Of a stretch of 64,000 bases of DNA, positions 1 through 64,000 are shown piece after piece; the stretch's first letter is position 1, and each line of letters starts with the position of its first letter. The position numbers and the translations under genes are program-made. The notes beneath the pieces were generated by a model. It did no database searches and had not been told where the DNA came from. It saw nothing but the letters and a program-made list of their open reading frames with translations. The stretch is from Acidimicrobiales bacterium (lineage in GTDB: Bacteria; Actinomycetota; Acidimicrobiia; Acidimicrobiales; MedAcidi-G1), in the NCBI GenBank assembly GCA_029245675.1, contig JAQWOV010000016.1, forward strand, positions 1 through 64,000, read 5' to 3'.

Positions 1-1
1 T

Positions 2-58
2 GGCTGGATGGCCGACAACGCTGACACCGTAGCTGGATGGATTTCCGCTGCTGGTTAA
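2..58 (+). CDS. 3' end of glycine betaine/proline-type ABC transporter substrate-binding protein (partial)
   Basis: Only the last 18 codons are in the window, ending with TAA. The tail reads GWMADNADTVAGWISAAG, with the Trp-rich 'W(M/I)ADN...V.GW' ending typical of ProX-like betaine-binding proteins. The next two genes are the ATPase and permease of the same transporter type, which supports the reading. The gene is separated from them by a strong hairpin, so the binding protein may be expressed at its own level. Assignment depends mostly on context because so little is visible. Confidence 0.55.
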   Translation, partial: GWMADNADTVAGWISAAG

Positions 59-81
59 TTAGTCAGAACAATTGTTAATAG

Positions 82-111
82 GAAGGGCGGGGCTTTTAAG
101 CCCCGCCCTTC
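82..111 (+). terminator. Strong GC-rich hairpin after proX-like gene
   Basis: A perfect 12-bp stem (82-93 pairing with 100-111) encloses a six-base TTTTAA loop; only a short T run (117-120) follows. It lies 23 bases after the proX-like stop. It could be an intrinsic terminator, or a stabilising hairpin that sets the ratio of binding protein to the other transporter subunits, as in other solute-binding-protein-first operons. Confidence 0.7.
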
Positions 112-248
112 TAACGTTTTCACACAAAAACCAGAAAAAAAGAATTACCTCTAGGTGAAGTCCAAGTTTGCAATAAGGGATGTAACACCTGCTAAGTTCG
201 TTGAAGCAGCGATATCTATGACTTTTAGTCAGAAATTTAGGGGGACTG

Positions 249-1469
249 ATGACAGATTTTGGTGAACCAATTATCTCATTGGAAAGCGTCTATAAGATTT
301 TTGGACCAGATCCTCGTGGACGAGCTTTTGACCTTGTCAAAGACGGAGTGCCTAAAGACGATGTACAAAGATTAACCGGACACGTCGTAGGCCTAGATGA
401 CATTTCTTTTTCTGTAAACAAAGGTGAAATTTTTGTTGTAATGGGCTTATCAGGTTCAGGTAAGTCAACAGCTATCCGTACAGTAAATAAACTCCACGAC
501 ACGACTTCTGGACGAGTAATGGTGAACGGAGTAAACGTTCAAGAATTAGAAGGAAAAGATTTACAAGCATTCCGTCAAGAAACCGGAATGGTTTTCCAGC
601 ATTTCGCACTGTTCCCGCATAGAAATGTTATTGATAACACCAGTTATGGATTAAAGGTTCAGGGAGTTTCTAACTCTGAAAGAGAGGAAGCGGCCATTCG
701 CGCTCTGTCGATGGTCGGACTTGAATCCTATGCCTACAACATGCCAAGTGAACTATCCGGAGGTATGCAACAGCGGGTAGGTCTTGCCCGTGCGTTATGT
801 AGTGACCCTCCGATTCTTCTCATGGATGAAGCGTTTAGTGCGTTGGATCCCCTCATCCGTCGTCAAATGCAAGACGAACTTATGGAGATTCAAAACCAAC
901 TACATAAAACGATTCTCTTTATTACACATGATCTAAATGAGGCATTAAGGATCGGGAATCGTGTATGCATCTTGAGGGATGGCCGTATTATTCAAATCGG
1001 TACACCAGAAGAGATTCTTACCGAGCCAGCTAATGGCTATGTCGCTGAATTCGTTCAAGATGTTGATCAAGGACGAGTCATTACAGTAGATGAAATCATG
1101 CAAGACGCCGTCACTTTTGAGGCTAATGCAACACTTTCAACTGTCATGGATCGTTTAGGAAGTAGAGGAGGAGGCTTCTGCTGTGATGCAGAAGGCCGAC
1201 CAACTGGTTTGGTAACAAAAGAAGACGCAAGTTCGGCTCTTGTACAAGGAACAACTGACATAAATAGTGTTCTCCGCACAGACTATGAGACAACAACAGC
1301 GACTGACCGGTTAAACGATAATTACGCGGCTGCAGGAAGAGGAATTCCAATAGCGGTGGTTGATGAAGGAGGACGGTTAGTTGGGGAACTTGAACCTAGA
1401 GAGATTATGGAAGAAATGGGACGGGTAGAACAATTAATTGATGGGTTCGAGCGGGAGGTATTCCTATGA
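249..1469 (+). CDS. proV: Glycine betaine/proline (or DMSP) ABC transporter ATPase, ProV-like
   Basis: Energises import of quaternary-ammonium or sulfonium osmolytes. The 406-residue protein has the long ProV N-terminus, Walker A GLSGSGKST (66-74), signature LSGGMQQR (169-176), Walker B ILLMDEAFSALD (189-200), the switch His in ITHD, and a C-terminal CBS-like region (about 280-400) that in this family senses ionic strength. The start ATG has an AGGGGG ribosome site (239-244). The stop overlaps the permease start by 4 bases (ATGA), so the two are translationally coupled. The substrate cannot be decided from the ATPase; betaine, proline betaine and DMSP are all carried by this family. Confidence 0.92.
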   Translation: MTDFGEPIISLESVYKIFGPDPRGRAFDLVKDGVPKDDVQRLTGHVVGLDDISFSVNKGEIFVVMGLSGSGKSTAIRTVNKLHDTTSGRVMVNGVNVQELEGKDLQAFRQETGMVFQHFALFPHRNVIDNTSYGLKVQGVSNSEREEAAIRALSMVGLESYAYNMPSELSGGMQQRVGLARALCSDPPILLMDEAFSALDPLIRRQMQDELMEIQNQLHKTILFITHDLNEALRIGNRVCILRDGRIIQIGTPEEILTEPANGYVAEFVQDVDQGRVITVDEIMQDAVTFEANATLSTVMDRLGSRGGGFCCDAEGRPTGLVTKEDASSALVQGTTDINSVLRTDYETTTATDRLNDNYAAAGRGIPIAVVDEGGRLVGELEPREIMEEMGRVEQLIDGFEREVFL

Positions 1470-3577
1470 GTCGTATCTTAAATTGGGCCACTGAAGAAGA
1501 TAAAATTAGCATACGGGACAATGAAATCCTTGATCAATGGGAAGTGCCATTTGGCGCATGGATTGATCAGATGGTGGACTGGGTTGACGCGAATCTTGTT
1601 TGGCTTCTTGATGCAATCAAATGGCCATTTGAGTTTTTACTCAGAAACTTTGTAGATAATTTTCTAATTGAATGGCTCCCTTGGTGGGGGGCAGTACTCC
1701 TGATTTTCGTCATTGGCTGTCTAGTCCGATCGATAAGCGTAGGGGTCACAGCAGGACTAGCACTAGCTTTATGTGGTTTCCTGGGGGCTGATTATTGGGT
1801 TGAATCTATTCGAACAATCGGCATGGTTCTTGTAGCCGTAGTTTTATGCGCATTGATAGGTATTCCCTTAGGGATTCTTTGTGGACGAGTTGATTCGGCG
1901 TGGAATGCTGTTCGACCCATCCTTGACGCTATGCAGGTTGTGCACGCCTTTGTTTACATGCTTCCGATTATCTTCTTCTTCAGTATCGGAGTGGTGCCGG
2001 CAACTATGGTTACGATGATTTTCGCCATACCGCCGTTGATACGCCTAACAAATTTGGGCATTCGGCAGGTACCTGAAGATGTGGTAGAAGCCAGTCGCGC
2101 CTATGGGGCAACAGAATTACGTGTTCTCACTGATGTCCAGTTGCCACTAGCTCGTCCTGCTCTTATGGCAGGGCTTAATCAGACACTCCTCCTCTCAATC
2201 TCAATGCTTGGTATCGCCGCCATCATGGGCGCAGGAGGCCTTGGTCGTTTGGTATATAAGTCAGTGCAAAACCTCTCAGTTTCTCAAGCAGCCTCATCAG
2301 GTCTCGCGCTGTTCATTGTTGCCGTAGTTCTTGACCGGTTATCACAACCTGAAGAATCTGATACAGGTAATTTGTTTTCTCGGATAAGGAAAGCATGGGC
2401 CACTCGCTCAACCCCTGAAGATCTCCTCAAAGAAGTTCAAGAATCAGCAGCGGAAAAACCTAGTGAGAAGATGGAAGAACATAAGGGACTCACTCCACAA
2501 GAACGTATTGGTTATGCGGCTGCTGGGGTTGGAGGTGTCGTTGCTTTAATCTCAACTTTCCTTACCTGGGGTAAAGATTCTGGTCTTCTTAGCGGACACT
2601 CTCGTGCCACTGACTTAGATCTCGCTGGTCAATCCTTTACCGGACTGCAAGCATCTGGAGGTTCTTGGGCAGGATATGTTGTCTTTGGTCTGAGTATATT
2701 TCTCATACTTGCAGCGATCTCTTCTTTCCGAAGAGCTGGTTCTGGAAATCGATGGTTCTCTCCCGACGGAGTGGTAATAAGTTCGGTAGCGATGCTGATC
2801 GTTACTTTGACTTATCTCCTAGTCAACAGCGCTCAAGGAACAGTTTCCTATAGCCACGGGATAGGGATTTATCTCGCGCTGGCCTCTAGCATTGTCATGG
2901 TCCTGGGCGGCATTTATGCATTATGGACAGCTCCTTATTCTGCTCTTCGGCCGTTGTCAATTACAGTTAGTTGGAGCCGAATCCTTACTGCAGTTATGGC
3001 AGTCTTGTTTATTTATGTTGGCTCAATTGCAGGATGGACCTTTGACGAGCGCGGATCAGGGGAACTAACACCAGCTCAAGAAGAAGAAGTCGCAGCTTTA
3101 AAAGCTGAATGTGATGCCGACTCATCGACTTGTCCGTTAAACACATTAGGAATTGGGTCTATTTATAATGATGCACGACTATCAAACAAGATAATTCATG
3201 ATGCTTACACCGAAGAGGGTGGCGGACTTGGTTATCTTTCAGTCATTGGGATAGCAGTAGCTGCACTTTTCGTTCTACCCGCTGCCGGGCTTTTACGGAA
3301 AGAGGAACACTACCGATGGCGGTGGGCCTCACTTGCAGCCGGCACCGGGCTTGGGGTTGGCCTTATCGGGCTAGTTTGGATAGCGAGCTTGCTTCGAGTT
3401 TCGGAAACCCTGATAGTTACCGGAAATGGAGCATTTTTAGTCCTAACCGCAGGTTACATAATGTTCTCTTCGTCAAAGAAACTCTTAGATGAATTTAGAA
3501 GAGAAATGGATTACGACGATTCTGTCGTAGGAACAGAAGAGAACGAAACAGATCAAGCAGCTTTATCAGAAACCTAA
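1466..3577 (+). CDS. proW: Glycine betaine-type ABC permease (ProW-like) with long C-terminal membrane extension
   Basis: Membrane channel of the osmolyte importer. Residues 1-300 are a normal ProW: amphipathic Trp-rich N-terminus, about six membrane segments and the EAA loop around 209-228 (EASRAYGATELRVL...P) that docks on the ATPase. After a charged linker (about 295-345) comes an extra 350-residue part with about seven or eight hydrophobic segments, a small soluble loop with two Cys (around residues 550-565), and an acidic tail. E. coli ProW is only about 350 residues. The extension resembles no module I can name; it could stabilise or regulate the channel. No frameshift or internal start separates the two halves. 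Confidence 0.85.
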   Translation: MSRILNWATEEDKISIRDNEILDQWEVPFGAWIDQMVDWVDANLVWLLDAIKWPFEFLLRNFVDNFLIEWLPWWGAVLLIFVIGCLVRSISVGVTAGLALALCGFLGADYWVESIRTIGMVLVAVVLCALIGIPLGILCGRVDSAWNAVRPILDAMQVVHAFVYMLPIIFFFSIGVVPATMVTMIFAIPPLIRLTNLGIRQVPEDVVEASRAYGATELRVLTDVQLPLARPALMAGLNQTLLLSISMLGIAAIMGAGGLGRLVYKSVQNLSVSQAASSGLALFIVAVVLDRLSQPEESDTGNLFSRIRKAWATRSTPEDLLKEVQESAAEKPSEKMEEHKGLTPQERIGYAAAGVGGVVALISTFLTWGKDSGLLSGHSRATDLDLAGQSFTGLQASGGSWAGYVVFGLSIFLILAAISSFRRAGSGNRWFSPDGVVISSVAMLIVTLTYLLVNSAQGTVSYSHGIGIYLALASSIVMVLGGIYALWTAPYSALRPLSITVSWSRILTAVMAVLFIYVGSIAGWTFDERGSGELTPAQEEEVAALKAECDADSSTCPLNTLGIGSIYNDARLSNKIIHDAYTEEGGGLGYLSVIGIAVAALFVLPAAGLLRKEEHYRWRWASLAAGTGLGVGLIGLVWIASLLRVSETLIVTGNGAFLVLTAGYIMFSSSKKLLDEFRREMDYDDSVVGTEENETDQAALSET

Positions 3578-3625
3578 ATTAGTGCCGCTTGGTACTACTG
3601 CTCTTTGAGCGGGTATCTTCCCTAT

Positions 3626-4447
3626 ATGGAAGAAAATACGAAAGTTCCCCTTGATGGAGGAACAGAAGAACTACGAATCACTCGTGCATCTGACATAGTC
3701 ACAATCACGATTCATCGCCCTGAAGTTATGAATGCAATGACGGCTGCTATGTTTGCTGACTTTGGAAAAGCATGTCGAGAAATTAATGAAGACATTTCAA
3801 TTCGCGCTGTTGTGGTAACCGGCGAAGGAGGAAATTTCTGTTCCGGAGCAGATGTTGGAGGCAAAAGGAATGAAGCCATTGCGGCTTCAACGACGATACC
3901 ACTTCGTAATCTTCGCCGAATCAAAGAATCAGCATTAGCTCTTTATGACATACAGCATCCAGTGATAGCAAAAGTAAGAGGCGTAGCTGCAGGAGCAGGA
4001 CTAAATCTCGCTTTAGGGTGCGACCTTATATATGCATCAGATAATGCGAGATTCTCGGAAGTGTTTGCCCGCAGAGGTCTTTCAATCGATTTTGGTGGAT
4101 CATGGCTTTTGCCGAGGCGCGTAGGGCTTCACCGAGCAAAAGAACTTGTGTTTCTTGCAGAAGTAATTGATGCAGTTGAAGCTGATCGTATCGGACTAGT
4201 TAATCGTGTTATTCCTGATGCTGAGTTAGACGCCTATGTCGATGACATAGCTGAAAGAACAGCAGCGGGACCACCTTTATCTTTGTCACTTAGTAAAGCT
4301 CTTTTAAACAATGGAACAACTTCATCAATGAGTCAATCTTTAGAAGCTGAGGGTTCCGCACAGGCAAGCAATTTTTCAACTGAAGATGTTCGTGAAGCAG
4401 GACTGGCATGGGCAGAAAAACGTCCCGCTAAATTTATAGGCCGCTAG
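3626..4447 (+). CDS. Enoyl-CoA hydratase/isomerase family protein, PaaG-like
   Basis: Crotonase-fold acyl-CoA enzyme, 273 residues from the ATG at 3626; an upstream in-frame TTG at 3605 gives 280 but has no ribosome site. The oxyanion-hole segments FCSGADVGG (71-79) and GVAAGAGLNLALGCD (119-133) are clear. The two catalytic glutamates of classical hydratases are absent: Asn127 and Phe147 occupy those places. Asp155 in LSIDFGGSW matches the catalytic Asp of PaaG-type isomerases, so double-bond isomerisation is more likely than hydration. It sits between the osmolyte transporter and an amine oxidase, 18 bases before the latter. Confidence 0.85.
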   Translation: MEENTKVPLDGGTEELRITRASDIVTITIHRPEVMNAMTAAMFADFGKACREINEDISIRAVVVTGEGGNFCSGADVGGKRNEAIAASTTIPLRNLRRIKESALALYDIQHPVIAKVRGVAAGAGLNLALGCDLIYASDNARFSEVFARRGLSIDFGGSWLLPRRVGLHRAKELVFLAEVIDAVEADRIGLVNRVIPDAELDAYVDDIAERTAAGPPLSLSLSKALLNNGTTSSMSQSLEAEGSAQASNFSTEDVREAGLAWAEKRPAKFIGR

Positions 4448-4465
4448 CACTACGGAGAAATTTTA

Positions 4466-5782
4466 ATGAGTTCAGAAAATAAATATGACGCTGTAATTAT
4501 TGGAGCAGGAGTAATTGGTTCCGCTGTGGCTTATGAACTAGCTCAACGAGGATGGAAAACCTGCAATATCGACAAACTGCCGGCAGCTGGATATGGATCT
4601 ACATCAAATTCATGTGCGATTGTTCGATTTAGCTATTCCACTTATCAAGGCGTTGCTATGTCTTATGAAGGGATGCATTACTGGACAGATTGGGAGAACT
4701 ATTTAGGGGGGCCAGAAATAGACGAATCTGGACTAATTGAGTTCAGACAAACCGGAACCGCTCTTATTAAAGCCCCAGATGGTCATCATCAGAAAGTCAC
4801 CCCTTTGCTCGAAGAACTCAATATCCCACATGAGCATTGGGATTTAAATCGTCTTTCAGAGCGTCTTCCAATATTGGATCATGGCGTACTCGGCCCACCA
4901 AGCAGACCAGAGGATGAATCTTTCTGGGCTGACCCAACAGACGACATAGAAGGAGCCTTGTTTACTCCTGAGTCAGGCTATGTAAGTGACCCTCAACTGT
5001 CATCACACAACTTACAGAGAGCGGCCGAAGCATTCGGGGCTGAATTCCGATTTGGGCAAACAGTCGTAGCCATAAATAACGAGGATAATAGAACTACTGG
5101 AGTACGTCTTGAAGACGGAACAGAAATCCAATCTCCAGTAGTTGTTAACGTAGCCGGACCCCATTCTTATTTGATTAACGACTTAGCGGGGCTTACTGGC
5201 ACGATGAACATAACAACTAAGGCATTACGTCACGAAGTCCACCATGTTCCCTCTCCTGAAGGCTTTGATTTTGAAGCCGATGGTCTGCACATTTCAGATG
5301 GAGACGCAGCAGTATATTTCCGCCCCGCAGTCGGCAATAACATCTTGATTGGTAGCGAGGATCCAGAATGTGATGTTAAAGAATGGGTAGACCCAGATGA
5401 CTTTGATCAAGAAATTCATGATGATCAATGGGAAGCCCAAGTTTTGCGTTGTGCTAGAAGAGTAGAAGGACTTGGTCTTCCGCATGAGAAAAAAGGCGTG
5501 GTTGACCTTTACGACGTCAGTGACGATTGGATCCCGATATATGACCGAACAGACCTTGATGGCTTCTATGTGGCCATCGGCACAAGCGGAAATCAATACA
5601 AGAATGCAGGTGTAGCCGGCCACTGTATGGCGGAACTTATTACAGCAGTTGAAGCAGGCCATGACCATGACGCTGATCCAATAAAAGTGAACGGACGCTA
5701 CACCGGGTTAGAGATGGACCTAGGTTTCTATTCCAGAAATCGAGAAATCAACCCTAATTCATCATTCTCTGTGAATGGCTGA
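4466..5782 (+). CDS. FAD-dependent amine/amino-acid oxidoreductase (DAO family, sarcosine oxidase/glycine oxidase-like)
   Basis: 438-residue DAO-fold flavoprotein. The FAD-binding GAGVIG (13-18) starts the first beta-alpha-beta unit and the C-terminal YVAIGTSGNQYKNAGVAG segment closes the FAD site. The family oxidises secondary or tertiary amines such as sarcosine, dimethylglycine or proline to imines. A GGAGAAA ribosome site lies 6 bases before the ATG. The context of a betaine-type transporter and a dimethylglycine dehydrogenase operon facing it suggests a methylated glycine substrate, but this is inference; the electron acceptor (oxygen or a quinone/ETF) is not visible from sequence. Confidence 0.8.
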   Translation: MSSENKYDAVIIGAGVIGSAVAYELAQRGWKTCNIDKLPAAGYGSTSNSCAIVRFSYSTYQGVAMSYEGMHYWTDWENYLGGPEIDESGLIEFRQTGTALIKAPDGHHQKVTPLLEELNIPHEHWDLNRLSERLPILDHGVLGPPSRPEDESFWADPTDDIEGALFTPESGYVSDPQLSSHNLQRAAEAFGAEFRFGQTVVAINNEDNRTTGVRLEDGTEIQSPVVVNVAGPHSYLINDLAGLTGTMNITTKALRHEVHHVPSPEGFDFEADGLHISDGDAAVYFRPAVGNNILIGSEDPECDVKEWVDPDDFDQEIHDDQWEAQVLRCARRVEGLGLPHEKKGVVDLYDVSDDWIPIYDRTDLDGFYVAIGTSGNQYKNAGVAGHCMAELITAVEAGHDHDADPIKVNGRYTGLEMDLGFYSRNREINPNSSFSVNG

Positions 5783-5783
5783 G

Positions 5784-7091
5784 TCAACAGAACTCAGTGA
5801 GGCTTAAAGACCAAGGTGTTAAATTCTCGTAACCAGTTTCAGTAATCAAAACCTGATCTTCTAACTTGACTCCTTCGCCGCCGGAATAGGGGCCTACATA
5901 AGACTCAACTGTCATCACCATCCCAGGTTCAAGGACGCCGTCATAGCCGAAATTATCCCAACTCGCTGGAAAACCAATGCCCGGCCATTCATCACATTGA
6001 CCCACCCCATGGAAAAGGACACTGTAATGACGGTAATCATCTAACGAAGGAAACCAAGCCTTGTGCGTTAACTCATGAAATGAGCGTCCAGGAGTAAGTA
6101 ACTCTATGTTCTGCGTCATCTGTTCAACAGCCAGTTCATGCGTATGTTTTTGCGCAGCGCTTGGTTCTGAATCGCCACAAATCCACGTCCGCGAAATATC
6201 AGTCATCATCCCGTACGAACCAACGAGATCTGTGTCAAAGCCAACTAAATCACCATCTTGAATGACATAACTAGAACATTCCTGAAACCATGGATTCGTT
6301 CTCGGACCCGCTGAAAGCAGACGACACTCCATCCACTCACCACCACGTGCAAGCATTTCAGCCCAAAGCACCCCCCATAGTTGTTGCTCCGAAATTCCCG
6401 GAGTGAGGGCTTCAAAAAGTTTCTGACAAGAGATACGAGTCGCCTCAATTCCACACCTCATTGCTAAAAGCTCATCTTTACCTTTTATCGCTCGAGCTCT
6501 CTCCATGATCTCCATTCCATTAGTGAGAGTTAAGCCAGTGGCTTCCAACGCCGTTGATCCCTGTGGAGGAATCACATCAACAGCTAAACGGGTGTTCCCG
6601 CCTCCGTGTTCCTTTACGAGGGCATGTATTTCCTTTGCCATTTTTTCTGCTTGTTCGTTTGCACGATCTCCAGCTAAAAAATAAGTGAAAGAAGTATTTG
6701 GACGCACTTCCGTTACATGAGGATTATGGCCAGAAAGGAAATCACAGTCTTTAAATTCCCAAAGAACTATTGGACCATCAGCAGCAATGAACGCCCATCT
6801 TGCCTGATTGTGAGTTACCCAGAGTTGCATGTTGGGAGAATCAGTGGCGTACATCAGATTCAGTGGATCAAAAAGTAAAGCACCAGCAACATCGTTTTTA
6901 ACTAGTTGTTCCCTGATCCGATTAACTCGGTAATTTCGCATTTCTTCAAGATCAGGCAGAGATAAACCTGCTGCAGCCCACTCAGTCAAGGCGGGCTCTC
7001 CAGGACCCATCACGATTCTATGGCCGCTTGAAAGAGCGGCTTGAACTAGTGGGTCCTTTGCTGACTGACGCATTTTCTCTTGAGCGTTCAT
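5784..7091 (-). CDS. dddP: M24-family DddP-like DMSP lyase (candidate)
   Basis: 435 residues from the ATG at 7091 (a TTG just before it gives one more). The pita-bread M24B fold is recognisable and the sequence matches DddP closely in remembered segments: FDPLN..YATDS.NMQLW, GGEW.E.RLL.SGPRTNPWFQEC and FDTDLVGSYG..TDISR. Counting from the TTG, Asp287, Asp289, Asp299, His362, Glu397 and Glu412 match the DddP metal ligands, and Asp368 in HGVGQCDEWP matches the catalytic Asp377, with identical spacings. DddP cleaves DMSP to DMS and acrylate. Non-lyase relatives of DddP exist, so the substrate needs testing. Last gene of the minus-strand operon, 7 bases after the dimethylglycine dehydrogenase-like gene. 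Confidence 0.78.
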   Translation of the reverse strand: MNAQEKMRQSAKDPLVQAALSSGHRIVMGPGEPALTEWAAAGLSLPDLEEMRNYRVNRIREQLVKNDVAGALLFDPLNLMYATDSPNMQLWVTHNQARWAFIAADGPIVLWEFKDCDFLSGHNPHVTEVRPNTSFTYFLAGDRANEQAEKMAKEIHALVKEHGGGNTRLAVDVIPPQGSTALEATGLTLTNGMEIMERARAIKGKDELLAMRCGIEATRISCQKLFEALTPGISEQQLWGVLWAEMLARGGEWMECRLLSAGPRTNPWFQECSSYVIQDGDLVGFDTDLVGSYGMMTDISRTWICGDSEPSAAQKHTHELAVEQMTQNIELLTPGRSFHELTHKAWFPSLDDYRHYSVLFHGVGQCDEWPGIGFPASWDNFGYDGVLEPGMVMTVESYVGPYSGGEGVKLEDQVLITETGYENLTPWSLSLTEFC

Positions 7092-7098
7092 CAAACTC

Positions 7099-9534
7099 TC
7101 AACTTCTCATTTTTGATCCCGAAGGATCGAAGAGCGGTTCGTCTAATGGGGTAGCGAGACGCTTCTTACCGAGAATTTCAATTTCAAATGTTCCTTCTGC
7201 ATTTACCGGGACGTAACCAAGCGCACATGATGCTTGCGACCAGTGTGCGTAACCTCCAGAAGTAACCCATCCGACAACTTCACCGTTAACCCAGATCGGC
7301 TCATCGCCGACTGCATCAGCATCTTCAGTATCGATGGTAAAAGCAGTCAACTTACGCTCAACACCTTTTTCTTTAGCGGCTAAAGCTGCTTCCCGGCCAA
7401 TAAAGTCTCCTTTGTCTAATTTTACAAAATGCTCTAAGCCTGCTTCCCACGGGTTATAGATAGGTCGGTATTCAGTAGCCCAACCTCCAAAGTTTTTATC
7501 AAAACGTAAAGAATTTAGAGCATGTAGTCCAAATAGTTTCATTCCGTGTGGCTCTCCAGCTTGAACTAGTAAGTCGAAAAGAGACGCTTGCAAAGAAGCT
7601 GGTACCCAAAACTCATAACCGAGATCTCCACTAAACGAGATACGCCCAACTATGGCGGGGACCATACCAACGTTCATTGGTCTAATATCTAAAAATCGGA
7701 ATGCCTCATTTGAAACATCTTCTTCAACCAACGAAGCTAAGACATCTCTAGCAAGTGGCCCGGCAATAGAAAGTCCAGTCATTTCATGACTTAGAACTCG
7801 GTAGGAAACAGATCCGTCACTGGGTAAATGACTTGTGAACCATCGGTGGTGATACCCTTCTGCGACACCTGACCCGAAGATGAGAAAACGTTCTTCTTCA
7901 GTAAATGGGTCGGCCAAAGTTGCGATAGTGAAATCTCCTATCAGCATGCCCTTCTCGTTGAGCATGGGGGCGAGAGTAAGTCGTCCTGCAGAAGGAACTT
8001 TGTTAGTGACGAGTTTTTCTAAAAACTTTCTTGCTCCTGATCCGAAAAACTCATGCTTTGCGAATCCTGTTGTTTCCATCAGCCCTACTTTTTCTCTGAC
8101 GGTACGAACCTCTTCTCCAACGAGGTCAAAAGCATTCGAACGCTTAAAAGTGACATCTTCAATTGGTTTCTTTCCTTTTTCTTGGAACCACAATGCGTTC
8201 TCAAGTCCATAACTTGCTCCCCAGACGGCATTTGCCTCTGTTAAGCGTTCATGAATGGGAGAGGTATACAACGGACGTCCTGCGGGTAGTTCTTCATTAG
8301 GAAACGAAATTTGGAACCGTCGACTGTAATTCTCCATAACTTTTTCTTGTGTGTAGCCCGGGGTAGTCCAGTCGCCATAACGAGCTACATCCATGCCCCA
8401 AATATCAAAACCTGGGTCCCCTGTAGTCATCCAATTTGCCATAGCTAAACCAACACCGCCGCCTTGGCTTAGACCTGCCATGACGCCACAAGCCACCCAA
8501 TGCCCTTTTTGGCCACGTACAGGCCCAATTAGTGGATTTCCGTCCGGAGCGAACGTAAATGGACCATTTATTACTTGCTTAATTCCGACCTCATTGAAAA
8601 TTGGGAAATGAGCGAAACTTACTTCGAATGAAGGAGTAAGTCGGTCTAAGTCAGGAGCAAGGAGTTGGGAGCCGAAATCCCATGGCGTTTCTTTAACAGA
8701 CCAGGGGACACATGCTTGTTCGTAGGTTCCAAGTAAAAGGCCACCGCCCTCAGCGCGTAGATAGATTTCGCCACCAAAATCTACGGCGCCAAAACCGAAT
8801 CCTCCTGTTGCTTCAAGCCAGGGTTTGATTTCAGGTATTTCCTCCGTAAGTAAGTACATGTGTTCCATCGCCAGAATTGGTAACTCAATTCCGCACATGC
8901 GTCCAACTTCACGGGCCCAAAGGCCTCCACAGTTGACAATGTGTTCAGTGTTTATTGTTCCTTGTTCAGTAACTACATCCCAAGTGCCATTATTTTTTTG
9001 AATTAGGTCGTGAGCCCACGTATTTCTATAAACCTCTGCTCCAGCCATTCGTGCTGCAGTAGCATATGCATTAGTAACACCTGATGGATCTACGTGACCG
9101 CCGACTGGGTCCCACATGGCTCCGGCGAAATGTTTCTCTTCAAGAATTGGAAGCATCTCTTTAGCCTCAGCGACGGAAATCATTTCAGTTTCCATAGACA
9201 GATATTGTCCACGCGCATGTATCATGCGCAGCCAATCCAATCGTTCTTCAGTGTCTGCCAACATCAATTCACCAGTTTGGTGAATACCGCAACTAACACC
9301 TGATATTTCTTCTATGTCTTTATAAAGTTGTACGGTGTATCGCTGCAAAGCAGCAATATTCGGATCACCGTTGAGTGTGAGCATTCCTCCAGCAGCATGC
9401 CAAGTTGATCCGGCGGTTAGTTCTTTGCGTTCAACTAAAACTACGTCAGTCCAACCTGCCTTAGTTAAGTGGTAAAGAATGCTTGCGCCAACTACGCCAC
9501 CTCCAATGACCACAACTTGCGTGCTGGTTTTCAT
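7099..9534 (-). CDS. Dimethylglycine/sarcosine dehydrogenase-like FAD protein with GcvT domain
   Basis: 811 residues in two parts. The N-terminal DAO domain has GGGVVG (11-16) and GSTWHAAG (42-49), whose His46 corresponds to the covalent FAD-linking His of DMGDH and sarcosine dehydrogenase. The C-terminal half (about 430-800) is a GcvT/aminomethyltransferase-type folate domain that in these enzymes captures the released one-carbon unit as methylene-tetrahydrofolate. An AGGAG ribosome site precedes the ATG. It follows the MttB-family gene and precedes the DddP-like gene, so stepwise demethylation of a betaine is the natural reading. DMGDH versus sarcosine dehydrogenase cannot be decided. Confidence 0.88.
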   Translation of the reverse strand: MKTSTQVVVIGGGVVGASILYHLTKAGWTDVVLVERKELTAGSTWHAAGGMLTLNGDPNIAALQRYTVQLYKDIEEISGVSCGIHQTGELMLADTEERLDWLRMIHARGQYLSMETEMISVAEAKEMLPILEEKHFAGAMWDPVGGHVDPSGVTNAYATAARMAGAEVYRNTWAHDLIQKNNGTWDVVTEQGTINTEHIVNCGGLWAREVGRMCGIELPILAMEHMYLLTEEIPEIKPWLEATGGFGFGAVDFGGEIYLRAEGGGLLLGTYEQACVPWSVKETPWDFGSQLLAPDLDRLTPSFEVSFAHFPIFNEVGIKQVINGPFTFAPDGNPLIGPVRGQKGHWVACGVMAGLSQGGGVGLAMANWMTTGDPGFDIWGMDVARYGDWTTPGYTQEKVMENYSRRFQISFPNEELPAGRPLYTSPIHERLTEANAVWGASYGLENALWFQEKGKKPIEDVTFKRSNAFDLVGEEVRTVREKVGLMETTGFAKHEFFGSGARKFLEKLVTNKVPSAGRLTLAPMLNEKGMLIGDFTIATLADPFTEEERFLIFGSGVAEGYHHRWFTSHLPSDGSVSYRVLSHEMTGLSIAGPLARDVLASLVEEDVSNEAFRFLDIRPMNVGMVPAIVGRISFSGDLGYEFWVPASLQASLFDLLVQAGEPHGMKLFGLHALNSLRFDKNFGGWATEYRPIYNPWEAGLEHFVKLDKGDFIGREAALAAKEKGVERKLTAFTIDTEDADAVGDEPIWVNGEVVGWVTSGGYAHWSQASCALGYVPVNAEGTFEIEILGKKRLATPLDEPLFDPSGSKMRS

Positions 9535-9553
9535 TATTTTCTCCTAGGTAAAA

Positions 9554-11089
9554 TCAATAATCGGTTTCTACGCCGCCCTCAGCGACTCGACGCTCTAGAA
9601 AGTCATCAAGTTCTTCTCGAGTTTCTTCACGCATTTCTGGCTCCTGATGAGCGTCAATGATTTGGTGCGCTAACTTTTCTGCTCGTTGGAAAGCATCAAC
9701 GCGTCCGGACTCATCCCAACTTTCAAAGTTTCTCCAATCAGAAACCATTGGCTGAAAATGCTCAGTGCTATATCGGTCTTGCGTGTGTTGTGACCCAAAA
9801 AAATGTCCAGCTGGGCCGACTTCAGCGATAGCTTCAACAGCCAGACTCGCATCATCAATGGTGATCGGCTTAAGCATGGCGGCAACCATATTGAGAATGT
9901 CAGCGTCAATGACTACTTTTTCATACGATGTCAGCAGCCCGCCTTCAAGCCAGCCTGCGCCATGCATCATCAAGTTCACTCCACCCATAACTGCTCCCCA
10001 AATTGAGATGACGCTTTCATAAGCGGACTGAGGATCAGTACTGTTTGAAGCATTCACATTTGAAGATCTGTATGGCACGCCATATCTTCTTGCGAGTTGT
10101 CCACCTATAAGACAAGCTTGCCAATATTCTGGAGTTCCAAAAGCTGGAGCACCAGAACGCATATCAACATTTGAAGTAAAACCACCATAAATTACTGGTG
10201 CTCCTGACCGAACTACTTGTGTATAAGCAATGCCGGCAAGTGCTTCAGCATTTTGCAGAACAAGCGCACCCGCAACAGTTACTGGGGCCATTGCTCCAGC
10301 CAAAGTAAAGGGAGTAATAACTATGCACTGGTTGCGTGCAGACATTTCTTGTATTCCGTGAAGCATTACCGTGTCGTAACGCAATGGGGTGCTGGCGTTG
10401 ATTACAGAAGAAATTGATGGTTGGGTGTCAAAAATTTCTTCACTGACACCTCGGGCGATGCGGGTCATCTCCATAGCATCAATGTTGCGTTGTCTACTCA
10501 AACTGTAAACGAAAGGAATTTTGTCCGAAAGGGTTAAAGAATCATGAGTCGCATATAAATGTCTTACAGAAGGATGCAAATCCATTGGTTCAACGGGATA
10601 ACCGCCGGAGGCATGAATGATGTTTAGAACTTGTCCCATTTTAAGGAGATTGCGGTAATCCTCACGATTCCCATTTCGACGGTCTTTACCTAAGCCAGTA
10701 ACAAACGGGGGACTAGCCACCAGGGTGTTGGTGATTAAATCCCCACCAATGATCACATCACGTTCTGGCCTCAAACCATGCATCACAAATTTTTCAGGAG
10801 CAGTTGAAACAAGTGTCATAACTAACTCGGGATCAAATCGAACTCGTTCTCCGTTCACCTCTGCGCCTGCATCGGCAAGTTGTTGTCTTGCCATCTCATC
10901 TAAAAAGTTGATACCAGTTTCAGAGAGGACTCTTAGCGAAGATTGATGAATGGCTTCTAATTCATCTTCAGAAACCGCTCTCATGGGGTCAAAGCGCATT
11001 TGAGGCTGGCTGAAAGAAGGCTGTTCAGCAATCATGTCACGGGTCTTCGGCCTCTGGCTTCTCGCTCCGCGTCGCCGGTTCTCAGTCAT
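9554..11089 (-). CDS. MttB-family (non-pyrrolysine) methyltransferase
   Basis: 511-residue member of the trimethylamine methyltransferase family, which moves a methyl group from a quaternary or tertiary amine to a corrinoid protein. There is no in-frame TAG in the reading frame, so it belongs to the large pyrrolysine-free group that includes glycine betaine methyltransferases. The first bases overlap the stop of the preceding enolase-superfamily gene (11086-11089), showing coupling. No corrinoid protein or corrinoid:folate methyltransferase is encoded in the window, which is unusual for the anaerobic systems and suggests either a distant partner or different chemistry. The next gene is the DMGDH-like enzyme. 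Confidence 0.85.
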   Translation of the reverse strand: MTENRRRGARSQRPKTRDMIAEQPSFSQPQMRFDPMRAVSEDELEAIHQSSLRVLSETGINFLDEMARQQLADAGAEVNGERVRFDPELVMTLVSTAPEKFVMHGLRPERDVIIGGDLITNTLVASPPFVTGLGKDRRNGNREDYRNLLKMGQVLNIIHASGGYPVEPMDLHPSVRHLYATHDSLTLSDKIPFVYSLSRQRNIDAMEMTRIARGVSEEIFDTQPSISSVINASTPLRYDTVMLHGIQEMSARNQCIVITPFTLAGAMAPVTVAGALVLQNAEALAGIAYTQVVRSGAPVIYGGFTSNVDMRSGAPAFGTPEYWQACLIGGQLARRYGVPYRSSNVNASNSTDPQSAYESVISIWGAVMGGVNLMMHGAGWLEGGLLTSYEKVVIDADILNMVAAMLKPITIDDASLAVEAIAEVGPAGHFFGSQHTQDRYSTEHFQPMVSDWRNFESWDESGRVDAFQRAEKLAHQIIDAHQEPEMREETREELDDFLERRVAEGGVETDY

Positions 11090-12306
11090 AGGTCTTCACT
11101 TACAGGTTGAGGATTGATCTCAGGAGCTAGATGCAACTCTTCTCCGGAGTAAGGATGGGCTCGTGCTACTTCTTCGTTGAGGACGACTCCTAAGCCTGGT
11201 TCTTTAGAAGGGATAACTTTTCCGTCCTCCCATTTAATTGGGGTTTCTAAAAGATCTGCATGAAATCCATCAAAGGTTCCAATGCATTCCAAAATAAGAA
11301 AGTTAGGAGAACAAGTAGCTAAAGCAATGTTGGCTGCAGCTACAACAGGTCCGCAGTAGCAATGAGGAGCAATAAGCGCATGATGTGTTTCCGCTATAGA
11401 AGCAATTTTTTTACCCTGAAGGATTCCTCCACTGCGCCCTAAGTTTGGTTGCAGAATCTGAGCAGCTTTTGCGTTCAAAACAGCAGCAAATTCTGAAACG
11501 GTTGTAAGTCTTTCACCGGTAGCGACAGGAATGCTTGTGCCAGAGGCAACAGTAGCCATGCCAGTTAAATCATCAGCTGGAACAGGCTCTTCGAACCAGA
11601 GGGGGTCGTACTGTTCGAGCCTTTTTGCAAGCCTCAATGCGCCAGACGGGGTGAACTGGCCGTGGGTTCCAAAAAGGAGATCTGCTCGGGTTCCGACAGC
11701 TTCTCGTAAAGCAGAGATGTAGCGTTCGCTGAGGTTAATACGTTCTAACGAAGGTTGTCTTCCATCAAAAGCAGTGTAAGGGCCAGCTGGGTCAAATTTT
11801 ATAGCGGTGAATCCCTTGTCTAACTCAACTAAGGCCTGTTCAGCGGCTAATTCGGGCTGGGTGTAAAGATTTGGCTCATCTTTAGGGGCGTATGCATCTT
11901 CTGACGGCGGATAAAGATATGTGTAGGAACGTAATCCTTCGTGAACACGGCCGCCTAGTAAGTCGTAAACAGGACGGTTAGTTTCTTTGCCAATAATGTC
12001 CCAGCACGCCATCTCTAATGCGCTGATTACTCCACATAAAGTTGGATCTGGACGAGACGAGTAGCCGCTTGAATATGCTCTCCTCCAAAATGATTCAACA
12101 TTGAAAGGGTTGCTGCCAACAAGCCATCGATCCGCTACATCCTCAATCATTTGGGCCACAAGATGTGGGTTAAAAGTAGCGACGTATGCTTCGCCTACGC
12201 CTTTGACTCCGTTGTCGGTGGTGACGGTAACAAATATAAAGTAACGGCCGCCGTGTCGTGGCGGAGGGTTGCCTACAACAAAAGTTTCAATCTCAGTTAC
12301 TTTCAT
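11086..12306 (-). CDS. Mandelate racemase/muconate lactonising enzyme family protein (galactonate dehydratase-like)
   Basis: 406-residue enolase-superfamily protein, N-terminal capping domain followed by a TIM barrel. By alignment to D-galactonate dehydratase, Glu239 (WFEEP), Glu265 (TGERL), His215, His315 and Glu340 are kept at a constant offset of 30. The first metal ligand Asp is replaced by Gly213 (FGTHGQF) and the Asp of the His-Asp dyad by Asn288 (QPNLG). The chemistry is therefore uncertain; a sugar-acid dehydratase name would be unsafe. Both ends overlap neighbours by 4 bases, placing it inside the osmolyte operon, where a betaine epimerase or racemase role is conceivable. Confidence 0.82.
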   Translation of the reverse strand: MKVTEIETFVVGNPPPRHGGRYFIFVTVTTDNGVKGVGEAYVATFNPHLVAQMIEDVADRWLVGSNPFNVESFWRRAYSSGYSSRPDPTLCGVISALEMACWDIIGKETNRPVYDLLGGRVHEGLRSYTYLYPPSEDAYAPKDEPNLYTQPELAAEQALVELDKGFTAIKFDPAGPYTAFDGRQPSLERINLSERYISALREAVGTRADLLFGTHGQFTPSGALRLAKRLEQYDPLWFEEPVPADDLTGMATVASGTSIPVATGERLTTVSEFAAVLNAKAAQILQPNLGRSGGILQGKKIASIAETHHALIAPHCYCGPVVAAANIALATCSPNFLILECIGTFDGFHADLLETPIKWEDGKVIPSKEPGLGVVLNEEVARAHPYSGEELHLAPEINPQPVSEDL

Positions 12307-13433
12307 GGGTTACCTCCAGGTGAAGCATCGTTGAAGACTATGAGAGTCCGTAATACTTGTCCAGTGCGAACTTCTTCAAAAGCTTTGTCTATGTCTTCTA
12401 ACGGATGAGTGCTACTTATCATTGAATCAAGACTTAGTTCCCCAGTGAAATAATCATCTATAAGAGCAGGAACATCTATAGATAGTCGCGCCGTTCCCAT
12501 CTTTGATCCAAGGATTCTCTGGTTCTGAGCAGCAAGGAGTCCGGGGTCAATGGTGAAGGTTGCGCCATCTGCGGGCATCCCTACTAAAACAAGGGCACCC
12601 ATCGGAGATACAAGTTCAACCGCCTCTGAGAGAGCTGCGACCGAAGATGTAGCAACAAATACATGATCAGCGAGCCTGCCGCCCGTAGCTTCATTTAGAG
12701 CTTCAACGACATCGTCGGTCTTCGGGTTAGCCGTATGAGTCGCTCCCATATCCATTGCAGCGCCATGTTTATGGTCTTCAGGATCGACGGCCAGAATTAT
12801 TTCAGCTCCTGCGAGGCGGGCACCTTGAATGACCCCTATCCCGACACCTCCACAACCAATCACTACTACGATGTCTCCTTCACCGACTTCAGCAGTGTTA
12901 CGAGTAGCGCCTACGCCAGTTAAAACACCACACCCCAATAAAGAAGCAACAGAGAGTGGCATTTCTTCTGGGATTTCCACTACTTGTGAGTGATGCACTA
13001 GTACCTGTTCTGCAAACCCACTGGTGTTGAGACCCTGAGAGACGGCTAATCCATCTTTATCTTTCAGAGGGCTCTTTACGTCCAAAGGAATCTCTCCCTC
13101 ACAAGCAACATCTTGCCCCTTAAGGCATGGTCGACACTGTCCACATGTTCTAATCAAAGAAACCACTACTGGAGTTCCAACTGTCACGTTTGAAACATTT
13201 TCTCCAATTTCAACTACGCGCCCCGATACCTCATGTCCAAGAACTAAAGGAAAGTTCGTAGCCCACCCACCATCAACGTACATAAGATCGGAATGGCATA
13301 TCGCACATGCTGATACCGCCACACGGACTTCCCCTGGGCCAGCAGAAGAAATAGTCAAATTTTCAATGGAAGTAGGCTCACCTACAGCACGATGTACGGC
13401 CGCTTGAATCTGGTGAGAATCGGGTCTATCCAT
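12303..13433 (-). CDS. Zn-dependent alcohol dehydrogenase (MDR, class III-like)
   Basis: 376 residues from the ATG at 13433 (a TTG lies just before). Catalytic zinc ligands are Cys46 (AICHSD), His67-Glu68 (GHE) and Cys168 (LGCG); structural zinc is held by Cys97, 100, 103 and 111; the NAD site is GCGGVG (193-198). The pattern is that of class III and mycothiol- or NDMA-dependent alcohol/formaldehyde dehydrogenases. First gene of the coupled five-gene operon that ends with the DddP-like gene. Removal of formaldehyde released by demethylation is a plausible job, but oxidation of another alcohol cannot be excluded. Confidence 0.85.
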   Translation of the reverse strand: MDRPDSHQIQAAVHRAVGEPTSIENLTISSAGPGEVRVAVSACAICHSDLMYVDGGWATNFPLVLGHEVSGRVVEIGENVSNVTVGTPVVVSLIRTCGQCRPCLKGQDVACEGEIPLDVKSPLKDKDGLAVSQGLNTSGFAEQVLVHHSQVVEIPEEMPLSVASLLGCGVLTGVGATRNTAEVGEGDIVVVIGCGGVGIGVIQGARLAGAEIILAVDPEDHKHGAAMDMGATHTANPKTDDVVEALNEATGGRLADHVFVATSSVAALSEAVELVSPMGALVLVGMPADGATFTIDPGLLAAQNQRILGSKMGTARLSIDVPALIDDYFTGELSLDSMISSTHPLEDIDKAFEEVRTGQVLRTLIVFNDASPGGNP

Positions 13434-13480
13434 CAACCGGACAGTACTAGACGCTGCCCTAAAATGCCCAGCCTCAGAGC

Positions 13481-14278
13481 CTAAAATTTTGTTGAATTAC
13501 TGCTTGAAGGCATCCAGTGATCACGAAGCATTAAGAGGACCGAAAGAGAGACAAGCACAAGGATTAAACTAAGGGCTAAAGCTTCTTCAGGATTGGACTC
13601 CAAAGCTAAAAAAGTAGCCAAAGGAAGCGTTTGAGTTCGCCCTGGGAGATTCCCCGCAAAAGTAATAGTTGCTCCGAATTCACCTAAAGCCCGAGCCCAA
13701 GCAAGAGCTAAACCTGCGACCATAGCTGGCCTAACTTGTGGCAATGTGACGCGATAGAGAACTGATAGAGGCGGGAGTCCGAGTGTGCGTGCAACATTTT
13801 CCAACTCATGGAGTCGATCTTGCGAAGTGATAAGGGCGCTTTCCATGGAAATCACATAAAAAGGGAGAGAAACGAATACTGCAGCAACTACAGCCCCTGA
13901 GGTAGTGAAAGGCAAAGAGATGTCAAACCAAGCATTTAGCCATTGACCGATGAAACCCCCTCTTCCTAAAGCAAACAGTAAAGCTGTTCCCCCGACTACC
14001 GGAGGAAGAACCATTGGTAAAACCACAAGAGAACGGATAAATCTCCGACCAGAGAAATTAATTCTGGCTAACACCCAAGCCAAAGGTGTGCCGAGTATAA
14101 AGACAATCACGGTGGCGGCAAAACTAACAATCAGAGAGACTCGTAAAGCTTCAGTAGCAGTGGAACTCGTAAGTAAGTCACCAAGTGAACTCCATGGAGC
14201 CCGTTGGAAAAGGCCAATAAATGGAAGAATCAGGAAAACAGTTGCTATTGCAGCGAGAACTATAAAAAATCGTTTCAT
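13481..14278 (-). CDS. modB: Molybdate ABC transporter permease
   Basis: 265 residues with five to six membrane segments and an EAA-type loop (LENVARTLGLPPLSVLYRVTLP) that binds the ATPase. The late GEFGATITFAGN motif is diagnostic of ModB/CysT-type permeases. The start overlaps the modA stop by 4 bases. No modC ATPase follows; the next gene is the alcohol dehydrogenase, 47 bases on. Molybdate import would serve enzymes such as the molybdenum hydroxylase at 30958. Confidence 0.9.
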   Translation of the reverse strand: MKRFFIVLAAIATVFLILPFIGLFQRAPWSSLGDLLTSSTATEALRVSLIVSFAATVIVFILGTPLAWVLARINFSGRRFIRSLVVLPMVLPPVVGGTALLFALGRGGFIGQWLNAWFDISLPFTTSGAVVAAVFVSLPFYVISMESALITSQDRLHELENVARTLGLPPLSVLYRVTLPQVRPAMVAGLALAWARALGEFGATITFAGNLPGRTQTLPLATFLALESNPEEALALSLILVLVSLSVLLMLRDHWMPSSSNSTKF

Positions 14279-14973
14279 GGAGATAAAAACCCGTATTGTG
14301 TCAGAATTTCGCTACTTTCCTCACTCAAAAGGTGGGCAGCTATCTCTGAGCCCCGAGATGTGAAAGAAACTCCGTGGTAGTCAACGCAAGGACACATAGG
14401 ATTCTCAGGCCATACGGAGGTAATACGAGGTTCTGAAATAGCATCGGTAGCGTAAACAACTCCCAGATCAACTTCTCCAAGAGTCAATCGACTGATCACT
14501 GAACGAACACTCGGCTCATATGTGTCTGCAGCGATCACCACTCCAAGTTCCCCGGCTGCTTTTCCACAAGGAACCTCTTCGGCACAGACGGCAATATCTA
14601 AATCAGCTCTAGTGAGGTCAGTGACACTAGAAATATTTTTCTCTGAGTCAACAGGAACAACAAGCGTGATGTAATTAGAGGCAAAGATAAATTCATCGAC
14701 TCTTTCAATTTGCGGATCAAGAAGTTCGATATCAGCAGTCAAATACAAGTCAATTGGGGCTCCATCTTTTACTTGAGCACCAAGGTGATTAGATCCGCCA
14801 TAAACAATAGTGATGCCCACCCCAGACTCTTCTTCATAGGAACTGAGTAGGTCAGGAAGTACTTCAATTAGGGAAGAAGCAGCAAAGATTGACACTGCCT
14901 CCTCAGATGTATCCGAGCACGCAACGCTTAACCCTCCTAAAGCTAGGAGAAGGAAAATCCAAAGGCATTTCAT
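14275..14973 (-). CDS. modA: Molybdate-binding lipoprotein
   Basis: 232-residue periplasmic-binding protein. A hydrophobic signal ends in a lipobox (LSVAC) with Cys19 as the lipidation site, as expected for a Gram-positive ModA. IFAASSLIEVLPDL and the GGSNHLGAQVKDGAPIDLYLTAD segment match ModA oxyanion-binding loops. Overlaps the regulator upstream by 4 bases and modB downstream by 4 bases. Tungstate is an alternative ligand. Confidence 0.9.
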   Translation of the reverse strand: MKCLWIFLLLALGGLSVACSDTSEEAVSIFAASSLIEVLPDLLSSYEEESGVGITIVYGGSNHLGAQVKDGAPIDLYLTADIELLDPQIERVDEFIFASNYITLVVPVDSEKNISSVTDLTRADLDIAVCAEEVPCGKAAGELGVVIAADTYEPSVRSVISRLTLGEVDLGVVYATDAISEPRITSVWPENPMCPCVDYHGVSFTSRGSEIAAHLLSEESSEILTQYGFLSP

Positions 14974-15362
14974 CGGGGGCGTTCAATCACCACATTTGTT
15001 GACTTAATAACAGCAGAAGCGAGCGCTCCTGGCGCCAACCCGAGGTCTTCGGCTGCTTCAGTTGAAATAAGAGAAACAATTCGATGAGGTCCAGCTTGGA
15101 TTTCTACTTGAGTCATTACCTGATCTTTGACCACTCTCGTAACTAACCCAGTTAGTCGATTACGGGCGGATACGTCACTCTCTGACTTATTTGGGTCGTT
15201 AGCGCGGCTTTGAGCGAATAGGGCTAAGTCTTCTCCGTGAATTAAACGGTGACCGCCGTCAGTTCGATGGGCAGCTATTTCACCTGCGTCCACCCATCTT
15301 CTGACCATGTCCGCAGTGACTCCTAGAAGGTGTGCTGCCTCTCCAATTTTAAACTCGTTCAT
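14970..15362 (-). CDS. HTH-TOBE (Mop) molybdate-responsive regulator
   Basis: 130 residues: an excisionase/MerR-type helix-turn-helix (about 1-52, with IGEAAHLLGVTADMVRRW) and a single TOBE/Mop domain (about 66-130) that binds molybdate. The architecture replaces classical ModE in many actinobacteria, and its position as the first gene of regulator-modA-modB suggests autoregulation of molybdate uptake. No Shine-Dalgarno sequence is present; a -10 box lies 7 bases before the ATG, so the mRNA is probably leaderless. Confidence 0.85.
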   Translation of the reverse strand: MNEFKIGEAAHLLGVTADMVRRWVDAGEIAAHRTDGGHRLIHGEDLALFAQSRANDPNKSESDVSARNRLTGLVTRVVKDQVMTQVEIQAGPHRIVSLISTEAAEDLGLAPGALASAVIKSTNVVIERPR

Positions 15363-15369
15363 GCAAGAT

Positions 15370-15375
15370 AATATA
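15370..15375 (-). promoter_or_regulatory. -10 box of a leaderless promoter for the mod operon
   Basis: On the minus strand TATATT is followed by 7 bases and the ATG at 15362, with no ribosome site. The surrounding region carries GCAAG (15363-15367) and CTTGC (15384-15388) half-sites as an inverted pair flanking the -10, a possible operator for the HTH-TOBE product. Confidence 0.5.
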
Positions 15376-15400
15376 TAAAAAAAACTTGCAAATGCGAATA

Positions 15401-16201
15401 TTAAGAGCGTTTATTCTTTAATTTCTCAATATATGCAGCTTGAGCTTCTTTGCTTTCAGGATCCCGTAACGCATTACCGAGACCTTCAGCATCGGACCAA
15501 GAACGTACCGTCCCCACCATTTGTTCCGTAACAGCATTTGTGTGACGTTTTGTTGCCAGAATGGCCATGCGTGGGCGAGAAGCCACAGCTTCGGCAAGTG
15601 ATTCGACAGCATCATCTAAATCTTCCGAGGGAACTACTGAATTCAAAAATCCTGCTGCTTTAGCTTCCGCTGCATCAAATGGCCGGCAAGTCATAACCAA
15701 CTCTTTAGTTAGTGCCGGACCAATCTCTCTTACTAAACGAGGAATTCCGCCCCACGCAAGTGGGATACCTAAGTCAACTTCCGGGATTGAAAATCTTACG
15801 TCATCAGCAGACACACGAAGGTCGCATGAAGCGGCAAGAACAAGTCCGCCACCCACGACGTGCCCATGCAAGCGAGCGATCAGTACCGGCGATGTTCGCT
15901 CAAGGGCTTCTGCCATCAGGCGACCAGTATCGGCAGGAACACGACCACCAGCAGGTGAAATTCCAGTATCGGTAAATGCGGTTACATTAAATCCGGAACA
16001 AAAAGCTCGACCTTCACCTGAAACGACGACCACGCGAAGATCGGGTTGGTGATCAAACCAATTAGCAGCATCAATGATCTCAGCCATTACATCATTCGTG
16101 AGACTATTTAATGAATCTGGGCGAGCCAAAGTTAACGTTGCCCGCCTCCCATCACAAACAACTTTAATGTGATCGTAAGTAGGAGCAGAATTTTCAGTCA
16201 T
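15401..16201 (-). CDS. Enoyl-CoA hydratase/isomerase family protein
   Basis: 266-residue crotonase. Oxyanion-hole segments AFCSGFNV (67-74) and GHVVGGGLVLAASCD (113-127) are present. Of the two hydratase glutamates only one is retained, Glu141 in FSIPEVDLG; the other place is Val121. Single-Glu members are usually isomerases or specialised hydratases. The gene stands between the molybdate operon and valS on the same strand, 33 bases after valS, and shows no specific partner, so the substrate is unknown. Confidence 0.85.
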   Translation of the reverse strand: MTENSAPTYDHIKVVCDGRRATLTLARPDSLNSLTNDVMAEIIDAANWFDHQPDLRVVVVSGEGRAFCSGFNVTAFTDTGISPAGGRVPADTGRLMAEALERTSPVLIARLHGHVVGGGLVLAASCDLRVSADDVRFSIPEVDLGIPLAWGGIPRLVREIGPALTKELVMTCRPFDAAEAKAAGFLNSVVPSEDLDDAVESLAEAVASRPRMAILATKRHTNAVTEQMVGTVRSWSDAEGLGNALRDPESKEAQAAYIEKLKNKRS

Positions 16202-16233
16202 GAGACAGTTTGACGCAGAAAACCATCTGAGGC

Positions 16234-18864
16234 TCAGTCGGGGTCGTTAACCGCCTCAAGTTCAACTTCAACAGCCAACTCGTTGCCTTCTTTAAGGATG
16301 ATTTCTGAAGCCTTCGCTCCAAAAGTTACATCGTCTAACGCTTCACGTAGAAGAGAAAGGCGTTCCGGTGTATCAGTAATGGAACAAGACACAACAGGAG
16401 TAGCCAGAGAACGTTTCGCGAGCGTCTTACATTTTCTTATTTCGGCTAAGGCATCGGAAGCAACGGCCACGATTTCGGATTCTGTTCCCTGTGTGACTGA
16501 GCGAAGATCTGATGATGAAGGCCACTGTTGTCTATGCACTGAACCAGATTTCCACCAAGACCAAACCTCCTCAGTGACGAAAGGAAGAAACGGAGCAAAT
16601 AAGCGTAAGAGAACAGAAAGAGTAAGTCGTAGAGTGTTACGAGCAGATTCCGCACCTACATCATCTCCTTCGTATGCCCGAACCTTGACAAGTTCTACGT
16701 AGTCATCGGTAAAAGACCAAAAGAAAGACTCTGTTCTTTCAATCGCTCTCGCATAATCAAAGTCATCAAAGGCGTTTGTGGTGTCTTGGACTAAGTCCGC
16801 TAAACGGCTAAGAAGTGAAAGGTCCAAAGGATGAGTTATAGCGGAAGGATCAACGTTTAAGGACCCTTCACCAAAGCCAAGGGCAAAACGGCTTGCATTC
16901 AAGATTTTTATGGCCAAACGACGACCAACTTTCATCTGACCATCATCAAATGCGGTGTCTGTCCCTGGTCGGCCGTTAACTGCCCAATAGCGAACAGCAT
17001 CAGATCCGTATTCTTCTAACAGCCCCATAGGGGTAACAACGTTTCCTTTAGATTTCGACATTTTTTTTCGATCTGGATCAAGCACCCATCCGCTTAAAGC
17101 AGCGTGCTTCCAGGGGGCCGTATCTTCTGCTAGATGAGAGCGAACCATCGTGGAAAAAAGCCAAGTTCGAATAATGTCGTGTGCTTGAGGACGTAAATCC
17201 ATTGGATAGGTCCTCTGGAACAAATCATCGTCAGTTCCCCAACCACAAACGATTTGAGGACTAAGAGAAGAAGTAGCCCACGTATCCATTACATCTGGAT
17301 CACCAGTAAAACCGCCGGGCTGGTCTCTTTGAGACTCTTCAAAGCCTGATGGTGTTGAAGAAGATGGATCCACGGGAAGAAGTGAAAGATCAGGGGCAAT
17401 TGGTTGGTCATAAACAGGGTCGCCTTGTTCATCTAGGTGATACCACAAAGGAATTGGTACCCCAAAGAAGCGTTGACGGCTAATTAGCCAATCACCGTTA
17501 AGACCGCCAACCCAATTGGTGTACCGCGCCTGCATATACGCCGGATGCCAGGAGACATCGTTTCCCCGGTCAACTAGATCTTGACGGAGATCACTATCGC
17601 GTCCACCGTTTCGAATGTACCACTGACGACTTGTAACAATCTCTAAAGGCCGATCACCTTTCTCAAAAAACTTAACTGGATGTTCAATAGGTTCTGGTTC
17701 CCCAACTAATTCTTTTGTCTCACGAAGAATTTCAACAAGTTCTTTTTGAGCAGAAAAAACCGTCTTACCGGAAAGACGAGAATAAGCTGCCAAGCCAGCG
17801 TCGGATTCAATACCTTGTGGAGAGTCTTGCTGGAAACGTCCTTCCCGGTTAATTACTGCCCGAACGGGAAGATCCAATTCTCGCCACCAAATAACGTCAG
17901 TTGTATCTCCAAAAGTGCAAATCATGGCAATACCAGTCCCTTTTTCAGGGTCTGCCAATTCATGAGACAGCACCGGAACACTTACACCAAAGACTGGTGT
18001 GGTTACTGATGATCCAAATAATGGTTTGTATCGTTCATCTTCTGGGTGGGCAACCAAAGCAACGCATGCTGGTAGAAGCTCTGGTCGAGTAGTCGCAATC
18101 ATTAAATCGTCTTGACCATCATGTGTGGTAACACCTTCAGGCAAATGAAACAATAAGTTATGGTAGGCACCTGATTGAGGCCTATCTTCAAGCTCGGCTT
18201 GGGCGACAGCGGTTCGAAAAGTTACATCCCAAAGCGACGGCGCTTCAATTTGATAAGCCTCGCCTCGGTCCAAATTCTCGAGAAAAGCTCGTTGAGCGAT
18301 ACTTTGGCAGTGGTCGTCAATCGTTGCATATGTCAAAGACCAATCAATTGAGAGCCCGAGGTGTCGCCACAGCGCTTCAAAGGCTTTTTCATCTTCTTGT
18401 GTTAACAAATGACATAATTCAACAAAATTGCGACGACTTATATCAATATCGCCCCGCTTTTTGATCGCTTTAGGGTCGCCGGCATCTTCCGGAGGAGAGA
18501 GATCTTCTTGATAAGAAAGAGAAGGATCGCAACGAACACCAAAATAATTCTGAACACGTCGCTCAGTAGGTAAACCATTGTCATCCCACCCCATTGGATA
18601 GAAGACTTCTTTGCCTTGCATCCGTTGATAGCGAGCGATTGTGTCAGTGTGTGTATAAGAAAATACGTGCCCAACATGGAGAGAGCCGCTGACCGTTGGA
18701 GGAGGAGTGTCGATAGAGAAAATTTCATCTCTTGATTTGGTTCTATCGAAACGGAAAACGTTTTCGTCTTCCCACGCTGTATCCCAACGTGATTCAAGTC
18801 CTTCCAGAGAGGGCTTTTCAGGAATAGATGCCGTCTTTTGGCTATCAGAAGATTGAGAATTCAT
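16234..18864 (-). CDS. valS: Valine--tRNA ligase
   Basis: 876-residue class I synthetase that charges tRNA-Val. HVGH (63-66) and KMSKSKGNVV are the ATP-binding signatures; DDNGLPTERRVQ and the central editing domain mark it as ValS. The form is the archaeal/Rickettsia-like ValS rather than the long bacterial type with a C-terminal tRNA-binding coiled coil. The 137-base upstream gap, shared with a divergent acyl-CoA dehydrogenase, contains no recognisable T-box. Confidence 0.95.
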   Translation of the reverse strand: MNSQSSDSQKTASIPEKPSLEGLESRWDTAWEDENVFRFDRTKSRDEIFSIDTPPPTVSGSLHVGHVFSYTHTDTIARYQRMQGKEVFYPMGWDDNGLPTERRVQNYFGVRCDPSLSYQEDLSPPEDAGDPKAIKKRGDIDISRRNFVELCHLLTQEDEKAFEALWRHLGLSIDWSLTYATIDDHCQSIAQRAFLENLDRGEAYQIEAPSLWDVTFRTAVAQAELEDRPQSGAYHNLLFHLPEGVTTHDGQDDLMIATTRPELLPACVALVAHPEDERYKPLFGSSVTTPVFGVSVPVLSHELADPEKGTGIAMICTFGDTTDVIWWRELDLPVRAVINREGRFQQDSPQGIESDAGLAAYSRLSGKTVFSAQKELVEILRETKELVGEPEPIEHPVKFFEKGDRPLEIVTSRQWYIRNGGRDSDLRQDLVDRGNDVSWHPAYMQARYTNWVGGLNGDWLISRQRFFGVPIPLWYHLDEQGDPVYDQPIAPDLSLLPVDPSSSTPSGFEESQRDQPGGFTGDPDVMDTWATSSLSPQIVCGWGTDDDLFQRTYPMDLRPQAHDIIRTWLFSTMVRSHLAEDTAPWKHAALSGWVLDPDRKKMSKSKGNVVTPMGLLEEYGSDAVRYWAVNGRPGTDTAFDDGQMKVGRRLAIKILNASRFALGFGEGSLNVDPSAITHPLDLSLLSRLADLVQDTTNAFDDFDYARAIERTESFFWSFTDDYVELVKVRAYEGDDVGAESARNTLRLTLSVLLRLFAPFLPFVTEEVWSWWKSGSVHRQQWPSSSDLRSVTQGTESEIVAVASDALAEIRKCKTLAKRSLATPVVSCSITDTPERLSLLREALDDVTFGAKASEIILKEGNELAVEVELEAVNDPD

Positions 18865-18989
18865 ACTTCTTTGAGGCTATCGGAGGTACCCGTATCGTTG
18901 AGCGATAGATCGTGATTCATTGCAAATGGTTTATCGTCACAAAGGTGGTTTTGACTGTCCCCACTATGACAAAAACGATCTTGACGTTC

Positions 18990-18995
18990 TAAAGT
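18990..18995 (+). promoter_or_regulatory. -10 box of a leaderless promoter for acyl-CoA dehydrogenase
   Basis: TAAAGT lies 6 bases before the ATG at 19002 with no ribosome site between. It supports the ATG rather than the TTG six bases upstream as the start. Confidence 0.45.
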
Positions 18996-19001
18996 TTGAT
19001 T

Positions 19002-20216
19002 ATGAGCGAATTTTCAATGAAATTATCCGACGAACAAATTCAGTTACGAGACTGGGTGCATGATTTTGCAGCTGACGTTATACGACCCGTGGCTGAAGAA
19101 TGGGACGAAAAAGAAGAGTTCCCTTATCCCGTAGTTCAACAAGCAGCAGAGATTGGGCTTTACGGCTGGGAATTTATGGCGAACGGAATGATGGGTGACC
19201 CAACGGGACTGACTATGCCGTTAGCGATCGAAGAGCTTTTCTGGGGAGACGCCGGAATTGGTATGGCAATCATGGGAACTGGACTAGCCGCCGCGGGTAT
19301 AGCTGCCTCCGGAACTCCAGAACAGTTAATGGAATGGGTCCCGCAATGCTATGGAGATGAAAAAGATCTCAAACTTGGTGCTTTTGCTGCCAGCGAGCCA
19401 GATGCTGGGTCAGACGTAGCAGGATATAGAACACGGGCTGTCTATGACGAAGCGACAGATGAATGGATTCTTAACGGAACAAAAGCTTGGATTACTAATG
19501 GAGGAATCGCAGACATTCACGTGGTTGTTGGAGTTGTGGACCCTGAACTTCGAGCGAAAGGGCATGCTTCGTTTATTGTTCCTCCAGGAACAAAAGGCTT
19601 AAGCCAAGGTCAGAAATATAAGAAACATGGAATCCGGGCAAGCCACACAGCAGAAGTTGTTCTAGAAGATGTTCGAGTTCCAGGAAGTTGCCTCCTTGGC
19701 GGTAAAGAAAAGTTAGATGAACGCTTAGCTAGAGTCCGTGAAGGAAAAAGCGGCAATGCGCAAGCAGCGATGCAAACCTTTGAAGCGACACGACCAGCAG
19801 TGGGGGCACAGGCACTTGGTGTCGCTCGGGCGGCCTATGAGTATTCGCTTCAATACGCTAAAGAAAGGCATGCTTTCGGAAAAGCGATTATAGAAAATCA
19901 AGCCATTGCTTTCATGCTGGCCGACATGGCAACAGAAATAGAAGCCACACGTGCACTGATCTGGAAAGCAGCATGGCTAGGTAAAAACGGAACCTTTGAA
20001 AATGCAGAAGGTTCGATGGCGAAGATGAAAGCCGGAAGAGTGGCCACGTGGGTTACGGAACGAGCAATTCAGATCCTCGGTGGCTACGGCTATACCCGCG
20101 AATACCCAGTCGAACGCTGGCACCGGGATGCCAAAATTCACGACATTTTTGAAGGAACAGAACAAATTCAGCAGTTGGTGATAAGCCGGGTTATTTCAGG
20201 GATACGTATCGAATAA
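19002..20216 (+). CDS. Acyl-CoA dehydrogenase
   Basis: 404-residue flavoprotein that introduces the alpha-beta double bond in an acyl-CoA and passes electrons to ETF. Family signatures include [12 protein letters not shown], the WITNGG loop, YAKERHAFGKAI and the C-terminal FEGTEQIQ segment that carries the catalytic Glu of this family. Start chosen at the ATG preceded by a -10 box. It is a single gene, divergent from valS and convergent (8-base gap) with the unknown 524-residue gene. Chain-length preference is not visible. Confidence 0.92.
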   Translation: MSEFSMKLSDEQIQLRDWVHDFAADVIRPVAEEWDEKEEFPYPVVQQAAEIGLYGWEFMANGMMGDPTGLTMPLAIEELFWGDAGIGMAIMGTGLAAAGIAASGTPEQLMEWVPQCYGDEKDLKLGAFAASEPDAGSDVAGYRTRAVYDEATDEWILNGTKAWITNGGIADIHVVVGVVDPELRAKGHASFIVPPGTKGLSQGQKYKKHGIRASHTAEVVLEDVRVPGSCLLGGKEKLDERLARVREGKSGNAQAAMQTFEATRPAVGAQALGVARAAYEYSLQYAKERHAFGKAIIENQAIAFMLADMATEIEATRALIWKAAWLGKNGTFENAEGSMAKMKAGRVATWVTERAIQILGGYGYTREYPVERWHRDAKIHDIFEGTEQIQQLVISRVISGIRIE

Positions 20217-20224
20217 AAACGCAG

Positions 20225-21799
20225 TTAGTCAAATCTTTCTGTGGGGAGATGTCTGCCAACATAGCCGACATGTATTTTTTGCGTTTTACCCCACGTGTCA
20301 TCATGAAAATAAAGACGCGGAGCTAATAAACCGTTTGCAATTTTTAAATGCGCACCCATGTAAATAGTTTGAGAGGAGTCGATTTCGTGGCTTACGGGAA
20401 AAATTCTTAACTTTCTTAAGTTTTCTTTCCGTCTTACTGTTTCAGATTCATCGGCGGCGTATTTGTTAGCACCAAAACTCCAGACTCTGGCACTTTCCGC
20501 GTCTTTACACCATTCATGGAAACCACCCGGATTTCGGTTCTTTTGAAGCGCATAAGTGTTTAAAGCAACAAGGCCGCGCCATACAGAATTTCCCCAGGTC
20601 CTGCTATGTAACGTTTGATCTAACTCGTCAATGCCGCCATCGACGCCTCCGGGTATAACTACTCCAGATAGATGCTGACGGGCAGCAGTGATTGCTTCCT
20701 CAACTGAAGCAACTTCCTCAGGTGCTCGTGTATTTTCTTCAGAAGTTTGGTTTTCCTTTCGGAATAGAGCGGCGATACGGCGTTGGAGGAAAGCTACCTT
20801 AGTGTCCCTTTCCTCCAGTTCAGCGATGGCATCGATCACTTCGTTTTGACTTCGTTCAAGATCTGAACGTAATCGGTTTATAGAGGCTTCGTTCTCAGCT
20901 AGCTCATCGTGGGCGATACGAAGAGACTCGCCTTCGGTTAAACCAACACCTGCACGAAGTAAATCAAAACTTGAGTCAAAGATGGGAGGAGGTCGCCGAT
21001 TCGCCATCGCTGGTTGCAGCAACATGCCGAACTGTGTGGCCGCTGACTCGGGAGACCGTGAGATTATCTCACGGTCAAGCAGACGGTGTTGATTAGCAGG
21101 CAGATCTCCAGGCAGGTAAATTCGCGCTTCTCCTGATTCGAGACCGTATTCATCTCCGATACTTTTATTGAACACGGCTTCGGAACCTGGGGTAAGAATT
21201 CTTACCGTTACGACACCGGCTAAAGAATCACATACTCGTTGAGCCCTTTCTACAGTTGCTTCAGGTCCGTCACGGTAGTCATGAGCGAATACAACAACTG
21301 GACATTCACGTCTTGGGCTCTTTATTAAATTAATTAGGTTTGTTTGAACTGAAGTTGGACGAACAGCCAATGGGCTATCTGCTAATCGAACCACCCCCCA
21401 CCGAGGCGCAGAACCAACGGCATTGGCTCTATGAAGAAGACTACGAACCAACCACGGGCTCTTGATATCAGGCCGAGCCCAAAGATTGTCGCTAACTCTT
21501 TCAACATCAACCCACACCCAATTTTCATCACCGGCAGTGACTCTAAGGGTTGTAGTTCTACGTTCAGAGCCATCTTCTTCTCTGAGGAAGAATTCGGTAA
21601 TAGAAAAACCGTTCTGCTCTATAGAGGTGCGGGCGGAAACTAAAACTTCAAAACCGGCAGAAGAAATATAGGAGGACCTATCTAATGAAAGGTCTAGTTC
21701 GGGGTGGTTATCTTGAACCCAATCTTTAAAGGTTTTCTTCGCGACGAGTTCTAAATCATTCCGGTTTTCTTGCCAAATGGCCCGATACGTTACCGTCAT
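20225..21799 (-). CDS. Unrecognised 524-residue protein with central coiled coil
   Basis: I do not recognise a named family. The N-terminal third is an alpha/beta region with many Trp (DENWVWVDVERVSDNLW). Residues about 150-240 form a second alpha/beta module ending in GEARIYLPGDL. A charged coiled coil covers about 275-345 (heptads rich in Glu, Arg, Leu), followed by an acidic linker and a compact C-terminal domain (HEWCKDAES...RVWSFG, RIFPVSHEID, PRLYFHDDTW, HVGYVGRHLP). No signal peptide or membrane segment. It is translated from an almost perfect ribosome site, unlike its neighbours, and stands alone. The modular build would suit a regulatory or defence-related protein, but nothing proves that. 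Confidence 0.75.
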   Translation of the reverse strand: MTVTYRAIWQENRNDLELVAKKTFKDWVQDNHPELDLSLDRSSYISSAGFEVLVSARTSIEQNGFSITEFFLREEDGSERRTTTLRVTAGDENWVWVDVERVSDNLWARPDIKSPWLVRSLLHRANAVGSAPRWGVVRLADSPLAVRPTSVQTNLINLIKSPRRECPVVVFAHDYRDGPEATVERAQRVCDSLAGVVTVRILTPGSEAVFNKSIGDEYGLESGEARIYLPGDLPANQHRLLDREIISRSPESAATQFGMLLQPAMANRRPPPIFDSSFDLLRAGVGLTEGESLRIAHDELAENEASINRLRSDLERSQNEVIDAIAELEERDTKVAFLQRRIAALFRKENQTSEENTRAPEEVASVEEAITAARQHLSGVVIPGGVDGGIDELDQTLHSRTWGNSVWRGLVALNTYALQKNRNPGGFHEWCKDAESARVWSFGANKYAADESETVRRKENLRKLRIFPVSHEIDSSQTIYMGAHLKIANGLLAPRLYFHDDTWGKTQKIHVGYVGRHLPTERFD

Positions 21800-21804
21800 T
21801 CAAA

Positions 21805-21813
21805 TCACCTCCT
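21805..21813 (-). promoter_or_regulatory. Near-consensus Shine-Dalgarno for the 524-residue gene
   Basis: On the minus strand AGGAGGTGA stands 5 bases before the ATG at 21799. It is the strongest ribosome site in the window and fixes the start; many neighbouring genes have none. Confidence 0.85.
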
Positions 21814-21895
21814 GATTATTATTTTCCTAGACTTACGGACGTAGATGAGAGTTGAATCTACTACAAACCGAATTTTTTTTAATCACAATTTAGGC

Positions 21896-21901
21896 TAGTT
21901 T
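21896..21901 (+). promoter_or_regulatory. -10 box of a leaderless promoter for the first RDD gene
   Basis: TAGTTT followed by 6 bases and the ATG at 21908; no ribosome site. Confidence 0.45.
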
Positions 21902-21907
21902 GTTTGC

Positions 21908-22606
21908 ATGAACTATTTTGAAACTTTACAAGATCAAGAGAGTAAAGAGGCTGCTTCTGTAGGTCCTGTTCCGGCAAACTATTCCAAACGTATTGGAGCA
22001 ACAGTCGTTGATATTTTAATTACGACTCTTGCATGGATGCCGGCGGTAATACTTGGTGTAATCGGTTTCGTTGACGGAGTTAAAGAGGTCGACTCAGTAG
22101 AGAAGTCAAGAATTCTTCCCTTAACTGATGGGGAAGAAGGAGAAATTTTTTGGGAGGTTGCTCGTGGATCTTGGGGCGTCGCCGCGATTTTAGGAGCAAT
22201 AGCTTTTATTTGGTCGATTTGGTATTTCGGCTATCGGCAAGGAAAAACTGGGCTCACCCCCGGTAAGCGAGTGGCCGGGACCAAACTCATCAACATCGAA
22301 ACAGGAACTCCACCTGGTGGAGCAAAAGGTTTAGGAAGATCAATAATCCCATCAGTTCTCGGAACGTTTACTTCTGGTATGTACCAGTTAATTGATTATC
22401 TGTGGCCATTATGGGATGACAAAAACCAACGCATAACAGACAAAATGTTTTCCACTCAAGTCGTTTTAGATCAGAACCGTAAGAATCTTAAGGAGCCACA
22501 GGACGCTTCTGTAGGGGGTCAAACTTTCGCTGGAACTATTGATGGGAGCGATTCGCTAGGAGGTCTTGATCAAGGACCATCGGGCGATACCCCAATTATT
22601 AGTTAA
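21908..22606 (+). CDS. RDD family membrane protein
   Basis: 232 residues with about three membrane segments. The RDD pattern is present: a conserved Arg in YSKRIGATVVD with Asp at the start of the first membrane helix, and a later TPGKRVAGTKLIN segment. The C-terminal 40 residues are soluble and rich in Gly and Asp. RDD proteins are poorly characterised; some are linked to ion transport. A second RDD gene follows after 32 bases. Confidence 0.82.
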   Translation: MNYFETLQDQESKEAASVGPVPANYSKRIGATVVDILITTLAWMPAVILGVIGFVDGVKEVDSVEKSRILPLTDGEEGEIFWEVARGSWGVAAILGAIAFIWSIWYFGYRQGKTGLTPGKRVAGTKLINIETGTPPGGAKGLGRSIIPSVLGTFTSGMYQLIDYLWPLWDDKNQRITDKMFSTQVVLDQNRKNLKEPQDASVGGQTFAGTIDGSDSLGGLDQGPSGDTPIIS

Positions 22607-22638
22607 TAAAGAAATCAAATTAGGACAAAGGAAAGAAT

Positions 22639-23088
22639 ATGAGTGATTTTGAAAGCATGGATGCAGGAAACGCATCTCCGGAAAAAGCAAATATTGGTAA
22701 ACGTATTGGTGGGTATCTAATTGATGCAATCACTATGGGATTGATTTCTTTTGCGCTCTCTTTCGGAAGCCCATTACTGGCCTTTGTATTGGTTTCAGCT
22801 CTGTCGTTGTATCTTTTTGGTTGGCGTATGGGGGCTACCGGTGTAACGCCCGGGAAGCAAGTGGTTGGGCTCAAGATAGTTGATGCAAATACTGGGGAAT
22901 TATTGGGTTCGAATCGAGGGTTGCAACGAGCAGGGCTGATTTGGGTAATAGGTTCAGCATATGTCTTTCCAGTGATTGGTCTAATCTTTGGCCTTATAGC
23001 TTTAATCGATGTGGTGGTTGCACTGGTTGATGAGAGAGGGCAGCGAGTAACCGACAAAATTGTTGGCTCAATGGTCACTGACGCTTAA
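22639..23088 (+). CDS. RDD family membrane protein (second copy)
   Basis: 149 residues with about three hydrophobic segments and the RDD signature (GKRIGGYLIDAI, then TPGKQVVGLKIVD). Its core aligns with the previous gene without the long loops, so the pair looks like an old tandem duplication. AAAGGAAAGA before the ATG is a good ribosome site. No other function can be read from the sequence. Confidence 0.85.
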   Translation: MSDFESMDAGNASPEKANIGKRIGGYLIDAITMGLISFALSFGSPLLAFVLVSALSLYLFGWRMGATGVTPGKQVVGLKIVDANTGELLGSNRGLQRAGLIWVIGSAYVFPVIGLIFGLIALIDVVVALVDERGQRVTDKIVGSMVTDA

Positions 23089-23142
23089 TCGTCAAAGTTT
23101 CCCCGGTTCGTGATGGCTATTGCCATCATGTCAATATGAGTC

Positions 23143-23709
23143 ATGACTGAGTTTCGTAGAACTGGCATTCATCACGTTGCTTACGCCTGCCGCGACATCG
23201 AAGCAACAAGGCATTTTTATGAAGACCTTATGGGGATGCCGCTAGTTCATACTGAGATTAAGCGTGAAGGTGACAGTTATTTCCGTCACCTTTTCTTTGA
23301 CACAGGAGATGGCTCTTGCATTGCTTTTTTTCAAGTTTCTGGAATGGGGGAGTCTTCAAATTATTCAACACAGATATCTACCGGAAACGGCCTCCCTGTG
23401 TGGGTAAACCATGTCGCATTCGCAGCAGATGAAGAACGAACAGAATCTGTAAGGCAACGAATGACGGAAGACGATGTAGTCCCCTTTATGGAAGTAGATC
23501 ATGGCTGGTGCGTCTCTCTTTATTACATTGATCCAAATGGAATCATGGTTGAAATGTGTAGAGATACGTCAGGGTTTGCAATTGACCCAGAATTAGCTAC
23601 AGAACGAATGACTGCAACAGATAACACTGATCATTCCACCTTTCTTTCACCGATGGACCTTGAAGGTTTACGAGGCTTCGACCTGCTTCCCGCTGAAAGA
23701 GATTCCTGA
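23143..23709 (+). CDS. VOC-family (glyoxalase/extradiol dioxygenase fold) protein
   Basis: 188 residues with paired beta-alpha-beta-beta-beta units. Likely metal ligands are in GIHHVAY (His9/His10), VNHVAF and the Glu of DPNGIMVEMCRD, the usual His-His-Glu arrangement. The stop overlaps the next start (TGATG), so it is translated together with the AhpD-like gene. The family covers lyases, epimerases, isomerases and ring-cleavage enzymes; the substrate is not evident. Confidence 0.8.
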   Translation: MTEFRRTGIHHVAYACRDIEATRHFYEDLMGMPLVHTEIKREGDSYFRHLFFDTGDGSCIAFFQVSGMGESSNYSTQISTGNGLPVWVNHVAFAADEERTESVRQRMTEDDVVPFMEVDHGWCVSLYYIDPNGIMVEMCRDTSGFAIDPELATERMTATDNTDHSTFLSPMDLEGLRGFDLLPAERDS

Positions 23710-24368
23710 TGCCTCGCCTTCGGCAAGTTCGTCGATCTGAATTGCATTGCGGAGCAGAACCGGTTTTTCAACTCTTGTTTGGTGATCGAGATCCGGTAGA
23801 TGAACCAGGAACAGACACTGGAACACCAGGGGACTGGTGGACAGTATTTGCTTTGGTTCCCGATGTCTTTGATCATGCCACCCATGGCTTCGCTCTTTAC
23901 CGATCGGAAAAAAGACTTATTGACCCACAATTACGTGAATTAGGTCAAACTCGAGTTGGTTGGAACATAGGTAGCCGGTTTGTTTACTCCCAACACTGCA
24001 AATCTTGCCGAACAGTAGGTTTCTCTGAAGAACAGATTGCTGCTATTTCCCACTGGGAAGAAGCGGACTGTTTTAATGAAGCACAACAAGCAGTGTTGGC
24101 ATATACCGATGGATTGACTTTAGGAAATGGTGACGTTTCAAATGAGGTCTTTGAAGAGTTGCAGAAACATTTAAGCGATGAAGAAATTCTCGAATTCACT
24201 TACGTCACATGTACGTATGCGATGCATGCAGTCATGAGCAAAGCCTTAAAATTAGAATTTGACGCAGATGATGGACCGGTAGAAGAAATACCTGGCCCTC
24301 ATGAAAGTTTAAGTGTTGAGCACACTCGCCAAAAGTTAAGACTTATCGTGGGCGGAAACGAAGAGTAA
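23709..24368 (+). CDS. Carboxymuconolactone decarboxylase/AhpD-like protein
   Basis: 219 residues, all-helical CMD fold. A CxxC pair (HCKSCRTVGFSEEQ) occupies the redox-active place of AhpD-type members, followed by FNEAQQAVLAYTDGLT. CMD proteins are peroxidase partners or decarboxylases. It is coupled to the VOC gene, whose metal fold often acts on oxidised small molecules. Convergent with the dehydrogenase gene 10 bases away. Confidence 0.8.
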   Translation: MPRLRQVRRSELHCGAEPVFQLLFGDRDPVDEPGTDTGTPGDWWTVFALVPDVFDHATHGFALYRSEKRLIDPQLRELGQTRVGWNIGSRFVYSQHCKSCRTVGFSEEQIAAISHWEEADCFNEAQQAVLAYTDGLTLGNGDVSNEVFEELQKHLSDEEILEFTYVTCTYAMHAVMSKALKLEFDADDGPVEEIPGPHESLSVEHTRQKLRLIVGGNEE

Positions 24369-24378
24369 GCATTTCGGG

Positions 24379-25302
24379 TTATTGCTCCCATGGGGGAACC
24401 CAGTCACCTTCAAGGCGAAAAGAGATACCTTCGTCATCCTCAATTCGTTTAGCAACATGAAGTTCACCTACTTCGTTTCCGTAGCGTGCAGCAGCCCGAC
24501 TGAATGCCCCATGAGCCGCTTCAGTCATTGGCAAGTCAGAGGACAAAAGTGAAGAAAGCTCACTGATTAAACCCAAATCCTTTAAACAGAGATCCAAAGT
24601 AAATGACGGATCGTAATGGCCAGCAAAAATAGACGGGGCATCGTGCCGGGCAACAAACGAATCACCGACAGAGTCTGTGATGGCATCGTAAAGCACGGCG
24701 AGATCGACGCCGTTTGCCATACCTAAGGCAAATCCTTCTCCTAGCGCAGCAGCAGCAATAAACCAAAGCTGATTGGTAACGAGTTTCACTACATTCCCAG
24801 AACCCAACTCTCCGCATTCAATAACTCTTCCGAGGTGATTAAGAACGTTGAGTGAGCGGGTTCTAACCTCAGGGTCACCACCAAGGAAAAGGGTAAGTTT
24901 GCCATTGCGGGCACCATCAACTGCTCCTGTTACCGGGCTATCTGCAACAGAAACATTGTCAGGAGCTTGCATGGCTAACTCTTGAATAAATTCTTTTCGG
25001 TTAGTTGTGAGATCAATCCAAAGAGAGCCAGCAGGCAAAGAAGGTAGTACTTCTTGAGCAACCATGACTCTTTCAACATGGTCGGGTCGGGGAAGGGAAG
25101 TAAGCAAAACATCTGCAGTTTCAGCTGTCTCTTTAATATGTTTCGCAACAGAGGCACCCGCCTTAGAAAGTTGTTCAAGCGGTTCGGGGTTTAAGTCAAA
25201 TACTGTGACTTTGTAACCGGCCTCAATGAGGCGTAAGGCCATTGGGAAACCCATGTTTCCCACTCCAATGAATCCAATATTCTGATCAAAGCCAATCGTC
25301 AC
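24379..25302 (-). CDS. NAD-binding 3-hydroxyisobutyrate dehydrogenase family protein
   Basis: 307 residues from GTG. The Rossmann motif GFIGVGNMGFPMA starts the protein, the substrate segment SPVTGAVDGARNGKLTLFLGG matches the family's DAPVSGG.. loop, and the catalytic Lys lies in GSGNVVKLVTN. Candidates are 3-hydroxyisobutyrate, tartronate semialdehyde or other beta-hydroxyacids. It starts 7 bases after the Lrp-type regulator stop, so the two form an operon; the regulator may control it. Confidence 0.85.
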   Translation of the reverse strand: MTIGFDQNIGFIGVGNMGFPMALRLIEAGYKVTVFDLNPEPLEQLSKAGASVAKHIKETAETADVLLTSLPRPDHVERVMVAQEVLPSLPAGSLWIDLTTNRKEFIQELAMQAPDNVSVADSPVTGAVDGARNGKLTLFLGGDPEVRTRSLNVLNHLGRVIECGELGSGNVVKLVTNQLWFIAAAALGEGFALGMANGVDLAVLYDAITDSVGDSFVARHDAPSIFAGHYDPSFTLDLCLKDLGLISELSSLLSSDLPMTEAAHGAFSRAAARYGNEVGELHVAKRIEDDEGISFRLEGDWVPPWEQ

Positions 25303-25309
25303 TTTCTTT

Positions 25310-25789
25310 TCATCCTTTCAGCGGGTAAGCCGTTCTATCGCACACCGGCCGCAAAGCAAAACTTGAAACTAATCGAGCTACTCCAGGTAGCTGAGCAAGG
25401 TGAGTTCGATGAAGCGCTTCATAGTCAGCTACGTCATCAATAACCACGCGAAGGAGGTAATCGAAGTCTCCAGCCATTAAGTGACAACTCATGATCTCTG
25501 GACGTGCAGTTACGGCGGCTTCGAAAGCATCTAAAGCGTCTTCGGCTTGGCTTGACAAAGTGATCTCTACAAAGACATTGGTTCCCATGCCGACTTTACT
25601 TGGATCAATTAAAGCCACGTATTGGTTGATGAACCCCTCTTCTTCGAGACGACGCACTCGTCGCAGACAAGCAGATGGTGAGAGATTGACTGCATCGGCA
25701 AGGTCAACATTGGCGAGTCGCCCGTCATCTTGCAATAAAGACAGGATGGCACGATCAACGGCATCTAAAGAACTTTGTGCATTATTCAT
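25310..25789 (-). CDS. Lrp/AsnC-family transcriptional regulator (AldR-like)
   Basis: 159 residues from the ATG at 25789; a longer frame starting at 25813 has no support and would cover the promoter. The winged helix (AILSLLQDDGRLANVDLADAVNLSPSACLRRVRRLEEEG) is followed by the RAM effector-binding domain. It diverges from alanine dehydrogenase, the arrangement seen for AldR and Ald in mycobacteria, where the amino acid ligand controls ald. A -10 box 7 bases before the ATG implies a leaderless mRNA. Confidence 0.88.
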   Translation of the reverse strand: MNNAQSSLDAVDRAILSLLQDDGRLANVDLADAVNLSPSACLRRVRRLEEEGFINQYVALIDPSKVGMGTNVFVEITLSSQAEDALDAFEAAVTARPEIMSCHLMAGDFDYLLRVVIDDVADYEALHRTHLAQLPGVARLVSSFALRPVCDRTAYPLKG

Positions 25790-25796
25790 GCAATAT

Positions 25797-25802
25797 ATAA
25801 TA
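25797..25802 (-). promoter_or_regulatory. -10 box of a leaderless promoter for the Lrp-type gene
   Basis: TATTAT on the minus strand, 7 bases before the ATG at 25789. No ribosome site is present. Confidence 0.5.
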
Positions 25803-25816
25803 ACAACAAACAATAT

Positions 25817-25854
25817 TATTGCGCAAATACGTAAAATTTCTGCTATTTCCGCAA
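25817..25854. promoter_or_regulatory. Candidate Lrp/AsnC operator pair between the regulator and ald
   Basis: TTGCGCAA (25819-25826, a perfect palindrome) and TTCCGCAA (25847-25854) lie 28 bases apart. They also form GCGCAAATA (25821-25829) facing TATTTCCGC (25844-25852), an inverted repeat with one mismatch in nine. Spacing near multiples of a helical turn suits an Lrp-type octamer. The assignment is from pattern and position only. Confidence 0.5.
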
Positions 25855-25934
25855 TCCTGTACTACTGAAAAAGGTTTAACGTTTAGTCAAAGACATCCAC
25901 GTTAAATAAACAATTCAAATATAGGAGAACTGTT

Positions 25935-27053
25935 ATGGATATCGGAGTCCCAGCAGAGATCAAAACAGCAGAAAAAAGAATTGGCCTTACTCCGGGAGCA
26001 ACCAGCGAACTGACAAGCCTCGGACACAAGGTCGTTATCCAATCCGGAGCAGGAACAGGAGCAGGATACGAAGACAGCTCTTATCAAGAAGCCGGAGCAT
26101 CAATTGTTTCTTCTGCCCAAGAAGTTTTTGATGCTTCAGAAATGATTGTCAAAGTAAAAGAACCACAAGCAGTTGAACGAGCCATGCTTCAACCTCACCA
26201 CATTCTCTTCACCTATTTACATCTCGCAGCGGATAAATCTCAGACTGACGAACTTCTTGATAGTAAAGCCACCTGTATCGCTTATGAAACAGTCACCGAC
26301 GAAGCCGGACGGCTACCACTGCTTGCACCAATGTCCGCTATCGCCGGACGCATGTCGGTCCAAGCCGGAGCGCACGCTCTAGAAGCAACCCAAGGAGGAT
26401 CAGGACTCTTACTTGGTGGCGTACCCGGGGTTCGCCCAGGAAAAGTAGTAATTATTGGCGGTGGCGTGGTCGGAGAAAACGCGGCAGAGATGGCAGTAGG
26501 ACTCAATGCTGATGTCACCGTTCTTGATCGCAACCCGAAAGTACTTGACGGTTTAGATAAACGTTTCGATAGTCGCGTTCGCACTGTTTACTCAACCAAA
26601 GCAGAACTTGAGGCTTCTGTATTTGATGCAGATCTTGTAATTGGGGCGGTCCTTGTCAAAGGAGCAAGAGCTCCTCGTTTAGTTACTCGAGCGATGCTTT
26701 CTCATATGAGAGCAGGATCTGTCCTCGTTGACGTTGCCGTTGACCAAGGCGGATGTTTTGAAACAACGAAAGCTACTACTCACTTAGAACCAACTTATGT
26801 CGTAGATGGAATAGTTCATTATTGTGTTGCGAACATGCCAGGAGGCGTTCCTCGGACATCAACTCAAGCGCTTTCAAACGCGACACTTCCTTACGTTCTA
26901 GCGCTTGCAAATAATGGAGCAGGTGCGGCTCTTGAACAAGATCCTCATTTGTTAAACGGGCTTAATGTTTGTGACGGGAAAATAACCGACCGAGCAGTCG
27001 CAGAAACCTTTGACCTTGAATATGTAGACCCTCTAGAGGCTCTTAAAAACTAA
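25935..27053 (+). CDS. ald: Alanine dehydrogenase
   Basis: 372 residues, the usual Ald length. It interconverts alanine and pyruvate plus ammonia with [13 protein letters not shown] opens the family signature; KVKEPQ and FTYLHLAAD carry the catalytic Lys and His; the NAD site is [10 protein letters not shown]. An AGGAG ribosome site is present, with a 5' leader unlike its neighbour. It gives the cell a route between amino nitrogen from osmolyte breakdown and pyruvate. Confidence 0.95.
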
Positions 27054-27968
27054 CTAGTTTTCAAGTCGACTTAAAAGAAGAGCGTGAGTGCGGGCACTTT
27101 CATCTGGGTTTCTACCAATTTCTAACGCAGAGAAATCAGTTGTTCCAGCATCTCTAAGACCATCAAGTTGTGAAGAAACTTCCTCTTCGGTCCCGACAAT
27201 AGCCACTTCGCCAGGCTGGTCTACGCCTTCACGATCAAGCATCGCCCGATAACTCGGCAACTGCCCATACATGGCGAACATTTTGGAGAGATCGCTTCGT
27301 GCTTCAGCCTCATTGTCGGTAACACAGATTGGCAAACTACACACGATTCGAGGAGAAGGTCTTCCTGCCTCGGCGGCTGCCGCATTAATCGTGGGAGCAA
27401 TGTGAGAAGCGATTGTTTTAGGGCCGGTCATCCAGAGGATCGTTCCATCACTTCTATGACCAGCGACACGCAGGGCTTGTTCCCCCAATGCTGCAACCAT
27501 GACGGAAGGCGCATTTCCGGGGCGAGAAGTATTCATATGGGCAGTGAATGCCTCTCCGCTGTAATCTGAAGATCCTTCTTCGAGTAAAGGGTTGAGTATG
27601 GAGAGATAGTCAATGAGGTGACGAATTGGTTTATCAAAAGACATACCCAGCATGCCTTCCACTACAGGCTGATGAGATAACCCGATTCCTAAAACTAGAG
27701 ACTGATCTCCCATAACTGCTTGAGTGGTAAGAGCTTGACCAGCCAGCATTGATGGGTGACGCGGATAAGTAGGGATAACAGCAGTGCCTAATTCAAGAGA
27801 AGGCAAACTTCCTCCAATTGAAGTAAATACAGTTAGGGCATCAATCAGGCCGGTTTGTGCAAGCCACCAGCCAGCAAAACCCTCATCCGCACTTTGAGCG
27901 GCATGATCTTTGAGCGCCCCAACATCGTTTGTACCTAAAAGACTGGAAGCATTAAGGGAAATACGCAC
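27054..27968 (-). CDS. LLM-class F420-dependent oxidoreductase
   Basis: 304 residues from GTG with an AAAGGAGA ribosome site. It has the luciferase-like TIM barrel: WWLAQT near strand 2, LELGTAVIPTYPRHP, and LVLGIGLSHQPVVEGMLGM, a set seen in actinobacterial F420 enzymes. Third gene of the operon headed by the selenoprotein, 9 bases after the SRPBCC gene. F420 rather than FMN is preferred from the actinobacterial context. Substrate unknown. Confidence 0.85.
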   Translation of the reverse strand: MRISLNASSLLGTNDVGALKDHAAQSADEGFAGWWLAQTGLIDALTVFTSIGGSLPSLELGTAVIPTYPRHPSMLAGQALTTQAVMGDQSLVLGIGLSHQPVVEGMLGMSFDKPIRHLIDYLSILNPLLEEGSSDYSGEAFTAHMNTSRPGNAPSVMVAALGEQALRVAGHRSDGTILWMTGPKTIASHIAPTINAAAAEAGRPSPRIVCSLPICVTDNEAEARSDLSKMFAMYGQLPSYRAMLDREGVDQPGEVAIVGTEEEVSSQLDGLRDAGTTDFSALEIGRNPDESARTHALLLSRLEN

Positions 27969-27977
27969 AACTCTCCT

Positions 27978-28442
27978 TTACTTTGCTGAAGATTCAGCAG
28001 CAATTTTTATTTGGTCTACAAATGCAGTGATGACCTGCTGCGATAAGGCTATAAAACCATCGCTTTCTCCATTAGGAAGCGGGTCAATCAGTAAAGACCA
28101 TACCATTAAACACCCGTCTCCATGATCGGTGAGGGCAGTGGTTCCTTGATAAAGAGTTACCGGAGCGCCAGAAACTTCATATACGCGCCTCCAAGGAGGC
28201 TCAAAAGAAATAACTTCTTCACGCAGCTCTTGCCCGGGAAGCGGAAGAGTAAGGACCGCCCCTAAACCATGAGGAGCAGGGTCACCTTCAATAAGGTATC
28301 CACCAACATTTTTTTCAATTAGCCCAAGCAGCACGTTCCAAGCCACATCACGCGGGGCATCTATCTCACGCTCCACAACAAAAGTTGTGTATTCCTTCTT
28401 CACATATGTGGAAGGAGCATCAGAGATGCCTTCCTCAGTCAT
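27978..28442 (-). CDS. SRPBCC (START/Bet v 1-like) family protein
   Basis: 154 residues from the ATG at 28442, which has an AGAAGG ribosome site; a GTG at 28463 would give 161. The pattern FVVEREIDAPRDVAWNVLLG opens the helix-grip fold that binds hydrophobic ligands. The start overlaps the selenoprotein stop by 8 bases (28435-28442), so translation is coupled. It may be a ligand carrier, cyclase or a partner that presents substrate to the neighbouring redox enzymes. Confidence 0.75.
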   Translation of the reverse strand: MTEEGISDAPSTYVKKEYTTFVVEREIDAPRDVAWNVLLGLIEKNVGGYLIEGDPAPHGLGAVLTLPLPGQELREEVISFEPPWRRVYEVSGAPVTLYQGTTALTDHGDGCLMVWSLLIDPLPNGESDGFIALSQQVITAFVDQIKIAAESSAK

Positions 28443-29616
28443 TGGAATCGCCTTCTGGGTCACGAACCTGAGTCATGGGAAGAATATAAGTGGTGAAATA
28501 GGAACCAGCTTCTTGCTTCTCCAATGCAATGCGAGCACGTTGGATCACATCACCAGCTTTAGTCTGAGTCACAAACCAAGTTTCAGCTTGTCGCGCCCCA
28601 GGAACACCTTCGCTCAAGGAGAGAGAAGCTTCTTCATAAAAGTTCTTGATATCTGCTCCTAATTTCGTTGGGTCTCCCGGTAGGCCAACAGAAGTCCAGT
28701 CTTCTCCATCAGCGATTCTGGCAAACAGAGTTATGATTTCTGGAACTTGCTCCGGAGTAACTGCTTTGCCGACAGTGGTTCTTCCATATTTTTCATAGGA
28801 TCTCCGCCATACTGGCAACAAGCCACGTGCTTCCGCTTCAGCAGGGTGCTTGCTGCTGTCATCAGCAGGAGGAATTGTGCATGAAAGAGGAGCATCTGCG
28901 TCGTCGTTTATTTCTTCCGGGTAGTCAACTAATACTGGGCCAGACTCTGCTTTCAGCAAATCAAATGCAGCATCAAGAACTTGATGTTGGAATACTGAAT
29001 CACCAGGCTTCCCTAAAGGACGACCTAGAGGAAATTCACAGTGAAGAGCACGTGGTGGTTGAGTAGATTCTATTTGCTCACGGATAATAGAGATTGCAAC
29101 AGTTGCTAAACCTGACTGTTCAAATACTGAGGCGAGCGTACCCACGGTACGCGTGCATAGTGGTCAAACAGGAGTAAGTAGTACTACGTCTACTTCCTCT
29201 TCGAGCAATATGTTTGCCGCAGCTGGACCGGTGTCTAGCCGAATAGTTTCTAAAGTGTGATCAGGCTGGGCGCCCATAAAAGAGATATGAGTATCAGATA
29301 CTGATCCTATTTTTCCTTCAGCGGCCATCTCGTTAAGACGGTCGAGTGGAATCACGACATTGGAATCAACTACCCAACCGGTTCGATCAAAATTTGGGCT
29401 GAAGTGCCCTAGGGTAAAGTCGTCTTTTTTGCCAGATAAAACTGTAAAACCTTGGTCTCCTGGATTCCAATCGGCGTTGCCTTCTTGGTTTAATCCGGCT
29501 GTTGTTACAACCGCCACTCGACACTCTGAAAGCGGTTTTGGGCTTACCCATGGAACCTCATCAAAAGAATATCCCTCTAACCGAGAAAGCATCTTCCTTA
29601 CAACCTTGTCGCTCAT
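28435..29616 (-). CDS. GrdB/PrdB-family selenoprotein with in-frame UGA (Sec151)
   Basis: One 393-residue frame if the UGA at 29164-29166 is read as selenocysteine. Before it the protein reads SHFSPNFDRTG-like (GHFSPNFDRTG), NVVIPLDRLNEMAAEGKIGS and VDVVLLTPV; after it, PLCTRTVG and ALHCEFPLGRPLGKPGD, all in the same frame and all family hallmarks of the glycine/sarcosine/betaine/D-proline reductase B-type proteins. The UGA falls exactly at the redox residue, giving UxxC (Sec151, Cys154). A bacterial SECIS-like hairpin follows. Gene callers would give a 150-residue piece and a 236-residue piece starting at GTG 29145. GrdA, GrdC and GrdD are not nearby, so a classical glycine reductase is unlikely; the true reaction is unknown. 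First gene of a three-gene operon. Confidence 0.87.
29136..29152 (-). promoter_or_regulatory. Candidate bacterial SECIS element
   Basis: In the mRNA the UGA is followed by 11 bases, then GCGUACC, loop GUG, GGUACGC: a perfect 7-bp stem. The loop starts with G and lies 18 bases after the UGA. This meets the published bacterial SECIS pattern as I remember it (upper stem 4-16 bp, loop 3-14 bases with G in the first two, spacing 16-37). A further two GC pairs extend it past a 2x2 internal loop. Confidence 0.8.
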
Positions 29617-29650
29617 TCAAATCCCCATTCTCAGCAGAAATTACGATATC

Positions 29651-29676
29651 CACAAGTTACCGTGCAGTAACTTGTG
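29651..29676. promoter_or_regulatory. Perfect 10-bp inverted repeat operator in divergent promoter region
   Basis: CACAAGTTAC (29651-29660) faces GTAACTTGTG (29667-29676) across CGTGCA. A further CAAGTT (29680-29685) faces the AACTTG at 29669-29674, making a second overlapping pair. The site lies between the divergent selenoprotein and acyl-CoA dehydrogenase operons and looks like the binding site of a dimeric repressor. No regulator gene is adjacent. Confidence 0.65.
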
Positions 29677-29798
29677 TTGCAAGTTTTGCTTTACCTCTAC
29701 GTTTTCAGGTTTGTAGCACTCGGAATATGCATTCTTGTTTATATTCTGTAGGGTCGCGTATTGGAGATCAATCCTGATAACAGTAAAGGAACAAAGTC

Positions 29799-30956
29799 TT
29801 GGCTACAGATAAAGCTCTTGCCGATGAAATGATTTCAACCATTCGTTCGTGGGTGGATCGTGAAGTAATCCCAAATGCAGGCGAGTTTGAACAAGAAGAC
29901 AAATTTCCACAAGCCATGTTTGACCAAATGTGCGAGTTTGGTTTATTTGGCGCAACCATTCCTGAAGAATATGGAGGCCTAGGACTCGATATCACTACCT
30001 ATACCCGCATTATCGAAGAACTATCAAGAGGATTCATGTCTTTGGCAGGAATCTTAAACACCCACAAAATTGGGGTTTCGATGATCTATCGCTATGGCAC
30101 CGAAGAACAAAAGCAACGATTTCTTCCTCGCATGGTAGATGGTTCATTCCGAGCATCTTTCTCGCTCTCTGAACCAGACGCAGGAAGCGATACCGGAGCA
30201 CTGCGGTGTAAAGCAGAACAAGATGGTGACGAATGGGTTATTAACGGAACCAAAATGTGGGTCACAAATGGCATACGCTCATCTCTGGTAATGCTCCTAG
30301 CCCGCACTCCTGATGACCGAATCACCTGTTTTCTAGTAGAGAAAGAACCGGGTGAAAAATTTGAAGGCATTACCGCTTCAAAGAAAATCAGCAAGCTCGG
30401 TTATCGCGGCTTAGAAACTGTCGAAATGTCTTACGTAGACCACAGAGTGCCAGACACCAACGTATTAGGAGGAGAGGAAGGATTAGGCAACGGAAGAAAG
30501 TACGCCCTTTCAGCTCTAGAACTTGGACGCATCAATGTTGCTTCCAGAGCAGTAGGAGTGGCTCAAGCCGCATTCGATGCTGCAATGGCTTATGCCCAAG
30601 AACGTGAAACATTCGGTCAACCAATATTTAAGCATCAAGCAATTCAATTCAAGCTCGCAGAAATGGCAACAAAGCTGCAAGCGGCACGTCTCATGACATA
30701 CGATGCAGCAGCCCGCGCCGACGCGGGTGAACGAGTAGATATGGAAGCGGGAATGGCAAAACTCTTCGCATCAGAAACTGCGTATGAAATTGCCACTGAT
30801 GCCCTAAGGATTCATGGAGGCAATGGCTACACCACTGAATATCCAGTAGAAAGGTACTTCCGAGATGCGCCACTAATGATTATCGGCGAAGGAACGAGCG
30901 AAATTCAGAAAATGGTTATAGCCCGCAAATTATTAGACCGTTATTCTGTGGAGTGA
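29799..30956 (+). CDS. Acyl-CoA dehydrogenase
   Basis: 385 residues from a TTG start, supported by AAAGGA (29785-29790) eight bases upstream; the next ATG would remove the first helix. Family motifs include [37 protein letters not shown] and the C-terminal GEGTSEIQ with the catalytic Glu. First gene of a five-gene plus-strand operon with almost no gaps. Electrons would go to ETF. Confidence 0.93.
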
Positions 30957-30957
30957 A

Positions 30958-33222
30958 ATGAAACAACCCGGCATTACCTCAACTTCAGTTCTTGGCAACC
31001 CTGTACTGCGCCGTGAAGACGCAACACTTGTTCGCGGACAAGGAGAATATGTAGGAAACCAGATCATCGAAGGAGCACTCCATTGCCATTTCGTTCGGTC
31101 CACTGTCGCTCATGGGAAAATTATTTCTATTGAAACAAGCGAAGCCGAATCCATGCCTGGAGTGCAGGCGATATATACCGCTGACAATCTTGGATTAGAA
31201 GACCGCGAAGGGGCCATGGATTTTTACGCCTCAGAAATGACTCGCCCGTATCTCGCAAGAGACAGGGTCCGATTTGTCGGAGAACCAATCGCAGTAGTCG
31301 TAGCAGAAACCGTCTATCAAGCTGCCGACGCCGCAGAGAATATTTGGGCAGATATTGAACCTTTAAATCCCGTCGTAACTCTTCAAGATTCTCTCGCCGC
31401 AGAAACCGTTCTTTTTCCCGATATGAATCACAACGTTTGTTGGGAAAATGAAATAGAAGAGCCAATAGATTTCTCAGAATATGAAGTTGTCATATCACAG
31501 GATGTTATTAACTCCCGAGTTGCCCCGGTATCTATAGAAACACGAGTGGCAGCGGCAACATGGGAAGATAACCGTCTCATCTATTGGGCATCTTCACAAG
31601 GAACACATGATTTTCGTGACGAAGTTGTTTCTGCCTTAGGGATAAAAAAAGAAGACATAAGAGTTTTCGTTAAAGACATTGGTGGTGGTTTCGGAGCAAA
31701 GGGTTACGCATCTGAAGAAGAAATTATTATCGCTCAACTAGCACGCCTTCTACAAAAACCTGTTCGATGGATGGAAACTCGTACTGAAAATCTAATCGGC
31801 TATGTTCATGGCCGTGCCCAAGACCAGACGGTAACAATGGCTGGAACTTCACAAGGACGTATACAAGCCTTCCGACTAGAAGTCCTTCAAGACTGTGGCG
31901 CCTACCCGAAATGGGGCGCCTACCTCCCAGAATTCACTCGACAACTTGCTTGCGGCGTCTATGACATAGACCGAGTGGAATGCGAGTTCAAGTCTCTCAT
32001 GACAAATACTGCTCCAACCTGTGCTTACCGAGGGGCTGGACGCCCTGAAGCCACCGCAGCTATTGAGCGAGCTGTCGATTTATTTGCCGCCGAACTAGGA
32101 ATGGACCCCGCAGAAGTAAGAAGAATAAATTTCATACCCTCTCATGCTTTCCCTTTTACCACAGCAACAGGAACTCTTTATGACAGCGGCGATTATGAAA
32201 AAGCATTAGATGCAGCGCTTGAAGCATCTGACTATAAAGGTCTACGAGCCGAACAAGAAACACGACGCCAAAACAAGAGCACTAAACAAATAGGCATAGG
32301 CGTAGCAACTTATGTCGAAATTACAGGATTTGGGGGAAGCGAATATGGCCATGTCTCCTTACGACCAGATGGGACGATATTAGCTACTACCGGAGCCACC
32401 CCGATCGGAACGGGACATTTCACGACATGGGCCATGATCGTTGCCGACAAGCTCGGCATACCTATGGAAAAAATTGAACTCTTCCACGGAGATACAGATA
32501 TTGTGCCTACCGGCGAAACCACCGGCGGATCTCGATCCGTTCAACTCGCTGGCTCTGCTATGGCAGATGCTTCCGACAAGTTAATTGAAATCGCCAAGCA
32601 AAAAGCAGCTGACCTCCTTGAGGCATCTCCAGAGGATGTTGTATTAAATACACAAGAAGGGGAGTTTCATGTAGCAGGAACACCGGCTATCTCACATTCG
32701 TGGGCAGATATCGCAGAATCGACTGAAGACTCAATCGCAGGATTATCTGACTTCTCACAAGAAGGCGCTACTTTTCCTTTCGGAACCCACATCGTTGTTG
32801 CTGAAGTAGACCTTGAAACTGGCAAAGCAACAATCCAACGAGTTATAGCTGTTGATGACTCCGGAGTGATCATGAATCCACTTTTAGCAGCTGGACAGAT
32901 ACATGGAGGATTAGCACAAGGAGTGGCTCAAGCACTTCTTGAAGAATTCAAATATGATTCTGATGGAAATCCTCAAACCACTAATCTTGCTGACTACACC
33001 GCTATTTCTACAATGGAACTTCCGTCCTATGAACGTTCCTTTACAGAAACTCCATCTCCTAGTAATCCGCTAGGAGCAAAAGGAATCGGCGAATCAGGCT
33101 CAATCGGTTCTACCGCAGCGGTTCAGAGCGCAATCATTGATGCACTTGCACCACAAGGTATTCGACACCTAGACATGCCACTTACCCCAGAAAAAATCTG
33201 GGCGGCACTCCAGACAGTCTGA
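30958..33222 (+). CDS. Molybdenum hydroxylase large subunit, form II CoxL-like
   Basis: 754-residue xanthine dehydrogenase/CO dehydrogenase-family subunit binding molybdopterin. GGGFGAKG (242-249) and AYRGAGR (356-362) line the active site; Glu712 in GIGESGS is the catalytic base. AYRGAGR is the form II signature; form I CO dehydrogenase has AYxCSFR, so CO oxidation is not implied and hydroxylation of an aromatic or aldehyde is as likely. The small [2Fe-2S] and medium FAD subunits that normally accompany it are absent from the window. Starts one base after the acyl-CoA dehydrogenase stop. Confidence 0.9.
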   Translation: MKQPGITSTSVLGNPVLRREDATLVRGQGEYVGNQIIEGALHCHFVRSTVAHGKIISIETSEAESMPGVQAIYTADNLGLEDREGAMDFYASEMTRPYLARDRVRFVGEPIAVVVAETVYQAADAAENIWADIEPLNPVVTLQDSLAAETVLFPDMNHNVCWENEIEEPIDFSEYEVVISQDVINSRVAPVSIETRVAAATWEDNRLIYWASSQGTHDFRDEVVSALGIKKEDIRVFVKDIGGGFGAKGYASEEEIIIAQLARLLQKPVRWMETRTENLIGYVHGRAQDQTVTMAGTSQGRIQAFRLEVLQDCGAYPKWGAYLPEFTRQLACGVYDIDRVECEFKSLMTNTAPTCAYRGAGRPEATAAIERAVDLFAAELGMDPAEVRRINFIPSHAFPFTTATGTLYDSGDYEKALDAALEASDYKGLRAEQETRRQNKSTKQIGIGVATYVEITGFGGSEYGHVSLRPDGTILATTGATPIGTGHFTTWAMIVADKLGIPMEKIELFHGDTDIVPTGETTGGSRSVQLAGSAMADASDKLIEIAKQKAADLLEASPEDVVLNTQEGEFHVAGTPAISHSWADIAESTEDSIAGLSDFSQEGATFPFGTHIVVAEVDLETGKATIQRVIAVDDSGVIMNPLLAAGQIHGGLAQGVAQALLEEFKYDSDGNPQTTNLADYTAISTMELPSYERSFTETPSPSNPLGAKGIGESGSIGSTAAVQSAIIDALAPQGIRHLDMPLTPEKIWAALQTV

Positions 33223-33229
33223 TTTCGTA

Positions 33230-34396
33230 ATGGAAGAAGTAAATCCGTATTTAATTACACGGATGCAAGATCATCAGTTCTCCATTTTTGCCGAAATGTC
33301 GATTTTGGCGGCAGAAACTAGCGCCATCAATTTAGGTCAGGGGTTTCCTGATACAGACGGCCCTGAAAAAGTAACTGAAGCTGCGATTCAAGCCATTCGA
33401 GACGGACGTAACCAATATCCGCCAGATAGAGGTATAGAGCAATTAAGAACAGCAGTGGCAGAACATCAAAGACGGTTCTATAGCCAAATAGTTGACCCAA
33501 AAGATGTTGTCATATCGACCGGCGCAGCAGAGTCTCTTTCTGCAGCCACACTTGCACTGGTTTCACCAGGAGATGAAGTAGTTCTATTTGAGCCCTATTT
33601 TGATCTTTATGCTTCCTGTATTTCTCTAGCTGGAGGGATAAGAAAAACAGTAACGCTTAGGGAGCCAGACTATTCATTCGACATTGATGAGCTCGCTAAA
33701 CAAGTGACGTCGCGCACTCGATTTATACTCCTCAACACTCCACACAACCCGACCGGAAAAGTTTTCTCACTTGATGAAATGCAAGAAATAGCTCAAATCG
33801 CTATTGATAACGATGTTCTAGTAGTCACTGACGAAGTTTATGAACACATGACCTATGACGGGAGAGAACATATTCCAATCGCAACTTTGCCTGGCATGGC
33901 AGAACGGACCCTTACTGTTTCTTCTGCCGGAAAGTCATTTGGCTTAACTGGATGGAAAATCGGTTGGTGCCATGGACCTACAGAAATAACGAAAGCAGTG
34001 CATACCGTAAAACAGAATTTAACATTCGCAAGCGGAGCACCTTTCCAACCAGCAATCGCCGCAGCATTAGCTTTAGACGACGAGTACTTCGAAGAGTTAG
34101 CCGAAGATCTTTGCGCCAAACGTGACTTAATTTCCGATGGGTTATCGGATATTGGATTTGAAGTATTTCCTGCTTTTGGCACCTACTATGTCACCGCAGA
34201 TGTGAGACCACTTGGGTATGAAGATGGAATGAGTTTCTGTTTAGACATACCTAAACGCTGCGGAGTTGTGGCTGTACCCACTGAAGTCTTTTACGATCAC
34301 CCAACAGCTGGAAAATCCATTGTCCGTTTTGCCTACTGTAAACAACCCGACGTGCTCAATGAAGCACTCGAAAAATTGTCCGTCCTAAAGGTCTGA
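33230..34396 (+). CDS. PLP-dependent aminotransferase class I/II (methionine/glutamine-type)
   Basis: 388 residues of fold type I. Lys235 in SSAGKSFGLTGWKIGW binds PLP; NTPHNPTGK (Asn173) and VTDEVYEH (Asp201) bind the cofactor. The INLGQGFPDTDGP opening is that of the kynurenine/glutamine transaminase K and YbdL group, which act on methionine, glutamine or aromatic amino acids. The next gene is an omega-amidase-like nitrilase, a recognised partner that hydrolyses the alpha-ketoglutaramate-type product. Confidence 0.9.
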   Translation: MEEVNPYLITRMQDHQFSIFAEMSILAAETSAINLGQGFPDTDGPEKVTEAAIQAIRDGRNQYPPDRGIEQLRTAVAEHQRRFYSQIVDPKDVVISTGAAESLSAATLALVSPGDEVVLFEPYFDLYASCISLAGGIRKTVTLREPDYSFDIDELAKQVTSRTRFILLNTPHNPTGKVFSLDEMQEIAQIAIDNDVLVVTDEVYEHMTYDGREHIPIATLPGMAERTLTVSSAGKSFGLTGWKIGWCHGPTEITKAVHTVKQNLTFASGAPFQPAIAAALALDDEYFEELAEDLCAKRDLISDGLSDIGFEVFPAFGTYYVTADVRPLGYEDGMSFCLDIPKRCGVVAVPTEVFYDHPTAGKSIVRFAYCKQPDVLNEALEKLSVLKV

Positions 34397-34397
34397 A

Positions 34398-35162
34398 ATG
34401 CAGATATCAGCAATCCAGCACGACATTATTTGGGAAGACCCTCAAGCTAATCATGAGCGACTAGCACCTCTCATAGAACAGGCGGCCGCAACAGGAACAG
34501 AAATGATCGTACTGACAGAAATGTATGCCACTGGATTTTCAATGAACAGCCAAGTTATAGCTGAACCCCCAGATGGAACATCTGTCAATTTTTTGTCAGA
34601 TCAGGCAAAAACTCATGGGGTATGGGTCGCTGCATCAGTTCCCATTAAAGACAAAGAAGAAGAAAATCCAGTAAACCGACTGGTGCTCGCAGGTCCAGCA
34701 GGAGAGAACTACCACTACGACAAGCGTTACCCATTTTCTTTCGCCCAGGAAGACCAGCATTACCGTGCCGGAGACAGATCAACCACAGTTTCAATAAACG
34801 AGGTTCGTTACACTCTCACCATTTGCTATGACCTACGTTTTAGTGATGCTTACTGGCCGTCAGCTCCAGAAACAGACTGTTACTTAGTTGTTGCTAATTG
34901 GCCAGAAACTCGACGTCACCACTGGAGAAGCCTCCTAGTCGCTCGCGCAATAGAAAACCAAGCATACGTAGTAGGTGTAAATCGTGTCGGATCTGATCCA
35001 AACGTCTCATATGTCGGCGACAGTCTGGTTATTGATCCCCTTGGGGAAATAATCGCAGAATGCCCGCCAGGGATGGAAGCAACGATAGTGGCAGAAATAG
35101 ATCCGGAAAAAGTAAAGGAAATTCGAACTAGTTTCCCCTTCATGGACGATCGAAAAACGTGA
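34398..35162 (+). CDS. Carbon-nitrogen hydrolase, omega-amidase-like
   Basis: 254-residue nitrilase-fold enzyme with the full triad: Glu41 (LTEMYATGF), Lys109 (YDKRYPFSF) and Cys143 (TICYDLRF). The motif around Cys (CYDLRF) and the FS..EDQ.Y loop fit omega-amidase (YafV/Nit2), which hydrolyses the amide of alpha-keto acids produced by glutamine transaminases. It follows the aminotransferase by one base, so the two likely act in series. Confidence 0.9.
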   Translation: MQISAIQHDIIWEDPQANHERLAPLIEQAAATGTEMIVLTEMYATGFSMNSQVIAEPPDGTSVNFLSDQAKTHGVWVAASVPIKDKEEENPVNRLVLAGPAGENYHYDKRYPFSFAQEDQHYRAGDRSTTVSINEVRYTLTICYDLRFSDAYWPSAPETDCYLVVANWPETRRHHWRSLLVARAIENQAYVVGVNRVGSDPNVSYVGDSLVIDPLGEIIAECPPGMEATIVAEIDPEKVKEIRTSFPFMDDRKT

Positions 35163-36172
35163 CACCTGTTCCTTCGATTCTTGAACGGGCGCGCCAACTA
35201 GTAGAACCCGAGGTAGAAACAGCAGTTAATAGTCTGTGCCCCGAACTCCTTCACCCGGTGCGGTATCACTTCGGATGGGAAGAAATTGATGGGTCTCCCT
35301 CTGCAACTAAATCCGGTAAAGGGCTTCGACCAGCATTAGCAATCCTTTCCGCAGAATCAGTAGGAGCATCAGCGCAAACTGGAGCGTTAGGTGGAGCTGC
35401 AGTAGAACTTATTCATAATTTTTCTCTAATACACGATGACATAATCGACGGAGACACGGAACGACGACATCGAACTACTGTCTGGAAGGCATTCAGTGTC
35501 GATGACGCGGTGATAAGCGGAGACGCATTGCATACTTTGGCATTCCAGATTCTCCTTGAACAGTCCTCTCCGGAAAAAGTTGCAGCAGCATCACGATTAG
35601 CGAAAGCAACTACATTAATGCTCGCAGGTCAAGCAGCAGACATGGCCTTTAACAATCAGCGAGTAGTCACATTTGAAGATTGTGTCTCTATGGAAGCTGG
35701 AAAAACAGGAGCTCTTCTTGGTTGTGCTGCCAGTATCGGCGCAGTCTTATCAGGAGCAGAACATAATCAAATAACAGCGTTAGATGAATACGGCCAAAAA
35801 TTAGGAATAGCATTTCAAGCAGTTGACGACATTCTAGGAATTTGGGGGAACCCCGAGATAACCGGAAAACCAGCTGGTAATGACTTACGGGAAAGAAAAA
35901 AATCAATGCCTGTCGCATTTACGCTTAGTCTAAAAAGTTCTGAATCTGAAGAGTTAGAAGCGATGTATGTGGCATCAAAAGATTTGAGCGAACCAGAAAT
36001 CAAGAAAGCAATGCAACTCATCGAAGAAGCAGGTGGGAGAGAACGGACACAAGAAGAGGCACAAACGCAATTAAATGGAGCCCTTGAAGCGCTACACAGT
36101 GCCGAACTTCATCAACGCCCTCTTGAAGAACTCAAAGAAATAGCAGTCTTTGTTAAAGAACGAGACCATTAA
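35159..36172 (+). CDS. Polyprenyl (isoprenyl diphosphate) synthase
   Basis: 337 residues from GTG, overlapping the amidase stop by 4 bases. The first aspartate-rich motif DDIID (93-97) and the second DDILG bind the diphosphate-Mg complex; KGLRPAL binds IPP. Phe88 sits five residues before the first motif; product length (C15-C20 or longer) cannot be set from this. Its place in an acyl-CoA/amino-acid operon has no obvious reason. Confidence 0.9.
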   Translation: MTPVPSILERARQLVEPEVETAVNSLCPELLHPVRYHFGWEEIDGSPSATKSGKGLRPALAILSAESVGASAQTGALGGAAVELIHNFSLIHDDIIDGDTERRHRTTVWKAFSVDDAVISGDALHTLAFQILLEQSSPEKVAAASRLAKATTLMLAGQAADMAFNNQRVVTFEDCVSMEAGKTGALLGCAASIGAVLSGAEHNQITALDEYGQKLGIAFQAVDDILGIWGNPEITGKPAGNDLRERKKSMPVAFTLSLKSSESEELEAMYVASKDLSEPEIKKAMQLIEEAGGRERTQEEAQTQLNGALEALHSAELHQRPLEELKEIAVFVKERDH

Positions 36173-36927
36173 TAAATGGTGTAACCACCGTCAACAACTA
36201 TGTTCTGGCCAGTGTGATAAACAGCTTCAGGGTCACACAAGAAAATCGCAGCCGGCACCATGTCTTCTGGATCTCCCCATCGCCGAACAGGGGTTCTCGC
36301 CGTTGTAGCTTCACGAAATTTATCCCAGCCATAGCCTTGCTCAGTCATATCGGTTTTTGTCCAGCCAGGACTTAGAGCATTTACACGAATTCCGTACCTA
36401 GCTGCTTCGACTGCAAGTCCTCGTGTGAGACCAAGAAGACCAGTTTTTGCCACTCCATATGGAATATTATTTGCCGCACCGTGCACAGCAGCAGTGGAAG
36501 AAACAGAAACCAAAGCGCCCCCCACTCCACGTTCAATCAGATGCTCTACTGCGGCACGAAAAGTCATAAAAACACCGTCAAGGTCAACTGCCATGACCCT
36601 TCTCCACTCGTCAAGCGAAGTCTTGTGAATAGGGGACCCATCGCCAGGAACCCCAGCATTTGCTACAACAATGTCAATTTTTCCCATTTCAGCAACCGTC
36701 TGAGCAAAAGAATCGTTAACAGAGGTTTCGTCACCTACGTCAACAACGTAAGCATGAGCTGTTATCCCTTGATCACAAAGAGTGGCTAGTGCTGAATCAT
36801 TTTTCTCCGGGTTTCTCCCCCAAATAGCAATATCGGCACCTGCTTTCCCCAAGCCTTCTGCAATTGCCAAACCAATACCGCCATTGCCGCCAGTAATTAG
36901 TGCAGTTTTTCCCGTGAAATCTTTCAC
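36169..36927 (-). CDS. Short-chain dehydrogenase/reductase
   Basis: 252-residue SDR. TGGNGGIGLAIA binds the cofactor, NAGVPG stabilises the core, Ser in VSVSSTAAV and Tyr-Lys in YGVAK form the catalytic set, and the DGGYTIY end is typical. The stop codon overlaps that of the convergent prenyl synthase. The start overlaps the glycosylase gene by 4 bases. Substrate unknown. Confidence 0.9.
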   Translation of the reverse strand: MKDFTGKTALITGGNGGIGLAIAEGLGKAGADIAIWGRNPEKNDSALATLCDQGITAHAYVVDVGDETSVNDSFAQTVAEMGKIDIVVANAGVPGDGSPIHKTSLDEWRRVMAVDLDGVFMTFRAAVEHLIERGVGGALVSVSSTAAVHGAANNIPYGVAKTGLLGLTRGLAVEAARYGIRVNALSPGWTKTDMTEQGYGWDKFREATTARTPVRRWGDPEDMVPAAIFLCDPEAVYHTGQNIVVDGGYTIY

Positions 36928-37553
36928 AAGAGTTCCTTTCTTATAGGTCTTTTAAATGAATGTAACTCTTCTTCGATGTCAGTATGAAATTTACAACCGA
37001 GTAAATGGTCGTTGACCAACCCGACTGACTGCATAAAGGCATACATAGTGGTTGGGCCCACAAAAGACCACCCGCGTTTTTTCAAATCTTTACTCAAAGC
37101 AGTTGATTCTTCTGTGCTAGCAGGAATTGAGTTACCAGATTTATGGCTTATTTTTTTAGGCTCCCATGTCCATATATAAGTTGAAAAAGAATCAAATTCT
37201 TTTTTAAGTTCAAGAAATTTTTGAGCATTGTTTATAACGGATTCGATTTTGCCGCGATGTCGGACAATGCCTTTGTTCTGAAGTAATCGCTCCACGTCTT
37301 TAGTTTTAAAATTTGCGACAATTTCTGGATTGAATCCCTCAAAACTTGATCTAAAGGCTTCTCGTTTTCGCAAAATTGTTAACCATGAAAGGCCGGCTTG
37401 AAAGCCTTCAAGACAAATCTTTTCAAACAAACGAAATTCGTTGGTAACAGGTCGTCCCCACTCAAGATCATGATACGCAATGTAGTCTTCGTGATCTCCG
37501 GGCCACCAGCAACGATCTATTCCATCGAGTCCAGAAATTATTTGATCAGACAT
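36924..37553 (-). CDS. tag: DNA-3-methyladenine glycosylase I
   Basis: 209 residues from the ATG at 37553, which has an AGGA ribosome site; a longer frame from 37604 adds 17 residues foreign to the family. It removes 3-methyladenine from alkylated DNA. RCWWPG, YIAYHDLEWG (with the catalytic Glu), GLSWLTIL and RHRGKI are Tag hallmarks; the zinc ligands Cys, His and the late NDHLLGC Cys-region are kept. It is followed without a gap by an SDR of unrelated function. Confidence 0.93.
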   Translation of the reverse strand: MSDQIISGLDGIDRCWWPGDHEDYIAYHDLEWGRPVTNEFRLFEKICLEGFQAGLSWLTILRKREAFRSSFEGFNPEIVANFKTKDVERLLQNKGIVRHRGKIESVINNAQKFLELKKEFDSFSTYIWTWEPKKISHKSGNSIPASTEESTALSKDLKKRGWSFVGPTTMYAFMQSVGLVNDHLLGCKFHTDIEEELHSFKRPIRKELL

Positions 37554-37634
37554 TCTGCGTTCCTGATGTGTTTCGCCATACACCCTTACAGTACGCTCAA
37601 ACAACAGTTATTTGTCTAACTAGCGGAGATATCA

Positions 37635-37937
37635 ATGATTATTATTGCCGGAACTATTACCTGTGACCCTGAAAAGATGGAAGACGCAGTAGAGGCTATT
37701 CGCCCACTTATGGAAGCCACTCAAGCGGAAGAGGGATGCATCGATTACGTGCTCAGCGCTGACCCTCTAACCCCAGGCGTTATACGCATATTTGAGAAAT
37801 GGGAAAGCGATGAGGCGATAAAAAACCATATGCGTGCCCCACATATGGCCGATTTTCAAGGAAAAATAGCCAATTTTGGGGTTACAGCAATGTCAGTTGA
37901 CCGCTTTGACGGGGCTACGCAAAGTAAACTTTTTTAA
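37635..37937 (+). CDS. Antibiotic biosynthesis monooxygenase (ABM) domain protein
   Basis: 100 residues, a single dimeric alpha-beta barrel. The pattern MIIIAGTITCDPEKMEDAVEAI ... EGCIDYVLSAD ... RIFEKWESDEAIKNHMRAPHM is that of ABM/YgiN proteins, quinol or heme-type mono-oxygenases, mostly of unknown substrate. GGAG lies a few bases before the ATG. The stop is adjacent to the convergent gene at 37938. Confidence 0.85.
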   Translation: MIIIAGTITCDPEKMEDAVEAIRPLMEATQAEEGCIDYVLSADPLTPGVIRIFEKWESDEAIKNHMRAPHMADFQGKIANFGVTAMSVDRFDGATQSKLF

Positions 37938-38981
37938 CTAAGCAGGAACATCAGTTCCGACAGGAATCCCATCAACAATTTGATCAAGGTACTCCGAAAG
38001 TCCCCACCCAACAGAATCATCGCAAGTGTATTTTGTGAGACCTTCAGTTATGCGAGTTAACAATTCGTCGCCTTCAGGAGTGGTTCGTCGGTTACGCAGA
38101 GGAATCAGCGAAGCGACCTCTCCTTTCACCTCGTAACTCCGATTGTCTGTTCGGATTTTTGCTACGAGGCCGGTTTGATACCAGTTTTCATCCCAAGTCG
38201 ACTCAATAGATGCTTCTCGGATCAGATGATACTTATCTCCTTCAAGAACCATTCCGCCAGTTCGAACATTGATCCCATCGCTACTGACCAAGGAAATCAT
38301 CATCGCGAAATCGTCACTGAAAGCCATCGGCAACCAGCGGTACCAAGAAATTGCTTGCCAAAAACGTGCTCCCCAAGATTTGTCACGTAGGCCAAGCCCG
38401 TTAATTTCAAAAGATTCTCCATCAACTTCAATAGTCCCTGTTCCCCTTACATGTTGTTCATAGTGAGCTTTTGAGAAGGATTCTTCAGGATTCTGTTCTG
38501 GTTCTTTGCCGGTAGCAGCGTCAACCGGGCGACCACCAAACATTGGAGAAATACCATGAAAGTCAATGCTCACTTCACATTCCACTCTGGGATTTTCAGT
38601 AAAAGCTATTTTCGGATTCGCCATTTGTAAAGGGTCTGCTAGTAAACAAACATCACCGGAGTATTTCACGCGGAGATGTTCAAATGGTTCAACCACTTCA
38701 ATGCTGAGTCCTCCAGCATCAAAAACATCGTTTGTCGAGATTTTTGGACGCTGATACATGAAACCAATCCGACCATCGGGCAAATAAATGCAACAGGACA
38801 TCTCTGCGTATCCCTCATTTACTCGGTTGCCGATACGAAACCAGCCCCCAACTCCCTTCTCATGATCAATAACGTTGAAATACATTGATTCATTGAAATT
38901 TAAAACTTTTCCAGCATCATGGTTGAACTCATCTTCGGGTTCAAGAACAATTCGGGTAGTTAAACGGTCAGATTCACTCAT
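37938..38981 (-). CDS. Hypothetical protein, lipocalin-like (hydroxyneurosporene synthase/DUF7064-type)
   Basis: 347 residues without signal peptide or membrane segments. Many short beta strands and the segments LRDKSWGARFWQ (after ING.G) and YRWLPMAFSDDFAMM resemble the two-lobed lipocalin-like fold of CrtC and the DUF7064/7065 proteins common in actinobacteria with hydrophobic-substrate metabolism. Function is unknown; it might bind or hydrate a terpene or steroid. Single gene, divergent from an acyl-CoA synthetase. Confidence 0.65.
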   Translation of the reverse strand: MSESDRLTTRIVLEPEDEFNHDAGKVLNFNESMYFNVIDHEKGVGGWFRIGNRVNEGYAEMSCCIYLPDGRIGFMYQRPKISTNDVFDAGGLSIEVVEPFEHLRVKYSGDVCLLADPLQMANPKIAFTENPRVECEVSIDFHGISPMFGGRPVDAATGKEPEQNPEESFSKAHYEQHVRGTGTIEVDGESFEINGLGLRDKSWGARFWQAISWYRWLPMAFSDDFAMMISLVSSDGINVRTGGMVLEGDKYHLIREASIESTWDENWYQTGLVAKIRTDNRSYEVKGEVASLIPLRNRRTTPEGDELLTRITEGLTKYTCDDSVGWGLSEYLDQIVDGIPVGTDVPA

Positions 38982-39084
38982 AATCTATATCATGACAGGC
39001 CTCAACGATTTAGGCTTGATCGGACAAAATCACAAAGATTAAAAAAATTTCGGCCCGCTTCTATTTAAGTAGTGAAACTCGGTG

Positions 39085-39090
39085 TAAATT
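39085..39090 (+). promoter_or_regulatory. -10 box before the acyl-CoA synthetase gene
   Basis: TAAATT lies 7 bases before the ATG at 39098. A GGAG (39092-39095) also stands there, so leaderless and short-leader translation are both possible. Confidence 0.4.
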
Positions 39091-39097
39091 CGGAGTC

Positions 39098-40654
39098 ATG
39101 GATATACGAAAAATTACCAGTGTTGCCGACATCATCCTTACAGGTGCGGCAGAAAAACCCGAAGCAGAAATGATCGTATTTGAAGGTCAGCGTGTTACTT
39201 GGCAAGAAATGAAAGACCGGGCAGGTCAAGCAGCCAATGCGATGGCCTCCGATGGAGTGGGCAACCAAGAACGTATCGCCTATTTAGATAAAAACGGTCT
39301 TGAATATTTTGAACTAGCTTTTGGATGCGGGTTCATAAATGCCGTTACCGTTGCTGTCAATTGGCGATTAGCTCCTCCAGAAATGGCGTACATCATTAAT
39401 GACTCCGAAGCGAAAGTGCTCGTCATCCACGAAGATTTTTCAGAACAACTCGCTACTTTCGAATCTGATCTTGAACACGTACAACGGATTGTTGTCATAG
39501 GAAATCATGACACCCATATCTCTTATGACGATTGGCGCAATGCACAGTCAACAGATTGTGAAATGACACCAGCAGGAGGCGGAGATGTCTCCATGCAGTT
39601 GTACACCTCAGGAACAACAGGCCTTCCTAAAGGAGCTCAACTTACAAACGACAACTTTCAAGCATTATTCAAAGTAGTCAAATGGCAAATGACCGACGAC
39701 TCAAGAAACATGGTTGTTATGCCACTATTCCACATAGCTGGAAGCGGCTGGGCCTTATTTGGTATGGGATGCGGAGCGACATCTATCATGATGCGCGACT
39801 TTGACCCAGTACCCGCCCTTCAACTTATTGAGTCTGAAAAAGCCACTCACGCTATTTTCGTCCCAGCAATCCTCGGGTTCTTCTTACTAGTTCCAAGCGA
39901 AGGTATTGACTTGAGTTCTATGGAACTCATCGCTTACGGTGCATCACCAATCACTCAAGATGTGCTGGTTAAATCTATGGAACAGTTTGGATGCCAATAC
40001 ATGCAGGTATACGGACTATCAGAAACTACTGGTGCTGTAACCCAATTAGATCCAGAGGACCATGATCCAGGAGGACCAAGAGAACATCTGCTTCGATCAG
40101 CCGGAAAAGCGATTGAAGGAGTAGAACTAAAGATTGTTGATGAAGAAACCGGAGACTCACTTCCAGACGGAGAAGTGGGCGAAGTCTGGATCAAAGGTAA
40201 CCAGAACATGTTGGGATATTGGAAACTCCCAGAAGCAACTGATGAAGCACTACCTGGAGGTGGATGGTTCCGATCAGGTGATGCCGCCTATATCGAAGAC
40301 GGATACCTCTACATTCATGACCGGGTAAAAGACATGATTATTTCTGGTGGCGAGAATGTTTACCCCGCAGAAATTGAAAATGCTCTTATGGGCCATGAAG
40401 CGATAGCTGATGTTGGAGTTATTGGAGTTCCAGATGACAAATGGGGAGAAGTAGGAAAAGCAATGGTGGTAGTAGCTCCTGGTAGTGAAGTAACTGAAGA
40501 AGAAATTATTGCCTTCGCCAGAGAGAGACTTGCAGGATTCAAATGTCCTCAAACCGTTGATTTCGTAGAAGCGCTTCCACGTAATCCATCTGGAAAAATA
40601 CTTAAACGCGAATTGCGTGACCCCTTTTGGGAAGGAAGAGAAAGACAGGTTTAA
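39098..40654 (+). CDS. Acyl-CoA synthetase (AMP-forming, long-chain-type)
   Basis: 518 residues of the ANL superfamily, which activates a carboxylic acid with ATP and CoA. The P-loop YTSGTTGLPKGA (169-180), YGLSETTG, GWFRSGD and the late NPSGKILKREL with the catalytic Lys are all present. The acid is not evident; fatty acids or aromatic acids are possible. Followed by an SDR 51 bases later. Confidence 0.92.
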   Translation: MDIRKITSVADIILTGAAEKPEAEMIVFEGQRVTWQEMKDRAGQAANAMASDGVGNQERIAYLDKNGLEYFELAFGCGFINAVTVAVNWRLAPPEMAYIINDSEAKVLVIHEDFSEQLATFESDLEHVQRIVVIGNHDTHISYDDWRNAQSTDCEMTPAGGGDVSMQLYTSGTTGLPKGAQLTNDNFQALFKVVKWQMTDDSRNMVVMPLFHIAGSGWALFGMGCGATSIMMRDFDPVPALQLIESEKATHAIFVPAILGFFLLVPSEGIDLSSMELIAYGASPITQDVLVKSMEQFGCQYMQVYGLSETTGAVTQLDPEDHDPGGPREHLLRSAGKAIEGVELKIVDEETGDSLPDGEVGEVWIKGNQNMLGYWKLPEATDEALPGGGWFRSGDAAYIEDGYLYIHDRVKDMIISGGENVYPAEIENALMGHEAIADVGVIGVPDDKWGEVGKAMVVVAPGSEVTEEEIIAFARERLAGFKCPQTVDFVEALPRNPSGKILKRELRDPFWEGRERQV

Positions 40655-40705
40655 GTAACCGCCCGCTAGCGCTACTTACGATACTCCCGGCTAGAGTCAC
40701 CGATC

Positions 40706-41485
40706 ATGGATAGAAATTTAGAAGGAAAAGTAGCGATCGTTACTGGTGGATCCCGAGGGATAGGCCGATCAATAGCCCAAACAATGTCGGAGGCTGGCGC
40801 CAAAGTAATGATTACAAGCCGCAAAGCCGACGCTTGTGAAGAAACTGCGGAAGCAATTACTAAAGAAACAGGCGGCGAAGTAGCTTATGTGCCAGGTCAC
40901 GTTGGAAGACCTGAAGATACTGAACGAGTCATAACGGCCACATTGGACACATTTGGAGCTATTGACATTTTGGTCAATAACGCTGCAACCAATCCCTACG
41001 CAGGACCTGTTATAGATGTTGATATACCACGCTGGGAAAAAACATTTGATGTGAACGTGACCGCTCCGCTTGCGTGGGTTCAAGCATGCTGGGGTGCCTA
41101 TATGAAAGAACACGGCGGAAATATCATAAACATCTCTTCCGTTGGCGCTTTCTCAACAAACGCAATTCTTGGAGTTTATGACATCACGAAATCAGCGTTA
41201 ATACATTTGACACAGCAACTTGCTGCCGAACTTGGTCCAAACACTCGAGTAAATGCAATTTGCCCAGGACTTATTAAGACTGATTTTGCAAAAGTTCTTT
41301 GGGAAGAAGGACGAGGCGATCAGGTCGCACAAATGTATCCACTTAAAAGACTTGGTGAAGTAGAAGACATAGCGCAGGCAGCGCTATTTTTAGCTACCGA
41401 ATCGTCTGATTGGATTACTGGCCAAGCAATAGTTGTTGATGGCGGTGGGCTCGCAGGATTTGGGACCCCTTCAGTTTCTTTATAA
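40706..41485 (+). CDS. Short-chain dehydrogenase/reductase (FabG-like)
   Basis: 259 residues. TGGSRGIGRSIA binds NAD(P), NNAATN stabilises the fold, NISSVGAFS and YDITKSALIHLTQQLAAELG carry the Ser-Tyr-Lys set, and GLIKTDF plus IVVDGGG close the family pattern. The neighbouring acyl-CoA synthetase suggests a 3-hydroxyacyl-CoA or alcohol substrate, but this is a guess from context. Confidence 0.9.
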   Translation: MDRNLEGKVAIVTGGSRGIGRSIAQTMSEAGAKVMITSRKADACEETAEAITKETGGEVAYVPGHVGRPEDTERVITATLDTFGAIDILVNNAATNPYAGPVIDVDIPRWEKTFDVNVTAPLAWVQACWGAYMKEHGGNIINISSVGAFSTNAILGVYDITKSALIHLTQQLAAELGPNTRVNAICPGLIKTDFAKVLWEEGRGDQVAQMYPLKRLGEVEDIAQAALFLATESSDWITGQAIVVDGGGLAGFGTPSVSL

Positions 41486-41501
41486 CGAATCAATAAAAGC
41501 G

Positions 41502-42650
41502 TTATACGTCTAGTTGGTTTCCGAGACTCTCAGTAGCGTCAATAAATTCTTGCACCATCTCTAAAACCACTTGTGCAGCTGGGCGTGAACGATTCATAGA
41601 TCCCACAATTTGTCCAACAAAATAGGTGGCTAATTTCTCCGCACCAGATCCGCTTTTATGTGCTGAACGATTAATTCTTTGCTGAGTCCCACCCGTCAAT
41701 AGTGACTGCAACGGCATCCCCAGAGGATCAGGGGTGTCTTCACGATCCCACTCATCTGTCCACGCGGTACGAAGCATACGTGCTGGTTTACCAGTAAGAG
41801 AACGAGACCGTAATGTGTCATGAGTGTTTGCTTCAAGCATTTTTTGTTTAACCACAGGATGGGTTTCAGCCTCTTCAGTAGTCAACCAAACTGATCCACA
41901 CCAAACTCCCGCGGCCCCTAAAGCCATAGCCGCTGCCATTTGACGTCCGCCACCTATACCTCCGGCACCTAGAACAGGAACTGGGGAAACAGCATCAACC
42001 ACATCAGGTATCAAAACCATTGTTCCGATCTCTCCGGTGTGACCACCAGCTTCAGCGCCTTGAGCGATAATCAAATCAGCTCCAGCGTTGACATTGCGTT
42101 CGGCATGAACGCGAGAACCTGCTAAAGCAGCTACCTTTACCCCTACTTTGTGGCACTGTTCAATCATCTCAGGGGGTGGAGGTCCAAGTGCGTTAGCCAT
42201 CAGAGCGGGCTGATGTGACAAAGCTATTTCTAATTGCTCTCCAGCCCTATTTGCGGAAAAAGGAGCATCTGCAGATTTGCCTAAAGAACCCCAAGCTGAT
42301 TCTTGATCGTTGGTGTCCTCATCTAATGGAACTTCGTAACGGGTCAAAAGGTCATTAAGAAAATCACGATGCTCACCTGGAATTAAGGCCGCGACATCTG
42401 CCATAGTTAAGCCTCCGTCGTCGTCTCCTGCGTAACGAGCGGGGACAATTAAATCCACTCCAAAGGGGCGATCACCTACTTCTTCTCGTATCCAAGCCAA
42501 ATCTATTTCAAGGTCCTGGTCAGAATGAGCTACCGCGCCGAGAACTCCCATGCCTCCTGCCTTGCTAACTGCCGCAACTACATCTCGACAATGAGAGAAG
42601 GCCAAAATAGGAAATTCAATTTCAAACATTTCGGTAATTGGAGTTTTCAT
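41502..42650 (-). CDS. Nitronate monooxygenase family protein
   Basis: 382-residue FMN TIM barrel. The catalytic His is in QGAEAGGHTG, and VPVLGAGGIGGGRQMAAAMALGAAGVWCGSVWL binds the FMN phosphate. The family oxidises nitronates or acts as an enoyl reductase-like flavoprotein. A long acidic insertion (about 85-125) is less usual. Convergent with the SDR across 16 bases. Confidence 0.85.
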   Translation of the reverse strand: MKTPITEMFEIEFPILAFSHCRDVVAAVSKAGGMGVLGAVAHSDQDLEIDLAWIREEVGDRPFGVDLIVPARYAGDDDGGLTMADVAALIPGEHRDFLNDLLTRYEVPLDEDTNDQESAWGSLGKSADAPFSANRAGEQLEIALSHQPALMANALGPPPPEMIEQCHKVGVKVAALAGSRVHAERNVNAGADLIIAQGAEAGGHTGEIGTMVLIPDVVDAVSPVPVLGAGGIGGGRQMAAAMALGAAGVWCGSVWLTTEEAETHPVVKQKMLEANTHDTLRSRSLTGKPARMLRTAWTDEWDREDTPDPLGMPLQSLLTGGTQQRINRSAHKSGSGAEKLATYFVGQIVGSMNRSRPAAQVVLEMVQEFIDATESLGNQLDV

Positions 42651-42740
42651 TAGGGTCCTTTCTGTTTCAATGCCTCTGGCTTATTATCTTAGAGACGTTA
42701 CTCGGTACCAAAGCAATGATGGCAATAGGTAGAACACATA

Positions 42741-43514
42741 ATGAGTGAAGTAGTAATCGGCTGGTGGGGGTTAGCTTTATCGCTTTTACTTATCGCAGCA
42801 GCGATAGGCGTGTCTTTAAGTTACCAATTAAAGCTAGAGCGAAGCCTTCTAGTGGCGACTTTACGGGCTGTAACTCAGCTGGCGTTAGCAGGATGGGCGC
42901 TGGCATTAATTCTTGACGACGATACCTCAACAGTTTTTGCATGGCTTTGGGTCGGGGCGATGGTTCCAGCGGCAGCATTAACTGCAAAACGAAGAGAGTC
43001 GCGTTTGCCGGGATTAATGCTTTCAACCTCCATTGGATACATTTTTGGTCTTGGTATATCTCTAACCGTTGTTTTTGCACTTGGAATAATGCCTCTAGAA
43101 AACCGCGTGCTCGTCCCTATTGCAGGAATGATTGTTGGCAACTCTTTGAAAGTAGTAGTAGTAGCTGCCACTCGTTTGGTCGATGCAGTCAGAGACCAAA
43201 GCGGGGAGATAGAAGCAATGCTTGCATTAGGCATAGATCGAAGAAGATCTTTAAATAAGGTAAGAACAGAAGCTCTTCGTTTAGCGTTGCTTCCGCAAAT
43301 TGAAACAACTCGATCAGTTGGAATCGTTTTTTTGCCAGGGGTTCTCACTGGTCTTATTCTCGCCGGAATAGATCCGTTAGATGCCGCCATTATTCAAGCA
43401 TCAGTTCTATTTCTGATTCTCGGCTCCGCTGCTATCACAGGTCTCGTAGTAGTGATAACGGGGGCTAATCAATTCATTACGAATGACCAAAGATTAATTA
43501 TTCCTGAGTCTTAA
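42741..43514 (+). CDS. ABC transporter permease, FetB/YbbM family
   Basis: 257 residues with six to seven membrane segments. The family stretch RNRV.VPIAGMIVGNSLK (here LENRVLVPIAGMIVGNS) and the cytoplasmic EAMLALG...RSLNKVRTEALRLALLPQIETTRSVGIVFLPG are UPF0014 hallmarks. FetB works with the ATPase FetA in iron homeostasis; no ATPase gene is adjacent. Its end overlaps the convergent maf by 17 bases. Confidence 0.85.
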   Translation: MSEVVIGWWGLALSLLLIAAAIGVSLSYQLKLERSLLVATLRAVTQLALAGWALALILDDDTSTVFAWLWVGAMVPAAALTAKRRESRLPGLMLSTSIGYIFGLGISLTVVFALGIMPLENRVLVPIAGMIVGNSLKVVVVAATRLVDAVRDQSGEIEAMLALGIDRRRSLNKVRTEALRLALLPQIETTRSVGIVFLPGVLTGLILAGIDPLDAAIIQASVLFLILGSAAITGLVVVITGANQFITNDQRLIIPES

Positions 43515-44061
43515 GAAACTGCATGAGTTCAAATACAGCGTTCATTGAAAGACCAATAACGTTTTCTTGACATCCATCAACTTTAGAAATTAGATCTGCG
43601 CCATGCCCTTGGATGGCATACCCGCCCGCTTTGTCAAGCGATTCACCAATTTTTACGTAGTCTTCAATCTCTTCATCAGTTAAGTCACGAAAAGTGACCT
43701 CGGTACTTATAACTCCGGAAATATCTTGACCGCCATGGCGAAAAGCTATACCACCAATAATTTGGTGAGTTTGCCCAGAAAGATATTCAAGCATCGTTAC
43801 CGCTCTCTTTTGGGTTCCTGGTTTACCTAGAATTTTGTCATCAATCACCGCAACGGTGTCAGCGGCGAGCCCAGTCTCGTGGGGTTCAATAACATCTCGT
43901 AATTTCTCTAAAGCAAGTCTTTCAACTAAAGCTGAAGGAGATTCACCAGATTGGGGTGTTTCATCAATCTGAGGGACACGGACCTCTACATCGAACCCAT
44001 AATCTTGTAATAAGCGAAGTCGTTGAGGAGATCGCGAAGCAAGAATAAGAGTCTTATCCAC
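43498..44061 (-). CDS. maf: Maf-like nucleotide pyrophosphatase
   Basis: 187 residues. It hydrolyses non-canonical or pyrimidine nucleoside triphosphates and prevents their use in nucleic acids. ILASRSPQRLRLL is the phosphate-binding start, VPQIDET, LAADTVAVIDDKILGKP and GYAIQGHGADLI are family motifs. The start overlaps the dusB end by 8 bases, so it is the last gene of that operon. Confidence 0.92.
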   Translation of the reverse strand: MDKTLILASRSPQRLRLLQDYGFDVEVRVPQIDETPQSGESPSALVERLALEKLRDVIEPHETGLAADTVAVIDDKILGKPGTQKRAVTMLEYLSGQTHQIIGGIAFRHGGQDISGVISTEVTFRDLTDEEIEDYVKIGESLDKAGGYAIQGHGADLISKVDGCQENVIGLSMNAVFELMQFLKTQE

Positions 44062-45244
44062 CTGACACCAACACTTCAGCCTCAGCAGGTGGGGGAGTTA
44101 TATCATCTGGATTGTCCAACCAACCCTCTGGTAAAGCCACTTTCCTCGGCCCACCTCTATGACTGCGTGGAATACGTAACGATTCGGGGTCAAGAGACAG
44201 ATCGGAGTTCAAATCGGCAAGACAGAGCTTCAAGTCATCAAGCGACTCAATCATTTTTAACGCATGCCGAGCCGCAGGGCCGGTTGCATATCCTTTTAAA
44301 TACCAAGAGGTGTGTTTACGAAAGTCTTTTATCCCTTGTGGCCCTGCCCAGTCAACGAGTAAGCCTGCATGTCGAATCATAGTTTCACAGACATCTCTGA
44401 GCAGTGGAGGATCAGTAGGTTCTTGACCACCAGACTCTGGATTAACTCCGAAAACGGAAGCAAGATCCCCGAACAACCAAGGTCTTCCCAAACACCCTCG
44501 GCCTACGACTACACCATCGCATCCTGTTGATCGCATCATTCGCAGAGCATCCCAGGGTTCCCATATATCTCCATTCCCAAAAACAGGAATAGAGGTAACT
44601 GACTGTTTTAAGGCCTCAATTTTTGTCCAATTAGCTTCACCCGAATAAAGTTGTTCAGCGGTTCGGGCATGAAGAGCGATAGAAGCCGCTCCGAGATCCT
44701 CTGCGATTCGACCTGTATCTAAGAACGTTTGGTGCTTATCGTCAGCGCCAACTCTAAATTTCAGCGTTACGGGAATCGAATCTGCAGCATCAATAGCAGC
44801 CTTAACAATAGAGGCAAGAAGTTTTGGCTTTAAAGGAAGTGCAGCTCCGCCACCCTTCCTCGTTACTTTCGGCATCGGGCAACCAAAGTTGAGGTCTACA
44901 TGATCGACACGATCTTCACTGACTAATATTCTTACAGCTTCGTACATGCTCACTGGTTCAGTTCCATAAAGCTGAATGCTTCGCAGTTTCTCTTCTGGAG
45001 AAAAATGAGTGAGCCGACGAGTCTTCAAATGGCCTTCAACAAGGCCACGGGCAGTAATCATTTCGCTGACATAAAGGCCCGCTCCAAATTCTCTACAAAG
45101 TGTTCTAAATGGAGCATTGGTTACCCCTGCCATAGGGGCAAGAACCACTGGAGGCCAAACAGGAATATCGCCAATTTTGGGTACGCCAAACTCGTTTGGT
45201 GCAGCTACTTGAACTTCTTTGTTCACAGTTGTTCGTAAACCCAT
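44054..45244 (-). CDS. dusB: tRNA-dihydrouridine synthase
   Basis: 396 residues. An FMN enzyme that reduces uridines in the tRNA D-loop. VVLAPMAGVTNAPFR binds FMN, LNFGCPMPKVTRKGGGAAL contains the catalytic Cys, and GNGDIWEPWDALRMM..GCDGVVVGRG closes the barrel. It lacks the neighbouring fis or regulator seen in proteobacteria. A -10 box 6 bases before the ATG gives it its own leaderless promoter 18 bases after the formylglycine-generating enzyme gene. Confidence 0.93.
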   Translation of the reverse strand: MGLRTTVNKEVQVAAPNEFGVPKIGDIPVWPPVVLAPMAGVTNAPFRTLCREFGAGLYVSEMITARGLVEGHLKTRRLTHFSPEEKLRSIQLYGTEPVSMYEAVRILVSEDRVDHVDLNFGCPMPKVTRKGGGAALPLKPKLLASIVKAAIDAADSIPVTLKFRVGADDKHQTFLDTGRIAEDLGAASIALHARTAEQLYSGEANWTKIEALKQSVTSIPVFGNGDIWEPWDALRMMRSTGCDGVVVGRGCLGRPWLFGDLASVFGVNPESGGQEPTDPPLLRDVCETMIRHAGLLVDWAGPQGIKDFRKHTSWYLKGYATGPAARHALKMIESLDDLKLCLADLNSDLSLDPESLRIPRSHRGGPRKVALPEGWLDNPDDITPPPAEAEVLVSGG

Positions 45245-45250
45245 AACAAT

Positions 45251-45256
45251 AGGTTA
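45251..45256 (-). promoter_or_regulatory. -10 box of a leaderless promoter for dusB
   Basis: TAACCT on the minus strand, 6 bases before the ATG at 45244, with no ribosome site. Confidence 0.45.
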
Positions 45257-45262
45257 CGGCGA

Positions 45263-46120
45263 TTAGCGAGCGAGTCGGATGCCTTGATGTCCAGTTGAAC
45301 TATCTGGGGTAGTAGAGGAACGCGCTCCTAGCCGGTAACGGTGACAGTAACTGTCATGACAAAGAAAAGACCCCCCCTTAATTACTCGATGAGTTCCAAT
45401 CTGCGCTCCCTTAGGATCCACTATTGGACGTACGTCCCCGAATTGAGTTGAAAACCAGTCACTGCACCACTCCCAAATATTTCCTGAGCAATTGAAGAGT
45501 CCAAATTCGTTTGGCTCGAAGGCATCAACAGGACAGGTTCCGGCATACCCATCTTCAGCAGTGTCCTCCGTTGGAAAAACACCTGTCCAAATATTGCATC
45601 TATGTTCTCCATCAACAAGTAATTCATTTCCCCACGGTAAATCACATTGGTCAAGACCACCTCGTGCAGCAAACTCCCACTCCGCTTCAGTAGGTAGACG
45701 AGCTCCGGCCCACTCAGCAAAAGCAACAGCATCAAACCATGAAACATGGACAACAGGATGATTTCCACGGTCAACAATAGAACTATCTGGGCCCTCGGGA
45801 TTCCTCCAATGTGCTTCGTAAACCTGCCTCCACCACTCAGCGCCAAGAACACCCCGTGTAGCAGGAAATTCCAGAGGGAGATGCCCAGAAAAAACGAAAG
45901 ACCAACCTTCTTTTTCCGCAGTAGTTACATAACTAGTTTCTTGCGTGAACTCTAAGAACTCTTCGTTAGTAACTGCAGTAGCAGAGATAGAGAAAGGCTC
46001 TACCGCAACTTCTCGAACTGGACCTTCACCATCAGATTGGTAGGACCTCGAATTATCACTTCCCATCTGGAAGGATCCTCCTTCGAGATCCACAAAACGG
46101 GATAGTTCTTTAAAACTCAA
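45263..46120 (-). CDS. Formylglycine-generating enzyme family protein
   Basis: 285 residues of the SUMF1 fold. It oxidises a Cys in a client sulfatase to formylglycine using copper and oxygen. Cys254 and Cys259 in GGSFLCHDSYCHRYR match the active pair Cys336/Cys341 of human FGE at the same spacing, and RSSTTPDSST follows as in the human enzyme. Many relatives lack these Cys, so this is a real FGE candidate. No sulfatase with CxPxR is in the window. The start overlaps the alpha/beta hydrolase by 4 bases. Confidence 0.88.
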   Translation of the reverse strand: MSFKELSRFVDLEGGSFQMGSDNSRSYQSDGEGPVREVAVEPFSISATAVTNEEFLEFTQETSYVTTAEKEGWSFVFSGHLPLEFPATRGVLGAEWWRQVYEAHWRNPEGPDSSIVDRGNHPVVHVSWFDAVAFAEWAGARLPTEAEWEFAARGGLDQCDLPWGNELLVDGEHRCNIWTGVFPTEDTAEDGYAGTCPVDAFEPNEFGLFNCSGNIWEWCSDWFSTQFGDVRPIVDPKGAQIGTHRVIKGGSFLCHDSYCHRYRLGARSSTTPDSSTGHQGIRLAR

Positions 46121-46797
46121 GACAAAGAGGCGACGAAAGACCTAATCGCATCGGCACATTGATCTGACGCTTTTAAATGAACCATGTGCCCTTGATCAGG
46201 AATCACGACACTCTCATGGACGTTGAGGTCTCTAGAAAACAGTGAAGAAGCAGCAGCAAATCGTTTATCGCGTTCACCAAGAATCACCAAAGTTGATGCA
46301 GAGATATCGGTTAAATGATCAATCACTTCAGAATCAACGTGCATAGATATTTCTTCAACTCCAGGGCCTTGATCAAGCTTCTCTGCACTGGTTCGAACAG
46401 CATCATTCCATTCTTCACGGGCCTCAGCATTTCGAAAACCTGGTCCAGCTGCTATCAAAACAAGACCGGCTATATCTTCAGGGCAGTCAAGAGCATGAGC
46501 GAGAGATAAATAACCGCCAAGACTATGACCGACCAAGACAGCGGGGCGTCCAACCGCATCAAGAACAGCCCGCAGATCAGAAAGCGCATGTTCACGAGAA
46601 TACGAACCAGGGGGCGGAGTGCCGCTTTCGCCGTGACCGCGAAGATCCCAACTCACAGCCATATGGTCAGCAGAAAGGTTCTGAATCAATGGGTTCCAAA
46701 CTGTCCGATCGTTAACCCAACCGTGGGTGAATACAAGCAAAGGACCCGATCCTTGTGAATCAAATCCAATCTGTATGCCGTCGTCCCCCGAAATCAT
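46117..46797 (-). CDS. Alpha/beta-fold hydrolase
   Basis: 226 residues. The oxyanion loop FTHGWV, nucleophile Ser in GHSLGG and late His in DQGHMVH form the catalytic triad with an Asp in GERD. The size suits a small esterase, lactonase or C-C hydrolase. It overlaps the genes on both sides by 4 bases, inside the epoxide hydrolase-FGE operon. Confidence 0.88.
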   Translation of the reverse strand: MISGDDGIQIGFDSQGSGPLLVFTHGWVNDRTVWNPLIQNLSADHMAVSWDLRGHGESGTPPPGSYSREHALSDLRAVLDAVGRPAVLVGHSLGGYLSLAHALDCPEDIAGLVLIAAGPGFRNAEAREEWNDAVRTSAEKLDQGPGVEEISMHVDSEVIDHLTDISASTLVILGERDKRFAAASSLFSRDLNVHESVVIPDQGHMVHLKASDQCADAIRSFVASLS

Positions 46798-47945
46798 CGA
46801 AGCCCTCGAAAGAAATCTTGAACATCGTTAACATAAACTTGGGGTGCTTCAAGAGAAGCAAAATGGCCGCCTTTTTCATGCTCTACCCAAAAAACGACGT
46901 TATGGGAAGATTCCACCCAGCGTCGACGCGCCACAAATAACTCATTCGGAAAAGCTGAAACACCAAGTGGAACATCCCCTAAAGATTCCATAGTCATACC
47001 ATTTGGTTGCCTGTTCTCAAAATAGAAGCGAGTAGATGAATTGATTGTTTCAGTGAACCAGTACACAGAAACGTTTGCCAGAAGAGTGTCACGATCAACT
47101 ATTGAAAATAGATCATCATCATGATCTGTCCAACCGTAAAATTTTTCGCCAATCCAAGAAAGTAATCCCGCCGGAGAGTCATTCAATCCTGTTCCGAGAG
47201 TTTGTGGACGAGTCTCTTGTATCCGGAAATATCCGTTGTCTTCAGCCGCATACCAAGAACTCCTATCAAAATGTTGTTGTTCTGCCGGGGAAATATCTTC
47301 AAAGTCATCATCATTGCCCGCAGGTCCCGCTGCCATCATGTTCACATGGCAACCAACAACTCTGTCTTGATCAAGATGAGCCATGTGGCGAGAAACCATC
47401 GAACCCCAATCTCCACCTTGCACCCCATACTTTTCGTAACCAAGGCGACCCATCAGAGCTACTAAAGCAGACGCAGTACGGTTCACTCCCCATCCCTTTT
47501 CTCTAGGAGGCTCAGACCATCCATAGCCCGGAAGAGAAGGAGCAATTACATGAAATGCATCAGAAGGGTCACCTCCGAAAGCCACCGGATCCGTCAATGG
47601 TTCAATCACTTTAAGAAATTCGGTTACAGACCCAGGCCATCCATGATTCAGAACTAAAGGTAAAGCTTCTTCGTGAGGAGACCTTTGATGTATGAAATGA
47701 AAATTTTGGCCGTCTATTTCAGTTAAACAATGGTCAAAAGAGTTCAGTCGACTCTCAACGGACCGCCAATCAAATTCATTCGCCCAATAATGGGCAAGAT
47801 CTTTTAACCAAGTTTGATCACATCCGTAATCCCACCCGCTATTGGGAATTTGATCAGGCCAACGAGTGGCGTTCAATCGACTTTTCAGATCAGAAATTTG
47901 ATCTTCGGTAACTGAAATTGAGAAAGGGTGAACTTCTTCTGACAC
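46794..47945 (-). CDS. Epoxide hydrolase
   Basis: 383 residues from GTG 47945 with an AAGGA ribosome site; an upstream TTG at 47972 is less likely. The N-terminal EHN domain (PFSISVTEDQISDLKSRLNATRWPD) and the alpha/beta core with HGWPGS, the nucleophile Asp in GGDWGS and the final His in KGGHFAS match microsomal-type epoxide hydrolases that hydrate epoxides to diols. First gene of the minus-strand operon that also carries the alpha/beta hydrolase and FGE. Confidence 0.9.
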   Translation of the reverse strand: MSEEVHPFSISVTEDQISDLKSRLNATRWPDQIPNSGWDYGCDQTWLKDLAHYWANEFDWRSVESRLNSFDHCLTEIDGQNFHFIHQRSPHEEALPLVLNHGWPGSVTEFLKVIEPLTDPVAFGGDPSDAFHVIAPSLPGYGWSEPPREKGWGVNRTASALVALMGRLGYEKYGVQGGDWGSMVSRHMAHLDQDRVVGCHVNMMAAGPAGNDDDFEDISPAEQQHFDRSSWYAAEDNGYFRIQETRPQTLGTGLNDSPAGLLSWIGEKFYGWTDHDDDLFSIVDRDTLLANVSVYWFTETINSSTRFYFENRQPNGMTMESLGDVPLGVSAFPNELFVARRRWVESSHNVVFWVEHEKGGHFASLEAPQVYVNDVQDFFRGLR

Positions 47946-48012
47946 TTTGAATCCTTTTGGCTTAATTATCAAAATCGTACTCTGCTTCTTTCCTAAGGTA
48001 GGAGCCCGGTAC

Positions 48013-48018
48013 TAAGTT
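48013..48018 (+). promoter_or_regulatory. -10 box of a leaderless promoter for SDR gene
   Basis: TAAGTT is followed by 6 bases and the ATG at 48025; no ribosome site. Confidence 0.45.
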
Positions 48019-48024
48019 ACAAGT

Positions 48025-48837
48025 ATGAAAATAAATAATGCACAAGTTTTAGTCACTGGAGGATCCCGCGGGATCGGAGCGGCACTAGCCCGCGAATATT
48101 CAGCAAAAGGGGCACGAGTAATCGTGACGGCTCGATCAGAAGAAGATTTAGAAAGAGTTGCCACAGAAATTAATGGTGTAGCTCACATGGCAGATTTAAG
48201 TACTACAGAAACTGTAGATAACTTAATTCAAGAAATTGAGTCACTTTATGGGCCGATAGACGTACTAGTGAATAACGCTGGGGTAGAAACAGTTAACCCT
48301 GTAGCCACTGTTGCTACAGAAGACATTCGAACAGCAGCGCGAATAAACCTTGAAACCCCCATGGTATTAACACGTCAAGTATTGCCAGGAATGATAGAAC
48401 GAGGAAGAGGCGCTTTGGTTTATTTATCTTCTCTCGCAGGTACATCCGGTTTCGCAGGAATGGGCCCGTATTGCGCCACAAAAGCAGGTTTGAACAATTT
48501 TGTTGCCGCTTTACGCATAGAACTTAAAAACACGCCAATTCATGCAACTCTCGTAGCTCCTGGGCCGGTTGATACACGCATGTGGGATGCAGTTGAGACC
48601 GCCTCAGAAAGTATTCAACGTTCTGTCCAAAGATTTGAAAATCTCGGCCTTCTACCTAAAACCACACCTGAAAAACTAGCTAAGCGAGTTGTCTCAGCTA
48701 CCCAGAACAAAAGCCGTCACGTGCGTCATCCACGTCGTTTAGCGCTCAACTTTTGGTTAGGAGAAGCCCCACGGCGAATTACAGAAGCATCAATGATTGG
48801 AGTTAAATTTGACCCGCTTGATTATGTGAAGAATTAA
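48025..48837 (+). CDS. Short-chain dehydrogenase/reductase
   Basis: 270 residues. TGGSRGIGAALA is the cofactor loop, NNAGVET the core motif, YLSSLAG and YCATKAGLNNF supply Ser, Tyr and Lys. The C-terminus is longer (NKSRHVRHPRRLALNFWLGEAPRRI) and basic-hydrophobic, as in SDRs that act on lipophilic substrates. Divergent from the epoxide hydrolase operon. Confidence 0.9.
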   Translation: MKINNAQVLVTGGSRGIGAALAREYSAKGARVIVTARSEEDLERVATEINGVAHMADLSTTETVDNLIQEIESLYGPIDVLVNNAGVETVNPVATVATEDIRTAARINLETPMVLTRQVLPGMIERGRGALVYLSSLAGTSGFAGMGPYCATKAGLNNFVAALRIELKNTPIHATLVAPGPVDTRMWDAVETASESIQRSVQRFENLGLLPKTTPEKLAKRVVSATQNKSRHVRHPRRLALNFWLGEAPRRITEASMIGVKFDPLDYVKN

Positions 48838-49877
48838 GCGTGTTCAGCTAATTCTCGGAGTTTGCCTAACGTACGTGCTGCGTCGCCTCCAACAGCATTC
48901 ACGTTCAGCGAAGTCACCCCAGCCTCTTTATAAGCAGCTAAACGATCCACGATGTAAGCCTCGTCACCACACAAAGTTGTATTTTCAATCAACTCCGCTG
49001 GTAAAGCAGCCATAGCATCTTCTCTTCGTCCATCTAGATAAGCATCTTGAACAGCTATAGCTTCATCTGCAAAACCATAATCCCGACAAACATCGTTATA
49101 AAAGTTTTTACCTCTTGCGCCCATCCCGCCGATGTATAGAGCAGCGCTAGGGCGAGCAAAATCTCGATACTGTGCGGCGTCATCACCAATGGCAACAATC
49201 CCACCAGCCACAACGTCGAACTCTCCCAACGAAGGATCGCGACGAGCTAATCCAGCTTTTACAGGTTCCCCCCAAATTAGATGCATACGTTCTGGGTACA
49301 CCAAGAAAGGCAACCATCCATCGGTACTTGCAGCAGTTTCTTCAACACTCTTACTGCCTAGCGCTGCGATATAAATCGGAATATAGTCACGCACCATATG
49401 GTTAATAATCTTTAGAGGTTTACCTAACCCTGTGCCCTGCTCAGGAGGCAAAGGCAAAGTGAAAACTTTTCCTTCGAACTCAAGTTTCTCCCGCTTCCAC
49501 GCCATGCGACAAATAGAAACAATTTCCTTTATACGAGTAAGCGGCATTGAATATGGCATCCCATGAAATCCCTCGATTACTTGAGGGCCAGAAGCACCAA
49601 GACCTAGAGAAAAACGGCCACCAGATAGTGCATCAAGCCCCGCCGCTGTTTGAGCGAGCAAAGCCGGAGTACGGCTATAGGTATTGAGAATGCCACTCGC
49701 TAGTTCAATAGTGTCAGTGGTGGCAGCTAGATAGCCCAACAAACTTACAGCATCTAATCCGTAAGCCTCAGGTATCCAAATTTTGTCAACACCGGCAGCC
49801 TCAAGCTCGCGAGCCTGAGCAGCAGCTTCATTTGGATCGGTCGAATAGTTAAGAAGAGTTGTAATACGCATCCACAT
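48834..49877 (-). CDS. LLM-class F420-dependent oxidoreductase
   Basis: 347 residues, luciferase-like TIM barrel. IWIPEAYGLDAVSLLGYLA, IELASGILNTYSRTPALLAQTA and FSLGLGASGPQVIEGFHG are the F420-binding signatures of the actinobacterial MSMEG-type family. It is a single gene, convergent (stop overlap) with the SDR. Not closely similar to the shorter LLM gene at 27054, so they probably act on different substrates. Confidence 0.88.
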   Translation of the reverse strand: MWMRITTLLNYSTDPNEAAAQARELEAAGVDKIWIPEAYGLDAVSLLGYLAATTDTIELASGILNTYSRTPALLAQTAAGLDALSGGRFSLGLGASGPQVIEGFHGMPYSMPLTRIKEIVSICRMAWKREKLEFEGKVFTLPLPPEQGTGLGKPLKIINHMVRDYIPIYIAALGSKSVEETAASTDGWLPFLVYPERMHLIWGEPVKAGLARRDPSLGEFDVVAGGIVAIGDDAAQYRDFARPSAALYIGGMGARGKNFYNDVCRDYGFADEAIAVQDAYLDGRREDAMAALPAELIENTTLCGDEAYIVDRLAAYKEAGVTSLNVNAVGGDAARTLGKLRELAEHA

Positions 49878-50003
49878 ATCATTGCATCCATATTCCTTAA
49901 ATGATCAATCGGGCAGACCTCAAAGATCCCTTTAAATAGGTAAAAAATCTTTAATTCACGGGTCATCAGTCACATCAATTCCCAATAATGACAAATCCTC
50001 ACC

Positions 50004-50009
50004 TACGAT
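50004..50009 (+). promoter_or_regulatory. -10 box of a leaderless promoter for the mut operon
   Basis: TACGAT is followed by 6 bases and the mutA ATG at 50016, with no ribosome site. Confidence 0.5.
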
Positions 50010-50015
50010 TTAAAG

Positions 50016-51386
50016 ATGTCGGATTTCACTCCACTGCCATTGGCCAATGAATTTGAACAAGTTTCTAATTCAGATTGGGTTGCCCTTGCAGAAAAAACTT
50101 TAAAAGAAGGATCGCTGGAATCATTAACTACAACGACTGCTGATGGAATATCAGTTAAACCGCTTTACTCGGCAGCAGACAGTATCGGAAGAGTCGCTTC
50201 ACCAGGAAGCACCACCTGGGACATTCGTGCATTAATTATGGCGGCAACCCCAGAAGCCGCAAACAAAGTAGCGCTTGAAGAATTAATGAAAGGTTCAACC
50301 TCACTGCTTCTAGACCTCTTCGCTATTGGATCTTCAGACCTTCGCCACATTTTGAGCGATGTATACCCAGAGATGACAAGCATTTCGCTGCATCCCAGCC
50401 CTTATGGAGTAGAAGTAGCAGCGGACCTATTAAACCTCTGGGACAGCAAAGACTTTTCTTCATGTAAAGGCGACCTCGGACTTGATCCGTTGGGTGTTTC
50501 TTCTCGCTATGGAGGAACACCTAACTGGGATGGAATAGTTAATGCCGTAAATTCCACACTTGATCATCCTGGCATTCATCCAATCACTGTCGATTCCACG
50601 GTCTACGCCGAAGCAGGAGCAAGTGAAGCATGGGAACTCGCTTGTTCACTAGCCACAGGAGTCGCCTATTTAAGACATTTGCAAGACAATGGAATAGAGC
50701 CTAAAAATGCAGCAACCTCCTTTGCCTTCACTTACTCAGCTGATATTGATCAATTCCTCACTATGGCCAAATTTCGTGCAGCACGACACCTCTGGCAACA
50801 AGTGCAGCAGCATTGCGATATAGACCCAACCCCTCAACACCAGACTGCCGTCACTTCAGCAGCGATGCTGACCCGCTCTGACCCATGGATGAATCTTCTA
50901 CGTACGACAGTTGCTGCATTTGCTGCAGGGACCAGCGGAGCAAATGCAGTTACGTCACGCCCCTTTGATACGCCGTTAGGTCAACCCGATGAATTTGGGC
51001 AGCGTCTCGCTCGAAACACGCAACTATTACTCACAGAAGAAAGCGGCCTAGCCCAGGTAAAAGATCCAGGAGGAGGATCCTGGTATCTCGAAAACCTAAC
51101 AAAAGAACTCACTGAAGAATCTTGGAAACGGTTTCAAGCCATAGAAGCTGAAGGCGGCATGGAAGTTGCCCTAGCTAATGGAAAAATACTGACGGAAATA
51201 GAAGCCACATGGGAAGCACGTAAAGAACGTTTGGAATCAGGAAAAGCATCTTTAATAGGTGTAAACATTTATCCAAATTCCGATGAGAAACAATTAACCC
51301 GGACTCCTTTTTCTCATACGCCAAATGGCCCATTTCAACTGCGTCGTTGGTCCGAGCCATTTGAAGAGTCAGGAACCAAGTCATGA
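50016..51386 (+). CDS. mutA: Methylmalonyl-CoA mutase small subunit
   Basis: 456 residues. The non-catalytic chain of the heterodimeric mutase: the substrate-barrel region is recognisable but shortened at the C-terminus, lacking the B12-binding DxHxxG. The stop overlaps the mutB start (ATGA). It stabilises the catalytic subunit that converts methylmalonyl-CoA to succinyl-CoA in propionyl-CoA use. Confidence 0.9.
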
Positions 51387-53497
51387 TTCCAGATTTCTCT
51401 ACGATCAGCATGCAGGAACAAGAGTTAGAAGTTCCCGAAAATAATGAAACGTTCAGCACCCCAGAACAAATTGATGTACGTCGCTACTCAACAGAAAATG
51501 ACATCGCCGAGTTTGACTTTCTTAATACATGGCCAGGATTTCCACCATATTTAAGGGGTCCATATCCCACGATGTACACAAACCAGCCATGGACAGTTAG
51601 ACAGTATGCAGGATTTTCAACCGCTGAAGAATCAAATGCTTTTTACCGCCGCAATCTTGAAGCAGGACAACGCGGTCTTTCAGTAGCTTTTGATTTAGCA
51701 ACTCACCGAGGTTATGACAGCGACCATCCTCGAGTAGCCGGAGACGTCGGTATGGCCGGAGTAGCCATAGATTCGATTCTGGACATGCGGGCTTTATTTG
51801 AAGGAATACCTCTCGATCAAATGAGTGTCTCATTCACAATGAATGGAGCTGTATTACCAATTTTGGCTTTTTACGTAGCGGTAGCGGAAGAACAAGGAGT
51901 TTCTCCGGATCAACTCACAGGAACTATTCAGAACGACATTTTGAAAGAATTCATGGTTCGAAATACCTACATCTATCCGCCAGGGCCATCAATGCGTATC
52001 GTCTCAGACATTATTGAGTGGTCTAGCAAGGAGATGCCAAAGTTCAATCCAATCTCCATTTCGGGCTATCACATACAGGAAGCAGGAGCGACCGCCGATC
52101 TGGAGTTGGCGTACACACTGGCAGATGGCATTGAATATGTTCGAGCCGCAATAGAGGCAGGCCTTGATGTAGATGCTTTCGCCCCCAGATTGAGTTTCTT
52201 TTGGGGCATTGGAATGAACTTCTTCATGGAAGTCGCAAAGCTAAGAGCCGGGCGTCTTCTTTGGGCTCGTTTGATGAAACAGTTCAATCCGCAAAACCCG
52301 AAATCACTATCGTTGCGGACGCACTGTCAGACATCCGGATGGAGTTTGACCGCTCAAGACCCTTATAACAATGTGGTTCGCACCTGCATTGAAGCAATGG
52401 CGGCAACGCAAGGACACACTCAATCTCTCCACACAAATGCATTAGATGAAGCATTAGCGCTACCGTCAGACTTTTCAGCCCACATTGCTCGTAACACGCA
52501 ACTCTTTTTGCAAGAAGAAAGCGACACTTGCCGAGTTGTAGACCCATGGGGAGGTAGCTACCACGTAGAAAAATTAACCCATGATCTTGCTAACCGAGCT
52601 TGGGAACACATAACAGAAATCGAAGACACCGGTGGAATGGCTGCAGCAATTGAAGCAGGCATACCGAAAATGCGAATCGAAGAATCGGCAGCACGTATAC
52701 AAGCTCGAATTGATTCAGGGCGACAGGTAGTGATTGGTGTGAATCGCTACCAACTTGAACAAGAAGAAGAAATCGATGTCTTACGAGTCGACAATGCCCA
52801 AGTTCGTGCTGACCAAATCAGAAGACTAGAGCGTTTAAAAAATGAACGTAATACTGAAAAATGTGATCAAGAACTCGCAGCTCTCACACATTGTGCAGAG
52901 ACCGGCGAAGGTAACTTGCTAGCGTTAGCAGTTAACGCTGCTCGAGCGCACGCTACGGTCGGTGAAATAAGCGAAGCTATAGAAAAAGTGTATGGTCGTC
53001 ATATAGCGGAGGTAAGAACAATTTCTGGAGTATTTAGTTCCGAAGCAGGGGACGAAGAAGCAGTACAAACTGCCCGAATTCAAGTAGCAGAATTCGAATC
53101 TCAGCATGGGCGTCAACCAAGAATTTTGGTAGCCAAGATGGGTCAAGACGGTCATGACCGAGGACAAAAAGTAGTTTCCACTGCCTTCGCAGATTTAGGA
53201 TTTGATGTCGATATCGGTCCTTTATTTTCCACTCCAGCAGAAGTAGCGCGCCAAGCAGTAGAAAACGATGTTCATGTTGTAGGGGTGAGCTCAATGACAG
53301 CAAGCCACTTAACCCTCGTACCTGAGCTACGCGCAGAACTACAAAATCTTGGACGTGAAGACATAGCCATAGTTGTAGGCGGAGTTATACCCGCACAAGA
53401 TCACGAAGCTTTATTAGCGGCAGGAGCATCAGCTATCTTCCCTCCCGGCACTGTCATCGCTGGAGCAGCCACAGAATTAATAAAGAAGCTGAAGTGA
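51383..53497 (+). CDS. mutB: Methylmalonyl-CoA mutase large subunit
   Basis: 704 residues. The N-terminal (beta/alpha)8 barrel binds the CoA substrate ([18 protein letters not shown]), and the C-terminal B12 domain has the base-off motif GQDGHDRG with Asp589 and His591, the cobalt ligand. It forms succinyl-CoA from methylmalonyl-CoA; propionyl-CoA from odd-chain acids, branched amino acids or DMSP-derived acrylate could feed it. Overlaps mutA and meaB by 4 bases each. Confidence 0.95.
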
Positions 53498-54477
53498 AAG
53501 CAAAGGTTGAAGATCTAGTAACTGGCGTAAAGGAAGGTGACCGCGCAGTTATCGGACAGGCAATCACTTTAGTCGAATCATCTCTAACTGAAGATCAGCA
53601 AACTGCTCACATCTTGTTAGAAGAGTTGCTTCCGCGTACCGGCACTGCTCATCGGATTGGAATCACAGGAGCGCCTGGCGTAGGGAAATCTACTTTAATT
53701 GAATCACTTGGAACTCAACTTACCGATTCTGGGCATCAAGTTGCCGTCCTCGCTGTCGACCCTACGAGCACCATAACAAAAGGCTCAATTCTCGGTGACA
53801 AAACCCGTATGTCAAAACTTGCTAATGACCCTGCAGCCTTCATACGTCCTTCTCCTAGCGCCGGGACACTCGGGGGAGTAGCTCGAACAACTCGCGAAAC
53901 AATGGTGATTCTTGAAGCCGCAGGTTATGACGTGGTGATTGTAGAAACTGTTGGAGTTGGTCAGTCAGAAACAGAAATCGCCAGCATGGTAGACACGTTC
54001 TTAGCGCTCCTACTACCAGGAGCAGGAGATGAATTACAGGGAATCAAAAAAGGCGTTCTTGAACTCGCTGACTTGATCGCAGTAAATAAAGCAGACGGCG
54101 ACAATTTACAGCGTGCCCGCAATTCTGTGAATGATTACACGATGGCTTTACGCCTGACCAGATCCATTAATCAGAGTTGGAAGCCAAAGGTGACGATGGT
54201 CAGCGGGCTGACAGGCGAGGGGCTTGCAGATCTATGGGTGACCATCACTAATCACCGTCAGACATTGACTGAAAGTGGTGATTGGGAAAAGAAACGTAGT
54301 GAGCAGCGTTTGTCATGGATGTGGTCAACAATAGAGAACCATATTGTTTCAGGAATCCGAAGCCACTCTGGAGTAACGCAAATCCTAGAAAAAGTAGAAC
54401 ATGAAGTTACATCAGGAGTGATGAATCCAAGACGTGGAGCAGAAGAAGTTCTTAAAGTTTTTGAGTCTCGTAGTTAA
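53494..54477 (+). CDS. meaB: Methylmalonyl-CoA mutase-associated GTPase
   Basis: 327 residues from GTG. The G3E-type GTPase loads or protects adenosylcobalamin of the mutase. Walker A GAPGVGKS (59-66), [10 protein letters not shown] (switch) and NKADGD are visible. It overlaps mutB by 4 bases, and its stop overlaps that of the convergent nrdB. Confidence 0.94.
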
Positions 54478-55544
54478 AACTCTTCGTCAAATGCCACGTC
54501 GCCAGACACGCCTGTTTGGTAAGCAGCAACAGTGCGTTCAAAGAAGTTAGTTAATTCTTGAACATCTTGAAGATCCATAAACCCAAATGGATTTTTTGAG
54601 TTGTATCTTTTCTCAAGACCTAACTGAAGGAGTCGTTGATCAGCCACAAACTGTAAATATTCACGTGTGTCTACAGTAGAAAGACCAGAAATCCCTTGGC
54701 CGAGTAGATCTTCAGCAAACTGGTATTCACATTCAACGGCTTCTTCTAACATCTCAACAATTCGTTCTTTAAGATCTTCATCAAAAAGTTCTGGTTCCTC
54801 GGCCCGAACAGTCTCAACGACAGCAAAAGCAAAGTTCATATGACAGCTTTCGTCGCGGAAAACCCAGTTTGTTCCAGCGGCTAAGCCATTCAGAAGCCCT
54901 TTTGATCGAAGGAAATATACGTACGCAAAAGCTGCAAAGAAGAAAAGCCCTTCAATGCATGCAGCAAAACAGACGAGATTCAATAAAAACTTTTTACGAT
55001 CTTCTAAACTGTTCAACTCTTCTAACTCGTCAATTGATCCAATCCACTTAAAACAAAAATCTGCCTTTTTCTTAATCGAAGGAATGTTGTGAATAGCGGC
55101 AAAGGCTTCTTCGCGTTCCGCGTGATCAGGAATGTAATTATCAAGCAACGTCAAATAGAACTGGACATGAAGAGCCTCTTCATAAAGTTGCCGAGAAAGA
55201 TACATCCTTGCCTCTGGGGCATTGATGTGTTTGTAAAGATTCAAAACCAGATTGTTGGCAACAATTGAATCTCCAGTAGCAAAAAACGCTACAAGCCTTG
55301 ACACAAGATGCTTCTCAGCAGGATCAAGTTTTCTATCAAGATCTGGAATGTCATCAGTAAAATCTATTTCATCTACCGTCCACGTATTTTTGATTGCATC
55401 CTGATACATCTCATAAAACAATGGGTATCTCATCGGACGAAGGGTGAGATCAAATCCTGGATCTAAGATATTTCCCCGAAATGTCTCTGTCGTTTGAGCG
55501 GGAATTTCGTCGTGTTCCTCAAAGGGTTGTTCTACAAGAGCCAT
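54474..55544 (-). CDS. nrdB: Ribonucleoside-diphosphate reductase, beta subunit (class I)
   Basis: 356 residues from the ATG at 55544, which overlaps the nrdA stop (TAATG); a GTG 9 bases upstream is possible. It holds the di-iron site and radical: EKHLVSRLVAFFATGD, EALHVQFY with Glu, His and the radical Tyr at +7, and RDESCHMNFA. The retained Tyr shows the class Ia/Ib type, not the Tyr-less Ic type. Confidence 0.95.
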   Translation of the reverse strand: MALVEQPFEEHDEIPAQTTETFRGNILDPGFDLTLRPMRYPLFYEMYQDAIKNTWTVDEIDFTDDIPDLDRKLDPAEKHLVSRLVAFFATGDSIVANNLVLNLYKHINAPEARMYLSRQLYEEALHVQFYLTLLDNYIPDHAEREEAFAAIHNIPSIKKKADFCFKWIGSIDELEELNSLEDRKKFLLNLVCFAACIEGLFFFAAFAYVYFLRSKGLLNGLAAGTNWVFRDESCHMNFAFAVVETVRAEEPELFDEDLKERIVEMLEEAVECEYQFAEDLLGQGISGLSTVDTREYLQFVADQRLLQLGLEKRYNSKNPFGFMDLQDVQELTNFFERTVAAYQTGVSGDVAFDEEF

Positions 55545-57937
55545 TAGTCGCACGCCTCACATGTCTCAGGGTTCTCTAAGGAACAAGCAATCGCTTCAGC
55601 ATCTGTAAATGTTTTTACAGGCTCAGGAGAGGTTGGTTCATTTGGAGTAGCGGTGGTTTGGTTGATTCTTGTCGCAGGACGTGACCGCAAATAGTAGGTG
55701 GTTTTCAATCCAGATTTCCATGCATGCAAATACATAGAACTAAGCTTGCCTATAGTCGGAGATTCCATGAAGAGGTTCAGGGATTGACTCTGGTCGATAA
55801 AGGCCCCACGGTCTGCAGCCATATCAATCAACGAACGCATAGGAACTTCCCAAGCTGTTCGGTAGATAGCTTTCAAGTCGTCAGGGATGTCGTCAATGTC
55901 TTGAATGGAACCCTCAGCAGCTTTTATTGCAGAAATATTTTCTTCAGTCCAGAGCCCTTTGGATTGTAAGTCCCGAACAAGGTAACGATTAATTTGAAGG
56001 AACTCGCCTGAAAGAGTTTCTCTTTTAAACATGTTTGAAACTTGTGGCTCAATGCATTCGTAGCATCCTGCGATAGTAGCGATCGTTGCGGTAGGCGCAA
56101 TAGCGATCATAAGAGAGTTTCTTAATCCATGAGTTGCGATTCGATCGCGTAGGGTTTGCCACCGATCAGGATCCGAAGGAGTAACTCCCCATAAGTCAAA
56201 CTGTAGATCACCCTTAGCCGCACGTGTGATGGAAAAGTTGTCATGCGGTCCTGATGTTTCAGCTAACTCGGTTGAAGCTAACAGGGCGTTGAAGTAGATC
56301 TCTTCAGATATTTTTGAGGATAGTTCTCGAGCTTCGTCAGAGTCAAAGGGCAGACCTAGTTTGAAAAAGACATCTTGAAGGCCCATGAGACCCATTCCGA
56401 CAGGTCTCCATACAGAGTTGGAGAATCCTGCTTCAGGGGTTGGATAGAAGTTGATGTCAACTACACGATCCAGGAAAGGAACAGCAGTGCGAACGACTTC
56501 TCCGAGACGATCAAAGTCAAAGACTCCATCTGAGACTAATGATCCGAGGTTGACGGAGCCGAGGTTACATACGGCTGTTTCTTCTTGATCGGTGACTTCA
56601 AGAATCTCGGTGCAAAGATTAGAGAGATGGATAACTCTTCCAGGCTCTCCGGTTTGGTTTGATCGCGTGTTTGAAGCATCTTTGAAAGTCATCCAACCGT
56701 TACCGGTTTGGGCGAGTGTTCTCATCATTCGGGTATAGAGATCTCTAGCGGGTATTTGTCGTTCGTATAGCCCTTCTTCTTCTGCTTTGAGGTAGGCAGA
56801 ACGGAATTCTTCACCATAAGTATCAGTTAGATGTGGTACTTTCTTTGGGTCAAAGAGTGACCAAACCCAGTCATTCTCAACTCTTTCCATGAACAAGTCC
56901 GGTACCCAGTTAGCCAGATTTAGATGATGTGTTCTTCTTTGATGATCTCCAGTGTTCTCACGTAGTTCTAAGAAATCTTCGATGTCGGCATGCCAAGTTT
57001 CAAGGTAGACACAAGCAGCCCCTTTCCTTCTTCCTCCTTGGTTTACTGCAGCTACGGAGGAGTCAAGAGTCTTGAGCCAAGGAACTATTCCATTGGAGAG
57101 TCCGTTAGTCCCGCGAATTAGCGAGTCTTTTGAACGGATCCTGTGCCAAGCTACGCCTATACCTCCAGCGAACTTCGAAAGCTGAGCGATATCGGAATAT
57201 CTCTTGTAGATACCTTCGAGGCTGTCTTCAGGAGAATCAAGAAGGTAGCAGGAAGACATTTGAGGATGAGCTGTTCCTGAATTGAACAGAGTAGGGCTAG
57301 AGGGAAGATATTGGAGTGAAGAGATCAACTTATAGAAAGTAATTGCCTCTTCTTGAGATGTAGCGAGCCCGCATGCTACGCGTAGAAAAAAGTACTGAGG
57401 CGTTTCAGTTACTTTCCGGTTTTCTGGATGCCGAAGAAGATAACGATCGTAGACGGTGCGTAATCCGAAGAATTCAAAAAGTTGATCTCTGTCATGTTCA
57501 ATTGTGTCGTTTAGCTTTCTTGCGTTAGAAGCGACAAAGTCTGCGACGTCTTCACCGATAAGCCCTTGATCAAGACCGACTTGAATTGATTGGGAGAATG
57601 AATGAATGTCCTGATTTCGAACTTCTTTGTCCACGACGGTGGCGAGTAAACGAGCAGCTAAGCGAGAGTAGTTGGGTTCCTCTCCGATGAAAGAAGAAGC
57701 TGTTCGTATTGATAGATCATCAAGTTCTTCTGTGGTGGCGCCGTCGCGAAGTCCGGAGATAGTTCTAGTAGCAATTCTTAATGGGTCTACTCCAGAGAGT
57801 CCTTCGGCTGAACGTTCAACAGCCCTTACTATTTTGTTTAGGTCAACGGATTCAAGATCACCGTTACGTTTACGCACCATCATCTGAGGGGACTCAGTGT
57901 TTTGAGGAGAGTCAAGATGTTCTTCGATGAGCGCCAT
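55544..57937 (-). CDS. nrdA: Ribonucleoside-diphosphate reductase, alpha subunit (class I)
   Basis: 797 residues from the ATG at 57937, which has a TAGGAAT ribosome site; an upstream ATG at 58015 would add 26 unlikely residues. The N-terminal ATP cone (VRKRNGDLESVDLNKIVRAV) gives allosteric control. SSCYLLD and NLCTEI carry active-site Cys and the C-terminal CxxC (CEACD tail) delivers reducing power. With nrdB it makes deoxynucleotides under aerobic conditions. Confidence 0.94.
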   Translation of the reverse strand: MALIEEHLDSPQNTESPQMMVRKRNGDLESVDLNKIVRAVERSAEGLSGVDPLRIATRTISGLRDGATTEELDDLSIRTASSFIGEEPNYSRLAARLLATVVDKEVRNQDIHSFSQSIQVGLDQGLIGEDVADFVASNARKLNDTIEHDRDQLFEFFGLRTVYDRYLLRHPENRKVTETPQYFFLRVACGLATSQEEAITFYKLISSLQYLPSSPTLFNSGTAHPQMSSCYLLDSPEDSLEGIYKRYSDIAQLSKFAGGIGVAWHRIRSKDSLIRGTNGLSNGIVPWLKTLDSSVAAVNQGGRRKGAACVYLETWHADIEDFLELRENTGDHQRRTHHLNLANWVPDLFMERVENDWVWSLFDPKKVPHLTDTYGEEFRSAYLKAEEEGLYERQIPARDLYTRMMRTLAQTGNGWMTFKDASNTRSNQTGEPGRVIHLSNLCTEILEVTDQEETAVCNLGSVNLGSLVSDGVFDFDRLGEVVRTAVPFLDRVVDINFYPTPEAGFSNSVWRPVGMGLMGLQDVFFKLGLPFDSDEARELSSKISEEIYFNALLASTELAETSGPHDNFSITRAAKGDLQFDLWGVTPSDPDRWQTLRDRIATHGLRNSLMIAIAPTATIATIAGCYECIEPQVSNMFKRETLSGEFLQINRYLVRDLQSKGLWTEENISAIKAAEGSIQDIDDIPDDLKAIYRTAWEVPMRSLIDMAADRGAFIDQSQSLNLFMESPTIGKLSSMYLHAWKSGLKTTYYLRSRPATRINQTTATPNEPTSPEPVKTFTDAEAIACSLENPETCEACD

Positions 57938-58014
57938 ATGTATTCCTATTCGTCTTTGCGGCGTTCCAACCGTGGGTACCGCTTGTTGTGTTAAACCCGA
58001 CCCTTCATGTTTCA

Positions 58015-58030
58015 CAACTTGTTTAAGTTG
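58015..58030. promoter_or_regulatory. 6-bp inverted repeat upstream of nrdA
   Basis: CAACTT and AAGTTG face each other across GTTT, 78 bases before the nrdA start. It could be an operator. It does not match the NrdR box pattern as I know it. Confidence 0.35.
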
Positions 58031-58161
58031 ATCATCGTTTAAGCCCGGTTATTAATTTCATGCATGTAATTACAACGATGTCAAGGGAATAGCGCTCTGA
58101 AAGTAAATTTTTTTTCTATCACACTCTCAGTGGCCAGCAGACCATGATCTGATTGAGCGAG

Positions 58162-58178
58162 TCGCGCTCTGAGCGCGA
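58162..58178 (-). terminator. Hairpin after ileS
   Basis: On the minus strand TCGCGCT, loop CAG, AGCGCGA: a perfect 7-bp stem 12 bases after the ileS stop. No T-run follows directly, so its role as a terminator is uncertain. The 253-base gap to nrdA shows nothing else clear. Confidence 0.45.
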
Positions 58179-58190
58179 ATTTAGTTGATG

Positions 58191-61100
58191 CTAATTTGTG
58201 GCTACGCGAAGACCAATGGTTAAAGAAAGTCCTTCAACTTCAATTGTGGTGACATGGTCCCCGCCTTGACCGGTAAAAACTTCAGTTGCGAGAACTTGGT
58301 TGGATACATATGACTGGTGAATTTTTACGGATTCAAGTAGTTCGGGATTGCCGTCTAACCAGAGTTCGATTCGGTCCGTAACGACTAGATCAGCTTGACG
58401 TCTTGCTTGTTGTACTTGACGAACTACGTCGCGGGCTAACCCTTCGGTTTCAAGTTCTGGGGTTAGCTCAGCATCAAGTACGACGACTATGTTTGCCCCG
58501 CTAAGGGTTGCTGCTGTTGTACCTTCGGGAGAATCTAGGGCTAATTCAAATTCTCCGCTTTCTAAAATTTCTCCGCTAATGCTTACCGTGCCATCATCAT
58601 TTTGTACGAAATCACCGGAACGAGCAGCGGCAAAAACTTCTTGAACTTTCCCTCCTAGGCGTGGGCCTAAGGCTCCACCGTTTGGTTGCAAAGTGAAAGA
58701 AGCGTATTGGCTTATGTCTTCCGTTAGTTGTACGGATTTCACATTTACTTCATCTGTTAATAAGTGAGTTAAATCTTGGATTCTTTGAACATCGGTTCCT
58801 ACCACTGTCAAAGAATTCAGTGGGAGTCGAACGCGTAGCCCGCTTTCTTCTCGCAACCTTAGGGCGGTAGAGGCAACGTCTCGGATGAGGTCCATAGTTG
58901 AAACAAGGTCAGGGTCAGGGGGTAAAGAAGATGGGTCAGGCCAGTCGCATAAGTGAACGCTTTGGCTTTCTGTTAGCCCGCTATGTATTTCTTCCATGAT
59001 CATGGGGAGAAAGGGAGCAGACACTCTTGAGAGCGTCACTAGGACGGTGTAGAGGGTGTCATGGGCGTCCTGTTTGTCGAGTTCGTTATCGTCAGAGGAT
59101 TTCGCCCAGAACCGGTTACGGCTACGCCGGATGTACCAGTTGTTGAGAGCGTCTATGAAATTGTGAATCTCTGTTGTCGCTCCAGAGATATCGTAAGAAT
59201 CCATACGTTCAGTTACCGATTCGATTAATAACCGTGTTTTGGCTAGAAGGTATCTGTCTAGAAGTTGAGTTGAGTCTGTGCGGAACGCTGCCTTGTAGTT
59301 ATCGGCATTCGCATAAAGAGTGAAAAACGAGTAAGCGTTCCAGATAGGAAGCAGCACTTGTCTTACGACATCGTCAATTCCGGTATCGCTGATGCGTAGG
59401 TCTCCTCCGCGGACAATCGCTGAAGACATTAGGTACCAGCGAAGGGCATCCGCTCCTTGCGCTACAAAGATTTCTTCAGGCTCTGTGTAATTGCGAAGTT
59501 TCTTTGAAAGTTTTGCGCCATCTTCAGCGAGAAGAATTCCATGGCAGATCACGTTTGAGAAAGCAGGTCGGTCAAATAGTGCGGTTGCTAATACGTGCAT
59601 GGTGTAAAACCAGCCGCGGGTCTGATTGATGTATTCAACGATGAAGTCTGCGGGGAAATGCTCTTCAAACCATTCTTCATTTTCAAATGGGTAATGAAAT
59701 TGAGCAAACGGCATCGAACCTGATTCAAACCAGCAGTCAAGAACTTCTGGAACTCGATGCATGGTTGACTTCCCAGTTGGGTCATCAGGGTTAGGTCGAG
59801 TTAATTCGTCAATGAATGGGCGGTGCAGATCGTCGGGTCGTACGCCAAAGTCGGCTTCAATTTCATCAAGACTGCCGTAAACATCGGTGCGGGGGTATTC
59901 AAGACTGTCGCTTTTCCATACCGGTATAGGGGAGCCCCAGAACCGGTTACGGCTAATTGACCAGTCGCGTGCCCCGGAGAGCCAAGTTCCAAATCTTCCA
60001 TCGCGAACATGGTCAGGAATCCAGTTTATGTCCTTGTTGATTTCTACCATTTGATCTCTGAAATCAGTGACTTTGACATACCAAGAGGAAATCGCCTTGT
60101 AGATAATTGGAGTATCGGTTCGCCAACAATGCGGATAGTTGTGTTCGTAAGTGTCATGGCGAATCAGATGACCAGAGTTTTTGAGGCTTCGAATAATTTC
60201 TGAGTTGGCTTCAAATACATTTATTCCGTGCCAGTCAGGGACTGCGTCAGTGAATTGTCCTTGATCATCTACAGGAACCACTTCTCCTATGAAGATTCCA
60301 TTTGATTCACACAAGTTCTGATCTTCTTCACCAAAACCAGGAGCCATGTGCACTACTCCAGTGCCCTCTGTGGCATCAACAAAATCTGCCGCTAAGACTT
60401 TGAATGCATCTTCTCTGTCTGCGAAAAAATCAAAAATTGGAATGTAAGTTCGTCCCACTAAATCAGATCCACTTATTGTTCCGATTTCTGAAGTTGATTC
60501 AAACTGAGGTGAATATCTATCAATAGCTTCAGACCCCAGAATGAAAACCGTTCCATCGCTATCTTGCATTAGTGAATAAGTAACTTCAGGACCTACCCCT
60601 AAGGCCAAATTCGAAGGGAGGGTCCATGGCGTAGTAGTCCACGCCAGTATCCGCATCGGGCCAGGATCTCCCTCAACAGGAGAGAGATCGAATGTTACGG
60701 TTACTGCAGGATCTTGTCGTGGTCGTGTGGCATCGTCAAGACGGATTTCAAAATTAGATAACGGGGTCTCTGCTCCCCAGGAATAAGGCATGACACGAAA
60801 GGCTTCATAAATCAGTCCTTTATTCCAGAGTTCCTTGAACGCCCACATAACCGATTCCATATAGTCTCGATCCATGGTTTTGTAATCGTGGCTGAAGTCA
60901 ACCCATCGTGCCTGTCTGGTAACAGTTTTTTCCCACTCGTTGGTGTATCGGAGCACAGAGGTCCGGCAATGTTCATTAAATTCTTCAATGCCGTAGTCGA
61001 TGATGCTGGCTCGACCAGAAACAGGGAGCTCCTTTTCAGCTTCCATTTCTGCGGGTAATCCATGGCAGTCCCAACCAAATCGGCGGGTTACTTTGTTTCC

Positions 61101-61352
61101 TTTCATGGCTTGATATCTAGGTATTACGTCTTTTACGTATCCAGTCAATAAATGACCATGGTGAGGGAGGCCATTGGCAAAAGGCGGACCATCATTAAAG
61201 GTGAACTCTTGATCGTCTGGGCGCTGATCTATTGATTTTTCGAACGTGCCATCGTCTAACCATCGTTGAAGAATTTTCTCTTCAATAGATGGAAAGTTTG
61301 CTTTCCCAGCTTCCGGGTAAGCCTGAGGGGAAGAAGTCGGTTCGTTATTCAT
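58191..61352 (-). CDS. ileS: Isoleucine--tRNA ligase (type 2, eukaryote-like)
   Basis: 1053-residue class I synthetase. HHGH in GLPHHGHLLTGYVKD and KLSKK replace the HIGH and KMSKS motifs; TTTPWTLPSNLAL marks the editing domain. GWDCHGLPAE and the longer C-terminal part match type 2 enzymes, which in other bacteria resist mupirocin. No second ileS is visible in the window. Confidence 0.95.
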   Translation of the reverse strand: MNNEPTSSPQAYPEAGKANFPSIEEKILQRWLDDGTFEKSIDQRPDDQEFTFNDGPPFANGLPHHGHLLTGYVKDVIPRYQAMKGNKVTRRFGWDCHGLPAEMEAEKELPVSGRASIIDYGIEEFNEHCRTSVLRYTNEWEKTVTRQARWVDFSHDYKTMDRDYMESVMWAFKELWNKGLIYEAFRVMPYSWGAETPLSNFEIRLDDATRPRQDPAVTVTFDLSPVEGDPGPMRILAWTTTPWTLPSNLALGVGPEVTYSLMQDSDGTVFILGSEAIDRYSPQFESTSEIGTISGSDLVGRTYIPIFDFFADREDAFKVLAADFVDATEGTGVVHMAPGFGEEDQNLCESNGIFIGEVVPVDDQGQFTDAVPDWHGINVFEANSEIIRSLKNSGHLIRHDTYEHNYPHCWRTDTPIIYKAISSWYVKVTDFRDQMVEINKDINWIPDHVRDGRFGTWLSGARDWSISRNRFWGSPIPVWKSDSLEYPRTDVYGSLDEIEADFGVRPDDLHRPFIDELTRPNPDDPTGKSTMHRVPEVLDCWFESGSMPFAQFHYPFENEEWFEEHFPADFIVEYINQTRGWFYTMHVLATALFDRPAFSNVICHGILLAEDGAKLSKKLRNYTEPEEIFVAQGADALRWYLMSSAIVRGGDLRISDTGIDDVVRQVLLPIWNAYSFFTLYANADNYKAAFRTDSTQLLDRYLLAKTRLLIESVTERMDSYDISGATTEIHNFIDALNNWYIRRSRNRFWAKSSDDNELDKQDAHDTLYTVLVTLSRVSAPFLPMIMEEIHSGLTESQSVHLCDWPDPSSLPPDPDLVSTMDLIRDVASTALRLREESGLRVRLPLNSLTVVGTDVQRIQDLTHLLTDEVNVKSVQLTEDISQYASFTLQPNGGALGPRLGGKVQEVFAAARSGDFVQNDDGTVSISGEILESGEFELALDSPEGTTAATLSGANIVVVLDAELTPELETEGLARDVVRQVQQARRQADLVVTDRIELWLDGNPELLESVKIHQSYVSNQVLATEVFTGQGGDHVTTIEVEGLSLTIGLRVATN

Positions 61353-61405
61353 ACTTATATAGAGGTTAGTGCCAGGTCAGAAACGGACAGTGTGATCGTT
61401 TCAAT

Positions 61406-61741
61406 TCACTCGTTCTCGGTTGGTCTTTCTTCTTCTGTTTCTTCAGTTGGTTCTGGGTTCTCTTCTGCTGCTTCTGTTTCTTCAGTTGGTTCTTCTGGCT
61501 CAACACCGTCACGCATGTCTTGCCAAGACTTGAGGGCTTCCCGGTAAGTAGCTTCAGCTTCGTTTATAGCTTCTGGGTCAGCGCCGGAATCCTGTACTTT
61601 CTTAAGGGCGATGGCTGCATCGTCTTTCGCTTTAACAGCTTTTGTCAGACGTTTGCCTTCAGCCGCCGCTTCTTCAGCAGCTTTTGCTCTTCTATTAAAG
61701 AGCAAAAGGGCTTTGTGAGTATCTTCGTCAATTTTGACCAT
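61406..61741 (-). CDS. Small acidic coiled-coil protein of unknown function
   Basis: 111 residues. Residues 1-75 are helical and charged (Ala, Lys, Glu), consistent with a coiled coil; the last 33 residues are almost only Glu, Pro, Thr and Ala with repeated EPTEETE units. No signal or membrane segment. The gene follows ileS's start on the same strand with 53 bases between. It resembles actinobacterial hypothetical proteins with acidic tails; no function can be stated. Confidence 0.65.
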   Translation of the reverse strand: MVKIDEDTHKALLLFNRRAKAAEEAAAEGKRLTKAVKAKDDAAIALKKVQDSGADPEAINEAEATYREALKSWQDMRDGVEPEEPTEETEAAEENPEPTEETEEERPTENE

Positions 61742-61816
61742 CCTTCAATGATCGCTTGTGAAATACAGACTTACACCCTTTAAGTCCTGATTCTTGAAAA
61801 TCTTTGCCAGCATCAG

Positions 61817-62632
61817 TTATTCAAGCAATGCTTTCGCTCGACGAAATACCGGTTCGTCAACCATCTCTCCATCAACTTGTATTGCAGCCTTACCTTCGGA
61901 AAGTGCTTGTGAGTAAGCAGAAACAATTTGACTGGCCCATTCGATTTCCTTTTCAGAGGGTTGGAAGAGTTCATTTGCTAATCCCACTTGACTTGGGTGT
62001 ATGCAAAGTTTTCCGGAATACCCCATTGAGCGAGCTTCATATGCTTCTCTTTTAAAACGTTCTGCGTCTTGAAAGTCTGTCACTACCATGTCTAGAGCAC
62101 TTATTCCGCTTAGTCTGGCTCCTTGCGCTACTTGGCTTCGCGCTACTAATACCTCAAGGTTTCCAGGGCTTCTTACTCCGCCTAAGTCCGCCACATAGTC
62201 CTCTGCCCCGAAATAGCACCATTTAACCCTTGGGTGTTTAGTTACCTCAACGGTGTTAATGACGCCTTGGACAGTTTCAACTCCCGCCATGATAGGAAGG
62301 TCATCTAATCCAGCCTTGTTTAAAGCTTCAACTACTTTTTCAACGTCTTCAAAGAAAGCGAGTTTAGGAATCAGCACTCCGAGAAGAGCGGGAGATAAAG
62401 CCTCGTTTATATCGCCTTCGAACCATTCGGTATCTAGTCCGTTGATTCTTATTAATAGAGGACACGATGCTGAGATGGTTTCTGTTGCCTCTAAAGCTAG
62501 TTGACGAGAATCTGCTTTATGAGAAGGAGGCGTAGAGTCCTCTAAATCTATGACGGCAGCAATTGGATTGGTTCGCGGCAACTTCTCAATTACAGACGGT
62601 TGATTCCCGGGAGCGAATAAAACACTTTTCAT
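61817..62632 (-). CDS. HpcH/HpaI aldolase/citrate lyase beta subunit-like protein
   Basis: 271 residues of the CitE-like TIM barrel. Motifs are AVIDLEDS, a RINGLDT segment, IMAGVETVQGV and FGAEDYVADLGG, whose Glu and Asp hold Mg and substrate. Stand-alone members cleave malyl-CoA, citramalyl-CoA or related beta-hydroxyacyl-CoA esters; the alpha and gamma citrate lyase chains are absent, so citrate lyase proper is excluded. Divergent from an acyl-CoA synthetase. Confidence 0.85.
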   Translation of the reverse strand: MKSVLFAPGNQPSVIEKLPRTNPIAAVIDLEDSTPPSHKADSRQLALEATETISASCPLLIRINGLDTEWFEGDINEALSPALLGVLIPKLAFFEDVEKVVEALNKAGLDDLPIMAGVETVQGVINTVEVTKHPRVKWCYFGAEDYVADLGGVRSPGNLEVLVARSQVAQGARLSGISALDMVVTDFQDAERFKREAYEARSMGYSGKLCIHPSQVGLANELFQPSEKEIEWASQIVSAYSQALSEGKAAIQVDGEMVDEPVFRRAKALLE

Positions 62633-62728
62633 AACAAAGGACGTTAGTGCATTCTGTCACCAGTCCCTCTAGTCCTAAATTATGCCCGAGTAGACGAATT
62701 CATATAGAGAGAGACTAGTTTTTAAGTC

Positions 62729-64000
62729 GTGAGCGACGAAACAATTTTACCAGACCGAGAATACCCAGGATTCTGGGCCGATCAGGAACCTGACCGCTTA
62801 GCGATAGTGGTGCATGGTTCAGATAAGTCAATGACTTTTCAGGAGTTGCACGATGAGGCTGCCCGTATCGCTAATCTTTTTCGCAGCCTAGGACTATCCC
62901 CTGAAGATCACGTAGCGTTTTGCCTTGAGAATCGAATCGAGTTCTTGCCATTGGCTTGGGGGGCGATATACGCCGGTTTGACCTATACCGCCATCTCTTC
63001 ACGACTAACCACAGACGAAGTCGCTTACATAGTAAATGACTGCGGAGCTCGAGTGTTCATAACTTCGCCCTATAAGGCTGAAGCTGCTGCAGAAATTATT
63101 TCTGAGACTCCGAACGTAGAAGCCCGCTTCTCCATAGGTGGAGAATTGCTAGGGCATGCCCCATTTGAAGACGCAGTCGCAACTCAAGGAGCTGAAGTTC
63201 CAGAAGATGCTGTTGAAGGTCAAGACATGCTTTATTCATCTGGTACTACAGGTCGCCCCAAAGGAGTTAAGCGAGCCCCTACCGGAGCGCTTCTTGGTAT
63301 GGGCGACACCATAGCTGCGATGGTGAAACTTTTATTTAAAGGCGAACCAGGCGGCGTGTATCTTTCGCCCGCCCCTCTTTATCATGCGGCACCACTTCGA
63401 TTTTGCTTGGCATATCAAAGGCTAGGTAGCACGGTGGTTGTTATGGAAAAATTTGATCCAGAGGAGTCACTTGCTGCGATTGAGGAACATAAAGCCACTG
63501 GGAGTCAGTGGGTTCCAACAATGTTCGTGCGGATGCTCAAATTGCCGGAAGAAACAAGAGCCAAATATGACGTTTCTTCGTTGTTGTCCGCTATCCACGC
63601 AGCAGCTCCATGTCCAGTGGAAGTAAAACGAAAAATGATTGACTGGTGGGGTCCAGTAATTCATGAGTATTACGCAGGAACAGAAGGAAATGGTTTCACC
63701 TACATCGGTTCGGAAGATTGGTTAGAGCACCCCGGTTCGGTAGGAAGATCACTTGTTGGCGAGCTAGTCATTGTTAACGACGAAGGCGAAGAAGTGGCTG
63801 CTGGCGAAGAAGGCGGAGTGTATTTTCGAGGTACTGCCGGATTCGAATATCATAATGATCCAGAAAAGACAGCTGGAGCGAAAATTGGCGCCGATCTAAG
63901 CACTCTTGGTGATGTAGGTCGCTTAGATGAAGAAGGTTATCTGTACCTCACTGATCGCAAGGCCTACATGATTATTTCAGGAGGAGTAAATATTTATCCT
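62729..64000 (+). CDS. Acyl-CoA synthetase (AMP-forming), 5' part cut by the window edge
   Basis: 424 codons from GTG at 62729 to the last base, open at the end. The P-loop YSSGTTGRPKGV, YYAGTEGNG and GDVGRLDEEGYLYLTDR are ANL-superfamily motifs; the catalytic Lys lies beyond the window. It resembles FadD-type ligases of actinobacteria. The distance to the divergent CitE-like gene is 96 bases, and the pair could be co-regulated. Confidence 0.88.
   Translation, partial: MSDETILPDREYPGFWADQEPDRLAIVVHGSDKSMTFQELHDEAARIANLFRSLGLSPEDHVAFCLENRIEFLPLAWGAIYAGLTYTAISSRLTTDEVAYIVNDCGARVFITSPYKAEAAAEIISETPNVEARFSIGGELLGHAPFEDAVATQGAEVPEDAVEGQDMLYSSGTTGRPKGVKRAPTGALLGMGDTIAAMVKLLFKGEPGGVYLSPAPLYHAAPLRFCLAYQRLGSTVVVMEKFDPEESLAAIEEHKATGSQWVPTMFVRMLKLPEETRAKYDVSSLLSAIHAAAPCPVEVKRKMIDWWGPVIHEYYAGTEGNGFTYIGSEDWLEHPGSVGRSLVGELVIVNDEGEEVAAGEEGGVYFRGTAGFEYHNDPEKTAGAKIGADLSTLGDVGRLDEEGYLYLTDRKAYMIISGGVNIYP

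What the first reader, a model, noticed from the sequence alone, without database searches (positions are those of the whole stretch)
28435..29616. Unannotated selenoprotein: GrdB/PrdB-family protein with Sec151 (UxxC) split in two by an in-frame UGA
A 150-codon frame ends with VVLLTPV at UGA (29166-29164) and continues in the same frame as PLCTRTVG..., matching the two halves of one B-type reductase protein. The UGA stands exactly where relatives have the redox Cys or Sec (VxPxxC), giving U-P-L-C. A perfect 7-bp hairpin with a G-starting GUG loop begins 11 bases downstream, within the bacterial SECIS spacing. Selenoproteins of this family outside anaerobic amino-acid fermenters have no clear function, and no GrdA/GrdC/GrdD is nearby.
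Basis: partly seen in the sequence, partly recalled or inferred. Interest (0 to 1): 0.92.

Follow-up and report, generated by a model that had tools for sequence, protein, structure and literature searches.

The report
Stand-alone PrdB-like selenoprotein, aerobic marine actinobacterium
A gene in an ocean bacterium is interrupted by a UGA codon that is almost certainly read as selenocysteine, giving a relative of the anaerobic proline/glycine reductases that occurs without their partner proteins and carries an extra C-terminal domain; that such selenoproteins exist in seawater was known, but what this one does is not.

Summary
On the minus strand, 28438-29616 is one 393-codon reading frame interrupted only by TGA at 29164-29166. 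That codon is TGA in 102 of 102 fetched loci (101 of this subfamily plus a paralogue; 89 distinct sequences) and TGC (Cys) in one full-length ortholog. A stem 11 nt downstream keeps its pairing through changes at a synonymous Arg codon. The genome has tRNA-Sec, adjacent selA and selB, and a selD that itself carries Sec. Selenocysteine at 151 is therefore close to certain.

It is a PF07355 homologue but not D-proline reductase PrdB: the PrdB model scores 100 bits against a cut-off of 300, and no PrdA/GrdE-type pyruvoyl subunit or GrdA is detectable in this oxidase-bearing genome, nor in 56 of 60 genomes with matches. It belongs to a well-supported separate clade with a C-terminal helical domain (about 240-388) that has no Pfam match and no clear solved-structure match.

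'PrdB' selenoproteins with UxxC were catalogued in Sargasso Sea and GOS metagenomes (2005, 2008), so this is a new variant of a known kind. Most likely it is a pyruvoyl-independent selenol/thiol reductase (Sec151 attacks, Cys154 resolves); the substrate is unknown.

The parts
28435..29616 (-). Selenoprotein gene, 393 codons plus stop: PrdB-like catalytic domain (residues ~27-237) and C-terminal helical domain (~240-388)
29164..29166 (-). In-frame TGA, codon 151, read as selenocysteine (U-P-L-C motif with Cys154)
   Evidence: TGA in 102/102 loci; TGC in the full-length ortholog L154
29136..29152 (-). SECIS-like hairpin GCGUACC-GUG-GGUACGC, 11 nt after the UGA
28438..28899 (-). C-terminal domain (from residue 240), helical, no Pfam match and no clear PDB fold match
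29617..29635 (-). Stretch before the ATG with a GGGGA ribosome-binding-site-like motif
   Evidence: read from the sequence; not tested
27978..28463 (-). Overlapping downstream gene: SRPBCC/polyketide-cyclase family protein (PF10604); near the selenoprotein gene in close relatives, orientation not conserved
27054..27968 (-). LLM-class F420-dependent oxidoreductase (TIGR03564), downstream neighbour; link not conserved across the wider clade

Best explanation
The gene encodes a selenoprotein. The ribosome reads UGA 151 as selenocysteine with SelB, tRNA-Sec and the downstream hairpin (strongly supported by comparative evidence; no protein data). The protein has a Rossmann-like, PrdB-type catalytic domain with a U-P-L-C redox motif at the N-terminus of a helix, plus a C-terminal helical domain. 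It works without the pyruvoyl subunit (PrdA/GrdE) and GrdA that the fermentative reductases need (their absence is shown by search; independence is inferred). Most likely the selenolate of Sec151 attacks a small electrophilic or activated substrate, Cys154 releases the product by forming a selenenyl-sulfide, and a thioredoxin-like donor regenerates the enzyme, with the C-terminal domain standing in for the partner subunit as lid or docking surface (all inference). It would serve detoxification or catabolism in an aerobe rather than Stickland fermentation (inference). The stated confidence is for the whole mechanism; for Sec at 151 alone it is about 0.98.
For: Recoding: TGA at the same codon in 102/102 loci and 29/29 rows of alignment A1. 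A Cys ortholog with the full C-terminal domain exists (TGC) and lies within the Sec clade. Arg156 is CGT with facing A or CGC with facing G in 87 of 88 distinct sequences; that pair is U-A in 30 and C-G in 22 of 53 sequences. Third positions inside the hairpin, other than the covarying one, are 89-100% constant against 33-75% outside; no substitution in the hairpin codons between the window and five relatives while 10-103 codons differ synonymously on either side. tRNA-Sec, selA and selB, Sec-containing selD, motif SHGAGUGCK. SelB is over its cut-off in 55 of 60 genomes with the gene family against 18 of 40 without, Fisher P 4e-7. Stand-alone: PF09338 and PF04723 occur in the same 7 of 100 genomes, not this one; 56 of the 60 genomes with matches lack both. 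Mechanism: U-x-x-C, D77, PR 188-189 and the PLG motif shared with PrdB; a pLDDT 91.7 model places U-P-L-C between strand 144-148 and helix 154-167. Aerobic setting: COX1 in the genome.
Against: No peptide or selenium-labelling data. Substrate and electron donor are not identified; gene neighbourhoods are not conserved. One paralogous lineage has U-P-L-D in place of U-P-L-C (L162), so a resolving Cys is not universal in the wider family. The genome is 94% complete, so absence of a partner from it alone is not absolute. The covariation and co-occurrence statistics are not corrected for phylogeny.
Confidence: 0.45

Rival explanations
1. A Sec-containing thiol:disulfide or peroxide-type oxidoreductase that merely reuses the PrdB fold: U151-C154 cycles through a selenenyl-sulfide, acting on proteins or peroxides rather than cleaving a bond in a metabolite.
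For: U-x-x-C at a helix N-terminus resembles the common redox motif; the GOS survey groups such UxxC families with redox proteins (PMC2398784); CMD/AhpD-family genes lie nearby in a few loci.
Against: The fold is Rossmann-like rather than thioredoxin-like; the conserved polar set (D77, R93, PR 188-189, PLGRPLG 196-202) suggests a small-molecule pocket; CMD proximity is seen in only a few lineages and was not tested against background.
Confidence: 0.3
2. It is a true D-proline reductase (PrdB) or glycine/betaine/sarcosine reductase component B.
For: Homology over about 200 residues to TIGR04483 and PF07355, with Sec at the same site.
Against: Scores a third of the PrdB equivalog cut-off (100 vs 300 bits); no PF09338 or PF04723 in the genome; separate clade with 100/99 support; 393 aa against a 238-position model; oxidase-bearing genome.
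Confidence: 0.03
3. The TGA is a real stop: pseudogene, sequencing error, or two separate proteins.
For: A standard ORF call gives two pieces.
Against: TGA in 102/102 loci from many assemblies; substitution pattern downstream like that upstream; covarying hairpin; Sec machinery present.
Confidence: 0.01
4. UGA151 serves mainly as a selenium-status switch, with both the 150-residue truncated form and the full protein functional.
For: Some termination at a Sec UGA is usual (general knowledge).
Against: The truncated product would end inside the catalytic domain just before the active site; nothing found here points to it.
Confidence: 0.03

Closest known systems
D-proline reductase 26-kDa subunit PrdB (TIGR04483)
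   Same: Homologous domain (residues 26-221), Sec in U-x-x-C at the same position, shared FPLDRL-like, PR and PLG motifs
   Different: No PrdA-type pyruvoyl subunit, score far under the equivalog cut-off, extra C-terminal domain of about 150 residues, oxidase-bearing host, separate clade
Glycine/sarcosine/betaine reductase selenoprotein B (GrdB/GrdF/GrdH; PF07355)
   Same: Superfamily membership over the gathering score (35.9 vs 22 bits)
   Different: Lacks the N-terminal half of GrdB (match starts at profile position 210), GrdE and GrdA
'Proline reductase PrdB' selenoproteins of the Sargasso Sea and GOS metagenomes (PMC1088965: 42 genes; PMC2398784: 235 genes, UxxC)
   Same: Marine, Sec-containing, pfam07355, UxxC; probably includes this clade and the 299-residue paralogues (inference)
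   Different: In the passages read, those surveys name it by homology and give no clade, C-terminal domain, partner test or function of its own
Fluoroacetate reductase FarB/FarE (GrdB/GrdE-like, PMC10838667)
   Same: GrdB-family Sec proposed to attack a C-F bond: precedent for chemistry on a non-amine leaving group
   Different: Anaerobic Synergistota, with a GrdE-like partner

Membership tests
Bacterial selenoprotein (UGA recoded as Sec) | In-frame UGA at a site where homologues have Cys or Sec | tested here: met
   TGA in 102/102 loci, TGC in L154, L148, L149, L155
Bacterial selenoprotein (UGA recoded as Sec) | Stem-loop shortly downstream of the UGA, with G in the apical loop, under selection | tested here: met
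   Stem starts 11 nt after UGA; GU-containing loop; covarying pair
Bacterial selenoprotein (UGA recoded as Sec) | Genome encodes SelA, SelB, SelD and tRNA-Sec | tested here: met
Bacterial selenoprotein (UGA recoded as Sec) | Sec detected in the protein | not testable with these tools
   needs mass spectrometry or 75Se labelling
PF07355 GRDB superfamily | Score over the Pfam gathering cut-off | tested here: met
   35.9 vs 22 bits; all 47 members of A2 match
D-proline reductase PrdB (TIGR04483) | Score over the equivalog cut-off of 300 bits | tested here: not met
   100.3 bits
D-proline reductase PrdB (TIGR04483) | Pyruvoyl-forming partner PrdA (PF09338) in the genome | tested here: not met
   0 matches in G000; 7 of 100 relatives, the same seven that have GrdA
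D-proline reductase PrdB (TIGR04483) | Sec in U-x-x-C at the homologous position | tested here: met
Glycine reductase complex | GrdA (PF04723) and GrdE (PF09338) encoded in the genome | tested here: not met
   absent from G000
D-proline reductase PrdB (TIGR04483) | D-proline to 5-aminovalerate activity | not testable with these tools
   enzyme assay needed

The most novel reading that the evidence does not exclude
The clade is a new class of selenoenzyme in oxygenated waters: a pyruvoyl-independent, single-chain relative of the Stickland reductases, whose C-terminal domain supplies what PrdA/GrdE supplies there, reductively cleaving an as yet unknown carbon-heteroatom bond (for example in haloacids or amines) in aerobic marine and soil bacteria.
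Probability: 0.25. Interest if true: 0.8.

Novelty: new variant of a known kind. Interest (0 to 1): 0.5.

Why it matters
Sec-containing 'proline reductase PrdB' ranks among the most abundant selenoproteins in surface-ocean surveys (PMC1088965, PMC2398784), yet oxygenated seawater is not where D-proline is expected to be fermented. Showing that the genomes that carry it lack the obligatory partner, that it forms its own clade in MAGs assigned to several phyla, and that it has an extra domain turns an annotation puzzle into a testable enzymology question. Standard gene callers also split the gene, so the function tends to be hidden in genome annotations.

Tried and rejected
Rfam: no SECIS family match; I believe Rfam holds few bacterial SECIS models, so uninformative. 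Fold searches: the full model gave only generic Rossmann-like matches (best Z 7.3, 144 residues, 3.5 A; best Foldseek E 8e-3); the C-terminal domain predicted alone (pLDDT 86.9) gave best Z 3.8 and no Foldseek match under E 1. No sequence relative in the PDB. Gene neighbourhood: no partner conserved across the clade; only among close relatives do the SRPBCC, F420-oxidoreductase, acyl-CoA dehydrogenase and molybdenum-hydroxylase genes stay together, and the selenoprotein gene is inverted relative to them in some. CMD/AhpD-family genes near it in a few lineages looked like a possible redox partner, but that family is common and no background was measured. PADLOC: nothing. Rejected: pseudogene, sequencing error, D-proline reductase.

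Full report
Observation. The minus strand at 29616-28435 holds one frame of 393 codons interrupted only by TGA at 29166-29164. Standard ORF calling gives a 150-residue and a 236-residue piece. Joined, the protein matches PrdB (TIGR04483, E 1e-28, residues 26-221, across the TGA) and PF07355 (35.9 bits, cut-off 22).

Is the TGA translated? A search of 100 related genomes found matches in 60, nearly all with exactly one internal TGA. Among 102 fetched loci (101 of this subfamily and one paralogue) the codon homologous to 151 is TGA in all 102 (some loci repeat the same genome; 89 distinct sequences across the site). A full-length ortholog in another actinobacterial genome has TGC there (L154), and more distant homologues in Roseomonas, Haematobacter and genome G087 also have TGC. 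Between the window and five relatives substitutions fall mostly at third positions both before and after the TGA, and none in the seven hairpin codons. Caveat: the named-genome scan used two peptide patterns and kept the best 80 of 373 relatives, so further Cys orthologs may exist.

SECIS. The stem GCGUACC-GUG-GGUACGC starts 11 nt after the UGA. Six pairs are general; the seventh is often open (30 of 53), leaving a five-base loop with a conserved GU. Arg156 is CGT in 56 and CGC in 32 of 88 sequences, a synonymous choice, and the facing base (first position of codon 160) is A with CGT in all 56 and G with CGC in 31 of 32. Pair counting gives 24 double-changed cells against 10.3 expected and 90.8% paired cells against at most 62.5% for slid versions. 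The window hairpin alone is not exceptionally stable. Phylogeny was not corrected for.

Machinery. The genome (1.87 Mb, 94% complete) has tRNA-Sec, selB and selA adjacent and selD with its own in-frame TGA in SHGAGUGCK. SelB over its cut-off occurs in 55 of 60 genomes with matches and 18 of 40 without; the five exceptions are 66-85% complete and two of them have selA.

What it is not. PF09338 (the GrdE/PrdA-type proprotein) and GrdA (PF04723) are absent here; they occur together in the same seven of 100 relatives, which serves as an internal positive control. Only four of the 60 genomes with matches are among those seven, and some of their matches are to their own GrdB. Cytochrome oxidase is present. 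So the protein cannot be filed as D-proline or glycine reductase.

Clade and architecture. A maximum-likelihood tree of the catalytic domain (45 rows, midpoint-rooted for drawing only) separates this family from PrdB, from the 299-residue paralogue of the same genome and from the alphaproteobacterial Cys forms with 100/99 support; members come from genomes named Actinomycetota, Pseudomonadota, Acidobacteriota, Chloroflexota, Myxococcota and Dormiibacterota (names of metagenome-assembled genomes can be wrong). The AlphaFold model (pLDDT 91.7) shows a Rossmann-like domain at 27-237 with U151-C154 between a strand and a helix, and a helical C-terminal domain. That domain has no Pfam family and, predicted alone (pLDDT 86.9), no clear PDB match, which does not prove a new fold.

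Mechanism. Motifs shared with PrdB argue for similar selenolate chemistry. In PrdB and GrdB a pyruvoyl partner takes part in catalysis (established biochemistry; Kabisch 1999 and Bednarski 2001, as cited in PMC1088965 and PMC10838667). Without it the substrate must be intrinsically electrophilic or the C-terminal domain must compensate; FarB, a GrdB relative proposed to cleave C-F (PMC10838667), is a precedent for the first. This step is inference. A general redox role is the main rival.

Novelty. Sec-containing 'PrdB' with UxxC was reported from the Sargasso Sea (42 genes, PMC1088965) and the GOS dataset (235 genes, PMC2398784), and reviews list it under D-proline reductase (PMC13188914, PMC9312934). 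I infer, without having their sequences, that these include the present clade. I found no description of the clade, the C-terminal domain, the partner-absence test or the SECIS covariation in the papers searched; hence a new variant of a known kind.

Noticed in passing
L012:7630-8529 (-), own genome contig C1: Second PF07355-type selenoprotein in the same genome (299 aa, U167-P-V-C-H-Q, no C-terminal domain), divergent from a MerR-type regulator gene; found in most relatives.
   Followed up: partly
L046 (own genome C22:31465-32388): SelD of this genome is itself a selenoprotein (SHGAG-UGA-GCK).
   Followed up: yes
L150, L151, L156, L157, L180 (genomes G068, G088, G019, G023, G077) and G056, G076: Seven of 100 genomes of the same order carry GrdA (with an in-frame TGA) and a PF09338 gene, that is apparent glycine-reductase-type systems, unexpected for this group.
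   Followed up: no
L162 (G071:C15:26306-26962): A PrdB-like Sec protein with U-P-L-D-H-Q, lacking the usual resolving Cys.
   Followed up: no
G178:C4:547417-548019 and G211:C19:14666-15280: PrdB-like frames with two in-frame TGA codons; could be two Sec residues.
   Followed up: no
window 23709-24368 (+): CMD/AhpD-family gene with a C-x-x-C (SQHCKSC) a few kilobases from the selenoprotein; CMD-family genes lie near it in a few other lineages.
   Followed up: partly
L049 and L050 versus window 27054-36172: The selenoprotein gene is inverted in place relative to its conserved neighbours between close relatives.
   Followed up: no
window 30958-33222 (+): Molybdenum-hydroxylase large subunit (xanthine dehydrogenase-like) without adjacent FAD or iron-sulfur subunit genes.
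   Followed up: no
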